Under the pieces are notes generated by a model that searched no databases, was not told where the DNA came from, and saw only the letters and a program-made list of their open reading frames with translations. Shown here in pieces: positions 1-64,000 of a stretch of DNA of 64,000 bases; position 1 is the stretch's first letter, and every line of letters begins with the position of its first letter. The position numbers and the translations under genes were made by a program. The DNA is from Dokdonella sp. Its GTDB lineage: Bacteria > Pseudomonadota > Gammaproteobacteria > Xanthomonadales > Rhodanobacteraceae. The stretch spans positions 372,001 through 436,000 of the forward strand of contig JANQAE010000004.1 in the NCBI GenBank assembly GCA_024707225.1, read 5' to 3'.

Positions 1-1339
<1,339 letters not shown>

Positions 1340-1343
<4 letters not shown>

Positions 1344-2416
1344 GCCGCGACCTCCAGGCAGATGTCGGCGATGCGCCGCGCGGCGTCGGTCCGCGCCAGC
1401 GTGCGCGCCGCCGCGGCCATTGCCGCGACGCGCCCACGCGCGTGGACCAGTCCGTCGAGTGCGCGCTCCAGGCGTCCGGTGAAATCCTCGCCCTCGGCGA
1501 CGCGTTCGGCCGCGCCGACCGCGACCATCGCCTCGGCGTTGCGGGTCTGGTGATCGTCGACCGCGTGCGGGAACGGCACCAGGATCGCCGGCACGCCGGC
1601 CGCGCAGAGCTCGGCGACGGTCAGCGCGCCGGAGCGGCAGACCGCCAGATCGGCCCAGGCGTAGGCCGCGGCCATGTCCTCGATGAACGGCTCGACGCGC
1701 GCCGGCACGCCGCTCGCGGCGTAGGCCGCCCGCGTCGCCTCGACGTGCGCGGCGCCGCACTGGTGGAGCACGTCGAGCGCGCTGCCGTAGCGGCCGAACA
1801 CGGCCGGCAGATGGCCGTTGAGGCTCTGCGCGCCCTGGCTGCCGCCGAGCACGAGTATGCGCATCGGACCGGCGCGGCCGGCCAGGCGCACCGCGGGCTC
1901 CGGCAGCGCGGCGATCGCCTCGCGCACCGGGTTGCCGACCCATTCGGCGCGTGGGTCCGCGAACGCATCGGCGAATCCGCTGAGCAACCGCGTCGCATGG
2001 CGCGCCAGCAGCCGGTTGGTCATGCCGGGCACGCGGTTCTGCTCGTGCACGACCAGTGGCAGACGCAGGCTGCGCGCGGCCAGACCGCCCGGCGCCGACG
2101 CATAGCCGCCGAGCGCGAGCACGCTGCGCGGACGCAGCTGGCGCAGCAGCCGGCGCGCCGCGAGCCAGGCACCGAGCAGGCGCGGCAGCGCGAGCAGGCG
2201 CGTGACCAGACCCTTGCCGCGGACGCCGCCGAAGCCGAGCGTGCGCAGCGGAAAGCCGGCGGCCGGGACCAGGCGCTGCTCGAGGCCGACGCGGCCGCCG
2301 AGCCAGACCACCGGCACGCCGCGCGCGCGCAGCTCGGCACCGACCGCGATGCCCGGAAAGATGTGTCCGCCGGTGCCGCCGGCCATGATCAGCACGGGCG
2401 CGTTCGCTGCGTTCAC
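1340..2416 (-). CDS. murG: UDP-GlcNAc--undecaprenyl-PP-MurNAc-pentapeptide GlcNAc transferase MurG
   Basis: MurG adds GlcNAc to lipid I to make lipid II on the inner face of the cytoplasmic membrane. The protein is 358 residues, normal for the family. It opens with the glycine-rich loop [12 protein letters not shown], followed by VVWLGG, and has the second-domain nucleotide-sugar signature [13 protein letters not shown] and a [23 protein letters not shown] stretch spanning the UDP-GlcNAc site. The start is a GTG at 2416 inside the ftsW stop (GTGA), which places ten residues ([10 protein letters not shown]) before the loop. It overlaps murC by four bases at the other end, so translation of ftsW, murG and murC is probably coupled. 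No frame break. Confidence 0.96.
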
Positions 2417-3621
2417 GAGCGCACCTCCTCGAGCGGACCGACCGCCACGGCCTGAGCCGCCGCACTCTCGGCGCGCGAGACCTCGTAGCTGCAGCGCGCG
2501 AGCAGGCCGATCGCCACGCAGGTCATCAGCACGCTCGAGCCGCCCGAACTGATCAGCGGCAGCGTCAGGCCCTTGGTCGGCAGCACGCCGAGATTGACGC
2601 CGATCGACACCAGCGCCTGCAGGATCAGCATCAGCACGACACCGAATGCGCAGTAGCCGGCGAAGCGCTGGCCGCGCTCGACCGCGCGCAGGCCGATCGT
2701 GAAGCCGCGCGCGGCCAGCCAGCCGAACAGCACCAGCACCAGGACGATGCCGGCCAGGCCCAGTTCCTCGGCGAGCACGGCCAGGATGAAGTCGGTATGC
2801 GCCATCGGCAGATAGAACAGCTTCTGCACCGAACCGCCGAGGCCGACGCCGAGCCACTCGCCGCGGCCGATCGCGATCAGCGCCTGGGTCAGCTGGAAGC
2901 CGTCGTTGTACGGATCGGCCCACGGATCGAGGAACGAGGTCAGCCGCTTGATGCGGTAGTCCTCGCTGAAGGCCACCCAGACCATCGCCGGGATCGCCAG
3001 GCTGCCGAGCAGCGCCAGGTTGCGCAGGCGCGCGCCGCCGAGCCAGACCATGCCGAGCGTGACCGCCACCATCAGCACGGCGCTGCCGAAGTCCGGCTGC
3101 GCGAGCAGCACCAGCACCATCAGCAGCGCGATGCCGAGCGGCTTGATCACGCCGAACAGGCGCGTCTGCACGCCTTCGCGATGGCGCACCAGATAGCTCG
3201 ACAGCCACACGATCATGCACAGCTTGGCGGCCTCGACCGGCTGGAAGCCGGAGATGCCGAGGTTGAGCCAGCGGCGCGCGCCGTTGATGCGCTGGCCGAT
3301 GCCCGGGATGAACACCAGCAGCAGCAGACCGAAGCCGGCCAGCAGGAACAGCAGCGCATGCCGCTCGATCCACTCCAGCTCGGTGCGCGCGACCGCGATC
3401 GCCAGACCGATGCCGAGCGCGAGGAACATCAGGTGGCGGTTGAGGTAGTAGAACGCGCCGATCTTCTGGCCCTCGGCGACCGCGATCGAACTGGACGCGA
3501 CCATGATCACGCCCAGACACGCCAGCGCGATCGCGGCCAGCAGCAGGCCGGCGTCGTAGCGGCCGACCGGCTCGCTGCGCCGCGTGGCCTGGGATCCGGC
3601 TGAGAAGTCGAACAGCAGCAT
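2413..3621 (-). CDS. ftsW: lipid II polymerase / cell division protein FtsW
   Basis: A SEDS-family glycosyltransferase of the divisome that polymerises lipid II together with FtsI. The protein has 402 residues and about ten membrane segments, with the SEDS landmarks [22 protein letters not shown] and, near the end, a [16 protein letters not shown] stretch. The ATG at 3621 shares one base with the mraY stop, and the stop overlaps the GTG of murG. In many gammaproteobacteria murD sits between mraY and ftsW; here they touch directly, so murD is not in this operon. A short polar N-terminus ([20 protein letters not shown]) precedes the first helix. Confidence 0.96.
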
Positions 3622-4703
3622 CAGCGTACCTTCAGCGTCGCCAGGCCGATCAGCACCAGCACCACGCTGATGATCCAGAAGCGGACGATCACGCGCGGCT
3701 CGGGCCAGCCCTTCAGTTCGAAGTGATGGTGGATCGGCGCCATGCGGAACACGCGCTTGCCGGTCAGCTTGAAGCTGACGACCTGGATCATCACCGAGGC
3801 GGTCTCGAGCACGAACACGCCGCCCATCACCAGCAGCACGATCTCCTGCCGCACGATGACCGCCAGCGTGCCGAGCGCGGCACCGATCGCCAGCGCGCCG
3901 ACGTCGCCCATGAACACCTGCGCCGGATAGGCGTTGAACCAGAGGAAGCCCAGGCCCGCGCCGGCCAGCGCGCCGCAGAAGATCGCCAGCTCGCCGGCGC
4001 CGGGGATCGACGGGATCTGCAGGTAGCTGGAGAACACCGCATTGCCGGCCAGATACGCGAACGCGCCGAGCGCCGTGGCGACCAGCACGGCCGGCATGAT
4101 CGCCAGCCCGTCGAGGCCGTCGGTCAGGTTCACCGCATTGGAGAACCCGGCGATCATCAGGTATGCCAGCGGCACGAACAGCAGGCCGAGCGGCACCGCG
4201 ACCTGCTTGAACAGCGGCAGGTACAGCGCGGTCTCGGCCGGCGTGGTCGCGGTCACGTACAGCGCGAGCGCGACCGCCAGCGCGAACACCGACTGCCAGA
4301 AGTACTTCCAGCGCGCGGCCAGGCCGCGGCTGTCCTTGAGCACGAGCTTCTTGTAGTCGTCGTAGAAGCCGATCGCACCGAACGCCAGCGTCACCGCCAG
4401 CACGATCCACACGTAACGGTTGCGCAGATCCATCCACAGCAGCGTGGACACGCTGATCGCGAGCAGGATCAGGCCACCGCCCATCGTCGGCGTGCCGGCC
4501 TTGACCAGATGGGTCTGCGGACCGTCGCTGCGGATCACCTGGCCGGCCTTGATCTGCGCCAGCTTGCGGATCACGCCCGGGCCGACCAGCAGCGAGACCG
4601 CCAGCGCGGTCAGTGCGCTCATGATCGCGCGGAACGTCAGGTACTGGAACACATGGAAGCCGCTGATCCAGTCCTCGAGCAGCTTGGCCAGTTCAAGCAA
4701 CAT
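3621..4703 (-). CDS. mraY: phospho-N-acetylmuramoyl-pentapeptide transferase MraY
   Basis: MraY transfers phospho-MurNAc-pentapeptide to undecaprenyl phosphate, giving lipid I in the cytoplasmic membrane. It has 360 residues, the standard length, with ten or so membrane helices. Visible signatures are [13 protein letters not shown], the catalytic aspartate pair in [22 protein letters not shown], and the C-terminal loop [15 protein letters not shown]. The start at 4703 lies inside the 3' end of murF (11-base overlap) and the stop abuts ftsW, so it is translated as part of the same tightly packed operon. Confidence 0.97.
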
Positions 4704-6071
4704 GACGTGCCTCCTGCGTCGCGGCGTCGCCGCCGGACGAGCCGTCGTCGAGCAGCGCGCGCACGACGCGATCCATCGCGGCCGAGCGCGATCCCTTGAC
4801 CAGCAGTACGGTGTCCGGCCCGACCAGGCCGCGCAGCGATGCGATCAGGGCGGTCTGATCGGCGTGATGCATCGCACCGGGGCCGAATGCCTGCACCGCC
4901 GCGGCGCTGCGCATGCCGACCGCGTGCAGACGGCCGATGCCGCTGCGCCGCGCCAGCGCGCCGGTCTGCGCGTGCAGCACCTCGCTCTCGGTGCCGAGCT
5001 CGCCCATGTCGCCCATGACCAGGATCGTCTCGCCGTGCTCGGCGGCGAGAATCGCGATCGCGGCGGCGAACGAGCCCGGATTGGCGTTGTAGCTGTCGTC
5101 GATCAGCACGGCACCGCCCGGCAGCGCATGCCGCAGCAGGCGGCCCTGCACCGTCGGCGCGGCCTGCAGACCGTCGCGGATCGTTTCGAGCGGCACTTCG
5201 AGCGCCAGCGCCAGCGCGCTGGCGGCCAGCGCATTGAGCACGTTGTGGCGGCCCGGCAGCGGCAGCGCCACTCCGATCGCGCCGATCGGCGTGACCAGCT
5301 CGAAACGCCCCTGGCCGATCCGCTGCGCGTTGACGTCGGCCGACAGGTCCACGCCGTAGCGCAGCACGCGGCGTCCGCCGGCCCGCTCGGCGAAGTAGCC
5401 GGCGAACGCGTCATCGGCATTGATCACGGCGATGCCGTCGGCCGGCAGGCCTTCGTAGATCGCGCCCTTGGTCTCGGCGACGCCGCGCAGGCTGCCGAGG
5501 CGCTCCAGATGGGCCGGCGCCACGTTGTTGACGAGCGCGATCGACGGCCGCGCGATGTCGACCAGATAGGCGATGTCGCCGGGCTTGCCGGCGCCCATCT
5601 CGAACACCGCGAACTGCGTGTCCTCGGGCATCGCCAGCACCGACAGCGGCAGGCCGATCTCGTTGTTGAGGTTGCCGGCGTTGACGTGGGTGCGGCCGTG
5701 CCGCTCGAGGATCGCCGCGAGCAGGGTCTTGACCGTGGTCTTGCCGTTGGAGCCGGTGATGCCGACCACGCGCGCGGTGCTGGCCGTCCGCGCGGCGCGC
5801 GCCAGCTCGCCGAGCGCGCGCCCGGTGTCGGCGACGACGACCTGCGGCAGGTCGATGTCCACGACGCGCTCGACCAGGGCGCGGCGGCGCCGTGCTCGCG
5901 CGCCTGGGCGAGGAAATCGTGTGCGTCGAAGCGCTCGCCGCGCAGCGCGACGAACAGCGCGCCGGCCGGCACGCGCCGGCTGTCGGTGGCGACGCCGGCG
6001 ATCGCGACGTCGGCGCCGACCAGGCGGCCCTGCGTCGCCGCGGCGATCCAGGCCAGGGAGCGGCGGATCAT
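4693..6071 (-). CDS. murF: UDP-MurNAc-tripeptide--D-Ala-D-Ala ligase MurF (one frame break)
   Basis: MurF adds D-Ala-D-Ala to UDP-MurNAc-tripeptide, completing the cytoplasmic precursor. The N-terminal part ([19 protein letters not shown], then [20 protein letters not shown]) is read from the ATG at 6071, which overlaps the murE stop. The frame changes near 5875-5888, where one base is missing in a G/C run; it continues as [15 protein letters not shown], the ATP loop [20 protein letters not shown] and the C-terminal [16 protein letters not shown]. Restoring one base gives about 459 residues, normal for MurF. The gene is essential, so the break is probably a sequencing error. Confidence 0.94.
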
Positions 6072-7549
6072 CGGCGTGCCTCCAGGGCTGCCCGCGCGAC
6101 CTGACGGTCGTCGAACGGATGGCGCACGCCGCCGATCTCCTGATACGGCTCGTGCCCCTTGCCGGCGATCAGCACGACGTCGCCGCCGCGCGCCTCGCGC
6201 ACCGCCTCGGCGATCGCGCGTGCGCGATCGCGCTGGACCGTGACGCGGCCGGGCGCGACGAAGCCGGCGAGGATGTCGGCGACGATCGTGTCGCCGTCCT
6301 CGCCGCGCGGATTGTCGTCGGTGACCACGACGCGGTCGGCCAGCGACTCGGCGATCGCCGCCATCTGCGGCCGCTTGCCGGCGTCGCGCTCGCCGCCGCA
6401 GCCGAACACGCAGATCAGGTCGCCGGCGCAATGCGCGCGCAGCGTCGTCAGCGCCTGCTCGAGCGCATCGGGCGTGTGCGCGTAGTCCACGACCAGCAGC
6501 GGCACGTCGTCGTGTCCGCCGAGCCGGCTCATGCGGCCCGGCACCGGTTCGAGCACGGCCAGCGCGGCGACGATGTCGTCGAACGCGATGCCGCAGATGC
6601 CGAGACAGGCGACGACCGCGAGCAGGTTGGCGACGTTGAAACCGCCGAGCAGGCGCGTGCGCACCGGTCCTGTGCCCCACGGCGTGTGCAGCTCGAACGC
6701 AAGCCCTTCGACGCTGGCCGCGATCGCGTCGGCGCGCACGTCGGCACGCGGATCGTCCAGCCCGTAGGTCACGCGCTGCAGCGATTCGGGCAGCCGCGCG
6801 GCCAGTGCGGCGCCGAACGCATCGTCGAGGTTCAGCACGGCGGCGGCGAGACCCGGGAAACGAAACAGGCCGGCCTTGGCGGCACCGTAGGCGGCCATGC
6901 TGCCGTGATAGTCGAGATGGTCGCGCGTGAGGTTCGTGAACACCGCGACGCGGAACGCCACCGCGTTGACGCGGCCCTGCACCAGCGCATGCGAGGAGAC
7001 CTCCATCGCGACGTCGGTCGCGCCGGCGTCGCGGAATTCGGCGAGCAGGCGCTGCACCGCGATCGCATCGGGCGTGGTGTGCTCGCCGGGCGCGATCGCG
7101 CCGTGCAGGCCGGCACCGAGCGTGCCGATCGTCGCGGCGCGGCGGCCCAGATGGGTCAGCGCCTGCGCCAGCAGCTGCACCGTGGAGGTCTTGCCGTTGG
7201 TGCCGGTGACGCCGATCACGCGCAAGGCCTGCGAGGGTTCGCCGTAGTAGCGCGACGCGATCGCGCCGAGCCGGTCGCGCAGGTTCTCGATGCCGATCAG
7301 CGGCACCGTGCCCGGCAGGGTCGGCGTGTCGGACGGCAGCGGCAGTTCGGCGAGGATCGCCGCGGCGCCGCGCTCCAGCGCCCGCGGCGCGTGCGCCAGG
7401 CCATGCGCGCGCGCGCCGCGCAGCGCGACGAACGCCTCGCCCGGCGCGATGCGGCGCGAATCCTGAGCGAGGCCGCCGATCACGACGTCGCCGGCGTCGA
7501 CGACGCCGGCGAGCAGGTCCTTCAACGATGCGCGATACGTGCGGCTCAT
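6068..7549 (-). CDS. murE: UDP-MurNAc-L-Ala-D-Glu:meso-diaminopimelate ligase MurE
   Basis: MurE adds the third stem residue. The ATP loop is VTGTNGKTSTVQ and the substrate motif is DNPR (in VVTDDNPRGED), which marks meso-diaminopimelate rather than lysine specificity. Also visible are DSRRIAPGEAFVALRG in the N-terminal domain, AMEVSSHALVQGR, and FGCGGERDAGKRP. Length is 493 residues, as expected. The ATG at 7549 overlaps the ftsI stop, and its own stop overlaps the murF ATG. The frame is uninterrupted. Confidence 0.96.
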   Translation of the reverse strand: MSRTYRASLKDLLAGVVDAGDVVIGGLAQDSRRIAPGEAFVALRGARAHGLAHAPRALERGAAAILAELPLPSDTPTLPGTVPLIGIENLRDRLGAIASRYYGEPSQALRVIGVTGTNGKTSTVQLLAQALTHLGRRAATIGTLGAGLHGAIAPGEHTTPDAIAVQRLLAEFRDAGATDVAMEVSSHALVQGRVNAVAFRVAVFTNLTRDHLDYHGSMAAYGAAKAGLFRFPGLAAAVLNLDDAFGAALAARLPESLQRVTYGLDDPRADVRADAIAASVEGLAFELHTPWGTGPVRTRLLGGFNVANLLAVVACLGICGIAFDDIVAALAVLEPVPGRMSRLGGHDDVPLLVVDYAHTPDALEQALTTLRAHCAGDLICVFGCGGERDAGKRPQMAAIAESLADRVVVTDDNPRGEDGDTIVADILAGFVAPGRVTVQRDRARAIAEAVREARGGDVVLIAGKGHEPYQEIGGVRHPFDDRQVARAALEARR

Positions 7550-9342
7550 TGCGGCACGCCCTCCTCGTAACGCGACAGGTCCGAGGTCTCGTCGGGGACC
7601 GGTGGCGGCGGGACCAGGGTAGGCCGGCCGTCCGGCGATCCGGTGTACCAGTTCTGGACGTTGTCGGGCGGCACGTCGAGCAGGCGCAGCGCCTCGGTCA
7701 TGACCTTGCCGAACACCGGCGCCGAGACCAGGCCGCCGTAGTACGGCGCGCCGCCGCGGCCGCCGCCCGGATCGTGGATCACGACGACGCCGACCAGGCG
7801 CGGTTCGGTGACCGGCACCATGCCGGCGAACAACGAGACGTAGCGGCTGTCGTAGCTGCCGCCGGTCGCGCGGCGCGCGGTACCGGTCTTGCCGGCGACG
7901 CGGTAGTTCGGCACGCCGGCCTTGCCGCCGCCGCCGACCGTGACCACGGTCTCGAGCATCGCCACCACGCTCGCCGCGATCTGCGGCGAGAGCACCTCGA
8001 CCTCGGGATTGAGCGTGCCCTTGACGAACGTCGGCGGGCGCAGCCGCCCGCCGTTGGCGAAGGCCGCGTAGGCCTGCGCCAGCTGCATCGGCGTGACGTT
8101 GAGGCCGTAGCCGTAGGAAATCGTCGCCTTCTCGACCGGACCCCAGCTGCGCGGCGGCGGCAGAAAGCCCGGCGACTCGCCCGGGAAGCCGCTGCCGCTG
8201 ACGTCGCCGAAGCCGAACCGGCGCAACAGATCGTAGAAGCCCTCGTTCGGCAGGGTCAGCGCGATCTTGATCGCACCGACGTTGCTCGACTTGGTGATCA
8301 CGCCGGTCACGTCGAGCAGGCCGTAGTTGCGGATGTCGCGGATCGTGTAGCCGCCGGCCAGCTGATAGGTGCCCGGCGTGGTGTCGATCGGCGTATGCGG
8401 CTGCCACTTGCCGCTCTCCAGGCCGGCCGCGATCGTGAACGCCTTCATCGTCGAGCCGGGCTCGATCACGTCGGTCAGCGCGCGGTTGCGCCGGTAGGCC
8501 GCCTCGCCGCCGCGCGCGTTGGGGTTGTACGAGGGCTGGTTGACCATCGCCAGGATCTCGCCGTTGCGCACGTCGAGCACGACCATCGAGCCGGAGGTCG
8601 CGTTGTGGTTGAGGATCGCGCTCTTGAGCTCGCGGTAGGCCAGATACTGGATGCGCCGGTCGATCGACAGCGTCAGGTCGCGGCCCGGCTGCGCCTCGCG
8701 GATCAGCTCGACGTTCTCGACGACCTGGCCGCGCAGGTCGCGGATCACGCGCTTGACGCCGGGCTTGCCGGCCAGCCACTCGTCGAACGCCAGCTCCAGC
8801 CCCTCCTGGCCGCGGTCGTCGACGTTGGTGAAGCCGAGCACGTGGCCGGCCACCTCACCGCTCGGGTAGTAGCGGCGGAACGCGCGCTCGCTGGCGATGC
8901 CGGGGATGTGCATCGCCAGGATCTCCTCGGCGACGTCCGGATCGACCGGGCGCTTCAAGTACATGAAGTCGCGGCCCGCGGTTTGAGCAAGGCGCTGGGT
9001 CAGCCGCTGCGTCAGCGACTCGACATCGACGTCGAGCGCGCGCGCCAGGTCCGGCAGCCGGTCGCGGCCCTTGTCGAGCACCTCGCGCGGGATCGCCCAG
9101 ATCGCCTCGACCGGCGTGGACACCGCCAGCGGCTCGCCGTTGCGGTCGAAGATCGTGCCGCGCGAGACCTGGATCGGGATATCGCGCAGGTGCCGCGCGT
9201 CGCCCTCGCCCTGGTAGAAGTCCTTGCGGACGATCTGCAGGTCGACCGCGCGCACGATCAGCGCGGTCGACGCCAGCGCCAGCACCATGACGACGAACGA
9301 CATGCGCTTGCGCAGGCTCGGCGGTCGCACGCGCACGGTCAT
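7546..9342 (-). CDS. ftsI: septal peptidoglycan transpeptidase FtsI (PBP3)
   Basis: The class B penicillin-binding protein of the divisome, which cross-links septal peptidoglycan in the periplasm. 598 residues: a basic cytoplasmic tail, one membrane anchor at about 14-32, the RGTIFDRNGEPLA stretch of the pedestal domain, then the transpeptidase domain with active-site S297-T-M-K300 (EPGSTMKAF), the SSN triad (KSSNVGAIK) and GKTGTARR. It is cotranscribed with ftsL upstream (117 bases apart, the widest gap in the cluster) and overlaps murE downstream. Confidence 0.96.
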   Translation of the reverse strand: MTVRVRPPSLRKRMSFVVMVLALASTALIVRAVDLQIVRKDFYQGEGDARHLRDIPIQVSRGTIFDRNGEPLAVSTPVEAIWAIPREVLDKGRDRLPDLARALDVDVESLTQRLTQRLAQTAGRDFMYLKRPVDPDVAEEILAMHIPGIASERAFRRYYPSGEVAGHVLGFTNVDDRGQEGLELAFDEWLAGKPGVKRVIRDLRGQVVENVELIREAQPGRDLTLSIDRRIQYLAYRELKSAILNHNATSGSMVVLDVRNGEILAMVNQPSYNPNARGGEAAYRRNRALTDVIEPGSTMKAFTIAAGLESGKWQPHTPIDTTPGTYQLAGGYTIRDIRNYGLLDVTGVITKSSNVGAIKIALTLPNEGFYDLLRRFGFGDVSGSGFPGESPGFLPPPRSWGPVEKATISYGYGLNVTPMQLAQAYAAFANGGRLRPPTFVKGTLNPEVEVLSPQIAASVVAMLETVVTVGGGGKAGVPNYRVAGKTGTARRATGGSYDSRYVSLFAGMVPVTEPRLVGVVVIHDPGGGRGGAPYYGGLVSAPVFGKVMTEALRLLDVPPDNVQNWYTGSPDGRPTLVPPPPVPDETSDLSRYEEGVPQ

Positions 9343-9459
9343 GCCGCCGCTCCCGTGCCGCGACGGCGCGACCGGGCGCGACGCGACCGACCGGTCACCA
9401 GGACCGCCCGGTCACGAGGCCGAGTGTTCTGCGCGGGAGTGGTTCCCCTCACCGTACGT

Positions 9460-9729
9460 TCACCGTTTGATGACGACCGTTTCCGCGGCGGTCGGCGACA
9501 CCATGCCGAGCCGCGCGCGGGCGATTTGCTCTACCCGGTTGTTCTCCGTCCAGGTCGCCTGCTCGATCTGCAGGCGGCCGAACTCGAAATTCAGATCGTC
9601 CCGCTCGTTGGTCAGCCGGGTCAGCTCGACGAAGCGCTGACGGCTTTCCTGACGCGCGTAGACCACCCCGATCGCGCTGCCGACCACGGCCGCGGACAGC
9701 AGCGCCATGACCAGCACGCGGACGATCAC
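9460..9729 (-). CDS. ftsL: cell division protein FtsL
   Basis: A small bitopic divisome protein that forms a coiled coil with FtsB and helps activate FtsWI. 89 residues from a GTG start at 9729, which overlaps the rsmH stop (GTGA). One membrane helix lies at about residues 2-22 (VLVMALLSAAVVGSAIGVVY), followed by a charged heptad-like stretch (RFVELTRLTNERDDLNFEF) and the short C-terminal [12 protein letters not shown] typical of FtsL. A longer reading from further upstream would run through rsmH in another frame and is not credible. FtsL is poorly conserved, so the call rests on topology and position between rsmH and ftsI. Confidence 0.9.
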   Translation of the reverse strand: MIVRVLVMALLSAAVVGSAIGVVYARQESRQRFVELTRLTNERDDLNFEFGRLQIEQATWTENNRVEQIARARLGMVSPTAAETVVIKR

Positions 9730-10670
9730 GGGCGCTTCTCCGCCACGCGCAGCACCGCGCTGCGCGCCCGCGGATTGGCCGCCAGCTCCGTCGCGCCGGC
9801 GAACTGCGCCTTGCCGACCGCTTCCAGCGGCCACGGCGCCGCCTCGACCGGCGGCAAGCCGCGCCGCACCTGCGGCTGCGTCCGGTCACCGCGGATGAAG
9901 CGCTTGACCACCCGATCCTCCAGCGAATGGAAACTGATCACCGTCAGGCGCCCGCCCGGCAGCAACCGGTCGAGCGCCGCCTCCAGACCGCGCTCGAGCG
10001 CGCCCATCTCGTCGTTGACGTGGATGCGCAGCGCCTGGAACGTCCGCGTCGCCGGATGCTTGCCGCGCTCGCGATGGCCGATCGTCCGCGCCACCAGGGC
10101 GGCCAGCTCGCCGGTGGTGGCGAGCGGCGCCTCCGCGCGTCGCGCGACGATCGCCCGGGCGATGCGCCGGCTGAGCTTCTCCTCGCCGTAGCGCCACAGC
10201 ACGTCGGCGATCGACCGTTCGTCGGCCTCGGCCAGCCAGGTCGCGACGCTCGGCTCGCGTGTCGGGTCCATCCGCATGTCCAGCGGGCCATCGCCCTGGA
10301 AGCTGAAGCCGCGCGCCGGATCGTCCAGCTGCGGCGAGGAGACGCCCAGATCAAAGAGCACGCCGTCCAGGCCCGACTGCGTTTCCGGCCACTGCGCGAG
10401 TTCCGCGAAGCTGCCGTGCCGGATCCGCACGCGCGGATCGGCGCCGAACGCATCGGTGGCCGCGGCGATCGCCTGCGGGTCGCGATCCATCATCAGCAGG
10501 CGGCCTTGCGGCCCGAGCCGATCGAGCACCTCGCGCGCATGACCGCCGCGACCGAACGTGCCGTCCAGATAGATCCCGTCCGCCTTCACGCGAAGGCCCT
10601 CCACCGCTTCGGCCAGCATCACCGGCAGGTGCTGCGGGCCGCCCACCGCCTCGGTTCGACGATCCGTCAC
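9726..10670 (-). CDS. rsmH: 16S rRNA (cytosine1402-N4)-methyltransferase RsmH (MraW)
   Basis: Methylates N4 of C1402 in the ribosomal P site. 314 residues from a GTG at 10670 that overlaps the mraZ stop. Visible parts: [13 protein letters not shown], the AdoMet motif [49 protein letters not shown], and near the end [19 protein letters not shown]. It is the second gene of the dcw operon, as in most bacteria. Confidence 0.96.
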
Positions 10671-11113
10671 AAGCGCAGGTCTTCCATGTCCTCCGTGATC
10701 TGCTCCTCGCCGATCGTTTCGCGGATCTTGGCGAGGTGCGCCTGCTCGCTCCACAACTCGAACTTGTTGCCCATGCCGAGCAGCACGGCCTTCTTCTCCA
10801 GTCCCGCCGCACCGCGCTGGCTGGCCGGCAACTGCACGCGGCCGCTGCCGTCCGGCTCGACGTGAGCCGCGGCACCGACCAGCTTCATCTGCAGATTGCG
10901 ATGCACCGCCTTGACGCTCGGCAGCGCGTTGACCTCGTCGCGCACGCGCTCCCATTCCTTTTCGGGGAAGATCCACAGACAGCCGTGCTCGAAAGGGTTG
11001 TAGGTGACGACCAGGCGGTTGCCGCTGACACGAGCGACGGCCTCCCGGTGAGCCGCGGGTATGGCTACCCGGCCCTTCTCGTCGAGCGTGACTGCGGTTT
11101 CGCCCTGGAACAT
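10667..11113 (-). CDS. mraZ: transcriptional regulator MraZ
   Basis: An AbrB-fold DNA-binding protein that represses its own dcw operon. The start [19 protein letters not shown] at 11113 matches the usual MraZ N-terminus and gives 148 residues, the normal length; an ATG 33 bases further upstream would add eleven residues and run into the operator repeats. Two SpoVT/AbrB half-domains are expected: the first carries [14 protein letters not shown], the second [14 protein letters not shown]. Four operator-like repeats lie 20-53 bases upstream. No strong Shine-Dalgarno sequence is visible before the ATG. Confidence 0.94.
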
Positions 11114-11132
11114 GTTTTTCGCGAGGCTCTGG

Positions 11133-11166
11133 CCACAAAACACCACAAAACACCACTACATCCCAC
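11133..11166 (-). promoter_or_regulatory. MraZ operator: four GTGG repeats with exact 10-bp period
   Basis: Read on the minus strand, GTGG occurs four times, each 10 bp after the last (the plus-strand CCAC cores begin at 11133, 11143, 11153 and 11163); the two middle copies read GTGGT-GTTTT. This spacing of a G-rich core plus a five-base spacer is the layout known for MraZ sites upstream of mraZ. The most upstream copy overlaps the proposed -10 box, which fits autorepression by blocking polymerase. Confidence 0.85.
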
Positions 11167-11193
11167 CTTATGTCGCGCCCTGGGACCTGTCAA
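11165..11193 (-). promoter_or_regulatory. sigma-70-type promoter of the dcw operon
   Basis: On the minus strand a perfect -35 TTGACA (plus-strand 11188-11193) is followed after 17 bases by TAAGGT (plus-strand 11165-11170), a fair -10 box. It lies about 52 bases upstream of the mraZ ATG and is the only good promoter seen before the operon. The -10 overlaps the outermost MraZ repeat. Confidence 0.7.
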
Positions 11194-11410
11194 GGAAAAT
11201 CCCGTGACGATTCGTGACGTTCAGCCAATGACTTAGGCCGTCGCGAAGCCGGTATCGGACGTACGCGACGCGGGCGCGCCGGCACTGCCGTCGGCGCCGG
11301 CGCCGGCAGGGTCTGCGAAACGGATCGGAGGACCGCGAAAGCGGCCGGATCGCAGCGGTAACGGACGCCGCCGGGGCGACCGGCGAGCCAGCCGGATGAC
11401 TGCGCCGTGT

Positions 11411-11902
11411 CTAGGCCGACAGCAGATCGGCGTCGGCGACGATGACGCCGTTGAGATCGGCGTAGAGCCAGTGGCCCGGCACGAAACGCAGGCCGGCGAA
11501 GCGCACCGGCACGTCGATGTCGCCGAGGCCGCGCTTGTCGGTCTTGCGCGGATGGGTGCCGAGCGCCTGCACACCGAGGGCGAGCCGGCCGAGCGCGTCG
11601 ACGTCACGCACGCAGCCGTTGATCAGCAGGCCCGCCCAGCCGTTGGCGGCCGCGGCCGCCGCGATCTGATCGCCGAGCAGCGCGCAGCGCATCGAGCCGC
11701 CGCCGTCGACGACGATGACCTGGCCGTCGCCGGGCTGCGCCGCGAGCTCCTTGACCTTGGAGTTGTCCTCGAAACAGGCCACCGTGACGATGCGCCCGGC
11801 GAACGCGCCGCGCCCGCCGTAGCTGCGGAACAGCGGCTCGGCCACCTCGACGCGGTCGGCATGGGCGTCGCACAGATCGGGCGTGGTGAAGGCGGGCGTC
11901 AC
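11411..11902 (-). CDS. rraA: RraA family protein (regulator of RNase E / oxaloacetate decarboxylase-aldolase fold)
   Basis: 163 residues starting [18 protein letters not shown] from a GTG. The sequence matches the RraA family throughout: [50 protein letters not shown] and a [15 protein letters not shown] end. RraA of E. coli forms a ring that inhibits RNase E; close relatives act as class II aldolase/oxaloacetate decarboxylases, and sequence alone cannot tell which activity dominates here. The gene stands alone, transcribed away from the beta-helix gene and toward mraZ. About 217 bases separate its stop from the mraZ promoter, with nothing recognisable inside. Confidence 0.9.
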
Positions 11903-12154
11903 GGCGCTGACCGATGGCGAGCGGAGACGCTAGCCTAGCCGAACGGCCGTGCCGCTCACAGCCGACGCGCAAGACGAAGCGCCGTTCGCGATGCGCGCTG
12001 CGGCGGCGCGCCGGCGAACGGCGGGTTCATGCCCCCTGCCCTGCAGCGCCCGGCACGACGGCCGCAACCGGAGACCTCTGCGCCGCCCAGCACCGCGGCC
12101 GAAGGTCACCGAGCGGCGCGCGATCGGCCGGCAGCCGGGCCGGGCCGGCGCCGT

Positions 12155-13810
12155 CTATTCGGCCGGGTCGAAACTGCTGCGAAAGATCACGTCAGGGGAC
12201 GGCTGTACCTCGAACGCACCGATGTCCGCGGCGGCGCCGAAGGTGCGCAGGTGGAGCCCGCCGCGCTGATCGGACGTCAGGCCTGCCGCATTGTCGCCCG
12301 CGTCGATGGCGGGACTGCCTGCGGCGAGCGCATGCGTGCGCGTCGGGCCGCCGTAGTCCGCGAGCGGCAGCAGCAGCGGATCGCCGCCGAGCGTGTCCTC
12401 GGGCAGCACAAGACCGCTGCTCTCGCCGACGAGATTGTGGTCGCCGATGATCGTGACCGGCACCTCCGACAGGAACAGCGAGAGGTCGGTGCCCAGCATC
12501 GCCTCGGCGCCGGCCTGATTGTTGGCGACGATCGAGCTGTGGATCGCATAGGCCCCGGTGGTCTCGTTCGAGCCGATCAGGATGCCGCCGATGCCGAACG
12601 GGCTGGTCTCATCGACCGCATTGAACGCGACCGTGCTGTGGGTCATCCTCAGGCCGTCGATGATCACGAGGCCGGCGCCGTAGAAGCCCGCCGTATTGTG
12701 CGACACCGTGCTGTTGGCGATGTCGAGCCGGGAAACGCCGGGTACGCCGCCGTGCTGAGCGACGCCGCCCGCCAGTATGCCGGCGTGGTTGTGCTCGATC
12801 GTCGAGCCGACGATCCGAGCGGTGCCGCGCACCGCGATCGCGCCGCCGGCCACATCCATCGCGCCGCCCGAATTCTCGACACGGTTGCCGCTGAACGTGC
12901 TCTCGAGCACGCTCAGACCGAAGCTGTGCACGCCGCCGCCCTCGGTGATGCTCTCGTACTCGTCGTCCGAGGCGGCCGACGCGACCGAGTTGTCCGCCAC
13001 CAGGCTGCGCGTGAGCGTGACGGTCCCGCTCGAATCGATCCCGCCGCCGAGGACGCTGACATCGGACCCGGTGTCGGCGGACAGCACGCGATTCCCGGTG
13101 ATCGTACTGGCGGAAACCTCGACGTTCCCCGGCTTGCCGTCCGCGCCGAACCGCGTCAGCAGCCCGCCGCCGCCGATCGCACGCGCCGTATCAGCCGAGG
13201 CCGTGTTGTCGCTGACCGCGCTGCGCAACAGCCGGATGTCGCGGGCGGCGTAGAGACCGCCGCCACCCGCGTACGCGGACTGGCCGGACGCATCGTGCGC
13301 GCCGCAGCCGGCGACCGCGGCGTCGACCAGTGCGATGCTGCCGTGAGGCGACGCCACGCAGCCGCCGTTGCCGTCGATCACCCGGCCACGGGTCAGTGTC
13401 AGCGCCTGCAGCGTCAGCGTCCCGTCCCCGCCATGCAGAAAGATGCGGCCGGCCTCGGCGCCGTCGATGGTCAGCGCATCGCGGTCCGCCCCGACGATGA
13501 CGAGCGCGTCGACGGCGATCTCGATCTGGCCGTTCTGCAGCACGATCGTGTCGCAATCGAGCCCGCGCAGATCGACGGTATCGCCGCTGACCGCGGTGCC
13601 GATGATCGATCGCAGCGTGCCTCCGCCGTCATCGTCCGCGCAGGTGGTGACCGGCACGACGCCGGCCGGCCGCGACGGCGCGGCAACGGTCCCGGTCGCG
13701 TGCGCCGCCGCGCTCACGGCGTACGCGGACAGCGAGATGCCGAGGCCGAGGCAGGCCGTGAGCGACGCGCGCGAGGCTTCCCCCGCGCGGCCTGGAAAGA
13801 ATCGGATCAC
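12155..13810 (-). CDS. exported right-handed beta-helix protein with VIF..SFD C-terminal tail
   Basis: 551 residues from a GTG at 13810, chosen because GGAGG lies eight bases upstream and a signal peptide follows (SLTACLGLGISLSAYAVSAAAHA). The body has many short beta-strand repeats with ATG-like turns (STITGNRV, STFSGNRVEN, STIEHNHAG, STVSHNTAG), the pattern of a polymorphic outer-membrane/CSLREA-like parallel beta helix. It closes with AIDAGDNAAG and DIGAFEVQ, typical of choice-of-anchor Q proteins, and then PSPDVIFRSSFDPAE. Function is unknown; probably secreted or surface-exposed. The final tail resembles those of three other exported proteins in this window. Confidence 0.8.
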   Translation of the reverse strand: MIRFFPGRAGEASRASLTACLGLGISLSAYAVSAAAHATGTVAAPSRPAGVVPVTTCADDDGGGTLRSIIGTAVSGDTVDLRGLDCDTIVLQNGQIEIAVDALVIVGADRDALTIDGAEAGRIFLHGGDGTLTLQALTLTRGRVIDGNGGCVASPHGSIALVDAAVAGCGAHDASGQSAYAGGGGLYAARDIRLLRSAVSDNTASADTARAIGGGGLLTRFGADGKPGNVEVSASTITGNRVLSADTGSDVSVLGGGIDSSGTVTLTRSLVADNSVASAASDDEYESITEGGGVHSFGLSVLESTFSGNRVENSGGAMDVAGGAIAVRGTARIVGSTIEHNHAGILAGGVAQHGGVPGVSRLDIANSTVSHNTAGFYGAGLVIIDGLRMTHSTVAFNAVDETSPFGIGGILIGSNETTGAYAIHSSIVANNQAGAEAMLGTDLSLFLSEVPVTIIGDHNLVGESSGLVLPEDTLGGDPLLLPLADYGGPTRTHALAAGSPAIDAGDNAAGLTSDQRGGLHLRTFGAAADIGAFEVQPSPDVIFRSSFDPAE

Positions 13811-13940
13811 TGCACCACCCTCCACGTCGAACCGGACCAGCCCGGTGAACCAGCATCGGCATTCGGCCGCGCCGGTGCGATCGAAGGCTCTGGCCGTTCG
13901 ATGCCGCTTTGATGCCGGTTTGCCTTCCACCGCTTGGGAA

Positions 13941-16349
13941 TCAAGGCGCTATGGAGCGAGGTGCCGACCCCAGCGGAATCTGCGGTCGCGGCGGCACCGC
14001 CAGGCGCGGCGGAATCGGGCGCTCGCCGGCCAGCATGCGCGCATGCTCCAGCGCCGCGCGCCAGGCCTCGATCCTGCCCATCGCGTGATACAGCTCGACC
14101 AGCAGGAGCGCGCTGGCGAAATCCTGCTCGGCATAGCGGGTCACGCGGCCGGCGACCATGCCGGCACGCGCGAGATCGCCCGCGGCGATCAGGGCGCGGC
14201 CGTAGGCGACCGCGACCAGTGCCACGTCGGCCGGGACGCCTTCGCGTTCCACGCTGCGCATGGCACCGGCATATCGCTCCAGCGCCACCGCATGCCGGCC
14301 GCCGGCCTGCGCCTCCTCCGCCTCGGCGAGCCGGCCGTAAAGCGTGGCGATGACATTGCCGGTCGATCCGGCCCAGGCGACGAACTGCTCGACCTGCTCG
14401 CGCACCTCGACCGTGCGCTCGAGCTTCGTCAGCGACTGGACGACGGTCAGCCAGCCGCTCGCGCGTATCAGCGCAGTGTCGGCCCGGGCCGGCATCGCGC
14501 TGACCTGCCGCGCGATGGCATGCGCGGTGGCCGCGTCGCCGGCCTCCAGCTCCAGGTCGGCCTGGCGCAGGCGGATCATCGCGGCGATCCGCGCTTCGTG
14601 CACCGGGTCCACGTCGGCGGCCAGTGCCGCGTACGCCGTGCGCGCCTCGACCAGCCGGCCGACGGATGCGAGCGCCATCGCCCGGGCATACTGGAGCTGG
14701 TGCCGCGGAATCGGGTTCTGCAGACGCTCGAGCAGCGGCACGCTGCGCTCGCTGGTCGCGACGGCATCGCCGTGCTGCAGCAGGTTGTACTGGGTCAGGA
14801 TCTGGTTGCTGCGCACGTTGGCGAGCTCGTTGAGCGCGCCGAACTGCTCGAAGCGCTCGGCAACGCGCGCGAAGATCGGCAGCGAGGAAAGCGGACGGTT
14901 GCGGCGGATTTCCATCAGGCCTTCGCAGTACTCGGCCATCGACAGCTCGAACTGGTCGTCGATCGACTGGAACACCGTCCGTGCCAACGAGAAGTCGTCG
15001 CTGGCAGCGGCGTACTGGCCCTGTTCGATGTAGCTGATGCTGCGTCCGACGTAGGCCTGGCCCAGCGTGACCGGTTCGTGCCGATCGCCGAGCAGCGCGA
15101 TCGCCTCGTCGAATGCCGATCGCGCGGCCGCGAAGTCGCCGAGCACGCGGGCGGCGCTGCCGAGCTTGCTCAGGATGCGCGCGCGCAGCACCGGATCGGA
15201 TTCGGCGGCGATCTCGCCACGCAGTGCGGTCAGCTTGCGGTACGCAGCCTCGGTACGGCCTGCCTGGTAGTCGATCTGCGCCTCACGCAGACGCAGCTCG
15301 GGCCAGGCGCGCTGCTCGGGCGAGGCGGCCTCGAGCAGCCGGCCGGCAGTCGCCACGTCGCCGGCCAGCATCGAGGCCTCGATCCGCTGCGACAGCTCGG
15401 TCAGCGGCAGATCGGCCACGTCGGCCGGCGCGATCCGCGAGGGCCGGCCGAGCAGCACCAGCAACTGCTGCGCCGCGTCCCGCGCGACCGCGATCGGATC
15501 GCCGCCGCGCGCCTGTACCTGATGGCGCGTGCCGGCCGTGTCGACCATCGTCAGGCGCAGCAACCAGAGGTCGTCGAGCCGGCGCAGCGTCGACTCGATC
15601 AGCGAACGCGCACCGGTGGCCGCACGCAGTGCGGTCTCGTCGACCGTGCTGTCGGCGTCGATCAGCCGGACGACGCTCTCGCTCGGCACCATCGCGACGC
15701 CGCCGTCGCTCAGCTGATGGGCGATCAGATCCATCAGTCCGAAACGCAGCCAGGTCTCGGAGGAGCCCGCCGCCACCTCCACCGGCAGCACCGCAACGCG
15801 GCCCACCGAATCCGACGACGGCGCGAGCGCGCCATGCGGGCCGCCAGCAGGCGTCGCGTTGAACCACCACGCGACGGCCGCGACCAGGGCCGCGCCGAAC
15901 GCCAGGCCGACGAGCGTGGCCGTGGCGAATCGATGCCGGCGCGTCGGCGCGCGCGGCGCGGCGCCGGCAACGGCCGTGGCCGGGACCGGATCGGCAGCGG
16001 CCTCGAACGGGCGATCGCTGTCGGCGCGCTCCTCGATCCGCACCTCGGCGACCCAGTGGAAGCCGAAGCGCGGCACCGTGCGGATGACGTTCTGCTCGTC
16101 GCCGCTGTCGCCGACGGCGCGACGCATCTTCAGGAGGGTCTTGCCGAGGACCGAATCGGATACGCCGGTCCTGCCCCAGACGGCGGCGACCAGTTCGTCG
16201 CGCCCGATCGCGCGATCACGACGCTCGATCAGGTAAGCGATGCAGTCGAAGACGACCGGCGACATGCTCACGTGCTCGCCCGCACGCAACAGCTTCCGTG
16301 CGGCGATGTCGAGGCTGCACACGCCGAAGTGGTGGATTCGCCGTGTCAT
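13941..16349 (-). CDS. CadC-like membrane regulator: winged helix, one membrane segment, TPR domain
   Basis: 802 residues from the ATG at 16349 (MTRRIHHFGVCSLDIAARKL). The first 100 residues form an OmpR/PhoB-type winged helix (SPVVFDCIAYLIERRDRAIGR, LVAAVWG, VIRTVPRFGFHWVAEV), which is the DNA-binding part of CadC-type regulators without a receiver domain. A single membrane helix follows (FATATLVGLAFGAALVAAVAWWF), then a FGLMDLIAHQLSDGG region like adenylate-cyclase-type TolB-N domains, and a long alpha-helical TPR array to the end. This topology suggests a regulator that reads a periplasmic signal while bound to DNA. The likely targets are neighbouring exported-protein genes (inference). 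Upstream is the intron-bearing tRNA gene. Confidence 0.8.
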   Translation of the reverse strand: MTRRIHHFGVCSLDIAARKLLRAGEHVSMSPVVFDCIAYLIERRDRAIGRDELVAAVWGRTGVSDSVLGKTLLKMRRAVGDSGDEQNVIRTVPRFGFHWVAEVRIEERADSDRPFEAAADPVPATAVAGAAPRAPTRRHRFATATLVGLAFGAALVAAVAWWFNATPAGGPHGALAPSSDSVGRVAVLPVEVAAGSSETWLRFGLMDLIAHQLSDGGVAMVPSESVVRLIDADSTVDETALRAATGARSLIESTLRRLDDLWLLRLTMVDTAGTRHQVQARGGDPIAVARDAAQQLLVLLGRPSRIAPADVADLPLTELSQRIEASMLAGDVATAGRLLEAASPEQRAWPELRLREAQIDYQAGRTEAAYRKLTALRGEIAAESDPVLRARILSKLGSAARVLGDFAAARSAFDEAIALLGDRHEPVTLGQAYVGRSISYIEQGQYAAASDDFSLARTVFQSIDDQFELSMAEYCEGLMEIRRNRPLSSLPIFARVAERFEQFGALNELANVRSNQILTQYNLLQHGDAVATSERSVPLLERLQNPIPRHQLQYARAMALASVGRLVEARTAYAALAADVDPVHEARIAAMIRLRQADLELEAGDAATAHAIARQVSAMPARADTALIRASGWLTVVQSLTKLERTVEVREQVEQFVAWAGSTGNVIATLYGRLAEAEEAQAGGRHAVALERYAGAMRSVEREGVPADVALVAVAYGRALIAAGDLARAGMVAGRVTRYAEQDFASALLLVELYHAMGRIEAWRAALEHARMLAGERPIPPRLAVPPRPQIPLGSAPRSIAP

Positions 16350-16554
16350 CCGGACATGGTAGCCCAGCACGCGCGCCGAGCGCTCGGCACGCGCGGCAGA
16401 GGACCGGCCCGACCTCCGGCAAGGCTTCTTGTCGCCCGATCGCGCAGCCGCAGTCGGCTCGACGCGATCGGCGTCGCCGCAGGCCCGCACCGCCCGACGC
16501 GGCGCCGCCCGCGCGACGGGCCGCAACGGCGGCCGGCGCCCGCGGGCGGTGAAT

Positions 16555-16876
16555 TGGTGGGCCGTGTAGGGCTCGAACCTACGACCAAGGGATTATGCGT
16601 ACCACTTCGGCTTTCGCCGCCCGTTTCCGGTTCGTGGTCTGGACTCTGTCTTGCCTTTCGGCCTTCCCGTCGAGTCTCTACACGTTCTCCCTCGCGGGAG
16701 CTTCGCTCGGCGTTGGCGTGGCGGCGCTGCCGCGTTAGCGTCCACCGAATTTGAGAAGTTCTACTGCGGGACAGGCCACGCCTATCCCGAGCAACCCGTG
16801 CGGAGCCGACCATGCGCCGAGGCGTTTAGGTCGCTCCTGCCAAGTCCCCTGCTCTAACCGACTGAGCTAACGGCCC
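16555..16876 (-). tRNA. tRNA with CAT anticodon (Ile2 or elongator Met), split by a group I intron
   Basis: Read on the minus strand, the 5' exon (16876-16843) begins GGGCCGTTAGCTCAG and contains the D arm and the 5' half of the anticodon stem (GGGGA). The 3' exon (16597-16555) begins CATAATCCC and carries the T arm and the encoded CCA. GGGCCGT pairs with ACGGCCC over seven acceptor pairs, GGGGA pairs with TCCCT, and GTAGG with CCTAC. Splicing gives the seven-base loop CTCATAA with anticodon CAT. The body resembles ileX-type tRNA-Ile2 (read by lysidine) more than tRNA-fMet; elongator Met cannot be excluded. The exact 5' splice point is uncertain by one base because T occurs twice. Confidence 0.9.
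16598..16842 (-). ncRNA. group I self-splicing intron (IC3-like) in the tRNA anticodon loop
   Basis: 245 nt, without a homing endonuclease gene. On the minus strand the core contains TCAAATTCGG (plus-strand 16745-16754) and AACGCCGAGC (16705-16714), matching the P3-P4 and P4/P6 core of the Azoarcus tRNA-Ile intron, then GTGTAGAGACT...GACGG. The P7 halves AGACTC (16672-16677) and GAGTCC (16641-16646) pair through GACTC/GAGTC. A P8-like hairpin GCC-GAAA-GGC lies between them, and two GAAA-capped hairpins follow near the 3' end. The intron ends in G immediately before the anticodon, as group I introns must. I could not settle P1 and the internal guide by eye. Confidence 0.9.
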
Positions 16877-19209
16877 GAAGCGACCGATTCTCGCACGCGG
16901 GCCCGCGGCTGCAAAGGCGCGCCGGACGCCGTCGGCGGTGCGTCCGCGGCATCCCCGCACAGGCGCGCGACCTCGGCCGCATCGGCGCGGTCGAGCGCGC
17001 GATCGCGCGGCAGCGCGTCGCGCGGCGGCTGCTCGGCCAGCCGGCTCGCCGTCTGCCGGGCCTCGTCGCAGCGCTGCAGCCCGGCCAGCGAACGCGCGCG
17101 CAACGCGTGTGCACGGCGCAGACTGCGCTCGTTCGGTGTGACGCCGGCCTCGAACACCGCGACGGCTGCGTCGAGCCGCGCCAGTGCGTCGCCGGGACGC
17201 TGCTGTCGCAGCAGGAGGGCGGCACGCTCCAGATCGAACTTCGCGCGCTCGACGTGGCCGGGCGGGTACTCGCGCTCGAACGCCGGTGTCGCCGCTTGCA
17301 GATGACGGGCGGCTTCGGCGCTGCGATCGCGTGCCAGTTCCACCGCCGCGAGCAAGGCCTGCGTCTCGGCGCGCCGCAGCGGCGCGAAGCGCTCGGGCGC
17401 GGCGTCCATGATCGCCGCCGAGCGCGTGAAGTAGTCGGCCGCCGCTTCGAGCCGCCAGGCACGCCAAGCCGACCAGCCGCGCTGCCGCCAGAAATTCTCC
17501 AGACCGCCCGGGGCCAGCGGGGCGGCATGCTGCAGCATGTCGTCGGCCTGCGCGAACAGCCGCTCGGCCTGGTCGAAGCGGCCGAGGGCCGACAGCGTGC
17601 CGCCTGCGCTGCCCAGCGCATCGAGCGCGCCGAGCGGCGGCGCCCCGTCCGCGGCGGCGATGCGCGCGATCTGCGCGGCGGTCGCCTCGGCGCGCGCCAC
17701 CGACTCGGGTCCACCCTGGCTGAAGACCAGCAGCTTGTAGAGGTCGAGCGCGGCCGCCGGCGTGGCCTCGCCGTCGCGCTGCAGCGCCGCGAGCGCGGCG
17801 ATCAGCACCGGCTCGGCCTGCGCGCCGTGGCCGAGATTGAGCAGGCCGTGGCCGATCTCGCCGAGCGCGCGACGCAGCAGGGCCGGCTCGTCGGCGAAGC
17901 CGCGCTCGAGCGTCGCGGCGGCCTGCAGAAGGAATTCGCCGGCGCGCGGCTCGGTGCCGGCGTAGACCTGCGGATTGACCGCGCCGAGCACGCCGATCAG
18001 CGCATCGACGTGGCGCTGCGCGATGCGCGTCTGGCGTTCGGCGATGCGCGCCTCGCGCAGGGCCGACACCAGGCCGATGCCGAGCGCAAGCAAGACGCCG
18101 CAGGCCGCCAGCAGCGGCCAGCGATGGCGGCGCACGCGCTGGCGCAGCCGCTCGCGGCGGCTGCCGATGCCGCTGCGCAGCGGCCGGTCGGCGCTCCAGT
18201 CCTCCAGATCGTCGGCGAGCGCGGCGACGCCGGCATAGCGCTCGGCCGGCGATTTCGCCATCGCCTTGGCCGCGATCCGCGCCAGATCGCCGACGCGCCG
18301 GTGCGCGACGCCGCTCAGCGGCGCCGGCGCGTCGGCGAGGATCGCCGTGGCCCAGCTCGCCTCGCCCCGTTCGGCGGCCGGATACGGCGAGCGCCCGGCC
18401 ACCAGCTCGTACAGCAGCACGCCGAGCGCGTAGACGTCGGTCGCGGTCGTCGTGCGCTCGCCGAGCACCTGCTCGGGCGCCGCGTAGCGCAGGCTCAGCG
18501 CACGCCATTGCGTGCGCGTCGCCTCGGCGTCGCCGTCGTCGAGCCACTTGGCGATGCCGAAGTCGAGCAGCTTCGGACGGCCGCCGGCGTCGATCAGGAT
18601 ATTGGCGGGCTTCAGATCGCGGTGGATCACCAGGCTGCGATGCGCGAACGCGACCGCGGCACAGATCGCGCGCACCAGGTCCACGCGCGCCTCGATCGAA
18701 GCCCCGGTCTCACGCAGCCACACGTCGAGCCGCCGTCCGTCGACGAACTCCATCGCGATCCACGGCGCACCGCCGGCGTCGATGCCGCCGTCGATCAGAT
18801 GCGCGATGCCCGGATGATGCAGATGCGCGAGGATGTCGCGCTCGCGCGCGAAGCGTTCGATCAGCGGCGCCGACGCGATGCGCGGCGGCAGGCGCTTGAG
18901 CGCCACGTGCTGCACGAAATCGCCGTGCGCGCGCTCGGCCAGGAACACCTCGCCCATGCCGCCCTGTCCGAGCCGGCGCAGCAGGCGGAACGGCCCGACC
19001 GTGCCGGCGTCGGCCGCCGGCTGCGGCGCCAGATCGCGCTCGTCGAGCGCGGCCAGCAGCTCGCCGAGCGGCGCGGCCAGCGCCGGCGCATCGGCGGCGA
19101 GCCGCGCCAGCGTCGCCGCGCGCGCGTCCGGCGCTTCCTCGAGCAGTGCGTGGAACCGCAGGCGCAACGCGGCGAAGGCGGCGCGCTCGGGCGTGTCGTC
19201 GGCCATCAT
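16867..19209 (-). CDS. membrane serine/threonine protein kinase with C-terminal TPR-like domain
   Basis: 780 residues from MMADDTPERA at 19209. The kinase domain spans about 73-330: glycine loop LGQGGMGEVFLA, lysine in VALK105, catalytic HRDLKPAN (D198), DFG at 216-218, and APEQVLGE. A single membrane helix (about 345-368) follows, then an outside helical repeat domain of about 400 residues. The gene starts 40 bases after an ECF-type sigma factor, a pairing common for this kinase class in Xanthomonadales, and the two probably act together (inference). Its TAG stop lies inside the 5' part of the downstream tRNA gene (10-base overlap), so kinase and tRNA may share a transcript. Confidence 0.88.
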   Translation of the reverse strand: MMADDTPERAAFAALRLRFHALLEEAPDARAATLARLAADAPALAAPLGELLAALDERDLAPQPAADAGTVGPFRLLRRLGQGGMGEVFLAERAHGDFVQHVALKRLPPRIASAPLIERFARERDILAHLHHPGIAHLIDGGIDAGGAPWIAMEFVDGRRLDVWLRETGASIEARVDLVRAICAAVAFAHRSLVIHRDLKPANILIDAGGRPKLLDFGIAKWLDDGDAEATRTQWRALSLRYAAPEQVLGERTTTATDVYALGVLLYELVAGRSPYPAAERGEASWATAILADAPAPLSGVAHRRVGDLARIAAKAMAKSPAERYAGVAALADDLEDWSADRPLRSGIGSRRERLRQRVRRHRWPLLAACGVLLALGIGLVSALREARIAERQTRIAQRHVDALIGVLGAVNPQVYAGTEPRAGEFLLQAAATLERGFADEPALLRRALGEIGHGLLNLGHGAQAEPVLIAALAALQRDGEATPAAALDLYKLLVFSQGGPESVARAEATAAQIARIAAADGAPPLGALDALGSAGGTLSALGRFDQAERLFAQADDMLQHAAPLAPGGLENFWRQRGWSAWRAWRLEAAADYFTRSAAIMDAAPERFAPLRRAETQALLAAVELARDRSAEAARHLQAATPAFEREYPPGHVERAKFDLERAALLLRQQRPGDALARLDAAVAVFEAGVTPNERSLRRAHALRARSLAGLQRCDEARQTASRLAEQPPRDALPRDRALDRADAAEVARLCGDAADAPPTASGAPLQPRARVRESVASGR

Positions 19210-19249
19210 GCGGCCACATACGCCGGACGGCGGCGGCACCTGACGCACC

Positions 19250-19816
19250 TCATGCGTCGAGCCGCTGGCGCAGCCAGGCACGCGCCATCGCCCAGTCGCG
19301 ATAGACCGTGCGCTCCTCCACGCCGATCAGCTGGGCGACCTCGGCGACCTCCAGTCCGGCGAAGTAGCGCAGTTCGACGATCTGCGCCATGCGCGGATCG
19401 ACCTCGGCCAGGGCGGCCAGCGCCTGATCGAGCGCGAGCACGTCGGTGTCGACCTCGATCGGCAGCGCCAGCGCCTCGATGAAATCCACGCGCTGCCACT
19501 GGCCGCCGCCGCGCTTGTCGCGCAAACGCGCGCGGGCGCGGTCGATCAGCACCTGGCGCATCAGCTTGGCCGCGGTCGTGAACAGATGCTTGCGGTCGGC
19601 GATGTCGACGCGCGCGGCACCGAGCAGTCGAACGAACAGGTCGTTGATCAGCGCGGTCGGCTGCAGCGTCTCGTGGCCGCCGTGTACGCGCAGCTCGTGC
19701 ACGGCGATGCGGCGCAGCTCGCCCCATACCTCCGGCAGCACGGCCTCCAGCGAGGCGTCGTCGCCGCGCCCCCACTGCCTCAGCAAGCCGGTGATGTCGC
19801 CGCCGGAGTCGTTCAC
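19250..19816 (-). CDS. ECF-type RNA polymerase sigma factor (kinase-associated family)
   Basis: 188 residues from a GTG at 19816 (VNDSGGDITGLLRQWGRGD). Region 2 is seen in LQPTALINDLFVRLLG and DIADRKHLFTTAAKLMRQVLID; region 4 in ELRYFAGLEVAEVAQLIGVEERTVYRDWAMARAWL. This matches the sigma family described as TIGR02999, often next to Ser/Thr kinases with TPR domains. There is no linked anti-sigma gene; the kinase 40 bases downstream is the likely control partner. An ATG 78 bases upstream is possible but would lengthen the N-terminus beyond the family norm. Confidence 0.85.
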   Translation of the reverse strand: MNDSGGDITGLLRQWGRGDDASLEAVLPEVWGELRRIAVHELRVHGGHETLQPTALINDLFVRLLGAARVDIADRKHLFTTAAKLMRQVLIDRARARLRDKRGGGQWQRVDFIEALALPIEVDTDVLALDQALAALAEVDPRMAQIVELRYFAGLEVAEVAQLIGVEERTVYRDWAMARAWLRQRLDA

Positions 19817-19953
19817 GCATGCGGACCCGAGGCCGTGATCGGCGGAGTCTAGCAGCCGCCACGACGTCCGGCGGACCGCCTCGGCGCGGCGCATGTCAGT
19901 CCGGCGCGCCGATGGCGTATGTCGGTTCGAACCCCCTCATCACAGGACCGCTC

Positions 19954-21867
19954 ATGCATCGTCTGATCGTGTGCTTCGCCGTGCTGCTCGCCGGTCTGGC
20001 GCCGCCGGCCAGCGCGCTGCGCCCCGGAGATCTGGTCACCTCGTTCGGCAGCCAGGGATACGTGCGCATTCCGTTCGATCGCGCCGGCGAGTCGGCGTTC
20101 GACTCGGCCCACTACGTCAAGGTACGCAACGAGTCGGCCGGGCTGCCGCTGCAGTTTCCGTACATCTACGCGGCCGGCATCGCCGGCGACCGCGCCGCGA
20201 TCGTCAAGCTCGACGGCAACGGCCTGCTGGTCGCCGGCTTCGGCCAGAACGGGCGCGCGATCAGCACGCAGGCCGGCTCCAGCCGGATCGCCGGCCTGGG
20301 ATTCGCACCGAACGGCGACGTGGTGATCGCCTACAGCACGCGCGCCGTCGACGACTTCCTGTTTCACCCCGGCGGCGAAGACTTCTTCGTCGAGGTGTTC
20401 GACCGCAACGGGCAGCCTCGCATCCAGCAACAGGTGTTCCAGTTCGGCGTCTGGACGCCGGTGAACTGGGTCGGCGTCAACATGGTCGGCTACACCGACG
20501 GGCCGTTCTGCGATCCGGACGACTACGCCGTCTTCGCCGAAGCCCGCTCGATGGCGCAGGCGGCCGACGGCAGCCTCGCCGTCGCCGGCCGCATCGACTA
20601 CCTGGCGAACGACCCCCAGCAGCAGCCCGACTACAACACCACCGCGGTCGCCCGCTTCCAGTTCGACGCGGGCGCGGGCGTCTATCGGCGCTGGACCGAG
20701 TCGAATGCGTGGCCGTTCAACGACTGGGCCCGCACCTGCATGGGGCAAGGCGCTTTCGGCTTCTACGTGCAGGGCGGCTACTCGAACCAGCTCACCTCGC
20801 AATGGCCCAATGCCGCCGTCTTCCTGACGCCCTCGGACCTGCGCGTGGCCGGCCCGCTGGGCGTGTCGCGTGACCCGCCGGGCACCTTCCGCCGGCATGG
20901 TGCCTATCACGCCCTGCCGACCCAGCCCGACGTCATCTACGCCGACGCGGCAGGCTCGGCCTGGATGCCCGAATCCGGCTACTGGGGCCTGGATACGCGC
21001 AATACCGAGTTCAACGCGATGCAATGGGTGCCCGAGCGGCCCAACCTGTTCCTGTACGGCATCGCCGAGGACAGCTTCTTCGCCGGCGGCACGCAGCTCA
21101 AGCCGATCATCGCGTTCGACGAAGGCAGCCAGACGCTGAAACCGCGTTGGGCCTTCCTCAACGGCGACATGAACGCGCTGTACAGCAGTTTCGTGCAGAA
21201 GGGCTTCTATCGCGAGAACAAGCATGTCCTGCTCGGCGCGCTGCGGCTGTGCGCACCGATCAACGACTGCACCGGCGAGTGGGACGGCTACTTCGTCTCG
21301 CGCACCGGGGGCGAGCCGTCCACGCTCGCATTTCCACCCGACACCGGTTTCGGCGATCAAGGCTCGCGTGCCTATCGGGTGCCCGGCAACAGCTCGGGAA
21401 CGCCGGCCGCACGCGCCTGGGCCTGGGACGGCGCGGTGCTCGCATCCACGCTGATCATCCCCGGCGAGAACCCGCCCTCGGACCTGATCGTGGTCGGCGA
21501 TTTCCGCCGCGCCAGCGCCGGCGATCCGGCCGACTACGACTGGTTCGTCTCGCGCATCCGGCTGCGCGGCTCCAGCGGCTCGGTGATCGTGGGCGTATCG
21601 GGCAGCGGCCGCGTCACCAGCGCGCCGGCGGGCATCGACTGCCCGGGCAGCTGCAGCCAGTTCCTGGCGGCCGACAGCGAGGTGGTCCTGACGGCGACGC
21701 CGTCCGCAGGCACCGGCTTCATGGGCTGGGCAGCGGGCAGCCAGTGCCTGCGCATCAACGGCGATCGCTGCACCGTCCACATCGACGGCGACCAGCAGGT
21801 CACCGCGCTGTTCGAAGCCGGCCCGAGCGACGTGATCTTCGCCGACGATTTCGAGGTGCGCCCGTGA
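19954..21867 (+). CDS. exported protein with delta-60-like N-terminus, bacterial beta-repeat and VIFADDFE tail
   Basis: 637 residues from an ATG at 19954, six bases after AGGA and followed by a clean signal peptide (MHRLIVCFAVLLAGLAPPAS-A). Early parts (AAIVKLDGNGLLVAGFGQNG, IAGLGFAPNGDVVIAYS) resemble delta-60 beta-propeller repeats. Near the C-terminus a domain with GSGRVTSAPAGIDCPGSCSQ and GFMGWAAGSQC resembles the divergent InlB-type B-repeat, with four cysteines likely in disulfides. It ends SDVIFADDFEVRP. First gene of a four-gene run; transcribed divergently from the sigma factor with 137 bases between them. Function unknown, probably cell-surface or secreted. Confidence 0.75.
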   Translation: MHRLIVCFAVLLAGLAPPASALRPGDLVTSFGSQGYVRIPFDRAGESAFDSAHYVKVRNESAGLPLQFPYIYAAGIAGDRAAIVKLDGNGLLVAGFGQNGRAISTQAGSSRIAGLGFAPNGDVVIAYSTRAVDDFLFHPGGEDFFVEVFDRNGQPRIQQQVFQFGVWTPVNWVGVNMVGYTDGPFCDPDDYAVFAEARSMAQAADGSLAVAGRIDYLANDPQQQPDYNTTAVARFQFDAGAGVYRRWTESNAWPFNDWARTCMGQGAFGFYVQGGYSNQLTSQWPNAAVFLTPSDLRVAGPLGVSRDPPGTFRRHGAYHALPTQPDVIYADAAGSAWMPESGYWGLDTRNTEFNAMQWVPERPNLFLYGIAEDSFFAGGTQLKPIIAFDEGSQTLKPRWAFLNGDMNALYSSFVQKGFYRENKHVLLGALRLCAPINDCTGEWDGYFVSRTGGEPSTLAFPPDTGFGDQGSRAYRVPGNSSGTPAARAWAWDGAVLASTLIIPGENPPSDLIVVGDFRRASAGDPADYDWFVSRIRLRGSSGSVIVGVSGSGRVTSAPAGIDCPGSCSQFLAADSEVVLTATPSAGTGFMGWAAGSQCLRINGDRCTVHIDGDQQVTALFEAGPSDVIFADDFEVRP

Positions 21868-22406
21868 CCACCCATCGTCTTCGCGCGATCACGCTCGGCC
21901 TGATCGCGGCCGGCATGACGGCCGGCTGCGACGGCGGCGGCTCAGGCGCCGCACCCGCCCGGCAGAGCACGAGCGCCGCGGCTGCCGGCAGCGCCGCCGC
22001 GCAGCACGCCGACCAGCTGAGCATGCAGGTGGACGGCGTGCCGTGGAGCGCCGATCACGACGTGTTCGGCGCGTTCCATCCACCGGGCTACGAGCAGGCC
22101 CTGATCGTCGCCGGTTCGTTCGGACCGAAGGACGCGAACGAGCAGGGCTTCAATCTCAATCTCTATCGGATCGGCGGACCGGGCCGCTACACGGTACGCA
22201 GCGGCAACGCCGAGGGTCACGTCGCGCAGCTCGCCAACTACTCCGCCGAGCGCTACCTCGCCGGCGGCCCGTTCGGCTTCGACGTGCAGGTGGACGTGAT
22301 CGCGGCCTCGCCGGAACGGATCGAGGTGCGATTCGCCGGCACGTTGACCGCCAACGACGGCACGCGGCTGACGCTCAGCGACGGCCACTTCGTCTACCGC
22401 CCATGA
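21864..22406 (+). CDS. small putative lipoprotein, unknown function
   Basis: 180 residues from a GTG that overlaps the previous stop (GTGA). The N-terminus VTTHRLRAITLGLIAAGMTAGC has a hydrophobic stretch ending in a lipobox-like TAGC, then a Gly/Ser/Ala-rich linker. The mature part (MQVDGVPWSADHDVFGAFHPP, then GGPGRYTVRS and a final TLSDGHFVYRP) has the look of a small beta-sandwich domain, but I do not recognise the family. Tight overlap on both sides ties it to the exported proteins around it. Confidence 0.7.
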   Translation: MTTHRLRAITLGLIAAGMTAGCDGGGSGAAPARQSTSAAAAGSAAAQHADQLSMQVDGVPWSADHDVFGAFHPPGYEQALIVAGSFGPKDANEQGFNLNLYRIGGPGRYTVRSGNAEGHVAQLANYSAERYLAGGPFGFDVQVDVIAASPERIEVRFAGTLTANDGTRLTLSDGHFVYRP

Positions 22407-24004
22407 GCGCAGCGCCGATGCCGACCGCTCGAAATACCCGCACCCCGACCGCCGTGCTGAGGGCGGGCATGATCGCGCTGCTGCTGGCCGCAGCTGTCCT
22501 CGCGGCGCACGCGATCACGTTGATCGTCGACAGCGGCACCGATGCCGCATCGGACGCGTGTGCCGATGCGGTCGCCGGCGACTGCACGCTGCGCGGCGCG
22601 ATCCTCGCCGCCAATGCCCACACCGGAGCCGATCGCATCGTGTTCGACATCCCGACCGGCGACGCCAGCTATCAGACCGCCTCGGCGCACTGGCGGCTGA
22701 CGCCGGCCACCGACCTGCCGATCGTCACGGACGATCTGGAGATCGACGGCTACAGCCAGCCCGGCGCGCGCGAGAACGGGAACGGTCCCGATCAGGGCGG
22801 CAGCGATGCGGTCCTGAAGATCGAGCTGCAAGGCACCGGCAGCGGCGCGCAGACCGGCCTGTACGCCGGCAACGGAACGCCGCGGCTGACGGTGCGGGGC
22901 CTGGCGGTCAACCGGTTCGCGCGCAACATCACGCTGTCGGCGCCGGGACCGCACCGTATCGAAGGCTGCTTCATCGGCACCGACATCACCGGCCTGTCCG
23001 CACCGGTCGCCGCCGGCAACGGCATCGGCATCGACCTCGGCGGCCCGGCGACGATCGGCGGCACCGCCCCCGCCGCGCGCAACGTGATCGCCGGCAACGG
23101 CTACATCGGCATCTGGGACCGATCCGAGGTGACCGCCCCCAGCATCGTGCAGGGCAACCTGATCGGCATCGGATCCGATGGCGATACCCTGCCCGGCCGC
23201 CAGGATTACGGTCTGTACGTCAGCGGCGCCGCGCAGGGCAGCCTGATCGGCGGCCGCAGTGCCGCAGCGCGCAACCTGTTCGCAGGCCATGCCAGCAACG
23301 CGCTGTACGTGACCGGCGGCGCCGGCCATCCGGCCGGTGCTCCCGTCCTGCGGGTCGAGGGCAATTACTTCGGCACCGACTGGACCGGCAGCCTGGCCCG
23401 TCCCAACGGCCTTTTCCCGCAGTCGCCCACGCAGCCGCAGTCGACGATCAACGTGTTCCGGGGCGGGCGCTGCGGGGTGAGCATCGGTGCCGAGGCCGCC
23501 GGTGCGGGCAATCTGATCGCCCACGCGCCGGCCGCCGGCATCCAGGTGGCGACATGCACCGGACTGGCGATGTACGGCAACCGCTTCCGCCGCAACCGCC
23601 TCGCGATCGATCTGTCGGCGACCAGCAACGCCGACGGCGTCACGCCGGACGATCCGGACGACGCAGACGAAGGCGGCAACCGCCTGCAGAACGCGCCGGC
23701 GATCGTGCATCTGACCTACCTCGACGGCGGCACCACGATCGCGCTGGGCTATCGCGTGGACAGCTCACCGGCCCATGCCGCCTATCCGCTGCGCGTGGAT
23801 ATCGGCTTCGGCACCGGCGGCCAGCCGCAGGGTCTGGTCCTGGCCGACCTCTATACGCTGGAGCTGGCGCAGGCGGTACGCACCGTGCAGATACCGGTGG
23901 CGGCCCTCCAGGGGCAGCCGTTGGTGCTGACCGCGACCGACGCCGACGGCAACAGCAGCGAAGTCGCCTCCGAGGCGATCCACGCCGACGATTTCGAGCC
24001 ATGA
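22403..24004 (+). CDS. exported parallel beta-helix protein (CSLREA-like N-terminus) with ADDFEP tail
   Basis: 533 residues. The ATG overlaps the previous stop (ATGA). A membrane-like signal (GMIALLLAAAVLAAHA) is followed by ITLIVDSGTDAASDACADA and DCTLRGAILAANAH, the sequence typical of CSLREA-domain proteins, and then by repeats such as NVIAGNGYIGI, GNLIGIGSDG and NLIAHAPAAGIQV that suggest a right-handed beta helix. The end, EAIHADDFEP, is a variant of the tail in the neighbouring exported proteins. No catalytic residues of pectate lyases are evident. Function unknown. Confidence 0.78.
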   Translation: MSAAPMPTARNTRTPTAVLRAGMIALLLAAAVLAAHAITLIVDSGTDAASDACADAVAGDCTLRGAILAANAHTGADRIVFDIPTGDASYQTASAHWRLTPATDLPIVTDDLEIDGYSQPGARENGNGPDQGGSDAVLKIELQGTGSGAQTGLYAGNGTPRLTVRGLAVNRFARNITLSAPGPHRIEGCFIGTDITGLSAPVAAGNGIGIDLGGPATIGGTAPAARNVIAGNGYIGIWDRSEVTAPSIVQGNLIGIGSDGDTLPGRQDYGLYVSGAAQGSLIGGRSAAARNLFAGHASNALYVTGGAGHPAGAPVLRVEGNYFGTDWTGSLARPNGLFPQSPTQPQSTINVFRGGRCGVSIGAEAAGAGNLIAHAPAAGIQVATCTGLAMYGNRFRRNRLAIDLSATSNADGVTPDDPDDADEGGNRLQNAPAIVHLTYLDGGTTIALGYRVDSSPAHAAYPLRVDIGFGTGGQPQGLVLADLYTLELAQAVRTVQIPVAALQGQPLVLTATDADGNSSEVASEAIHADDFEP

Positions 24005-24066
24005 GGCAGGCGACCACTCCTTCGCCATCGGCTTTCCTGGCCGCTTCGCGCGGCCGGAGACCGGAC

Positions 24067-25508
24067 ATGCACACGCTTGGCGCCCGCGCGCTGCGCGCCC
24101 TCGCCTGCTCGTTCGCGATCGCCGCGACGTCCGCATCGGCGGCCGAGTGGTTCGTCTCGACCACCGGCAGCGACCAGACCGGTACCGGCACGATCGACCG
24201 TCCGTTCCGGCACATCGGCCATGTGCTCGATCCGGCCGAGGCGATCGTCCAGGCCGGCGACACCGTGACGCTGCGCGGACCGGCCGGCGACCGCACCTAT
24301 CACGAATGCGACGTGCGCCTGCGCATGCGGCTGGTGCTGCGCTCGTATCCGGGCGAGACCGCGCACATCCATTGCGACATCGCCGTCGTCGACAGCGTGG
24401 CCGTGCAGATCGATCCGGAGGCGTCCGGATCGCGCCTGTCGGGCCTGGAGATCAGTGGCGGCTACTACTACGGCATCTTCCTGCAGACCGACTGGTACCA
24501 GGGCGGCGGCGAGGACGGCCGCGGGCCAGCGACGTGACGATCGAGGACACGGCGATCCACGATACCGGCCGCGATGCGATCAAGATCACGCCGCACGCCG
24601 ATCGCGCGACGATCCGGCGCTGCCGGATCTGGAACACCGGCGCGATCTATGCGCCCGGCACGCCGGTCGAGGACCGCAACGCCGAGGGCATCGACAACGT
24701 CAACGGCTCGGGCATGCGCGTGGAGGACTGCCATATCCACGACACCGCCACGACCGGGCTCTACTTCAAGGGCGGCGCGGCCGGCGTCGTGATCGAGCGC
24801 AACCGCATCGAGAACCCGGGCCTCGCCGGCATCCTGGTCGGCTTCGACACCAGTCCGGAGTTCTTCGACCTCCAGGCCAATCCGGACTACTACGAGGCGG
24901 TCGACGCGATCGTGCGCAACAACATCGTGATCGGCAGTCCGTACGCCGGCATCGGCCTGTACGCCTCGCGCAACGCGGTCGTCGTCAACAACACGATCCT
25001 CGACAGCGCGGCGCGCGGCCATGCCGCGCTGTACTTCGGCGTGACCTACCAGGACTGGGAACCGCAGGCGCTGCGCCCGGCCAATCGCGACGCGACGATC
25101 CGCAACAACCTGATCGTGCAGCACGGCCGGCCATGCCTGGCGATCCGCTGGAGCGCCGATCTCGGCGGCCTGTCGGGCCTGGCCGGCGCGCCCGGCACCG
25201 ACTACAACGCCTATTCGGACAGCGCCGGCGCCTGCCGCTTCGTCGACACGCGGCCGGGCAGCCCGCTCGGCGGCGGCGGCACGCTCGCGCAGTGGCGCAG
25301 CCATGCCGCCGCCGATGCGGCCAGTCTCGAGGCGCCGCTGCCGCTGACCGCCGACGGTCATCTGCTGCCCGGCAATCCAGCGATCGACGCCGGCCAGAGC
25401 CTGGACCTGGTCGTCGAGGACATCGACCGCCAGCCGCGCAGCGGCGCCTATGACATCGGCGCCGACGAGATCGCAACGGATGCCGTATTCGCGAACGGCT
25501 TCGACTGA
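24067..25508 (+). CDS. exported right-handed beta-helix protein with VFANGFD tail (one frame break)
   Basis: The start at 24067 is preferred to an ATG at 24001 because GGAG stands seven bases upstream and a signal peptide begins at once (MHTLGARALRALACSFAIAATSASA). The mature part opens AEWFVSTTGSDQTGTGTIDRPF, the usual beginning of DUF1565/beta-helix carbohydrate-binding proteins, and has helix-like coils (AIHDTGRDAIKITPHAD, IERNRIENPGLAGILVG). One base is missing near 24519-24528 in a GGG/CC run; the frame continues as SDVTIEDTAI to the end, DAVFANGFD. It is last in the run of exported proteins. Confidence 0.78.
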
Positions 25509-25596
25509 GCACCACCGACCGCCGCCGGACCGGACGGCTCGGCGCCGATGCCGATGCCTGCACCGGTGCGCGAGGCGAGCGCGATCGGCGGCGCCG

Positions 25597-26376
25597 CTAG
25601 GGCGTAGCGACCGCCGATTCGATGATCGCGTCGAGCACGTAGGCCGTCTCCGGCATGCCCGGTTTCGGATCGGCGATCCGGTAGCGCATCACGCGCAGCA
25701 CGGTGCGCACGCCGTTCTCGTGCGCATAGCCCTCGATCGGCTCGCGCAGGATCTGCCAGGCACCCGGCTCGCCGACGAGCAGGCCCGAGGCGTCGTAGCG
25801 GCGCTCGCGCACGTTGAGGCACGCGCCCACGCCGGCCGTCGAGTCGGCACAGGCGGCGGTGCGCGGCGCGACTTCGAAGAACATGCGTTCGCCGGCGCCG
25901 CCGTAGCGCGCCGCCGCGGTCAGCCGGCCGACGAAGCGCAGCCGATCGCCCTGCGCGTTGACGAGGGTAAGGGCGGGCACGTCACCGGCCGTCTGCAGGG
26001 TCAGCGCCGAGCGACCGCGCAGCCGGTCGCCGATCGCCGCATCCAGGGCCGCGACCGCCGGATCGGCGCAGGCCATCATCGTCTGCACCAGATCCTCGAC
26101 GACGAGGTGGCCCTCGAGCAGCGCGTAGGCACCGCCGATGCGATTGCAGGCATGATCGATTGCGAGCCGCGTCTGGTCGAAGTCGATCTGCAGCGGCTGC
26201 TGCGGGCGCGCGAACAGCGCGCCGATGCGGGCACCGCCGGCATCGCGTGCGTCGGCCAGCGACCAGTGGTGGCGCATCAGCACCGCGCGCTCCGGCGGTC
26301 CGGGCGGATCGACGACGCGGGCAGCGGGCGCGCACGCCGCGAAGGCGAGCGGCAACAGCCAGGCGAGTGCTTTCAT
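25597..26376 (-). CDS. META and DUF4377 domain lipoprotein
   Basis: 259 residues from the ATG at 26376, with AGGAG eight bases upstream. A lipoprotein signal (MKALAWLLPLAFAAC) is followed by a META/HslJ-like domain (LMRHHWSLADARDA, RLAIDHACNRIGGAY, LVQTMMACADP) and a C-terminal DUF4377-like domain (GACLNVRERRYDASG, WQILREPIEGYAHENGVRTVLRV). META proteins are linked to envelope stress and heat or novobiocin resistance. Stands alone, convergent with the beta-helix gene and divergent from the peptidase gene. Confidence 0.85.
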   Translation of the reverse strand: MKALAWLLPLAFAACAPAARVVDPPGPPERAVLMRHHWSLADARDAGGARIGALFARPQQPLQIDFDQTRLAIDHACNRIGGAYALLEGHLVVEDLVQTMMACADPAVAALDAAIGDRLRGRSALTLQTAGDVPALTLVNAQGDRLRFVGRLTAAARYGGAGERMFFEVAPRTAACADSTAGVGACLNVRERRYDASGLLVGEPGAWQILREPIEGYAHENGVRTVLRVMRYRIADPKPGMPETAYVLDAIIESAVATP

Positions 26377-26459
26377 CGGGATCGGCTCCTGCGGTGAGTT
26401 CGCCCACAGTATGCCGGTCGACATGCGCGCGGTCGCGTCGTGCCGGCTAGGCTGTAGGC

Positions 26460-27599
26460 ATGTCCTCGAATCCATCAGCTCCTCTGCCCGACCCGGGCTC
26501 CGCATCGACCCGCGCCCGGTGGCGACTGATCGCCGGATTCGCACTGGCCGGCCTCGGCGGGGTGCTCGTCGGCAGGCTCGCCGCCCGCCATGCCGGCCCG
26601 GGCGTGGCGCTTCTGCTGTCGCCATGGGACATCGCCGGGATCCTCGCGATCTGGCTCGGTGCCATCCTCGTCCACGAGGCCGGCCACTGGGCCGGCGGCC
26701 GGATCGGCGGCCTGCGCCTGGTCCTGATGACGGTCGGACCGCTGCGTCTGTCGCACGATCCGGGCGGTTGGCGGCTGGGCCTGTTCCTGCGCTCGGGTGG
26801 ATTCGGCGGGCTGACCGTGATGGTGCCGGCCGCGGACCGGCCGGTCGCGGCGCAGTTGCGGCCGATGATCGCCGGCGGGCCGCTGGCGAGCCTGCTGCTG
26901 GCGCTGGCCGCGACGGGCGTCTTCGCTGCCGCCGGCGGCCGCTTCGCGCTGTACGCGGCGGCGACCGCGGTGGTCTCGAGCCTGCTGTTCGCGGTCACCG
27001 CGATCCCGCTACGGATAGGCAGCTTCCCCAACGACGGCGCGCAATGGCGCGAGCTGCGCCGCGGCGGCCGCGCGGCGCAACTGCGCGTCGTGCTCGGTGC
27101 CTTGTCGGCACAAAGCCTGTCCGGCACGCGGCCGCGCGATCTGGACGCTACGGCGCTGGCGCGAGCGCACGACCTGGACGACGGCAGCGACGCGCTGTGC
27201 ACCGCCGGACTGCACTTCTTCGACTACGCGGCCGCCTGCGACCGCGGCGATGCGGCCGCCGCCGGACACGCGCTGGACCGGATCGCCGCCCGGATCGGCG
27301 AGATTCCGCAAGGCCTGCGCCAGGCCTATGCGATCGAACTGGCGTACTTCGAGGCGGCCTGCCGCGGCGCTGCGGGCCGGGCGCAGGCCTGGCTCGACCA
27401 GGCCCGCGGCGGCCTGGTCGAGCCGGCGATCAGAGCACGCGCATCCACGGCGCTGGCGCTGGCCGAGGGTCGCCGCGACGCGGCGCGCGACGCGCTCGAC
27501 GAGGCCGAGCGCGCGCTGCATCGCCACGTCGATCGCGGCGGCGCGATGCTGATCGCCGATCAGCTGCGCGATCTGCGCGAGCGGCTGGGCGCGCCCTGA
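26460..27599 (+). CDS. membrane M50-like (site-2 protease type) metallopeptidase with helical C-terminal domain
   Basis: 379 residues. Membrane helices at about 22-40 and 54-70 lead to HEAGH at 72-76, the zinc motif of M50 peptidases; the third ligand is probably the aspartate in FPNDGAQW, which replaces the usual PxxDG site. The last 170 residues are soluble and helical (TPR-like). No PDZ domain is present, unlike RseP. The substrate is unknown. A bidirectional terminator follows 70 bases after the stop. Confidence 0.8.
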   Translation: MSSNPSAPLPDPGSASTRARWRLIAGFALAGLGGVLVGRLAARHAGPGVALLLSPWDIAGILAIWLGAILVHEAGHWAGGRIGGLRLVLMTVGPLRLSHDPGGWRLGLFLRSGGFGGLTVMVPAADRPVAAQLRPMIAGGPLASLLLALAATGVFAAAGGRFALYAAATAVVSSLLFAVTAIPLRIGSFPNDGAQWRELRRGGRAAQLRVVLGALSAQSLSGTRPRDLDATALARAHDLDDGSDALCTAGLHFFDYAAACDRGDAAAAGHALDRIAARIGEIPQGLRQAYAIELAYFEAACRGAAGRAQAWLDQARGGLVEPAIRARASTALALAEGRRDAARDALDEAERALHRHVDRGGAMLIADQLRDLRERLGAP

Positions 27600-27668
27600 C
27601 GCGACTGCACGGCACGCGCTGCGGTCACGATGCGCAGCCACGAGACGGCGCCGCCTTCGACACGCATG

Positions 27669-27694
27669 AAAAAGCCCGCCGAAGCGGGCTTTTT
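27669..27694. terminator. bidirectional rho-independent terminator
   Basis: Five A, then GCCCGC-CGAA-GCGGGC, then five T. The symmetric A and T tracts let it end transcription of the peptidase gene (plus) and of rpoD (minus). It sits between the two convergent stops at 27599 and 27714. Confidence 0.9.
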
Positions 27695-27713
27695 CATCGG
27701 ACGCCTGGGTCGC

Positions 27714-29558
<1,845 letters not shown>

Positions 29559-29806
29559 GTAGGTGGTGATCCCGGGAAGGCAAAGGAAATGAGTATAGAA
29601 ACGGTGTCAAGGGTGAGACGGGCGATCCGGCCCGGCCGCGCGCCGCCCCGGCCGGTCGGCCGGGCCTGATGGTGGATAACGCCAAACGGCGGCCCCGCCC
29701 GTCGTGCCGCAACGGAAGTTCACATCGGGAGGCGGGGTCCGGGGGGCCTGCCCGGCTACAGATGGGACCGCTGCGGCCCATTTCCAGGCCTGCCGCGCCG
29801 GTGCAG

Positions 29807-30247
29807 TCAGCGCGACTCCAGCCAGAACGTGACCGGGCCGTCGTTGGTCAGGTCGACCTGCATGTGCGCGCCGAAGCGCCCGGTCTGCACGTCGGCATGC
29901 GCCGCGCGTGCCTGCTCGACCAGCCGCTCGAACCAGTACCGCCCGTGCTCGGGCGTCGCCGCCGCGGTGAAGCTCGGCCGCAGGCCGCTGCGCGTATCGG
30001 CCGCCAGCGTGAACTGCGGCACCAGCAGCAGGCCGCCGCCGCTGTCGCGCAGCGAGCGGTTCATGCGCCCCTGCGCGTCGGCGAAGACGCGATAGCCGAG
30101 CAGGCGCTCGAGCGTGCGCCCGGTCTGGGCCTGGCCGTCGGGCGGCTGCACCGCCACCAGGGCCAGCAGCCCGGGGCCGATCCGGCCGACCGTCTGGCCG
30201 TCGACGCTGACGCTGGCCTGGCTGACGCGCTGGATCAGGGCGATCAC
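29807..30247 (-). CDS. dtd: D-aminoacyl-tRNA deacylase Dtd
   Basis: Hydrolyses D-amino acids mischarged on tRNA (and Gly-tRNA-Ala). The GTG at 30247 (VIALIQRVSQASVSVDG) has GGAG a few bases upstream and gives 146 residues, the family norm; the ATG nine codons further up is less likely. Active-site motifs are LLLVPQFTLAAD (the SQxT-type loop appears as PQFTL) and the C-terminal TNDGPVTFWLE containing the conserved Gly-cisPro-type sequence (NxGPVT). Confidence 0.95.
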   Translation of the reverse strand: MIALIQRVSQASVSVDGQTVGRIGPGLLALVAVQPPDGQAQTGRTLERLLGYRVFADAQGRMNRSLRDSGGGLLLVPQFTLAADTRSGLRPSFTAAATPEHGRYWFERLVEQARAAHADVQTGRFGAHMQVDLTNDGPVTFWLESR

Positions 30248-30417
30248 GGGGGACTCCGTCGGACGGGGCGGCATCCTCGCCGCTGCCGCGCGGCGCGGTC
30301 AATCGGCGCCGCGCCCGATCCGGGCCGTCATCGGCACGGGCGTCGAGGCGAACGGCCCGGGGATCGGCCCAGGGGTCGGCTTTTCGGCGACGAGTCCCTA
30401 CTATCGCGGGTTCGACC

Positions 30418-31350
30418 ATGACCACACCTGGACTTTCCCCTTTTCTCACGCTGCTGTACGGCGGACTGCGGCTGCTCGGCCGGCTGTCGCTGCCGACGCT
30501 GCACCGGCTCGGCAGCGCCTGCGGCAGCCTGATCTGGCTGCTCGACGGGCGGCTGCGCCGGGTCACCGAGCGCAATCTCTCCCTGCTGTTAACGCAGGAC
30601 GGCGCCGAAACCAGACAAGCCATCGCGCGCGCGGTGCTGCGCGAGACCGGCAAGTCGATGACCGAGGTCGCGATCGTCTGGGCCGGCTCGCCGCAGCGCG
30701 CATTGAGTCTGGTCCGCGAGGTGCGCGGGCTGGAGCATCTGGAGGCGGCGCGGGCGGCCGGCCGCGGCCTGATCATCGCCGCGCCGCATCTGGGCTGCTG
30801 GGAGCTGCTGAACTACTGGCTGGCCGAGCGCATGCCGCTGTCGATCGCCTATCGCCAGCCGCAGCGGCCGTACTTCGAGCCGCTGCTGCTCAAGGCGCGC
30901 GGCGCGCTGCAGGTCGAGCAGGTCCGCGCCGAGGGCGCCGGCGTGCGTGCGCTGTATCGCCGTCTCAACGCCGGCGGCGTGGTCGGCATCCTGCCCGACC
31001 AGCGTCCCAAGCGCGGCGAGGGCGAGTTCGCGCCGTTCTTCGGCATCCCGGCGATGACGATGGTGCTGCTGCCGCGGCTGGCCCGCCACACCGGCGCGCC
31101 GGTGCTGTTCGCGTTCGCCGAGCGCCTGCGCGAGGGCGCCGGATTCCGCATCCACCTGCTGCCGGCGCCGGACGGCATCGCCGACGCCGACCTCGGCGTC
31201 GCCTGCGCCGCGCTCAACGGCGGCGTCGAGGCCTGCGTGCGGATCGCGTTCACGCAGTATCAGTGGACCTACAAGCGCTATTCGATCCAGCCCGACGGCC
31301 GGCCCAATCCGTACGCGGCGGCGACGGCGACCGACGGCGACGAGGACTGA
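30418..31350 (+). CDS. LpxL/HtrB-type lysophospholipid (lipid A) acyltransferase
   Basis: 310 residues; an N-terminal membrane-associated helix, then the acyltransferase HX4E motif in APHLGCWELLNYW, IAYRQPQRPYFEPLL, and the second conserved block GILPDQRPKRGEGEFAPFFG. This is the late-acyltransferase family that adds secondary fatty acids to Kdo-lipid A in the cytoplasmic membrane. Whether it is LpxL or LpxM cannot be told. It is divergent from dtd, and 174 bases upstream of the iron transporter operon. Confidence 0.88.
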   Translation: MTTPGLSPFLTLLYGGLRLLGRLSLPTLHRLGSACGSLIWLLDGRLRRVTERNLSLLLTQDGAETRQAIARAVLRETGKSMTEVAIVWAGSPQRALSLVREVRGLEHLEAARAAGRGLIIAAPHLGCWELLNYWLAERMPLSIAYRQPQRPYFEPLLLKARGALQVEQVRAEGAGVRALYRRLNAGGVVGILPDQRPKRGEGEFAPFFGIPAMTMVLLPRLARHTGAPVLFAFAERLREGAGFRIHLLPAPDGIADADLGVACAALNGGVEACVRIAFTQYQWTYKRYSIQPDGRPNPYAAATATDGDED

Positions 31351-31524
31351 GCGGGCCGCGGCCGAGACCGGCCGCATGCCCACGCGGCATCGATGCGGTA
31401 GGATGCGGGGCCGCCCGCGATGCCCCTGCGCGTCGCCTGCCAGCTCTCCCTCCGATCGAGCCAGCTGCGGCAGCGGCACGCATCGCGTGCCGCGCCCGAT
31501 CCCGTCACTCCCGCAAGGCTTTGC

Positions 31525-32657
31525 ATGCGCAGCAACCGGGCAGACGAGCCGCCAGCGGCGGCCGCTTCCGACCCCCGCGACCCGCGACCTGGCCGGCGTG
31601 CCGCCGCGCTGGCGGTACAGGACCTGCGCCAGGTCTACGGCGACCGGATCGCACTGGACGGAGTCGGCTGGCAGGCGCGGCCGGCGAGACGGTCTGCCTG
31701 CTCGGCCATTCGGGCTGCGGCAAGACGACGCTGCTGCGCCTGATCGCCGGCCTGGAAAGCCCGACGGCGGGTCGCGTCCTGCTCGACGGCGAGGAGGTCA
31801 GCGGCCCGCAGCGCCATGTCGCGCCCGAGCGCCGCGGCATCGGCCTGGTATTCCAGGACTATGCGCTGTTCCCGCATCTGAGCGTACGGGCCAATGTGCA
31901 GTTCGGCCTGCGCGAAGGCAGCGCGGCCGCGCGCCGCGCCACCGCGCTGGCGGCGCTGGCGCGCGTGGGCATGCAGTCGCACGCCGAGGCGTTTCCGCAC
32001 ACGCTGTCGGGCGGCGAGCAGCAGCGCGTCGCGCTGGCGCGCGCGCTGGCGCCGCAGCCGCGGCTGCTGCTGATGGACGAGCCGTTCTCGAACCTGGATC
32101 GCCGCCTGCGCGACCAGGTCCGCGAGGACACGCTGGCGGTGCTGCGTGAAGCGGGCACCACCGCGGTCATCGTGACCCACGATCCGGAAGAAGCGCTGCG
32201 CATCGCCGATCGCATCGTGCTGATGCGTCACGGACGCGTCGAACAGAGCGACACGCCCGAAGCGCTGTACCGGGCGCCGGCGACGCTGTTCGCGGCGCGC
32301 TTCTTCTGCGACCTCAACGAAATTCCCGCGGTGTGCCGCGACGGCGCGGTCGTGACGCCGCTGGGCCGCTTCGACGTGCCGGGCCTGCCCGACGGCGCCG
32401 CGATGCGCGTCTGCGTGCGGCCGCAGGACCTGACACCCGGCGACGCGCCCGGCGCGGTGCACGGCCGCGTGATCGAGCGCGTATTCCTCGGCGAGAGCGA
32501 GCAGCTCCAGATCGCGCTCGATGGGCTCGCGCAGCCGCTGCGGCTGCGCCGGCACGCGGCCGGTGCGCCGCTGCAACCCGGCGCGGCGCTGCGGCTCGCG
32601 GTCGACCCCGCCCGCGTGCTGATCTACCCCGAGATGCCCTCCCCTTCCCCACGATGA
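31525..32657 (+). CDS. fbpC: ferric iron ABC transporter ATP-binding protein (one frame break)
   Basis: The nucleotide-binding subunit of the FbpABC type. N-terminal part AALAVQDLRQVYGDRIALDG; one base is missing near 31678-31684, after which the frame continues AGETVCLLGHSGCGKTTLLR (Walker A), VFQDYALFPHLSV (Q loop), LSGGEQQRVALARAL (signature), LLLMDEPFSNLD (Walker B) and VIVTHDPEEAL (switch His). A C-terminal regulatory (TOBE-like) domain follows. It overlaps the solute-binding gene by four bases (ATGA). The gene order ATPase-binding protein-permease is unusual for this family. Confidence 0.88.
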
Positions 32658-33705
32658 CGAGCAAGCCCATGACGATGTCCTCTCGCCTTCGCCGCCGCAG
32701 CGCGCAGCTGCTGCTGATCCTCGCCGCCGCACTCGGCGCCCAGGCCGCCGCGGCCTCCCAGGTCAACCTCTACACGACGCGCGAACCGGGCCTGATCCAG
32801 CCGCTGCTCGACGCGTTCACCGCGCACAGCGGCGTCAAGGTCAATACGGTCTTCGTCAAGGACGGCCTCGCCGAGCGCGTCGCCGCCGAAGGCCGCCGCT
32901 CGCCGGCCGACGTGCTGATGACCGTCGACATCGGCAATCTGATCGACCTGGTCGACAAGGACCTGGTGCAGCCGGTCGAGTCGCCTGCGCTCGAACGCGC
33001 GATTCCGGCCCAGCTGCGCGACCCGGACGGCCGCTGGTTCTCGCTGTCGCGCGCGCGCGCGTGCTGTACGCATCGAAGGACCGCACCGACCTGTCCGCGA
33101 TCGGCTACGAGGACCTCGCCGATCCGCAGTGGAAAGGCCGCATCTGCATCCGCTCGGGGCTGCACCCGTACAACACCGCGCTGATCGCCGCCTACATCGC
33201 CCACCACGGCGAGGCGGCGGCCGAGACCTGGCTGAAGGGCGTCAAGGCCAATCTCGCGCGCAAGCCCGGCGGCGGCGACCGCGAGGTCGCGCGCGACATT
33301 CTCGGTGCGCTGTGCGACATCGGCATCGCCAACTCGTACTACGTCGGCCGCATGCGCAGCGGCAAGGGCGGCCCGGAGCAGCAGAAGTGGGGCGATGCGA
33401 TCCGCGTCGTGCTGCCGACGTTCCAGGGCGGCGGCACCCAGGTCAACGTATCGGGCGGCGCGGTCGCGCGGCATGCGCCGAACCGCGACGCGGCGGTGCA
33501 GCTGCTCGACTATCTGGTGTCCGAGGCCGCGCAGAAGATCTACGCGACGATCGATTTCGAGTATCCGGTCCGTGCCGACGTCGCCGCCGACCCGATCATC
33601 GCCGGCTTCGGCACGCTCGTGCCCGACTCGCTGCCGCTGACCGAGATCGCACGTCACCGCAAGGTGGCCAGCCTGCTCGCCGAGAAGATCGGCTTCGACA
33701 ACTGA
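32654..33705 (+). CDS. fbpA: periplasmic ferric-iron-binding protein (one frame break)
   Basis: A signal peptide follows a short polar start (RSAQLLLILAAALGAQAAAA). The mature part reads SQVNLYTTREPGLIQPLLDAF and VNTVFVKDGLAERVAAEGRRSPADVLMT, standard for FbpA/FutA proteins. The frame shifts in a GC dinucleotide run near 33046-33062 and continues VLYASKDRTDLSAIGYEDLADPQ. The double tyrosine in ANSYYVGRM matches the tyrosine pair that binds Fe3+ in FbpA. ATG at 32654 overlaps the ATPase stop; two further ATGs (32669, 32675) are possible starts. Confidence 0.88.
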
Positions 33706-33724
33706 CCGCAGCCGCCGCCGCACG

Positions 33725-35380
33725 GTGCAGATGAATCCGTCCCGCGAGCGCGGCCTGCGCGGCTGGCGCGTCGCGACCGGCCTGATCGCGGCACTGGTCC
33801 TGGTGCCGGTGCTGGCCCTGCTGGTCGCCGCGCTCGGCGGCGACGCCGGCCTGTGGCCGCACCTGCTCGCCCATGTGCTGCCGCCGACGCTGCTGGACAC
33901 CGCGGTGCTGCTGGCCGGCGTCGGCGCGCTGGTCGTGCTGCTCGGCACCGGCGGCGCCTGGCTGGTGACCGCCTACGACTTCCGCGGCCGCGGCGTGCTC
34001 GACTGGGCGCTGCTGCTGCCGCTGGCGGTGCCGACCTACATCGTCGCCTACGCGTACATGGACCTGCTGCATCCGATCGGGCCGGTGCAGACCTTCGTAC
34101 GCGAGCTGTTCGGGCTGGGCGGCCCGCAGGCATTCCGTCTGCCGGAGATCCGCTCGCTCGGCGGCTGCGTGTTCGTGCTCGGCTTCGTGCTTTATCCGTA
34201 CGTCTATCTGACGACGCGCGCGCTGTTCCTGATGCAGTCGGCCAGCCTGCTCGAGGCGGCGCGCGCGCTCGGCGCCGGTCGCGGCGGCGTGTTCGTGCGC
34301 GTCGCGGTGCCGCTGGCGCGGCCGGCGATCGCGGTCGGCACCAGCCTGGCGTTGATGGAGACGGTCAACGATGTCGGTGCGTCGGAATTCCTCGGCGCGC
34401 GCACGCTGACGATCTCGATCTACTCGACCTGGGCCAACCGCGCCGATCTGGCCGGCGCCGCGCAGATCGCATTGGCGATGCTGGTCGTGGTCGCCGCGCT
34501 GCTGGCGCTCGAACACGGCGGTCGCCGCCGGCAGCGCTACGCGGTTTCGGCGCAGCGCGCGCGGCGGATGACGCCGCAGCGGCTGCACGGCGCCGCCGGC
34601 CTCGGCGCGCTCGCGCTCGGCGCGGTGCCGGTGCTGATCGGTTTCGTCGCGCCGACCGCGTACCTGGTCGTCGAGACGATCGAACGTGTGCGCTTCGCCG
34701 GGTTTCCGCCGGGCCTGCTGCGCACCGCGCTCGACACCGTCGCGCTGTCGGGCATCGCGACCGTCGCGACCGTGTCGCTCGGACTCGTCGTCGCCTATGC
34801 CGCACGCGTCGCGCCGGGCACCTGGTCGCGCAGCGCCGAGCGCGTCGCCGGACTCGGCTATGCGCTGCCGGGCACGGTGCTGGCGATCGGCCTGCTGTTT
34901 CCGCTCGGCGCGCTCGACGGCCTGATCGCCGACGCCGGCGAGCGCTGGTTCGGTGCGGCCGGCGGCCTGCTGCTGCTCGGCTCCGGCGCCGCCCTGGTCT
35001 ACGCCTACAGCGCGCGCTTCCTCGCGGTCGCCAGCGGCGGCATCGCGGCCGGCCTCGAACGCGTCGCACCGGCGCTCGACCAGGCCGCGCGCACGCTCGG
35101 CGAGCGCAGCGGCGGCGTGCTGCGACGCATCCACCTGCCGCTGATCCGCCCGGCCGTCGCAGCCGCGGCGCTGCTGGTCTTCGTCGACTGCATGAAGGAG
35201 CTGCCGGCCACGCTGCTGCTGCGGCCGCTGAACCTGGAGACGCTGTCGACGCGCCTGTACGCCGAGGCCGCGCGCGGCACCTACGAGGAGGGCGCGATCG
35301 CCGCGCTGATCATCGTCGCAGCCGGCCTGATCCCGGTGCTGCTGCTGGCGCGCGTGGGCCGCAACGCACCGCGCATCTGA
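33725..35380 (+). CDS. fbpB: ferric iron ABC transporter permease (fused two-domain type)
   Basis: 551 residues with about twelve membrane helices in two homologous halves. Each half carries an EAA-type coupling loop: EAARALGAGRGGVFVRVAVPL in the first and QAARTLGERSGGVLRRIHLPL in the second, where they contact the ATPase. This double permease is the FbpB/SfuB arrangement. It starts 19 bases after the binding-protein stop, so the three genes form one operon. No Fur box was found by eye. Confidence 0.92.
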   Translation: MQMNPSRERGLRGWRVATGLIAALVLVPVLALLVAALGGDAGLWPHLLAHVLPPTLLDTAVLLAGVGALVVLLGTGGAWLVTAYDFRGRGVLDWALLLPLAVPTYIVAYAYMDLLHPIGPVQTFVRELFGLGGPQAFRLPEIRSLGGCVFVLGFVLYPYVYLTTRALFLMQSASLLEAARALGAGRGGVFVRVAVPLARPAIAVGTSLALMETVNDVGASEFLGARTLTISIYSTWANRADLAGAAQIALAMLVVVAALLALEHGGRRRQRYAVSAQRARRMTPQRLHGAAGLGALALGAVPVLIGFVAPTAYLVVETIERVRFAGFPPGLLRTALDTVALSGIATVATVSLGLVVAYAARVAPGTWSRSAERVAGLGYALPGTVLAIGLLFPLGALDGLIADAGERWFGAAGGLLLLGSGAALVYAYSARFLAVASGGIAAGLERVAPALDQAARTLGERSGGVLRRIHLPLIRPAVAAAALLVFVDCMKELPATLLLRPLNLETLSTRLYAEAARGTYEEGAIAALIIVAAGLIPVLLLARVGRNAPRI

Positions 35381-35400
35381 GCGGTGCGGCGCCGACCGCG

Positions 35401-35718
35401 CTAATCCGGGCGCCGCTCGAGCCGGCGCAGGAATACGGCCATCTCCTTGCCTGCCTGCACGTCGCCGCGCGCCGCGGCCACCTCGATGCCGCGGCGCCAG
35501 GCCTCGCGCGCCCCGTCGAAGTCGGCGCCGGCTTCCAGCGCGCGGCCGAGCAGTTTCCACGCCGCCGAGTACGCCGGATCGAAACCGACCGCCGCGCGCA
35601 GCGCCTCGGCCGCCGCCGCCGCGGCATCGCCGGCGGCCAGCAACGCGTTGCCGAGCGAATAGCGCAGCAGCGCGCCGTCATGCGGTCCGCCGATCTGTGC
35701 GCGCAGCCGCTCGATCAT
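35401..35718 (-). CDS. small TPR-like protein
   Basis: 105 residues, all helical, with TPR-type spacing of small and hydrophobic residues (LLRYSLGNALLAAGDAAAAAAEALRAAVGFDPAYSAAWKLLGRALEAG; no signal peptide). The ATG at 35718 overlaps the patatin stop (ATGA), so it belongs to the hydroxybutyrate dehydrogenase-patatin operon as its last gene. Small TPR proteins next to this gene pair are a recurring feature of Xanthomonadales (from memory, not checked). Specific role unknown. Confidence 0.72.
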   Translation of the reverse strand: MIERLRAQIGGPHDGALLRYSLGNALLAAGDAAAAAAEALRAAVGFDPAYSAAWKLLGRALEAGADFDGAREAWRRGIEVAAARGDVQAGKEMAVFLRRLERRPD

Positions 35719-36992
35719 CGCTCGCGCCTCGGCACGAACTCGTCGCGATGGACGTCGTGGGTCACGACGGTCTGCTCGCGCGAGGGCGGATCGAAGTACT
35801 CGACGTGAGCCAGCGTGCGGCGCATGTCGTCCAGGCCGCTCTGCCAGTGATCGCGCATCGCGACCGGACCGAACGCGTAGTCCTTGTACGGCTCCTCGTG
35901 CGGCTTGCTGCGGTAGATCAGGTGGATGACGTTGTAGACCCGATCGCAGATCCACGGCTGCAGATGGTCGAGCAGCACGGCGGGCACCGCATCGGCGCCG
36001 GCACGCTCGATCAGCTCGCGCAGCGCCGAGCGCAGCTTCTGCAGGCGTTCCATCGTGTCGGTGCCCAGACGCGTACGGCTGGAGTACTGGATGTCCTTCT
36101 GCCGCTCGAGCACGTCGAGGATCGAGCGCGGCAGCTCGCCGCGCGCGCTCCACAGATCCACCTGCAGCGCCAGCGTGTCGGCCCGCGGCGTGTCCGACAG
36201 CACGTACTGCAGCGGCGTATTGGAGACCACGCCGCCGTCCCAGTAATGCTCGCCGTCGATTTCCACGGCCGGAAACGCCGGCGGCAGCGCACCGGAGGCG
36301 ATGACGTGCTCGGGCCCGAGCGGTTGCTCGCGCGAGTCGAAATAGACGACGTTGCCGGTGCGTACGTTGACCGCGCCGACGCTGAGCCGCGTCGCGCCGT
36401 CGTTGATGCGGTCGAAGTCGACCAGCCGCTCCAGCGTCTGGCGCAGCGGCGCGACATCGTAGAAGCTGGTCGCCGCGGCGCTGCCGTCGCGGAACAGGAA
36501 CGGCGACAGCGCGCGCGACTGGAAGAAGCCCTGCTGGCCCTGCAGCAGGGCGCCGACCGCGCTGGTCGCGCCGAGCCAGGCCAGGCGGGCCTCTTCGAGC
36601 GCGGCGCCGAACGGGATGCCGGCGCTGCCCGGGCCGCCGAAAGGAACCGACTCGATCAGCTGGTTGATCCACGGCAGCGAACCGCCGAACGGGCCGGCCG
36701 GCAGGCTGATCGTGTCCCAGAACGTGCGCAGCCGTTCGACGCGCCGCTCCGGCGCGTTGCCGGCCAGGATCGCCGCGTTGATCGCGCCGATCGAGACGCC
36801 GGCGAACCAGTCCGGACGCAGGCCGGCCTCCTCGAGCGCCTCGTAGACGCCGGCCTGATACGCGCCGAGCGCGCCGCCGCCCTGCAGAACCAGCGCGATC
36901 TTCTCGTATGAGCCGGTCGCGATCTGCGCCGGCGAGCGCCGGCGACGCGGCGCGGATTTCGCGGCACGGCGGCGCGGGCGCGCCGCGCTCAT
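35715..36992 (-). CDS. patatin-like phospholipase with C-terminal DUF3734
   Basis: 425 residues. The oxyanion loop is VLQGGGALGAYQAG, the nucleophile lies in GVSIGAINAAI (GxSxG), and the catalytic aspartate in YWDGGVVSNTPL. The C-terminal quarter (RVYNVIHLIYRSKPHEEPYKDYAFG) matches DUF3734, found in patatins linked to poly-3-hydroxybutyrate metabolism. A basic Arg/Lys/Ala-rich N-terminus of about 25 residues precedes the domain, like the granule-binding or membrane-binding tail of such proteins. It overlaps the dehydrogenase gene upstream by four bases. Confidence 0.88.
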   Translation of the reverse strand: MSAARPRRRAAKSAPRRRRSPAQIATGSYEKIALVLQGGGALGAYQAGVYEALEEAGLRPDWFAGVSIGAINAAILAGNAPERRVERLRTFWDTISLPAGPFGGSLPWINQLIESVPFGGPGSAGIPFGAALEEARLAWLGATSAVGALLQGQQGFFQSRALSPFLFRDGSAAATSFYDVAPLRQTLERLVDFDRINDGATRLSVGAVNVRTGNVVYFDSREQPLGPEHVIASGALPPAFPAVEIDGEHYWDGGVVSNTPLQYVLSDTPRADTLALQVDLWSARGELPRSILDVLERQKDIQYSSRTRLGTDTMERLQKLRSALRELIERAGADAVPAVLLDHLQPWICDRVYNVIHLIYRSKPHEEPYKDYAFGPVAMRDHWQSGLDDMRRTLAHVEYFDPPSREQTVVTHDVHRDEFVPRRER

Positions 36993-37772
36993 TCCATGAC
37001 CCAGCCGTGGCTGACCAGCAGGCTCTGGCCGGTCAGCGCATTGGTCTGGAAGCCGGCCAGGAACAGCGCGACCGCGGCGACGTCGTCGACCGTCGTGAAT
37101 TCGCCGTCGACGGTCTCGGCCAGCATGATCTTCTTGATGACCTCTTCCTCGCTGATGCCGAGCTCCTTGGCCTGCTCGGGAATCTGCTTCTCGACCAGCG
37201 GCGTGCGCACGAAGCCCGGGCAGATCACATTGGCGCGGATGCCGGCCGGACCGCCTTCCTTGGCGACCGTGCGCGCGAGACCGAGCAGCGCGTGCTTGGC
37301 GGCGACGTACGGCGCCTTGAGCTTGGAGGCGGTCTTGGAATGCGCCGAGCCCATGTAGATGATCGCGCCGCCCTCGCCGCGCGCGTACATGTCCTTCAGG
37401 CAGGCGCGCGTGGTCAGGAACGCGCCGTCCAGATGGATCGCGATCATCCGCCGCCACTCCTCGTACGTGAAATCCTGCACCGGCTTGACGATCTGGATGC
37501 CGGCGTTGGACACGAGGATGTCGACCTTGCCGAAGGTCTTGATCGTCTCGGCGACGCTGGCCTCGACCTCCGCCTCGCTGGTCACGTCGACCTTGACGCC
37601 GATCGCCCGGCCGCCGGCCGCGACGAGTTCGGCGGCCGCGGCCTGCGCGCCCTCGAGATTGAGGTCGGCGATCGCGACGGCGGCGCCGTTGGCCGCATAG
37701 ACCTCGGCGATGCGCTTGCCGAGATCCGCTGGCGGCGCCGGTGATGTAGGCGACTTTTCCGGAAGGGGACAT
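36989..37772 (-). CDS. 3-hydroxybutyrate dehydrogenase (short-chain dehydrogenase; one frame break)
   Basis: Oxidises D-3-hydroxybutyrate to acetoacetate with NAD. The start at 37772 has AGGAG seven bases upstream and reads MSPSGKVAYITGAASG, the NAD glycine motif. The frame changes near 37719-37728, with about one base gained or lost, and continues GKRIAEVYAANGAAVAIADL, then NAGIQIVKPVQDF, IIYMGSAHSK (catalytic Ser), APYVAAKHALLGL (Tyr and Lys), and the family end ALFLAGFQTNALTGQSLLVS. The substrate assignment rests on ISEEEVIKKIMLAETVDGEFTT, a stretch particular to 3-hydroxybutyrate dehydrogenases. Operon with the patatin below. Confidence 0.88.
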
Positions 37773-37823
37773 GAGCAGACTCCTGGGGGGATGGGAGAGG
37801 ATGGGCAGCGCGCATGGGACCCG

Positions 37824-37858
37824 CGCCGTGCCGCGGCGTTCCGCGCCGCGGCACGGCG
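37824..37858. repeat. 15-bp perfect inverted repeat (GC-rich hairpin)
   Basis: CGCCGTGCCGCGGCG on the left and its exact reverse complement on the right, with five bases (TTCCG) between. It lies between the NtrX-like gene's stop and the dehydrogenase start on the same strand. It may slow polymerase, protect an mRNA end or bind a protein; there is no T run after it on either strand, so a simple rho-independent terminator is not supported. Confidence 0.6.
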
Positions 37859-37912
37859 ATTCAGCGACGATATCGCGGCACGATGACGCTGCGCGCGCAG
37901 CGCCGTGCCGGA

Positions 37913-39313
37913 TCAGGCCGGATCGTCGCGCGCGGAGGCCTTGGCGTCGACGCCCAGATCCTTGAGCTTGCGGTACAGATGCGTGCGCTCCATGCCGACC
38001 GCCTTGGCGAGCCGGCCGACGCTGCCGCCGGCGGCCGCCAGCTGATGCAGCAGATAGGCGCGCTCGAACTGCTCGCGCGCCTCGCGCAGCGGCAGCGAGA
38101 AGTCGACCGCGAACTCGCCGCGATCGCCCTTCGGCGCGTCGGCGGCCGGTGCCGCGGCGAGGCTGCCGAGCGCCTGGTCGACCTCCTCGAGCGTCACGTC
38201 GGGCGAGCTGCCGAGGATCAGCAGGCGCTGCACGAGATTGCGCAGCTCGCGCAGGTTGCCCGGCCACGGGTAGTGGCGCAGGCGGTTCTGCGCGGCGACC
38301 GGAAAATTGCGGTACGGCAGCTTGTCGCGCGCGGCGAAGAAGTCGGCGTGATAGCGCAGCAGCTCGGGGATGTCCTCGGCGCGCTCGCGCAGCGGCGGCA
38401 CCGCCAGCGGCACGACCTTGAGCTGGTAGTAGAGCTCCTCGCGGAAGCGTCCGTCGCGGACCAGGGCCTCCAGATCCTGCGCGGTCGCGGCGATCACGCG
38501 CACGTCGGTCGCGACCGCCTCGCTGCCGCCGCAGCGCAGGACCTCACGGCGGTCGAGCACGCTCGACAGGCGCTGCTGCAGCTCCTGATCGAGCTCGGCG
38601 ACCTCGTCGAGGAACAGCGTGCCGCCCTTGGCCTGCTCGATCAGTCCGTACTCGACGTTGCCGCCGTCCTCGGTGCCGAACAAGGCCTTGGCGACGTGCT
38701 CGCCGGTGATCGCGCCGGGCGCCACGGTCACGAACGGCCCGCTGCGGCGGCCGCTGCGCTCGTGCAGCCAGCGCGCCAGCATTTCCTTGCCGGTGCCGGC
38801 CTCGCCCTGGATCAGCACGCCGGTGTCGTGCGTCGCCAGACGGTCGAGCTGGGCGCGCAGCGACTGCATGACCGCGCTCGAGCCGATCGGTTCGGCCGGC
38901 GCCGGCAGGCGGCTCTTGAGGCCTTCGTTCTCGCGGCGCAGCCGGCCGGCCTCGAGCGCGCGCTCGATCGTCAGCAGCAGCTTGGCCAGCGAAATGGGCT
39001 TTTCGACGAAATCCCAGGCGCCCAGGCGCGTCGCCTCGACCGCGGTCTCGATCGTGCCGTGGCCGCTCATCATGATGACCGGCCCGGGCAGGCCGCCGCG
39101 CTCGCCCCACTCGCGCAGCAGGCTGATGCCGTCGACGCCGGGCATCCAGATGTCGAGCAGCACCACGTCGGGCCGCTGCTGACGGCGCGCCTCGCGCGCA
39201 GCCGCGGCCGATTCGGCGACGCTGACCGAATAGCCCTCGTCTTCGAGGACTTCCTTGACCGTCGCGCGGATATCCGGCTCGTCGTCGACGACGAGGACGT
39301 GGGGATTGGCCAC
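37913..39313 (-). CDS. NtrX-like response regulator with AAA+ domain lacking the GAFTGA loop
   Basis: 466 residues from a GTG at 39313. Receiver domain: [23 protein letters not shown], phosphate-accepting aspartate in VVLLDIWMPGVDG, KP in FVEKPISL. AAA+ domain: Walker A IQGEAGTGKEMLA, Walker B GGTLFLDEVAELD, arginine-rich VPPLRERAEDIPEL, and PWPGNLRELRNLV. A Fis-type helix-turn-helix (SVGRLAKAVGMERTHLYRKL) ends the protein. In sigma-54 activators GAFTGA lies between LFG and the Walker B; here LFGTEDGGNVEYGLIEQAKGG is shorter and has no such motif, so normal contact with sigma-54 is doubtful. No NtrY-like kinase is adjacent. Confidence 0.9.
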   Translation of the reverse strand: MANPHVLVVDDEPDIRATVKEVLEDEGYSVSVAESAAAAREARRQQRPDVVLLDIWMPGVDGISLLREWGERGGLPGPVIMMSGHGTIETAVEATRLGAWDFVEKPISLAKLLLTIERALEAGRLRRENEGLKSRLPAPAEPIGSSAVMQSLRAQLDRLATHDTGVLIQGEAGTGKEMLARWLHERSGRRSGPFVTVAPGAITGEHVAKALFGTEDGGNVEYGLIEQAKGGTLFLDEVAELDQELQQRLSSVLDRREVLRCGGSEAVATDVRVIAATAQDLEALVRDGRFREELYYQLKVVPLAVPPLRERAEDIPELLRYHADFFAARDKLPYRNFPVAAQNRLRHYPWPGNLRELRNLVQRLLILGSSPDVTLEEVDQALGSLAAAPAADAPKGDRGEFAVDFSLPLREAREQFERAYLLHQLAAAGGSVGRLAKAVGMERTHLYRKLKDLGVDAKASARDDPA

Positions 39314-39461
39314 GGCGAACCTGCGTTGCGAAAAGGAGACATGCAGCATAGCGCAGCTGCCGCGCCTGCGGCAGCGGTCCGGCCGCGCGTCACGCGCACG
39401 TCGACCGCGTGGCCGGCCAGGCATGATCGCGCCGGACCCTCCGGAACCGATCGGCCGTCGC

Positions 39462-40514
39462 TCAGCCGGCCGGTCCGAAGTAGCGCAGATGCAGGCGCGA
39501 CTGCAGCTTGCGCAGGCGGTTGGCCGGCTTCGGCGCGCGCGGCCGGATGCGGCCGGCCAGCAGATCCTCGGTCGCGGCGAGCACGCGCTCGGACGAGCGG
39601 CCGTCGCGATACGGATGGATCTGCGCCGACAGCGTGTCGAGCTCGGCGCGCAGCGCCGGCTCCGGTGCGAATGCTCGGCGCAGGGCCGGCTCCAGCGCGG
39701 CCGCCTCGCCGATGTCGATCATGTACGGCTGCACCGCATTGTTGCGGAACGTCACGACCGGCTTGCCCTGCAGCGCGAACTCCGGCACGACCGAGGAGGT
39801 GTCGCAGACCAGCACGTCGGCCGCGCGCAGCATCGCGATCAGCGCATCGGCCTGGAGAAAGCGCGCGTGCGGCCCGGCCAGCGCGCGATAGCGGTCCATC
39901 CATTCGGGGGCCGACTTCGGATGCAGGGTCAGCAGCCAGTAGCGCTCGCCGCTGGCGATCTGCCGCGCGATCTCGTCGATCAGGGCCGGCGCCGAGGTCA
40001 GGCGCTCGGTGAACGTCGAGGCGTACATGACGACCGGCCGACCGCCGGCCGCGGCGCGCGCAGGTCGGCGGCCGCGTCGCCGGCCGCGAACAGCGGATCG
40101 AGCTTGGGCCAGCCGGTTTCGGCGACGACGAAATGGCCGAGCCGGTCGGCCAGCGCCTGGAACGGCCGCGTCGTCGCCGGGCCCTGCGTGCAGTACAGAT
40201 CGAACCAGCCGCGAATCCGGAAATGCCCGCGCGCCTCGCTGCGCTTGCCGACGCTGAAGCCGTGGAAGACCTGCACCTTCGCGCCCGGAAACACGTGCGG
40301 CACGTCGTTGCTGGCCGAGAACACCGCATCGGGCCGCCAGCGCCGCACGGCCGCCACGTCGCGCAGTTGCAGCTCGCCGGACGGCAGGGCGTGGCCGGCG
40401 GCCGCGCCGTCGAGAAACCAGGCCACCTCGGCATTGCGCGCGCGCCGCCGCGGCGATCGGCTGCAGGATCGGCAAGGCATAGAGCTCGGTACCGAAGAGC
40501 AGATGACGGCGCAT
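39462..40514 (-). CDS. CDP-glycerol glycerophosphotransferase family protein (two frame breaks)
   Basis: Starts MRRHLLFGTELYALPILQPIA at 40514. The frame changes near 40435-40450 and again near 40041-40056. Read through, it gives NAEVAWFLDGAAAGHALP, KVQVFHGFSVGKRSE, GWFDLYCTQGPATTRPF, then PVVMYASTFTERLTSA, WLLTLHPKS, LVCDTSSVVPEFALQGKPVVTF. The HP...TDSSxxxxE-like segment is the signature of teichoic-type glycerophosphotransferases; Gram-negative members act in capsule or lipopolysaccharide decoration. The donor and acceptor here are unknown. A membrane glycosyltransferase gene lies upstream on the same strand. Confidence 0.78.
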   Translation of the reverse strand: MRRHLLFGTELYALPILQPIAAAARAQCRGGLVSRRRGRRPRPAVRRAATARRGGRAALAARCGVLGQQRRAARVSGREGAGLPRLQRRQAQRGARAFPDSRLVRSVLHAGPGDDAAVPGAGRPARPFRRRRNRLAQARSAVRGRRRGRRPARAAAGGRPVVMYASTFTERLTSAPALIDEIARQIASGERYWLLTLHPKSAPEWMDRYRALAGPHARFLQADALIAMLRAADVLVCDTSSVVPEFALQGKPVVTFRNNAVQPYMIDIGEAAALEPALRRAFAPEPALRAELDTLSAQIHPYRDGRSSERVLAATEDLLAGRIRPRAPKPANRLRKLQSRLHLRYFGPAG

Positions 40515-40653
40515 GCGAGAGCGGTGGCGCGCGGCATCGGCGGGCCGACGCGCGACCGCAAATTCCGGGTGCGGGCCGGGCATCTTACGCAGCGGCTCGG
40601 GCCGCTGCCAGCGCGCGTCCGGCGCGGCGCCGGGACCGATCCGCGGCGCCGCG

Positions 40654-42384
40654 CTACTCCTCGTTCGGCGAGTCGGCGTCCTCCTCGCCGATCACCGGGA
40701 CCTGGCCGTCGCGACAGGCCGGCGCGACCGCGTCGGCGCGGAACAGCCACCATTCGCGCCGGTTCGCATTGCCGACGTGGATCGCCTTGGCGCGATCGAC
40801 GCATGGCCCCATCGCCTTGCCGAGCACGAACACCCAGCGCCGTTCCGGTGCCGCCTCGATCCAGCGGATCGACGCGCCGAGCTGCTCGTGCCACGGCTTG
40901 AGGAAACCGAAATCGGTGGCCGGCTTGTCGAGCAGCAGCAGGTTCTGCTCCTTCCACGCGACCAGGCCGAGCTCGCCGTCGCCGACGATCTGCTCGGTCC
41001 GGCGCATCACGTCGGAGGCCGAGGTCGACGCATTGAGCACCGGATAGGCCCAGAACCCCCACAGCAGCCAGATCGCGGCGAGCAGCGCGAGCAGGCCGGT
41101 CACCGCGCGACGCACGCGGAACACGACGACCGCGGCCAGCGCGGCGACACCGATCGCGATCATCAGATGCCACAGCGAGCGGCCACCGTCGGGCAGTCCA
41201 CGCTGCAGCACCAGTTCGTTCGCGCGCGCCCAGTCGCCGCCGAGCGCGGCGATGCCGCCGGACAGGAACAGCGCGGCCAGCGCCGCGCTCAGCGCGAACG
41301 CGGCCCAGCGCAGCCAGCGCTGGCCGATCACCTCGGCGAGCATCGGTCCGGCGGCGAGCGCGAGCATCGGCAGCGCCGGCATGATGTAGACGTCGCGCTT
41401 GCCCTTGGGCAGCGTGAAGAACAGCACGATCAGCACGATCCAGGCCAGCGGCAGCAGGAAGCGCGCATCGCGCGCGCGCAGCCGCGCCCACCAGCGCGGC
41501 AGCAGGCCCGGCAATGCCAGCACCAGCGGCAGCCAGCTCGCCGCGATCACGCCCAGGTAGTACCAGGCCGGCTTGTGGTGGTCCCAGGAATCGGTGTAGC
41601 GGCCGGCGGTCTGGCGGAACAGGATGTCGTTCATGTAGGCGCGATGCTCGGGCGAATCGCTGGCGTGCACGGCCAGCAGCATCGGCACGATCCACAGCGC
41701 GATCGCGGCCAGGAACGCCAGTGCGCCGGCCAGCCAGCGCCAGGCCGCGCCGCCCGAGACCAGGCCGGGCCAGCCGCGCCAGCGCGCGAACGCGAACGGC
41801 ACGAACATCAGCAGCGCCAGCACGCCGACACCCTTGGTGATGACGCCCAGGCCCGCCGCGAAGCAGCCGAGCCAGTACGCGCGCCAGTCCGGACCGAGCA
41901 GGAAGTGCCGCAGCAGGCCGTAGTTGGCCAGCGTGATGAAGAACGTCACGGTCGGGTCGATCTGCGCGCGTTTGGCCTGGTAGACGAACTGGAACGTCAC
42001 CAGCAACGCGGCCGCGCCGATCAGTCCGGCCTGTGCACCCCACAATCGCCGGCCCGCGTCGTAGACCAGGAACAGCGTGCCGAGCGATGCGAGCAGCGAC
42101 GGCAGCAGGAACGCGATGCGCCAGTGACCGGTCAGCTCGTAGGCGGCGGCCTGCAGCGCCATGAACAGCGGCGGCTTGTCCGAGTACAGCTCGCTGCCGC
42201 GATGCGTGATCAGCCACTCGCCGCTCTCGACCATCTGCTCGGCGACCAGCGTGAAGCGCGGCTCGTCGGCCGGCCACGGATCGCGCAGACCCATGCCGGC
42301 GGCCAGCACGACGAAGGCGATCAGGAAGAACAGCAGCAGGTCGCGGCGCGACCGGGCATCGAGCGGAGGCAGCGGCGCGGACAT
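40654..42384 (-). CDS. ArnT-like membrane glycosyltransferase (GT39/GT83 type)
   Basis: 576 residues from MSAPLPPLDARSRRD at 42384. About eleven membrane helices; the first periplasmic loop has the DxD/DE-type motif RDPWPADEPRFTLVAEQM, typical of ArnT/PMT enzymes, followed by SDKPPLFMALQAAAYELTG. Members transfer sugars from undecaprenyl-phosphate to lipid A or proteins in the periplasm. Whether this enzyme adds aminoarabinose, and so affects polymyxin tolerance, cannot be said; no arn operon is nearby. Confidence 0.82.
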   Translation of the reverse strand: MSAPLPPLDARSRRDLLLFFLIAFVVLAAGMGLRDPWPADEPRFTLVAEQMVESGEWLITHRGSELYSDKPPLFMALQAAAYELTGHWRIAFLLPSLLASLGTLFLVYDAGRRLWGAQAGLIGAAALLVTFQFVYQAKRAQIDPTVTFFITLANYGLLRHFLLGPDWRAYWLGCFAAGLGVITKGVGVLALLMFVPFAFARWRGWPGLVSGGAAWRWLAGALAFLAAIALWIVPMLLAVHASDSPEHRAYMNDILFRQTAGRYTDSWDHHKPAWYYLGVIAASWLPLVLALPGLLPRWWARLRARDARFLLPLAWIVLIVLFFTLPKGKRDVYIMPALPMLALAAGPMLAEVIGQRWLRWAAFALSAALAALFLSGGIAALGGDWARANELVLQRGLPDGGRSLWHLMIAIGVAALAAVVVFRVRRAVTGLLALLAAIWLLWGFWAYPVLNASTSASDVMRRTEQIVGDGELGLVAWKEQNLLLLDKPATDFGFLKPWHEQLGASIRWIEAAPERRWVFVLGKAMGPCVDRAKAIHVGNANRREWWLFRADAVAPACRDGQVPVIGEEDADSPNEE

Positions 42385-42492
42385 GGCACGGAATCGAAGA
42401 ACGCAGGGGTGCGGAGCCGCGATCGTACCAAGCCGCCGGCGGGTCCGGCATGACCGGATCGGCGCCCGCTGCAAGAATCCGGCTGGCCGGCG

Positions 42493-45400
42493 TCAGTCCT
42501 GCGCCGGCCAGGCCGCGGCGCCCGGAATCCACAGCTCGATCTCGGTTCCGGAACCGGCGCGGGTCCAGATCGCGAGTCGCGCGCCGATCCGCTCGGCGCG
42601 CTCGTGCATGCCGCGCAATCCCCAGTGGCCCGGGCGGCCGCCGGCCTGCAACAGGGGCGCGTCGATGCCGCGACCGTCGTCGCGCAGGCGCAGGCGCAGG
42701 CCGCCGGGCTCGTAGGCGATCTCGACCTCGATGCGCTGCGCCGCGGCGTGCCGGAACGCGTTGAGGATCGCCTCGTGCCCGATCCAGTAGGCCTCCTCGC
42801 GCGCCAGCGGCGCGAGCGGGCGCAACGCGCCTTCGCTGACGACGCCGAACGCCGGGACCGGTCCGCCGGCCCACTGCGCGCCGACGCGCGCCAGCGCCTG
42901 CGCCAGATCGACCGCATCGCCGTCGGCGCGCAGGTCGAGCACGCGGTCGCGGCCCTCGGCCAGCGCCTGCTCGGCGCGATCGAGCACCGCTTCGAGCGTT
43001 TCGCGCTGCGCGTCGAGTGCCGGCATCCGGTCGAGCGCTGCCTGAAAGCGCAGGATCAGGCCCTGGATGCTCTGCAGCAGCGTGTCGTGCAGCTCGCGCG
43101 CGATCCGCTCGCGTTCCCGGTGGCGCTCGTGCAGGCGCAGGCGCAGGCGATCGGCCATGCGCTCGAGCCGCAGCAGATAGACGATCCACAGCAGCCCGAG
43201 TCCGGCCGCGACGCACAGCACGACGAAGCCCGGCGTCTGCACGAAGGCCGGCGGCACGACGAACGCGATCGTGGCCGGCTGCGGACTCCAGACCGCATCC
43301 TCGTTGGCCGCGATGACCTCGAACCGGTAGCGGCCCGGCCCGAGCTGCGTGTAGAACGCCTCGCGGCGGGTGCCGGCCGCCTGCCACTGCGCATCGACGC
43401 CGTGCAGGCGGTAGCGAAACTGCACACGTTCGGGAATCGACAGGCTCGGCGCGGTGTAGCGGATCTGCACGGTGCCGGCACGGACCGGCAGGAGCGGCTC
43501 GCCCGCGACCGGGTACGGCCGGCCGTCGGCCTGCAGCGACTCGATCAGGACCGGCGGCGGCTGCGCGTTGCGCGCGATCCGCGCCGGGTCGACCCAGACC
43601 ACGCCGCTGGCGGTCGCGAACCAGAGCCGCCCGTCGTCGCCGGCGACCGCCGAGGGCAGCGGCCGGAACTGATCGGGCAGGCCCGGCAGACCGTCGAGGA
43701 AGTCGAACAGGCGGTAGTCGACCGGATGCGACGGATCGGCCAGCGCACGCGCGATCTCGCCCGCATCGATCGCGACGACGCCGCGGCTGCCGTTGAGCCA
43801 CAGATCGCCGGCGGCGGTCTCGACCAGGCCCGAGATGCCGGTGAACGGCTCGCCGTGCGCGGCGTGCAGACGCACGAAGCGGCCGTCCAGCACGTGCGCC
43901 AGGCCGCGCTCGCCGCCGACCCAGACCCGCTCGCGCGCCTGCAGCAGGGCCGTCACGTTGCCGACGTCGAGCCCCTCCCACGACGACAGCACGCGCGGTC
44001 CGGCCGCATCGGCGAGCACGATGCGGTTGCGCGAGAAGCCCATCCAGCGGCGTCCCTCGGCGTCGGTCATCATGACCAGCGGCGAGGCGCGACCGAGCAG
44101 TTCGGGCTCGCTCGCGAAGCGCGTCCACTGTCCGTCGTGCCAGCGGAACACGCCCGGCACGTTCAGCGACACCCACAATGCGCCGGATCGATCGCGCGTG
44201 ATCGCCTGCACGCCCGAGCCGCTGGCCTCCGGCGGCAGAGCCGCGACCGCGACCGGCCCGTGCTCGCCGATGCGCCACAGGCCCGACGAACCGCCGAACC
44301 AGAGCGTGCCGTCGGCGTCGCGATACGCGCAGCTGATCCGGTCGACGCCCGGGAACGGCGTGACCACGCCGTCCAGCCGCATCAGCGGCCGGTTCTTGGT
44401 GCCGGCCCAGATCGCGCCGCCGGCGCCGGGCGCCAGCGCGAAATCGTACGAACCGCTCGGAAAGCCCGCCGGTACCAGCCGGCTCGCACGGAAGCGGTCC
44501 AGACCGCGGCTGGTGCCGACCCAGAGATTGCCTTCGCGGTCCTCGAGCAGCGGCCCGACGTAGTCGGCGCTCAGACCCTGCCGCTCGGAATGGTTCTCGA
44601 GCCGGCGGTCGCCGCGCCCGACCGGCACCCCGTCCGGCAGCTGCCCGGGATGCGGCACGCGCCACAGGCCGTCGCCCTCACCGGCGATCCACAGACCGCC
44701 GTCACGGTCGAACAACAGGCCGGCCGCATCGAGCGCGATGCCGCCAGGCCCGCCCGGCGCCAGCGGGCGGACCCGGCCGCCGGCCTCCAGCGCCCAGAGC
44801 CGGCCGTCGGCGGCCTGGGCGATCTGGTTGACCGCGGCGCCCGGCCACGGCTGCCGGACGAAGCGGCGCTGCCCGGCCGGCAGCGCATACGCCGCCTCGT
44901 CGGTGACGGCCCAGACCGCACCGTCGCGATCGGCGAACACGGTGCGCGTGCGCTGCTCGGGGTAGTCCCAGGCGGTTCCGATGCGCTCCCAGCGCGTGCC
45001 GTCGAAACGGACCAGGCCGCGGAACGTGGCCGCCCAGACCGCACCGTCGCGATCGGCCGCGAAGCCGAACACCGTGCCGGTCGGAAAGCCTTCGGCCTCG
45101 GCATACGGCGCGACACGGCCGTCGCGGACGAAACTGGCGCCGCCGTAGCGGAAGCCGACCCACAGTCCACCGCCCGGCGGCGCGAACAGGCTCGAGACGC
45201 TGGTCGACGGAAACGCCTGGCTCGGTGCCGGCTCGAAACGCTCGAAGCGCACGCCGTCGAACCGAAACAGGCCGCCCTGCGTACCGAGCCACAGATAGCC
45301 CTCGCCGGTCTGCGCGAGCGCGCCGATCTGGCCGGGCGCGCCGTCCTTGACGGTCCAGGCGGTCTGATGGAGCTGATCGAGCCGGCGCTGCGGGTCGAGC

Positions 45401-45501
45401 GCGGCCGCCGGCGCCGCGATCAGGCAGGCCAGCACGGCCAGCGCCGCCAGCCGGCCGCGCAGCGCGCCGCGCCGGCCGCAACGATCGATGCACCGGCTCA
45501 C
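42493..45501 (-). CDS. two-component sensor kinase with periplasmic propeller domain (ligand-sensing hybrid-type, HisKA_3)
   Basis: About 1002 residues from the GTG at 45501 (VSRCIDRCGRRGALRGR, then a signal-like AALAVLACLIAAPAAA). A beta-propeller of two-component regulator repeats fills residues about 40-640 (GEGYLWLGTQGGLFRFDGV, DREGNLWVGTSRGLDRF). A Y_Y_Y-type domain (RVQFRYRLHGVDAQWQ) and one membrane helix (FVVLCVAAGLGLLWIVYLL) follow. The kinase part has the phospho-accepting His in ERIARELHDTLLQ and an ATPase with GHEAILNAFRHAAA and LRDDGRGID. No response-regulator gene adjoins it. The 5' end is the least certain part. Confidence 0.82.
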   Translation of the reverse strand: MSRCIDRCGRRGALRGRLAALAVLACLIAAPAAALDPQRRLDQLHQTAWTVKDGAPGQIGALAQTGEGYLWLGTQGGLFRFDGVRFERFEPAPSQAFPSTSVSSLFAPPGGGLWVGFRYGGASFVRDGRVAPYAEAEGFPTGTVFGFAADRDGAVWAATFRGLVRFDGTRWERIGTAWDYPEQRTRTVFADRDGAVWAVTDEAAYALPAGQRRFVRQPWPGAAVNQIAQAADGRLWALEAGGRVRPLAPGGPGGIALDAAGLLFDRDGGLWIAGEGDGLWRVPHPGQLPDGVPVGRGDRRLENHSERQGLSADYVGPLLEDREGNLWVGTSRGLDRFRASRLVPAGFPSGSYDFALAPGAGGAIWAGTKNRPLMRLDGVVTPFPGVDRISCAYRDADGTLWFGGSSGLWRIGEHGPVAVAALPPEASGSGVQAITRDRSGALWVSLNVPGVFRWHDGQWTRFASEPELLGRASPLVMMTDAEGRRWMGFSRNRIVLADAAGPRVLSSWEGLDVGNVTALLQARERVWVGGERGLAHVLDGRFVRLHAAHGEPFTGISGLVETAAGDLWLNGSRGVVAIDAGEIARALADPSHPVDYRLFDFLDGLPGLPDQFRPLPSAVAGDDGRLWFATASGVVWVDPARIARNAQPPPVLIESLQADGRPYPVAGEPLLPVRAGTVQIRYTAPSLSIPERVQFRYRLHGVDAQWQAAGTRREAFYTQLGPGRYRFEVIAANEDAVWSPQPATIAFVVPPAFVQTPGFVVLCVAAGLGLLWIVYLLRLERMADRLRLRLHERHRERERIARELHDTLLQSIQGLILRFQAALDRMPALDAQRETLEAVLDRAEQALAEGRDRVLDLRADGDAVDLAQALARVGAQWAGGPVPAFGVVSEGALRPLAPLAREEAYWIGHEAILNAFRHAAAQRIEVEIAYEPGGLRLRLRDDGRGIDAPLLQAGGRPGHWGLRGMHERAERIGARLAIWTRAGSGTEIELWIPGAAAWPAQD

Positions 45502-45683
45502 GCCGCGCCCGCCCGGATCGATGCCCGCATGGATATCCTCATCCCCGCTGCCCGGAGAGCGTCCGCCCGAGGACGGCTCCGCCCTGATCGGCGCCGCCGA
45601 CGGACCCGCCGCGCGCATCGCGGCTTGGCAGCGCCGGCCGCATCGGGCAGCCTTGCCGATCTGTCTCTACCGGGCCTTCCCGC

Positions 45684-46350
45684 ATGCCGCTGCCGACCGT
45701 CGACATCGAAACCGCCCCCCCAGCCGCGCCATGCGGTGATCTGGCTGCACGGCCTCGGCGCCGACGGTCACGACTTCGAGCCGATCGTACCGGAACTGGT
45801 CGCGCGCGACTGGCCGCCGCTGCGTTTCGTGTTTCCGCATGCGCCGGTGCGGCCGGTCACGATCAACGGCGGCCTGCCGATGCGCGCCTGGTACGACATC
45901 GCCGGCACCGCGATCGCCGATCGCCAGGACGAGACCGGCCTGCGCGCGTCGTTCGCCGAGCTCGATGCACTGATCGAGCGCGAGATCGAGCGCGGCATCG
46001 CGCCGGCGTCGATCCTGCTCGCCGGCTTCTCGCAGGGTGCCGCGGTCGCGCTCGCCGGCGGCCTGCGCCAGCGGCGCCGGCTGGCCGGCATCGTCGGCCT
46101 GTCCGGCTACCTGCCGCTGATGGGCACGCTGCCGGACGAAGCCGCCGCCGACAACCGCGCCACGCCGATCTTCCTCGCGCATGGCAGCGCCGATCCGATC
46201 GTGCCCGAAGGCCTCGGCACGATGAGCCGCGATTTCCTGCGCCAGCACGGCTACGCGGTCGACTGGCACAGCTATCCGATGGCGCACCAGGTCTGTGCCG
46301 AGGAGATCGCCGATCTGCGCACCTGGATCGGCCGGCGCCTGGCGGCGTGA
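45684..46350 (+). CDS. carboxylesterase / acyl-protein thioesterase family hydrolase (one frame break)
   Basis: An alpha/beta hydrolase of the EstB/YpfH type. The start MPLPTVDIETAP at 45684 is followed by a seven-C run (45715-45721), one C too many; the true frame goes on PRHAVIWLHGLGADGHDFEP. Catalytic Ser in LLAGFSQGAAVAL, Asp in AHGSADPIVPEG, His in YPMAHQVCAEE. With one C removed the length is 221 residues, the family norm. It is followed 68 bases later by the algZ gene and is divergent from the sensor kinase. Confidence 0.85.
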
Positions 46351-46418
46351 CCGGTCGCCGCTAAGCGGACGCGCAGCGGCGCTACCATCGGCAGGGGACG
46401 AGGAGGGGGGGAGCACCG

Positions 46419-47489
46419 GTGAGCGACGCCGACGACCATCGCTGGCTGCCGCCGTTCTGCAGCCTGCCGACGCTGTTCGCGGTCATGCTGGTGGCCGAGC
46501 TGGTCGCCTTGATCGTCGTGCTCGCGCCGGGCGCCGACGGCGCGACGCTGATGCGGCTCGGCATCGTCAGCGTCTATCTGCAATGGCTGGGCCTGCTCAA
46601 TGCGGTCGTGCTGTGCTCGCTGCGCGGTGCGCTCGACCGGCTGACGCCGCGCAGCGGCCTGCTGATCGCCTGGCTGGTCATGATCGGCGTGACGACGCTG
46701 GCCGCGCTGCTGATCCAGACGATGGATCGCGCGCTCGGCCTCGGCCTGACCGGCTCGGGCGTCGCGGCGGCGCGCTTCGTGCCGGCCAACGCCGTGCTGT
46801 GCGCGCTGATCGGCGCGGCGCTGCTGCGCTATCTGTTCGTGATCGAGCGGTGGCGCGAGCGCGTGCGCGCGGCATCCAAGGCGCAGGTCGACGCGCTGCA
46901 GGCGCGGATCCGCCCGCACTTCCTGTTCAACAGCATGAACACGATCGCCAGCCTGATCCGCACGCGGCCGGCCGACGCCGAACGCGCGGTGGAGGATCTG
47001 TCGGACCTGTTCCGCGCCGCGCTCGGTGCGAACGGCGCGCACGGCACGCTCGGCGAGGAGCTCGAGCGCGTCGACCACTACCTGCGCATCGAGTCGCTGC
47101 GGCTCGGGCCGCGTCTGGCGATACGGCGCGATCTGGATGCGCTGCCGCGCGACTTCGCATTGCCGCCGCTGCTGCTGCAGCCGCTGGTCGAGAACGCGAT
47201 CTACCACGGCATCGAGCCGCTGCCCGACGGCGGCACGCTGGATCTGACCGGCCGGCGCCTCGACGACGGCTGGGAGATCGCGATCGGCAATCCCTGTCCG
47301 GCGCGGCCCGTGCGGCGCGGCGGCAACGGCCATGCGATCGACAACATCCGCGCACGCATCGGCTACCATTTCGGCGATCGCGCGGCACTGATCGCCGAGC
47401 CCGGCGACGGTCGCTTCCGCGTGATCGTGCGACTGCCGCTGGAGCCCCCCGATGGTCATGCCCGCGCGATGAGCGCCCGCGCCCGATGA
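46419..47489 (+). CDS. algZ: AlgZ/FimS-like sensor histidine kinase (LytS family)
   Basis: 356 residues from a GTG at 46419, with GGAGG and further G-rich sequence just upstream. Four membrane helices (residues about 15-140) are followed by a his-kinase domain: phospho-accepting His in RIRPHFLFNSMNTIASL, ATP-binding LLQPLVENAIYHGIEP, and GHAIDNIRARIGYHFG. This is the class that pairs with LytTR regulators and controls alginate and twitching motility in Pseudomonas. Its stop overlaps the regulator start (ATGA). Confidence 0.88.
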   Translation: MSDADDHRWLPPFCSLPTLFAVMLVAELVALIVVLAPGADGATLMRLGIVSVYLQWLGLLNAVVLCSLRGALDRLTPRSGLLIAWLVMIGVTTLAALLIQTMDRALGLGLTGSGVAAARFVPANAVLCALIGAALLRYLFVIERWRERVRAASKAQVDALQARIRPHFLFNSMNTIASLIRTRPADAERAVEDLSDLFRAALGANGAHGTLGEELERVDHYLRIESLRLGPRLAIRRDLDALPRDFALPPLLLQPLVENAIYHGIEPLPDGGTLDLTGRRLDDGWEIAIGNPCPARPVRRGGNGHAIDNIRARIGYHFGDRAALIAEPGDGRFRVIVRLPLEPPDGHARAMSARAR

Positions 47490-48216
47490 AAGTCCTGGTC
47501 GTCGACGACGAGCCGCTGGCGCGCGAGCGCCTGGTCGCCCTGATCGGCGAGATCGACGGGGCAGCCGTCGTCGGTCAGGCCGGCAGCGGCGCGGCCCTGC
47601 TCGAGGCGGCGCCGGCGCTGCGGCCGGACGTGGTGCTGCTCGACATCCGCATGCCGGTGATGGACGGACTCGAAGCGGCGCGCCATCTGGCCGCGCTGGA
47701 GACCCCGCCGGCGGTCGTGTTCTGCACCGCCTACGACGAGCACGCGCTGGCCGCGTTCGACGTCCACGCGATCGACTACATCGTCAAGCCGGTGCGCGCC
47801 GAGCGGCTCAGGCAGGCGCTGGAGCGCGCGCGCCGCTACGGCGGCGAGCAGCTGCGACGCGCCGGCGGCAGCGGTCCGGACCGGCAGCGCACGCATCTGT
47901 GCGCGCGCGTGCGCGGCAGCCTGGTGCTGGTGCCGATCGGCGAGGTCGCGTATCTACAGGCCGAGGACAAGTACGTCGTGATCCACCACGCCCGCGCCAG
48001 GTCCTGATCGAGGAGCCGCTGAAGGATCTGGAAGAGGAATTCGGCGACCGCTTCGTGCGGATCCACCGCAACTGTCTGGTCGCGCGGCACCGCCTGGTCG
48101 GCCTGCTGCGCACGCCGGACGGCCGTACCCTGGCCCGGCTCGACGCCGACGGCGTCGAACTGGAAGTCAGCCGCCGCAGCCTGCCGGGCCTGCGCAAACT
48201 GGTGAAGAACCTTTGA
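47486..48216 (+). CDS. algR: AlgR-like LytTR response regulator (one frame break)
   Basis: Receiver domain [19 protein letters not shown] with the phosphorylated aspartate in [14 protein letters not shown] and Lys in [13 protein letters not shown] LytTR DNA-binding domain follows ([19 protein letters not shown], then [19 protein letters not shown] and a final [15 protein letters not shown]). The frame changes near 47991-47999, one base short, in the middle of the LytTR domain. With the base restored the protein has about 243 residues. The stop shares bases with the TTG of hemC, an arrangement also seen in Pseudomonas. Confidence 0.9.
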
Positions 48217-49127
48217 ACGTGATCCGTATCGCCACGCGTCGCAGTGCCCTGGCCCTGTGGCAGGCCGAACACGCCGCGGCGCTGCTGCGCCGCGCCCACC
48301 CCGCGCTCGAGGTCGAGCTGCTGCCGATGACGACGCGCGGCGACCGCATCCTCGATCGCCCGCTCGCCGAGATCGGCGGCAAGGGCCTGTTCCTCAAGGA
48401 GCTCGAAGTCGCGCTGCAGCAGGGCGAGGCCGACATCGCCGTGCACTCCTACAAGGACGTGCCGATGACGCTGGAGCCGGGCTTCGCGATCGGCTGCGTG
48501 CTCGAGCGCGCCGATGCCGCCGATGCGTTCGTCAGCGGGACGTACGCGCGCATCGACGATCTGCCGCACGGCGCACGCGTCGGCACGTCCTCGCTGCGAC
48601 GGCAGGCGCAGCTGTGCGCGCTGCGCCCCGACCTGCGCCTGCTCGACCTGCGCGGCAACGTCAATACGCGGCTGGCCAAGCTCGATGCCGGCGAGTACGA
48701 GGCGATCGTGCTGGCCTGCGCGGGCCTGGAGCGTCTGGGCCTCGGCGAGCGCATTCGCGCGCGGCTGACCGCGCCGCAGTGGCTGCCGGCGGCCGCACAG
48801 GGTGCGATCGCGATCGAGATGCGCGAAGGCGACGCGCGCATCGCGGCCCTGCTGGCGCCGCTCGACGATGCGTCCACGCGCCGCTGCGTCGATGCCGAGC
48901 GCGCGTTCGGCCATGAGCTGGCCGGCAGCTGCAACGTCGCGCTCGCGGCGCAGGCGATCGAGACCGATCGCGGACTGCATCTGTGGGCACTGGTCGGCGA
49001 CGCGGCCGACGGCACCTTGCTGCGCGGCGAGGCGCGCGGCGACGCCGACGCGGCGGAGGCGCTCGGCCGTGCCGTCGCGGCCGACCTGATCGAGAAGGGA
49101 GCGCTGCGCATCCTCGGCCGGAGCTGA
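48213..49127 (+). CDS. hemC: hydroxymethylbilane synthase (porphobilinogen deaminase) HemC
   Basis: Condenses four porphobilinogens into hydroxymethylbilane for haem synthesis. 304 residues from a TTG that overlaps the algR stop (TTGA); no ATG fits the conserved N-terminus [20 protein letters not shown]. Substrate residues lie in [10 protein letters not shown] and [11 protein letters not shown]; the dipyrromethane cofactor is carried by Cys240 in [10 protein letters not shown]. HemD, which usually follows in Pseudomonas, is not here: the next gene is convergent. Confidence 0.96.
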
Positions 49128-49267
49128 GAACCGGGTGGCGAGGCGGCGGACGACGCCGCGTCGATCTTCGCGTTACGCACAATGCGACGACGCGGCCGGT
49201 CCGCTCGAGCGGCCGTTGCGGGCCGCAGCAGCGGGACCTGGTCGTCGACGCAGGCCCCGCAGGTTCG

Positions 49268-50065
49268 TCAGAAGTTGTAGACCAGATTGGTCGTCAGCAG
49301 CTGATCGGTCTTCTTCGCGCTGTCGGCGACGTCGGTGTTGTGGCGCACCTGATAGCCGAGCTTGAGCGCGAACTTCTCCGACATCGCGACGGCCAGCCCG
49401 GCATCGTTCTGGATGAAGGTATTGTCGCTGCCCGCCTCGGTCAGCAGCACGTTCTCGAACGTCGTGTTGTCGGTGATCTTGTGGCGGAACGAGATCAGAC
49501 CGCGCGCGACCACCTGGCCGTCGGCGTCCGGACGAATACGCGTGGTCACCGGCGGATCGCCGACGACGAGGTCGTAAGCGCTGGGGCGGTAGCGCTTGTA
49601 GCCGGGACCGATTTCGAAACTGAGCTCGGTGCGCTGGTTCTTGAGCGCGGTGTAGCCGTAGCCGACCGATGCGATCCACTGATAGTCGAACGGCGAGAAG
49701 TCGTCGTTCTCGTAACGCAGCGCGCCGACCACGTAGCTGCGCTCGTCGAGCTTGTAGCCGACCGAGCCGCCGGCCTCGTAGCGATTGGCGGTCAGGTCGT
49801 AGCGCCGCACGTTGACGGTCTGGCCGTCGACGACGGTGGCCACGGTGACCTCGCCCTTGCTGCGCAGCGCATTCAGAAAGACGTTGTTCTTCCAGGTGTC
49901 GTCTTCCTGCTTGAACTGCAGCTTGATGTTGACGTTCTCGGACTTGCTGTTGCCGCGCGTGGCCGCGATACCGACCTCGCCCGAGCCGGACCAATCGCCG
50001 TCCTGAGCATGTGCGACGAGCGGGAGCGCTGCCGACAGCGCGGCGACGAGTATCAGTTTCTTCAT
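49268..50065 (-). CDS. DUF481 outer-membrane protein (YdiY-like)
   Basis: 265 residues from MKKLILVAALSAALPLVAHA at 50065, with AAGGA upstream; a clear signal peptide. The mature protein has alternating beta-strand patterns (GSGEVGIAATRGNSKSEN, GYKLDERSYVVGALRYEND, SFEIGPGYKRYRPSAYD) and a C-terminal LVYNF with a terminal Phe, the outer-membrane insertion signal. DUF481 is predicted to be a beta barrel of salt-stress and acid-inducible type; precise role unknown. Convergent with hemC; 140 bases between, containing a 12-base palindrome at 49201-49212. Confidence 0.88.
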   Translation of the reverse strand: MKKLILVAALSAALPLVAHAQDGDWSGSGEVGIAATRGNSKSENVNIKLQFKQEDDTWKNNVFLNALRSKGEVTVATVVDGQTVNVRRYDLTANRYEAGGSVGYKLDERSYVVGALRYENDDFSPFDYQWIASVGYGYTALKNQRTELSFEIGPGYKRYRPSAYDLVVGDPPVTTRIRPDADGQVVARGLISFRHKITDNTTFENVLLTEAGSDNTFIQNDAGLAVAMSEKFALKLGYQVRHNTDVADSAKKTDQLLTTNLVYNF

Positions 50066-50171
50066 GAGGTTTCCTTGTTGGGAGCGAGCGAACCGAGATG
50101 GCGTACGAGGCCGTGCGGCGCCGCACCATGCTAGGCACGCCTCTTGAATCATCGGTGAACCGGGCGGCGCC

Positions 50172-51128
50172 TCAGCGGTAGTAGGCCTGCACCGCGTGGC
50201 GTGCCTCGGCGAAGAACAGCCAGCGCTGGACGAAGACGCCGAGCATCGCGCCGACGGTGGCGACGATCGCGGCCGGCAGTGTCCAGCCCGGCAGCAGCAG
50301 GCTCACGCCGATTGCCAGCAGCGGCAGCACGAACAGCGTGCGCGACGCGATCGCGCGCAGCCGCTCGGCATGGCGGCGCGCCAGCGCGAAGCCCATCTCG
50401 CGCAGCAGATAGTTCTCTTCGGTGTGCGGCGCCTCCATCGCGGCGACCGTGCCGGGCAGCCCGAGTCCGGTCGCGGCCGCGGTGTCGGGCTGCGCCTCGG
50501 CCGGGCGCCGCCAGTAGGCGCGCTGCAGTCCCCAGGTCAGCCCGATGCCGGCCGCCAGCGCGACCAGCCACGCGACGCGGCCGGCGCAGATGCCGGGCTG
50601 GATGTCGAGCGGCTGCGGCGCGGCCAGCTCGCACAGCAGCCACAGCCAGAGCCCGCCGGTCTGCAGCGCGAGCAGGCCGTACAGCGGCGTCACGCGCCAG
50701 TCGCGCCAGGCGCGGATCGTGCGCAGCGAGGCGTAGATGCGCGCCGTGCACAGAACCGTCGCCGCCGCGAGCAGCGCGAACACGGCGAACCCGGCGCGGA
50801 TGCGCAGGCCGCTGTGTACGGACTCGACGCGCCACGCCAGAAGCAGGCACAGCGGCACACAGACGAGCGCCAGGATGCCTTCGCGCGACAGCCACGAGCT
50901 GCGCCATTGGCTCAGCGCGCGCCAGGCGCGCAGCGGCTTGCCCAGATGCGCGACCGAGGCCAGCAGGCCGATCGAGGTCAGGACCAGTCCGGTCAGCAGC
51001 GTCACGACGATCGTGAACCGGTCGGCCGGCGCCGCACCGATCGCGACCGCGATCGCGATCAGCAGCCACAGCCCGTAGCCGGCCCCGGACAGCGTCGTGA
51101 AGAAGACGATCGAGAGCGCCGGCCGCAT
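50172..51128 (-). CDS. soeC: DmsC/SoeC-type membrane anchor subunit
   Basis: 318 residues, about eight membrane helices, beginning MRPALSIVFFTTLSGAGYGLW, the recognisable N-terminus of DmsC-family quinone-reactive anchors. It sits three bases after the ybjQ stop and is the last gene of the oxidoreductase operon. In SoeABC it passes electrons between the iron-sulfur subunit and quinone. The symbol is provisional: DMSO-reductase-type function is an alternative. Confidence 0.82.
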   Translation of the reverse strand: MRPALSIVFFTTLSGAGYGLWLLIAIAVAIGAAPADRFTIVVTLLTGLVLTSIGLLASVAHLGKPLRAWRALSQWRSSWLSREGILALVCVPLCLLLAWRVESVHSGLRIRAGFAVFALLAAATVLCTARIYASLRTIRAWRDWRVTPLYGLLALQTGGLWLWLLCELAAPQPLDIQPGICAGRVAWLVALAAGIGLTWGLQRAYWRRPAEAQPDTAAATGLGLPGTVAAMEAPHTEENYLLREMGFALARRHAERLRAIASRTLFVLPLLAIGVSLLLPGWTLPAAIVATVGAMLGVFVQRWLFFAEARHAVQAYYR

Positions 51129-51131
51129 GCG

Positions 51132-51464
51132 TCAGCGTTCTTCGACGAAGACGGCGGTGCCGCTCGCCGAGACCATCAGCATGCCGCCGCCGTCCTTGAT
51201 CTGGATCGTCTCGTAGTCGAGGTCCACGCCGATCACCGCATTGGCGCCGAGGCGCTCGGCCTGCTCGGTCATCTCGGCCAGCGCGGTGTCCTTGGCCGAG
51301 CGCAGCACCTTCTCGTAGCTGCCGGCGCGGCCGCCGACCAGATCGCGGATGCCGGCGAAGAAATCGCGGAACACGTTGGCGCCGAGGATCGCATCGCCGC
51401 TGACCAGACCGAGATAGCGCACGATCGTGCGGTCCTGCAGGGTGGACGTGGTCGAGACGAGCAT
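51132..51464 (-). CDS. YbjQ family protein (DUF74, heavy-metal-binding)
   Basis: 110 residues ([27 protein letters not shown]...), ending in [15 protein letters not shown]-type sequence (here [14 protein letters not shown]) as in YbjQ. The family forms a pentameric ring of unknown function, once proposed to bind heavy metals. It lies between the soeB and soeC genes of the oxidoreductase operon, with 45 and 3 bases of spacing, so it is cotranscribed. Whether it helps the molybdenum enzyme is unknown. Confidence 0.88.
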
Positions 51465-51509
51465 CGGGCATCTCCGGGTCGGTGAACGGGCTGCGCAGCG
51501 GGGCGCACC

Positions 51510-52340
51510 TTACCGCGACAACGCACGATCGAGCCAGCGCAGCAGCGGCGGCAGCGCGGCCGGATCGTAACCGTCGGCGGCCGCTGCGGCCGGCGCAGGC
51601 TCCGGCGGCGCGGCACGCCGCGGTCGCGGCGGCAGATAGCGGTTGACCGGCTCGTAGCCGAGCTCGGGCATCAGCGCATAGCCGCTGCGCTCGGCGACCA
51701 GCTGCGAGACCGCCGAGTCCGGATCGCCGAGGTCGCCGAAGTGCCGCGCGCGCGTCGGACAGGCCTTGACGCAGGCCGGCTGGCGGTCCTCGGGCGCGAG
51801 CTGATCGTTGTAGATGCGGTCCACGCACAGCGTGCATTTCTGCATCGTGCCGTGATGCTCGCTGAACTCGCGCGCGCCGTACGGGCAGGCCCAGGCACAC
51901 AGCTGGCAGCCGATGCACAGATCCTCGTCGACCAGCACGATGCCGTCCTCGACGCGCTTGTAGCTGGCGCCGGTCGGGCAGACCGTGACGCAGGCGGGCT
52001 TCTCGCAGTGCAGGCACGAGCGCGGAAAGTGCACGGTCATGCCGTCGGCCGCCTGGCCGCCGCAGCCGCCAGGCGCCGGCGCGGTCACGGCAGCGGCGGC
52101 CGCCTGGACCGTCCGCAGCAGCGGCGGCACGGCCTGCACCGCGACCTGATAGCTGTGCACGCGGTTGAACCAGACGCCGTCCGGTTGCGCGCCGTAGGCG
52201 TCGCGATCCTCGAGCGGTCCGAACGAGCCGCCGTCGTTCCATTCCTTGCAGGCGACCGCGCAGGCATGACAGCCCACGCAGGTGTCCAGATCGATCACGA
52301 GCCCGAGCTTGACGCGACCCTTCGGCGGCAGATCGGTCAT
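51510..52340 (-). CDS. soeB: iron-sulfur subunit of a molybdenum oxidoreductase (SoeB/DmsB type)
   Basis: 276 residues from the ATG at 52340 that overlaps the soeA stop. Four cysteine clusters for four [4Fe-4S] centres are visible: CVGCHACAVAC, CLHCEKPACVTVCPTG, CIGCQLCAWACPYG and CTLCVDRIYND...CVKACPTRA. An Ala/Pro-rich tail of about 30 residues follows. It carries electrons between the molybdenum subunit and the membrane anchor. Confidence 0.9.
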   Translation of the reverse strand: MTDLPPKGRVKLGLVIDLDTCVGCHACAVACKEWNDGGSFGPLEDRDAYGAQPDGVWFNRVHSYQVAVQAVPPLLRTVQAAAAAVTAPAPGGCGGQAADGMTVHFPRSCLHCEKPACVTVCPTGASYKRVEDGIVLVDEDLCIGCQLCAWACPYGAREFSEHHGTMQKCTLCVDRIYNDQLAPEDRQPACVKACPTRARHFGDLGDPDSAVSQLVAERSGYALMPELGYEPVNRYLPPRPRRAAPPEPAPAAAAADGYDPAALPPLLRWLDRALSR

Positions 52341-55143
52341 GAGTGCCTCCGCAGCGGCGCGATCGCCTCGACGCGATGACCGGGCTGGTGCGGTGCCGGA
52401 TCGCGCTCGATGCGCACGCGCAGGTCGAACCAGGCCGCCTGCCCGGTGACCGGATCGGCATTGGCCAGACGCCGGCCGTCGGCCCGCGCGGGCGCGAGCT
52501 CGTCGATCAGATGATTCAGCAGGAAACCCTCTCGGCTCTCCGGCGCATCGGCGTCGAGCCGCCACGCGCCGCGCCGCTTGCCGATCGCATTCCAGGTCCA
52601 CAGCGTGCCCGGCGCCGTGCCGCCGTGGAAGCGCGCCTGCACGCGGATCCGCGCCAGCGGCGAGACCAGCCAGATCCAGTCGCCATCGGCGACGCCGTGT
52701 TCGGTCGCGGTCCTCGCGTTGAGATAGAGCACGTTGCGCGCCGCGATCTGGCGCAGCCAGGCGTTCTGCGAGCCCCAGGCGTGATACATGAACATCGGCC
52801 GCTGCGTGATCGCCGACAGCGGATAGGCCGCCGCGTCGGCCTCGACCGCGTCGCCGTCAGCGCCGTACCAGAACGGCAGCGGATCGAAGTAGCGCTCGAC
52901 GCGCGCGCATTCGGCGGCTGGCGGCTGCACCGCACCGTGGCCGCGCGCGGCGAGCCGGAACCGCTGCAGCCGCTCCGAGTACAGCTCCAGCGTGATCGGC
53001 GCTGTCGACCCGAGGAAGCCGAGCCCGCGCGCCCAGTGCAGATAGTCGCGATTGGCCATCTTGTAATAGCGCGCCGACGGCGGCACCGCGTGGTGCCAAT
53101 AGCAGCCGTGCTCGGCGTAGCGTTCGAGCTGGTCCGGATTCGGCGTGCCGACGCCGTGCTGATCGCCGTCGCCGCCGCGCCATCCGGCCAGCAGGCCGAC
53201 GCCCGGCGCGCGCTCGTGTTCGACCATGTACTGCGCGAACCCGCCCGGATAGCGCGGCGTGCCGTCCTCGCGCGTCATGCCCGGCAAGCCGAGCCGCGCG
53301 CCGAGGTCGAGCAGCACGTCCTGGAACGGCCGTACGTCGCGATCGGGCGCGAGGACCGGCCGACGGATCGCGTCGGCGGCCGCGTCGGCGTCGGAGATCG
53401 GCCGATCGAGCAGGCTGATGCAGTCGTACCGCTCCAGATACGTGGTATCGGGCAGCACCAGATCGGCCAGCTCGACCGTCTCGGACGCATAGGCATCGAC
53501 GTAGATGACGTGCGGGATGCGGTACTGGCCGGTCGCCGGATCGCGATCGGTCAGCATCGCGCGGGTCTGGCCGGTATTCATCGCCGAGTTCCAGCCCATG
53601 TTGGCCATGAACAGCAGCAGCGTGTCGATGCGGTACGGATCGCCGGCCCAGGCGTTGCGGATCACCGACTGCAGCATCCCGTGCGCGGCGAACGGATGCT
53701 CCCACGAGAACGCCTTGTCGATCCGGCGCGGGGCGCCGTCGGCGTCGACCAGCAGATCCTCCGGGCCGTGCACGAAACCGAGCGGGCCGGCGTCGAGCGC
53801 GCCGTTGTCCTTGCGGTCGCGGCCGGGCCGGTTCGGCGGCGGCACCGGCTTCGGGAACGGCGGCTGGTAGCGGAAGCTGCCGGGCGTGTCGATCGCGCCG
53901 AGCAGCATCTGCAGCACATGCAGCGCACGGCAGGTGTGAAAGCCGTTGGCATGCGCCGAGATGCCGCGCATCGCGTGCATCGCGACCGGCCGTCCGGTCA
54001 TCGTCGCGTGGGTGCGGCCGTAGGCATCGGTCCACGGCTGATCCAGTTCGATCGCGTGGTCGAACGCGGCCTCGGCCAGTTCGCGCGCGAGCCGGCGGAT
54101 CGTCGCCGCGTCGACGCCGCAGCGCGCGGCGACCTGCGCCGGCGCGTAATCATCGGACAGATAGCGCTCGGCCAGCAGCTGGAACGCCGGCACGGCGATG
54201 CGACCGTCGTCGAGCGCGTACTCGCCGACGACCAGCGGCGCGATGTCGGGCAGGTCGGCGCGGCCAGGCGCGTGTGTCCGTCCTCGCGCACCGCGCAGAT
54301 CGCGCGCCCCTGCGCGTCGCGCGCGAGCAGGCCGTCGTCGGCCGCGCCCGGCGCGCGGATCACCAGATGATGCGCATTGGTGTAGCGGACCAGATAGTCC
54401 AGATCGACGCGATCGGTGCGCAGCAGCTCGTGGATCAACGCGCCGGCGAGCAGGCCGTCGGTGCCGGGCTGGATCGGGATCCATTCGTCGGCGATCGCGC
54501 CGTAGCCGGTGCGTACCGGATTGACCGCGACGATCTTCGCGCCGCGCGCCTTGAGCGTGCCGAGACCGAGCTTGATCGGGTTGGAGTCGTGATCCTCGGC
54601 CACGCCCCAGAGCATCAGATAGCGCGTGAGCGCCCAGTCCGGCTCGCCGAATTCCCAGAACGAGCCGCCGAGCGTGTACAGGCCGGCCGCGGCCATGTTG
54701 ACCGAACAGAAGCCGCCGTGCGCGGCATAGTTGACGGTGCCGAACTGCTGCGCCCACCAGCCGGTCAGCGCCTGGGACTGATCGCGTCCGGTGAAGAACG
54801 CGAGCTCGTCGGGATTGCGGCGCCGGATGTCGCCGAGCCAGCCCGACGCGAGCGCGAGCGCCTCGTCCCATTCGATCTCGCGGAACTCACCGGCACCGCG
54901 CTCGCCCACGCGCAGCAGCGGCTTGGACAGGCGTGCCGGCGAGTAGTGCTGCTTGATGCCGGCCGAGCCCTTCGCGCAGATCACGCCGCGATTGACCGGA
55001 TGGGCCGGATTGCCGTCGATGTAGCGGACCTTGCCGTCCTTGAGATGGACACGGATGCCGCAACGGCACGCGCACATGTAGCACGTGGTCGTGGTGACCG
55101 TGTCGCCGGTCGGCTGGTGGAGGTCGAGCTTGGCGTGCGGCAT
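52337..55143 (-). CDS. soeA: molybdopterin oxidoreductase catalytic subunit (SoeA/DmsA-like; one frame break)
   Basis: About 935 residues. The N-terminus has a [4Fe-4S] ligand set CYMCACRCGIRVHLKDG...GVICAKGSAG and no Tat signal, so the enzyme probably stays in the cytoplasm, as known for SoeABC sulfite dehydrogenase and unlike DmsA. AHGGFCSVNMAAAG holds the probable Cys ligand to Mo. Cofactor-binding blocks TGRPVAMHAMRGISAHANG, VLPDTTYLERYDC and the C-terminal DPVTGQAAWFDLRV domain follow. One base is out near 54258-54266 (between LAAP and ADLPDIAPL). The ATG at 55143 is preferred over one ten codons upstream. Sulfite oxidation is a hypothesis. Confidence 0.82.
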
Positions 55144-55275
55144 GCGCGGCTGGTCGGTCGTGCGCAGACGCACGGCGCCGGCATGGTACCGGAAGCGTCA
55201 CCGCCGTGGCTCCGCACGGCGCGGCATCGCGATGCCGTGCACGGGCCGCCGTGGATGGGCGGCGGATGAAGCGAA

Positions 55276-55307
55276 AACGGCACCGGATCTCGCGATCCGG
55301 TGCCGTT
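55276..55307 (-). terminator. rho-independent terminator of the small exported-protein gene
   Basis: A perfect 14-bp stem (AACGGCACCGGATC and its complement) with a four-base loop, followed on the minus strand by TTTTCGC. It lies 37 bases after the stop of the 139-residue gene. Confidence 0.85.
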
Positions 55308-55343
55308 CGTTCGGGTCGATGCGCGGCCTTCGCGGCCGCGGAC

Positions 55344-55763
55344 TCAGCCGCCGGCCGGGAGGCCGGCCAGACCGTCGTTGAGCTGGCGGGTCAGCCGCGC
55401 GATCTCCAGGTCCGGATTCTGCGGCGCCTGCCCGACGCGCTCGAGCATCCGGTTGGCGACCTTGCGGATCGTCTCGTTGTCGGTCTTGGCCAGCACGCTG
55501 CGATACAGCGCCGGCAGCTCCGAGGCACGGTTGGACTGCAGATAGACCCGCGTCAGCGCGCGCAGGTCCGCCAGTACGGCATGCTCCTCGGGCGTCGCCC
55601 TGAAACGGCCGTGGCGGCGATGCGCATGGGTGGCGGCGGTGTCGGTGGCGCTGGCGGAAGGTTTCTCGCTCTGCGCGAATGCCGGCGCCGCCGGCACGGC
55701 CAGCAGCATGCCGCCGGCCAGAGCCAGCGCGAGCGTAGTCGAGGAAATCGTCTTGAGAGGCAT
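55344..55763 (-). CDS. small exported protein of unknown function
   Basis: 139 residues with AGGAG seven bases upstream of the ATG at 55763. Signal peptide MPLKTISSTTLALALAGGML-LAVPAAPAFAQ, then a Ser/Thr/Ala-rich stretch with a His-rich segment (THAHRRHGR) and a helical C-terminal half (LRALTRVYLQSNRASELPALYRSVLAKTD). No recognisable family; could be a periplasmic chaperone-like or metal-binding protein, but nothing proves that. Divergent from lspA. Confidence 0.72.
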   Translation of the reverse strand: MPLKTISSTTLALALAGGMLLAVPAAPAFAQSEKPSASATDTAATHAHRRHGRFRATPEEHAVLADLRALTRVYLQSNRASELPALYRSVLAKTDNETIRKVANRMLERVGQAPQNPDLEIARLTRQLNDGLAGLPAGG

Positions 55764-55923
55764 GGGAAGACTCCTGGGGGAAGGATCGGTGGTGCGGGGT
55801 CATCAGACACCTTTCGCACCGCGCCGTGGACACCGAAGCTGCAAGATCCGCGAAAAGATCGGTAAAGTGGCCGGCCGGCGCGCCGTCTCGCCCGCGCCGC
55901 CCCGTCCTCTCGCTGCCGCCTTC

Positions 55924-56421
55924 ATGCCTGCCCGCCCCAACGCCCTGCCCTGGCTGCTGCTGTCGCTGATCGTCTTCCTCGCCGACCAGGCGACCAAGGA
56001 GGTCGCGCTGCGCGCGCTGACGCCGTACACGCCGGTACCGGTGATCCCGGATCTGCTGAACTGGACGCTGGCATTCAATACCGGCGCGGCGTTCAGCTTT
56101 CTCGCCGACGCCGGCGGCTGGCAGCGCTGGCTGTTCACGATACTGGCGATCGGCGTCAGCGCCCTGCTGGTCGGCTGGCTGGCGCGCACGCCGCGTGCCG
56201 ACTGGCGCAACGCGCTGCCGCTGTCGCTGGTGATCGGCGGCGCGATCGGCAACCTCGTCGACCGCCTGCGCCACGGCCAGGTCACCGATTTCATCGACGT
56301 CTACTTCGGCCAATGGCATTTCCCGGCGTTCAACATCGCCGACTCGGCGATCTGCGTCGGCGCGGTGCTGCTGATCGCCGCCGGCCTGTTCGGTGGGAAA
56401 ACCGCCCCCGCTGGCGGATAA
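55924..56421 (+). CDS. lspA: lipoprotein signal peptidase LspA
   Basis: Cleaves prolipoproteins in the cytoplasmic membrane. 165 residues, four membrane helices, catalytic aspartates in [14 protein letters not shown] and [11 protein letters not shown]; also [12 protein letters not shown] and [11 protein letters not shown], the usual conserved blocks. It starts at 55924 and its stop is eight bases before ispH. The fkpB gene that lies between them in E. coli is absent. Confidence 0.96.
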
Positions 56422-56429
56422 TCGCGCCC

Positions 56430-57377
56430 ATGCAGGTCCTACTGGCCAATCCGCGCGGCTTCTGTGCCGGCGTCGACCGCGCGATCGAGATCGTCGAGCG
56501 CGCGATCGACACGTTCGGCGCGCCGATCTACGTCCGCCACGAGGTCGTCCACAACCGCTTCGTCGTCGACTCGCTGCGCGCGCGCGGCGCGGTCTTCGTC
56601 GATGAGCTCGACGAGGTGCCGGACGGCGCCACGGTCATCTTCAGCGCGCATGGCGTGTCGCGCGAGGTCCGCGACGAGGCACGGCGGCGCAGGCTGGCCG
56701 TCTTCGACGCGACCTGCCCGCTGGTCACCAAGGTCCACATCGAGGTGGCGCGGCACGGCAAGGCCGGACGCGACGTCGTGCTGATCGGACACGCCGGCCA
56801 TCCCGAGGTCGAGGGCACGATGGGCCAGTGGAGCGCCGACAACACCGGTCGCATCTATCTGGTCGAAACGCCCGAATGCGTCGCGCAGCTGCGCCCGCTG
56901 CACCCGGACCACATCGCCTACGTCAGCCAGACCACGCTGTCGGTCGACGATACGCGTGCCGTGATCGAGGCGTTGCGCGCAGCATTTCCGGCGATCCTCG
57001 GCCCGCGCCACGACGACATCTGCTACGCCACGCAGAACCGCCAGGACGCGGTGCGCCGGCTCGGCCAGCAGTGCGACGTGGTGCTCGTGGTCGGGTCGCC
57101 GAACAGCTCCAACTCCAACCGCCTGTGCGAGCTGGCGCAGAAGCAGGGCGTGCCGGCCTTCCTGATCGACGGGGCCGGTGACATCCGGCCGGACTGGCTG
57201 AACGGCCACGCGCGCATCGGCGTCACCGCCGGCGCCTCGGCACCGGAAAGCCTGGTCCGCGGCGTGATCGAAAAGCTGCGCGAATGGGGGGCTGCCGAGG
57301 TGCGCGAACTCGACGGCGAGCCGGAGAACGTCACCTTCGCGCTGCCCAAGGAACTGCGGCTCAAGGTCGTGGCCTGA
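56430..57377 (+). CDS. ispH: 4-hydroxy-3-methylbut-2-enyl diphosphate reductase IspH
   Basis: Last step of the non-mevalonate isoprenoid pathway, making IPP and DMAPP. 315 residues from [18 protein letters not shown] at 56430. The three [4Fe-4S] cysteines are in [19 protein letters not shown] and [10 protein letters not shown]; substrate residues in [13 protein letters not shown] and [11 protein letters not shown], and the catalytic E in [13 protein letters not shown]. Same strand as and eight bases after lspA. Confidence 0.97.
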
Positions 57378-57503
57378 CCGCCGCGCGGTCGCGCACGCCA
57401 CTCGTCCGCCAATTGCTACCTCGCACGCCGCTGGCGGTTGCCGTTGCGCCGTCGCGTGCCTAGCCTGCAGCCTCGCTCAAACCGGCTCCATGCAGGGGAA
57501 GCC

Positions 57504-58127
57504 ATGCGCCCAGCCGCACCGATCCACGACACCCGGCCCCGCGCCGCCATGCGCGGTTTCACGCTGATCGAGATGATCACCGTGATGGCGGTGCTGCTGA
57601 TCCTGGGCGCCGTCACGTTTCCGATCTTCCGCCAGATGCGGATCAACATGACCGTCACCGACACGACCAACGATCTGGTCGCGTCGCTGAATCTGGCCCG
57701 GTCCGAGGCCGTCAAGCGCGGCCGCCCGGTGGCCGTGATCGCCAACGGGGGCGACTGGTCGGCCGGCTGGCAGGTGGTCGCCGCGCGCCGCGTCAGCGGT
57801 GTCGTCCAGGACGTGCCGACCTCGCCCGGCGACGAGGCGGCCTGCACGGCCGACCTCGAGGACGGCATGCCGATCTGCGTGCGCCACCACGACGCGGTGG
57901 CCGCCACGTATCGGGTCTTCGGCGCCGCTTCCGGCGGCGGCGAGGACGGCATCGTGCTGTTCGGCATCAGCGGCGATCTGCGCCAGGCCACCAGCTTCGA
58001 CCTCAACGTCTGCCGTCCGTCCGACGACGCCGACGAGGCCGGTTCGCGCCGCATCACGGTCTCCGGCAGCGGCGCCATCTCCAGCAAGCGCGACACCGCC
58101 GGCTCGCCGGCCGGCAGCTGCGCGTGA
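57504..58127 (+). CDS. fimT: type IV pilus minor pilin FimT/GspH-type
   Basis: 207 residues from the ATG at 57504, with AGGGGA four bases upstream (upstream ATG/CTG starts lack a site). Prepilin cleavage site RGFTLIEMITV after a 35-residue leader, then a GspH-type globular domain (NDLVASLNLARSEAVKRGRPVAVI). Begins a five-gene operon with overlapping stops and starts; initiates pilus assembly with the other minor pilins. Confidence 0.88.
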   Translation: MRPAAPIHDTRPRAAMRGFTLIEMITVMAVLLILGAVTFPIFRQMRINMTVTDTTNDLVASLNLARSEAVKRGRPVAVIANGGDWSAGWQVVAARRVSGVVQDVPTSPGDEAACTADLEDGMPICVRHHDAVAATYRVFGAASGGGEDGIVLFGISGDLRQATSFDLNVCRPSDDADEAGSRRITVSGSGAISSKRDTAGSPAGSCA

Positions 58128-58669
58128 GTACCCCGACGATGAAGCGAACGCTCCGCCCCTCCCGTGGCTTCAGCCTGCTCGAAGTCATGATCGCGCTGCT
58201 GATCTTCAGCCTCGGCCTGCTCGGCCTGGCCGGCCTGCTGGTCGTCTCGGTCAAGGTCAACAACGGCGCCTACATCCGCACCCAGGCCAACTTCCTGGCG
58301 CAGTCGCTGGCCGACCGGATGCGCGCCAACATGGCCGGCGTCTGGGAGAACGCCTATGACGGCGACTACCCGGAAGCCGGCACGCCGGCCGCCTGCGGCG
58401 CCGGTGCCGGCTGCTCGATCGACGAGGTCGCCGAGCGCGACCGGCTGCTGTGGAGCCGCCAGCTGACCGACCTGATGCCGAACCCGACCGCGACGGTGCT
58501 CTGCGAGCGCAACTCGGCGACGGCGGTGACGGCCGACAACCAGCGCGACCGCGCGCCGTACGACGGGCTGTGCACGATCACGATGCAATGGGTCGAGTCG
58601 GGTCTGGACAACCAGAACGAGGACGCGGGCGCCCAGCAGCAGACCTTCGCCTGGGTGTTCCAGCCATGA
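58124..58669 (+). CDS. pilV: type IV pilus modification protein / minor pilin PilV
   Basis: 181 residues from a GTG that overlaps the fimT stop (GTGA). Prepilin leader MSTPTMKRTLRPSRGFSLLEVMIALLIFSLG with cleavage before FSLLE; a single N-terminal helix, then a small globular part with four cysteines (CGAGAGC; C in CERNS and GLCTITM) that may form disulfides. One of the pseudopilins that prime pilus assembly. Confidence 0.9.
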   Translation: MSTPTMKRTLRPSRGFSLLEVMIALLIFSLGLLGLAGLLVVSVKVNNGAYIRTQANFLAQSLADRMRANMAGVWENAYDGDYPEAGTPAACGAGAGCSIDEVAERDRLLWSRQLTDLMPNPTATVLCERNSATAVTADNQRDRAPYDGLCTITMQWVESGLDNQNEDAGAQQQTFAWVFQP

Positions 58670-59976
58670 GCGCAGCACCGATGACCGCAGCGAATCCCCG
58701 CCTCGCCACCCGTCGCGCGATCGGCGGTTTCAACCTCGTCGAGCTGATGATCGCGATGGTGCTGGGCCTGCTGCTCAGCATGGGACTGGTCAGCCTGTTC
58801 AACGCCACCAACATGACCGGGCGCGTACAGGATGCGCTGGCGCGGATCCAGGAGAACGGGCGCTACGCCGTCACGCGCATCGAGAGCGACCTGCGCATGA
58901 TGAACGGCCAGTTCCGCAGCAACAGCAATCCGATGAACTGGCGTCCGACCGCGAACGGCCCGGTCTACCGCTCGGCCGCGCCGATCGTCAATACGACCGC
59001 GTCGCTGAGCTTTCCCGACCGGGTCGTCGAGGCACCGGCCGGCTGGCCGGCCAGCACGGTCTATCCGCTGAGCTCGCGCTTCTTCGTGCAGGGCTACGAG
59101 TGCGGCGGCGGCGACTGCAGCCCGAGCGTTCCGGCCGCGCCGTTCCTGCCGGGCGTCGGCAGCGGCGCCGGCGATCGCGTCCGCGGCGCCGATGTGCTGA
59201 CGGTGCGCTACCAGCGCGGCACCGGCTGGTCGTATCGCATCGTCGACGCGGCCGTCGTGCCGCCGCAGCTGGAACTGGTATCGGCGACCGGCGACGATCC
59301 GGTCAATTTCGAGAGCGGCGACCTCGCGCTGCTGTCCGACTGCGGCGGCTCGACGATCATCCAGGTCGACGTCGGCGGCACCGTGCTGACGCCGACCAAT
59401 CTGATCGAGGACGACCAGTTCAGGCCGAGTCCGGGCACCGGCGCCTGCGATCCGCGCGTGTTCAACTTCAGCCGCGACTTCGTCAGCGTGACCTACTGGC
59501 TGCGCCTGGACGCCGATCCGGCCGTCGCCGGCCGCCTGATTCCGGTGCTGATGCGCAGCGAGGGCGCCCAGGTCCAGGAGCTCGTCCAGGGCGTGGAGCG
59601 CCTCGATTTCCTGTACGGCGTGCAGAGCACCGGCGGCAACATGACCTATCTGACCGCCGACGAGGTCGACAGCCTCAGCGACAACGCGACGTGCTTCCCG
59701 CCGGCCAACCGCTTCGAGTACGTGCTCGGCACCAGCTATCTGGAGCCGGGCTGCATGTGGCGGACGATCCGCAGCGTCGAGGTCCATGCGCTGTTCAACA
59801 CCGTCAACAATCTCAACGCGATGGCGGAGGCCGACACGGCCTATCGCTACAGCATCGACGGCACCGCCGATCCCGAGCCGCCGGGCGCGACGATGCCGGT
59901 CACCGAACTTCCCTCCGGCCGCATGCTGCGCAAGGAGTTCATCTCCCTGCTGTCGGTGCGCAACGGCAATCAGTGA
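58666..59976 (+). CDS. pilW: type IV pilus minor pilin PilW
   Basis: 436 residues, ATG overlapping the pilV stop (ATGA). The prepilin site is IGGFNLVELMIAMVLGLLLSM, then NATNMTGRVQDALARIQENGRYAVTRIESDLR, characteristic of PilW. The large beta-rich C-terminal part holds GADVLTVRYQRGTGWSYRI. It takes part in the minor-pilin tip complex. Confidence 0.9.
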   Translation: MSAAPMTAANPRLATRRAIGGFNLVELMIAMVLGLLLSMGLVSLFNATNMTGRVQDALARIQENGRYAVTRIESDLRMMNGQFRSNSNPMNWRPTANGPVYRSAAPIVNTTASLSFPDRVVEAPAGWPASTVYPLSSRFFVQGYECGGGDCSPSVPAAPFLPGVGSGAGDRVRGADVLTVRYQRGTGWSYRIVDAAVVPPQLELVSATGDDPVNFESGDLALLSDCGGSTIIQVDVGGTVLTPTNLIEDDQFRPSPGTGACDPRVFNFSRDFVSVTYWLRLDADPAVAGRLIPVLMRSEGAQVQELVQGVERLDFLYGVQSTGGNMTYLTADEVDSLSDNATCFPPANRFEYVLGTSYLEPGCMWRTIRSVEVHALFNTVNNLNAMAEADTAYRYSIDGTADPEPPGATMPVTELPSGRMLRKEFISLLSVRNGNQ

Positions 59977-59992
59977 TCATTCTGGGCTCGCC

Positions 59993-60670
59993 ATGAACGC
60001 CATGACCCGTTTCCCCCGTCCGCTGCCGGCACGTCCCCGCGGCGCCGTGCTGTTCGTCGCGCTGATCTTCCTGGTGCTGCTGACGCTGCTGGCCTTGACC
60101 GCCTCGAGCACCTCGATCCTGCAGGAGCGCATGACCGGCGGCATGCGCAACCGGCAGCTGGCCCTGATGGGCTCGGAAAGCGCGCTGCGCGACGGCGAAT
60201 TCTCGCTGTGGGCGGCACCGACCGGCGAGGAGAGCGCGCTGCCGCCCTGTGGATTCGGTCTGAACACGACCGAAATCTGCCAGTGGACGCGCATCAACGG
60301 CGAGGCGCGGCCCGAGGTGCTGGCGTTTCGTTCGAGCCGCACCTGGGACACCGCACCGGCCGGCAGCTACGAGTACGCGCCGGCGCTGCACGGCCTGTCG
60401 GGAGAGACCGAGACCGCGTCGCTGGCTTCGCAGCCGCAGTTCCTGGTCGAAGGACTCGGCCTGGACATGTCCGGCTACGAAGGCATGATGGGCCGCATGG
60501 GCAGTGCACGGCTGCAGGAGGCCGGCGGCACCGGTCCCAATCCGAAACGCGCGCTCTATCGCGTGACCTCGCGCAGCCAGGGCGGCAGCAGCGCCGCAGC
60601 CGTCCGCGCGACCGAATCGGTGTACTCGATGTACACGACCAACAACCAGTCCAATCCTTCCGGCTCGTGA
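59993..60670 (+). CDS. pilX: type IV pilus minor pilin PilX
   Basis: 225 residues from ATG at 59993 (MNAMTRFPRPLPARPRG). A short leader is followed by AVLFVALIFLVLLTLLALTA and STSILQERMTGGMRNRQLALMGSE, the PilX block; it lacks the FTLxE site of the other pilins (RGAVLFVALIFL, hydrophobic without the Glu at +5), as usual for PilX. A beta-rich domain follows. It is spaced 16 bases after pilW and 10 before pilY1. Confidence 0.88.
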   Translation: MNAMTRFPRPLPARPRGAVLFVALIFLVLLTLLALTASSTSILQERMTGGMRNRQLALMGSESALRDGEFSLWAAPTGEESALPPCGFGLNTTEICQWTRINGEARPEVLAFRSSRTWDTAPAGSYEYAPALHGLSGETETASLASQPQFLVEGLGLDMSGYEGMMGRMGSARLQEAGGTGPNPKRALYRVTSRSQGGSSAAAVRATESVYSMYTTNNQSNPSGS

Positions 60671-60680
60671 GGATACGGCC

Positions 60681-63600
60681 ATGAACGCTTCCGCCCTGCT
60701 CGACTCGGCCCGTACCGGCGCCTGGATCGGCGCCCTGTGCCTGCTGGCCGGCGTCGCCGCGCCGACCGGCGCCGCGACGGTCGACCTGTATCCGACGCCG
60801 CCCGACCTGACCTCGACGGTCGCGCCGAACCTGATGCTGACCTTCGACGACTCCGGCTCGATGGGACGCAACTTCATGGGCGACCAGCGCCCCTTCTCGG
60901 GTGCCGGCTGGGGTGCGACCGACGAACAGACCACGACCAGCAGCGCGTCCTATCCGTCCGGCGGCGGCCCGTATCTGTGTGCCGGCGTGATCGACCCGCG
61001 CGTGACCGATCCGGCCGATCCGCGCTCCTGGGCGATGAACGGCGCGTATTACAACGCGACCGCGGGCGTGGAGTATCAGCCGCCGCTGCTGGCCGACGGC
61101 GTCACCAAGATGCCCAACGCCACGTTCACGTCGGCCTGGGACAACGGCATCATCCGCAACCGCCCGAGCAATCCCGGCACGAGCACCCAGCGCGATCTCG
61201 GCTCCGGCACGCGCTTCTGCGGCCATGCCGCCGGCTATTACCGGCTCATGTCGGGCGTTGCGCTGAATCTCGACGCCGACGGCCGGATCGACGCGGCCAG
61301 CCGCACCCGGCTGTTCACCGCGAGCAACTGGGAGTGGGTCAACATCGCCAGCAGCGGCACGGCCGCCGAGAAGCAGAACTTCGCGAACTGGTATTCGTAT
61401 TACCACACGCGCCATCTGGCCGCGAAGACCGCGCTGTCGCGCGCGTTCGCACCGTTCGACGACAACATCCGCGTCGCCTGGCAGAACATCAACAGCAACC
61501 AGATCGGCACCAATACCGCGATCTACAAGTTCCGCGACAACGCCACCAACAGCAACGTCCGCACGCGCTTCTACAACTGGCTGTTCGATTCGCCGGTGTC
61601 GGGCGGCACGCCGAACCAGGCCGCGACGGTGCGCGCCGGCGAGTTCTTCAAGCGCTCGACCGGCGCGCGCGACACCAATCCGTACTGGGACCGCGACCTC
61701 AATCGCGAACTCAGCTGCCGCCAGAACTTCCACATCAACATGAGCGACGGCTTCTGGAACGGCGGCACCAGCACGACCACGAGCAACGACCGCACGCCGG
61801 CCACGCGCACGCTGCCGGACGGTCGCAGGTACTCGACCAGCGACACGCAGAGTTCGATCTTCTGGCACGAGAACGGGCCGGACGCGCGCAGCATGGCCGA
61901 CATCGCATTCCATTACTGGGCCACCGATCTGCGGCCGGACTTCGCCAACGACGAGCGCACCAAGCTCAAGGTGCCGCCGTACATTCCCGACAAGTCGACC
62001 TCGCTGTTCGGAACGCCGCTGGCGACCGGCGAGGATCCGCGCGACAACAAGGAGATCTACTGGAACCCGGCCAATGATCCGGCCAGCTGGCCGCATCTGG
62101 TGCAGTACATGATCGGCTTCGGCATCTCCGGCACGATCCCGAACAACGCCAATACCTACGAGCGCCTGCGCCGCGGCCTGCTGGCCTGGCCCGAGACGGT
62201 GGCCGGCACCGACGACGCGCGCAAGGTCGACGACATCTGGCATGCCGCGATCAACAGTCGCGGCGAGTTCTTCGCCGCCAGCAACCCGAACGAGCTGGTC
62301 TCGGCGCTGAGCGCGATCATCTCCAACATCATCGCGCGGCGCGGCTCCTCGACCGCGCTGTCGGCGACGATGGCGATCCTGACCTCGGGCACGCAGGGCT
62401 TCTCGGCCGGCTACGACACCACCGACTGGTCCGGCACGCTGACCAAGTCCGACCTCGACCCGACGACCGGCGAGCCGGAGACGCCGCCGCTGTGGGATGC
62501 GGGCTGCGTCCTGACCGGCGGCAACTGCGTCTCGACCGGTCAGTCGAACCTGCCGGTGACGAACCCGAACGATCGCAACATCTATACGTGGAACGGCAGC
62601 GCCGGCGTCGCGTTCCGCTGGGCCAACCTCAGCTCGGCGCAGCGAACCGCGCTCAACAAGAACCCCAATCCGTCGATCACGGCGCCCGACAACCACGGCA
62701 GTCAGCGCGTGGACTACCTGCGCGGCGTGCGCACCGGCGAGACCGCATCGCCGTTCTTCCGCCGGCGCAGCTCGGTGCTCGGCGCGATCGTCAATTCGCA
62801 GCCGGTCTACGTGTCGGGTCCGACCGGCGGCTGGGAGGACAGCTTCCCGCCGGGCTCGCCCGAGGCCGAGGCGGCCGATCCGGCCACCGGGGCCGGCAGC
62901 TACGCCGAGTTCATCTTCAACTACCGCGATCGCGCGCCGACCGTCTACGCCGGCGCCAACGACGGCATGCTGCACGCGTTCAATGCGGTCAACGGCAGCG
63001 AGCGCTTCGCGTACGTGCCGAACGTGCTGTTCGACACCGGCAAGCTCAACCAGACCACCGACAAGCCGAACGTGGTCAGCGTCGACGACATGCCGGTCGT
63101 GCAGGACGTCTTCATCAACGGCCAGTGGCGTACCGTGCTGGTCGGCTCGCTGCGCCTCGGCGGCCGCGGCATCTTCGCGCTCGATGTCACCGAGCCCGAC
63201 AGCTTCAGCGCCGCCAACGTGCTGTGGGAGTTCTCGAACCACTCCCCCGGCGGCGAGGTACTCGGCTACACCTACGGCTCGGCCAACATCGCACGGCTCA
63301 ACAACGGCAAATGGGTGGTGCTGGTGTCGAGCGGCTACTACCCGTCATTGAACACCGATCCGTACGGCTTCCCCGATCCGGCCCGTCTGGATTCCAACGC
63401 CGACCGGACCTCGTTGCTGGTCCTCGACCTCGAGACCGGTGCGCTGATCCGCGAGATCCGCACCAGCGGCGCCTCCATCACCTACGGCCTGTCGACGCCG
63501 GCCGGCTACGATCTCAACGGCGACCAGGTCGACGACATCGCCGTGGCGGGCGATCTCGCCGGCAATCTGTGGCGGTTCGACCTGTCCTCGCCCGATCCGG

Positions 63601-64000
63601 AGGCCTGGTCGGTCGACCTGATGTTCCGGACCTACGGCAGCGGCAATCCGAACGATGCCGGCCGCCAGCCGATCTCGGTCATGCCGGTGGCGATGCGCGA
63701 TTTCGCGACGTCCCGGCCGATCTGGATCTTCGGCACCGGCAAGTACCTGGGCAAGGACGACCGCGCCAACGAGGGCACGCCGTCCAACGAAGGCCCGCAG
63801 GCGTTCTACGGCATCCGCGACTACGGCAGCGGCGCATCGCAGTATCCGATCGGCGCCGACCAGCTCGTCGCGCAGACGCTGACGCAGAGCGGCAATATCC
63901 GCTCGATCACCAGCAATGCGGTCCCGTCCAGCAATCGCGGCTGGAAGATTCCGCTGACGATCGCGACCGAGCGCAGCGAACGCAACGTCATCGGCATCAC
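60681..64000 (+). CDS. pilY1: type IV pilus assembly adhesin PilY1 (3' end off the window)
   Basis: An open frame of more than 1100 residues, not finished at base 64000. A short signal peptide (GALCLLAGVAAPTGA) is followed by a von Willebrand A-type MIDAS motif, MLTFDDSGSMG (DxSxS), and a long Asn/Thr-rich domain. The C-terminal beta propeller has APTVYAGANDGMLHAFNA, GSLRLGGRGIFALDVT, and the calcium loop in GYDLNGDQVDDIAVAGD, as in PilY1 of Pseudomonas. PilY1 sits at the pilus tip and acts in assembly, adhesion and surface sensing. The pilE/next genes lie outside. Confidence 0.95.
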   Translation, partial: MNASALLDSARTGAWIGALCLLAGVAAPTGAATVDLYPTPPDLTSTVAPNLMLTFDDSGSMGRNFMGDQRPFSGAGWGATDEQTTTSSASYPSGGGPYLCAGVIDPRVTDPADPRSWAMNGAYYNATAGVEYQPPLLADGVTKMPNATFTSAWDNGIIRNRPSNPGTSTQRDLGSGTRFCGHAAGYYRLMSGVALNLDADGRIDAASRTRLFTASNWEWVNIASSGTAAEKQNFANWYSYYHTRHLAAKTALSRAFAPFDDNIRVAWQNINSNQIGTNTAIYKFRDNATNSNVRTRFYNWLFDSPVSGGTPNQAATVRAGEFFKRSTGARDTNPYWDRDLNRELSCRQNFHINMSDGFWNGGTSTTTSNDRTPATRTLPDGRRYSTSDTQSSIFWHENGPDARSMADIAFHYWATDLRPDFANDERTKLKVPPYIPDKSTSLFGTPLATGEDPRDNKEIYWNPANDPASWPHLVQYMIGFGISGTIPNNANTYERLRRGLLAWPETVAGTDDARKVDDIWHAAINSRGEFFAASNPNELVSALSAIISNIIARRGSSTALSATMAILTSGTQGFSAGYDTTDWSGTLTKSDLDPTTGEPETPPLWDAGCVLTGGNCVSTGQSNLPVTNPNDRNIYTWNGSAGVAFRWANLSSAQRTALNKNPNPSITAPDNHGSQRVDYLRGVRTGETASPFFRRRSSVLGAIVNSQPVYVSGPTGGWEDSFPPGSPEAEAADPATGAGSYAEFIFNYRDRAPTVYAGANDGMLHAFNAVNGSERFAYVPNVLFDTGKLNQTTDKPNVVSVDDMPVVQDVFINGQWRTVLVGSLRLGGRGIFALDVTEPDSFSAANVLWEFSNHSPGGEVLGYTYGSANIARLNNGKWVVLVSSGYYPSLNTDPYGFPDPARLDSNADRTSLLVLDLETGALIREIRTSGASITYGLSTPAGYDLNGDQVDDIAVAGDLAGNLWRFDLSSPDPEAWSVDLMFRTYGSGNPNDAGRQPISVMPVAMRDFATSRPIWIFGTGKYLGKDDRANEGTPSNEGPQAFYGIRDYGSGASQYPIGADQLVAQTLTQSGNIRSITSNAVPSSNRGWKIPLTIATERSERNVIGI

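Follow-up and report, generated by a model that had tools for sequence, protein, structure and literature searches.

A predicted group I intron between U33 and C34 of the only tRNA-Ile(CAU) gene found in a Dokdonella genome

In a 64-kb stretch of Dokdonella DNA (the window), a tRNA gene with a CAT anticodon is split by an insert that ends directly before the anticodon. This raises the questions of whether the insert is a splicing group I intron, how it reached this site, and how the cell reads the codon served by a tRNA interrupted in this way. The gene and its parts are as follows:

16555..16876, minus strand: interrupted tRNA-Ile(CAU) (tRNA-Ile2) gene, called by ARAGORN with introns allowed; exons distinct from the genome's own Met-e and Met-i genes
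16843..16876, minus strand: 5' exon, tRNA positions 1-33, 3' end ...GGGGACU(33)
16598..16842, minus strand: predicted group I intron, 245 nt, omega-G at 16598
16555..16597, minus strand: 3' exon, anticodon C34-A35-U36 at 16597..16595, terminal CCA encoded

The interrupted gene, its junction and the intron core

Run without introns, ARAGORN called no tRNA in the 64-kb window. With introns allowed it returned c[16555,16876], anticodon CAT, with a 245-nt intron ('ggact-Intron-cataa'); two further intron calls in the window, with inserts of 1653 and 2631 nt, look spurious. In the exon-joined tRNA-Ile(CAU) the acceptor, D, anticodon and T arms are intact, and the anticodon loop reads CU-CAU-AA. The initial annotation, which had proposed a group I intron within a CAT-anticodon tRNA gene and recommended an intron-aware tRNA finder as a check, had the coordinates exactly right; the gene is on the minus strand, and its acceptor, anticodon and T stems do pair once the 245-nt insert is removed. 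Besides the ARAGORN call, a 94% identical interrupted tRNA-Ile gene is present in a congener (G005) and the helices covary across 18 homologous introns, so the interrupted gene is not a chance feature.

The junction lies between U33 and C34 (the 33/34 site), directly before CAT as first proposed: this cut gives back a 7-nt loop with CAU, leaves G as the terminal intron base and fits the guide, and the ARAGORN ends agree with it. A cut one base further on (U34/A, anticodon UAU) was rejected by reading the sequence, as it would leave C as the last intron base and take the C32-G pair away from P1. The genome has its elongator and initiator Met genes at other places, and their sequences differ from the CAU exons in the window; for this reason we assign the gene to tRNA-Ile2 rather than to Met. 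No homing endonuclease open reading frame is present in the window intron, in agreement with the first reading; its longest stop-free stretches are 76 codons in the sense and 81 codons in the antisense direction.

The core motifs named in the initial annotation (TCAAATTCGG, AACGCCGAGC, GTGTAGAGACT and the P7 pair GACTC/GAGTC) were all found in the insert, whose last base is G. Based on an alignment of 18 related introns with their exon ends, we assigned the following elements:

16802..16837, minus strand: P1-extension hairpin between the 5' splice site and the guide, GGAGC-GACC/GGUC-G-GCUCC; minimum-energy and centroid folds, weaker evidence
16793..16799, minus strand: guide ACGGGUU; P1 pairs G16796.U33, G16795-C32, U16794-A31 and U16793.G30
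16767..16789, minus strand: P2 hairpin, 16789..16785 with 16771..16767; each pair in 12 to 18 of 18 introns, with both-sided changes
16753..16758 and 16668..16663, minus strand: P3, 5' strand CUUCUC and 3' strand GGGAAG; 6 pairs, each in 18 of 18, 3 of them with at least two Watson-Crick types
16743..16748 and 16712..16707, minus strand: P4, 5' strand UCGGUG and 3' strand CGCCGA; 6 pairs, each in 18 of 18
16672..16676 and 16646..16642, minus strand: P7, 5' strand GACUC and 3' strand GAGUC; paired in 18 of 18, with a C-G/G-C swap at the fifth pair

Helices P3, P4, P6a, P7 and P8 are paired in all 18 related introns, and the pairing of these helices as well as of P2 and P9 survives base changes on both sides; one P3 pair, for example, is U-A, G-C or A-U among the aligned introns. 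Pairing is weakest at the first pair of P2, formed in 12 of 18 introns, followed by the second and third pairs of P10 with 13 of 18 each and the first pair of P9.0 with 15 of 18. The P1-extension hairpin, judged only by eye and from one fold, is partly kept in G005. The minimum-energy fold of the precursor has a z of -2.9 and does not contain P3 and P7 together, as expected of pseudoknot-free folding.

The guide GGUU (16796..16793), located directly before P2, matches A31, C32 and U33. P1 is formed in 18 of 18 related introns, each time with a U33.G pair at the 5' splice site, which is what the group I splicing mechanism needs. The base preceding the guide pairs with C34 and the next two are AU in 13 of 18 introns, giving an AUG that pairs with the anticodon CAU (P10). 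The window has ACG at this position (G16797-C34, a C16798 x A35 mismatch, A16799-U36), so the P10 that is complete in 13 of 18 relatives has one mismatch here.

Across the 33/34 introns collected below, the guide base follows exon position 31: in Ile-type introns A31 is matched by a guide U (32 of 33) and in fMet introns G31 by a C (20 of 21), while both Ile-like introns with G31 have a guide C (2 of 2). These counts cover the 56 of 89 introns that have the motif; the other 33 lacked it and were not counted. When only the first 110 nt are considered, 52 of 89 introns have the motif, while shuffled sequences would be expected to give 6.8. Base 31 hardly varies independently of the host type, so the agreement should not be taken as many independent events. 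The window guide, GGU with A31, fits the pattern of tRNA-CAU introns at this site, GG(U/C) matched to exon base 31. Taken together, the group I intron at U33/C34 is real and, judging from its sequence, probably active.

Detection of the intron and recurrence of the site

The initial annotation had held that the lack of a match to the Rfam group I intron model, RF00028, would speak against the intron, and RF00028 indeed gave no match in the window or the whole genome at E values up to 10. This result is uninformative, as the same model misses other clear tRNA introns: at E up to 1, all four tRNA-Leu introns tried from this genome and its relatives as well as the G005 intron, and in a second control the 33/34 intron of Halotalea. 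It does find both congener tRNA-Ile introns tried at the 36/37 site (57.2 and 62.9 bits) and both cyanobacterial fMet introns tried (52.6 and 53.4 bits), and it scores the 33/34 introns of Pirellula and Pseudomonas at 39.3 and 31.7 bits, under the model cut-off. Because of the missed Leu, G005 and Halotalea introns, the silence of RF00028 carries no weight here, and after these Leu, 36/37 and fMet controls we rejected the model as a judge of the window intron. ARAGORN has limits of its own, in that it misplaces the ends of 36/37 introns (giving the anticodon as ccg or ctg), so these ends were set by sequence rules. This gene escapes both RF00028 and ARAGORN run without introns, so genomes may seem to have no tRNA-Ile2.

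The initial annotation placed known tRNA-Ile(CAU) introns after the anticodon and took the 33/34 site to be seemingly a different one. The first part stands for the type known from Azoarcus, whose guide is described as pairing with the isoleucine anticodon triplet CAU (PMC6274277), which places its splice site after the anticodon (36/37). Introns of this type also occur in this family, where a search of 197 genomes found them in at least 39, including two congeners. The window intron resembles it in host tRNA, size and IC3-like core, yet it is not the same intron: the Azoarcus type has its junction after U36 and a guide GUG, and the window intron has neither. The family's 36/37 introns also match RF00028 at 57-63 bits (two tried) and form a clade of their own.

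The second part, that the site is new, was not borne out. We scanned GTDB species contigs for the 3' intron end followed by CATAA, a pattern with no matches in 100 shuffles of the window, and obtained at least 114 matching stretches. ARAGORN reports an interrupted tRNA in 100 of the 114 matches listed, often with shifted ends; by our own boundary rule, 87 of these 114 have introns at U33/C34. The hosts are at least 49 tRNA-fMet genes and at least 38 Ile2-like or other tRNAs, where Ile2-like means only that the gene falls outside our fMet rule (a few, such as L169 and L263, are odd). The introns are found under at least 19 NCBI phylum labels, many of these contigs being metagenome bins that may be mixed. 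All of these numbers are minimum counts for one pattern and not frequencies; 27 of the 114 loci are outside the counts, and at least two of them (L188 and L205) look like chance matches. A 33/34 site unique to the window gene is therefore rejected by the scan. In one contig titled Nanoarchaeota archaeon (L263), possibly through contamination of the bin, a CAU tRNA-like gene is split at U33/C34 by an intron. For archaea, group I introns are reported from rRNA alone (PMC6125680).

Eleven of the 87 introns at U33/C34 among the matches listed are longer than 400 nt. The open frames in eight of these 11 resemble one another and span 149 to 177 codons; another, L152, has the apparent end of such a frame. 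The one frame tested (L159) matches PDB 2OST, which we take to be I-Ssp6803I, the endonuclease of a cyanobacterial fMet intron, at 2.4e-63.

Group I introns of cyanobacterial tRNA-fMet genes were reportedly described by Biniszkiewicz et al. in 1994 and Paquin et al. in 1997. The cyanobacterial genes that we read, among them those of Nostoc and Calothrix, also have the junction U33/C34, with the same kind of guide. The window intron differs from them in its tRNA-Ile2 host, its guide U (not C) for A31, its lack of an endonuclease and its separate branch in the tree. Published accounts describe the cyanobacterial tRNA-fMet introns and, for the Synechocystis one, a 150-codon open reading frame (PMC5733544, PMC8450103). 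The tRNAscan-SE 2.0 paper also states that tRNA-Ile2 genes of Acidovorax and Burkholderia have group I introns, with no position given there (PMC8450103). These are probably the same group, as the Burkholderia, Paraburkholderia and Pseudacidovorax introns that we read are at 33/34 and are kin of the window intron. The present case concerns different bacteria, and the tRNA-Ile2 gene of other genus members is either free of introns or split by a different one. No description of the 33/34 site in tRNA-Ile2 was found in the literature searched by titles and abstract starts, where subscription journals are thinly covered. On its sequence features, the window intron belongs to a known, widespread and poorly annotated group of tRNA-CAU introns at 33/34. 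One source puts the majority of bacterial tRNA introns at 37/38 (PMC4033280). The recurrence of U33/C34 as an intron home in CAU tRNAs corrects the picture of bacterial tRNA introns as lying mostly behind the anticodon.

Relatives and origin of the intron-bearing gene

Ten genomes of the genus were searched with the tRNA-Ile gene of G001 as the query. Two of the ten, the window's own genome (G000) and G005, have the 33/34 intron and were matched through their own exons only; two (G001 and G002) have a 36/37 group I intron; and five (G003, G004, G007, G008 and G009) have a contiguous intron-free tRNA-Ile(CAU) gene, the form that the initial annotation had suggested looking for in related genomes. 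In G006 (85% complete) a short match falls in another tRNA, and this genome was not scored. The genus tRNA-Ile2 locus is anchored by a syntenic neighbour:

27714..29558, minus strand: rpoD, from tblastn mapping of window genes

By tblastn, the tRNA-Ile gene lies downstream of rpoD and in the same direction in G001, G002, G003, G004, G005, G008 and G009, and with the window included it lies downstream in eight of the nine scored genus genomes. In the window the distance is 10.8 kb with extra genes between, and in G007 the 20 kb examined around the tRNA-Ile gene do not include rpoD. More widely, rpoD is in the stretch around 8 of 39 tRNA-Ile 33/34 loci and was not seen in the stretches around the six nearest non-congener loci. 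Present in several groups, the rpoD linkage could offer homology for exchange. We rejected a mobile element beside the gene, as Pfam gave no integrase in the six neighbouring proteins of the window that were searched.

We built a quick tree of 117 introns, in which 48 of 113 inner branches are open and which leaves out 13 introns longer than 330 nt, all but 16 of the 36/37 introns, loci without set boundaries and seven duplicate loci. The window and G005 introns form a pair at 100. They belong to a clade of eight tRNA-Ile 33/34 introns (SH-aLRT 100) together with those of Halotalea, Ottowia, two Pseudacidovorax, a Burkholderiaceae bin and an unplaced Pseudomonadota bin, and this clade is nested in a proteobacterial tRNA-Ile clade of 18 at 99. 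A second tree, with 19 distinct viral introns and no 36/37 introns, recovered the same sets of eight and 18 at 100 and 99. In the first tree the 16 36/37 introns are split off as a clade of their own (100) and the family's Leu introns take other positions; neither tree unites all of the 33/34 introns in one clade. Intron identity to the window is 93% for G005 and 82-87% for the six nearest non-congeners, with Ottowia at 87%.

A core-model search of 197 family genomes gave a match in 62, and an intron of the window type was found in at least two of them, G000 and G005. The latter is a minimum, as the search filters lose weak matches and three loci (L090, L135 and L136) are outside the count. 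The scattered distribution expected in the initial annotation is supported. Given this presence in 2 of 197 sampled family genomes, with the nearest outside kin in Ottowia, Pseudacidovorax and Halotalea, we infer that the intron reached the genus sideways, by horizontal transfer.

The genome also has two tRNA-Leu introns. Its tRNA-Leu(TAA) gene (L031 429-743) and tRNA-Leu(CAA) gene (L099 408-727), both on contig 1 and each the sole one found, have group I introns at 34/35. Like the window intron they have a P3-P9 core and a terminal G; they differ in their site, their guide (GAG, by eye), their P7 (GAGCA/UGCUC) and a longer P8, and the window intron has neither a tRNA-Leu host nor a junction after base 34. 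One could propose that one of these two introns moved into tRNA-Ile by reverse splicing with its guide shifted by one nucleotide, given that both are in the same genome, that the Leu(UAA) intron has a BLAST match at 67% identity over query 123-289 and that the 5' exons are alike (GGGACT). The tree, however, groups the window intron with tRNA-Ile 33/34 introns of other bacteria (100 and 99) and places the Leu introns elsewhere, and over aligned columns the window intron is 87% identical to that of Ottowia versus 78% to the genome's own Leu(UAA). We consider such a move within the genome extremely improbable, and on the tree we rejected the Leu introns as a source.

In two other genomes of the set, we noted unusual inserts. 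The tRNA-Leu(TAA) gene of G095 (L091 1450-2019, the same as L131 582-1151) has a 484-nt insert with two separate core-model matches, possibly two introns in tandem or one inside another. A tRNA gene in G052 (L039 46-762), Gln according to ARAGORN and Arg(TCT)-like by eye, has an anticodon-loop insert of ~620 nt, probably at 34/35 and long enough for a gene.

The exons provide further evidence on the route of arrival. Their identity to the window exons is 65/77 in G001 and 62/76 in G002, so the gene body is not the usual one of the genus. It is 70/75 in Halotalea and L207, and 72/77 in L118, which is from another family of the same order and has a 36/37 intron; with L118 as close as Halotalea and L207, the donor of the intron-bearing gene is uncertain. 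Because the exons as well as the intron differ from the genus type, an intron-bearing gene most likely took the place of the native tRNA-Ile2 gene at the rpoD-linked locus. The intron might instead have arrived alone by DNA homing from an endonuclease-bearing relative, with the exon differences due only to co-conversion and drift. The frames of 149 to 177 codons in eight of the 11 long introns at this site, including the L159 match to 2OST, would fit such a route. But the exon differences, which amount to 12 of 77 relative to G001, extend into both the acceptor and the T stem, which is far for co-conversion of flanks, and there is no room for an endonuclease gene in the window intron or in the 242-nt intron of G005; we regard homing of the intron alone as possible, although unlikely. 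Overall, we consider it very likely that the insert is a group I (IC3-like) self-splicing intron of the U33/C34 tRNA-CAU group, in the only tRNA-Ile2 gene found, and that it was acquired sideways. Without an endonuclease it would probably persist as a neutral passenger that can be lost only if the loss is precise.

We also looked for this type of gene in phages and plasmids. Forty-seven IMG/VR contigs (L277-L323) match the 33/34 junction pattern, and 43 of these 47 have tRNA(CAU) genes with introns at U33/C34, of which 19 are distinct among those up to 330 nt. One of the contigs (L286, near 7379-7429) also has a phage-type DNA polymerase and a UvsX-like recombinase. In the second tree, none of the 19 distinct viral introns falls in the window's clade of eight. 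Twenty of 50,697 GenBank phage records match the window gene, 19 of them in the 3' half of the tRNA and one at the end of the intron, and none over more than 80% of the query. With no viral intron joining the window's clade after these checks of viral contigs, GenBank phages and the tree, we rejected a phage as the direct donor.

In four phage sequences (L324, L325, L326 and L327), ARAGORN reports other interrupted tRNAs. At 34/35, tRNA-Leu(TAA) is split by 278, 205 and 700 nt in Agrobacterium phage Atu_ph07 (MF403008; L327 846-1207) and two very large uncultured phages, and the fourth has two interrupted tRNAs. The Atu_ph07 record has no tRNA annotated at its intron-bearing tRNA-Leu locus. 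A 2014 review states that the phage introns known to date sit in protein genes (PMC3984707); the viral tRNA(CAU) introns and the Atu_ph07 tRNA-Leu intron are unlike that statement.

Of 72,556 records of named plasmids, 1,266 match the window gene, and identity lies at 60-80% in 1,260 of the best places. The whole gene was not found on a plasmid among the matches listed, and the best 20 of the 1,266 cover query positions 109-279, from the intron core to its last base. These are probably group I introns in plasmids, to judge by the stretch that matches. In 19 of the 20 listed, for example NC_004464.2 61887-62070, there is no annotated feature at the match.

The sole tRNA-Ile2 gene and AUA decoding

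Of the tRNA genes found in the genome (assembly 99.23% complete), 43 are uninterrupted and include neither Ile(CAT) nor Ile(TAT). Three are interrupted, namely Ile(CAT), Leu(TAA) and Leu(CAA), each the sole copy found for its anticodon. A search of the assembly at E 0.01 with a congener gene as the query matched only the two exons of the window gene, and we therefore rejected a hidden second tRNA-Ile(CAU) copy. The suggestion in the initial annotation that this is the only copy of a rare tRNA thus agrees with the assembly, in which no other Ile(CAU) and no Ile(UAU) gene was found. TilS is present (159 bits). With no other AUA reader found and TilS present, the reading of AUA should depend on the predicted splicing of tRNA-Ile2, based on gene content.

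One may ask whether the gene is instead decaying, with a precursor that is not spliced and AUA read by another tRNA. The P10 mismatch in the window would fit this, as would the rarity of AUA (4 of 179 Ile codons in eight window open reading frames). Both the core and the exons are nevertheless conserved in G005, the acceptor, anticodon and T-stem pairs are intact, no other AUA reader was found and TilS has been kept, so we give a decaying gene hardly any credence.

If the intron is active, the precursor would fold, exogenous guanosine bound at P7 would attack after U33, and U33 would then attack after omega-G, joining the exons to the loop CU-CAU-AA. TilS would make lysidine at C34 of the joined loop, and the tRNA would then read AUA. 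It can also be imagined that tRNA-Ile2 is exchanged as a cassette of exons and intron at the rpoD-linked locus, with phage tRNA genes as one pool, and that splicing gates lysidine formation and AUA decoding. The first half of this idea draws on the three states in one genus, the exons unlike the genus type and the viral tRNA(CAU) introns at the same site. As to gating, the AUG that precedes the guide in most of the clade would mask the anticodon until splicing is done, since P10 uses CAU, and this is weakened in the window by its own P10 mismatch (A35 x C). We consider the combined idea quite doubtful.

Within one genus, the same gene is found with no intron, with a 36/37 intron or with a 33/34 intron. 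This makes the genus usable for testing how a ribozyme is gained, lost or exchanged in a tRNA-Ile2 gene that is apparently indispensable.
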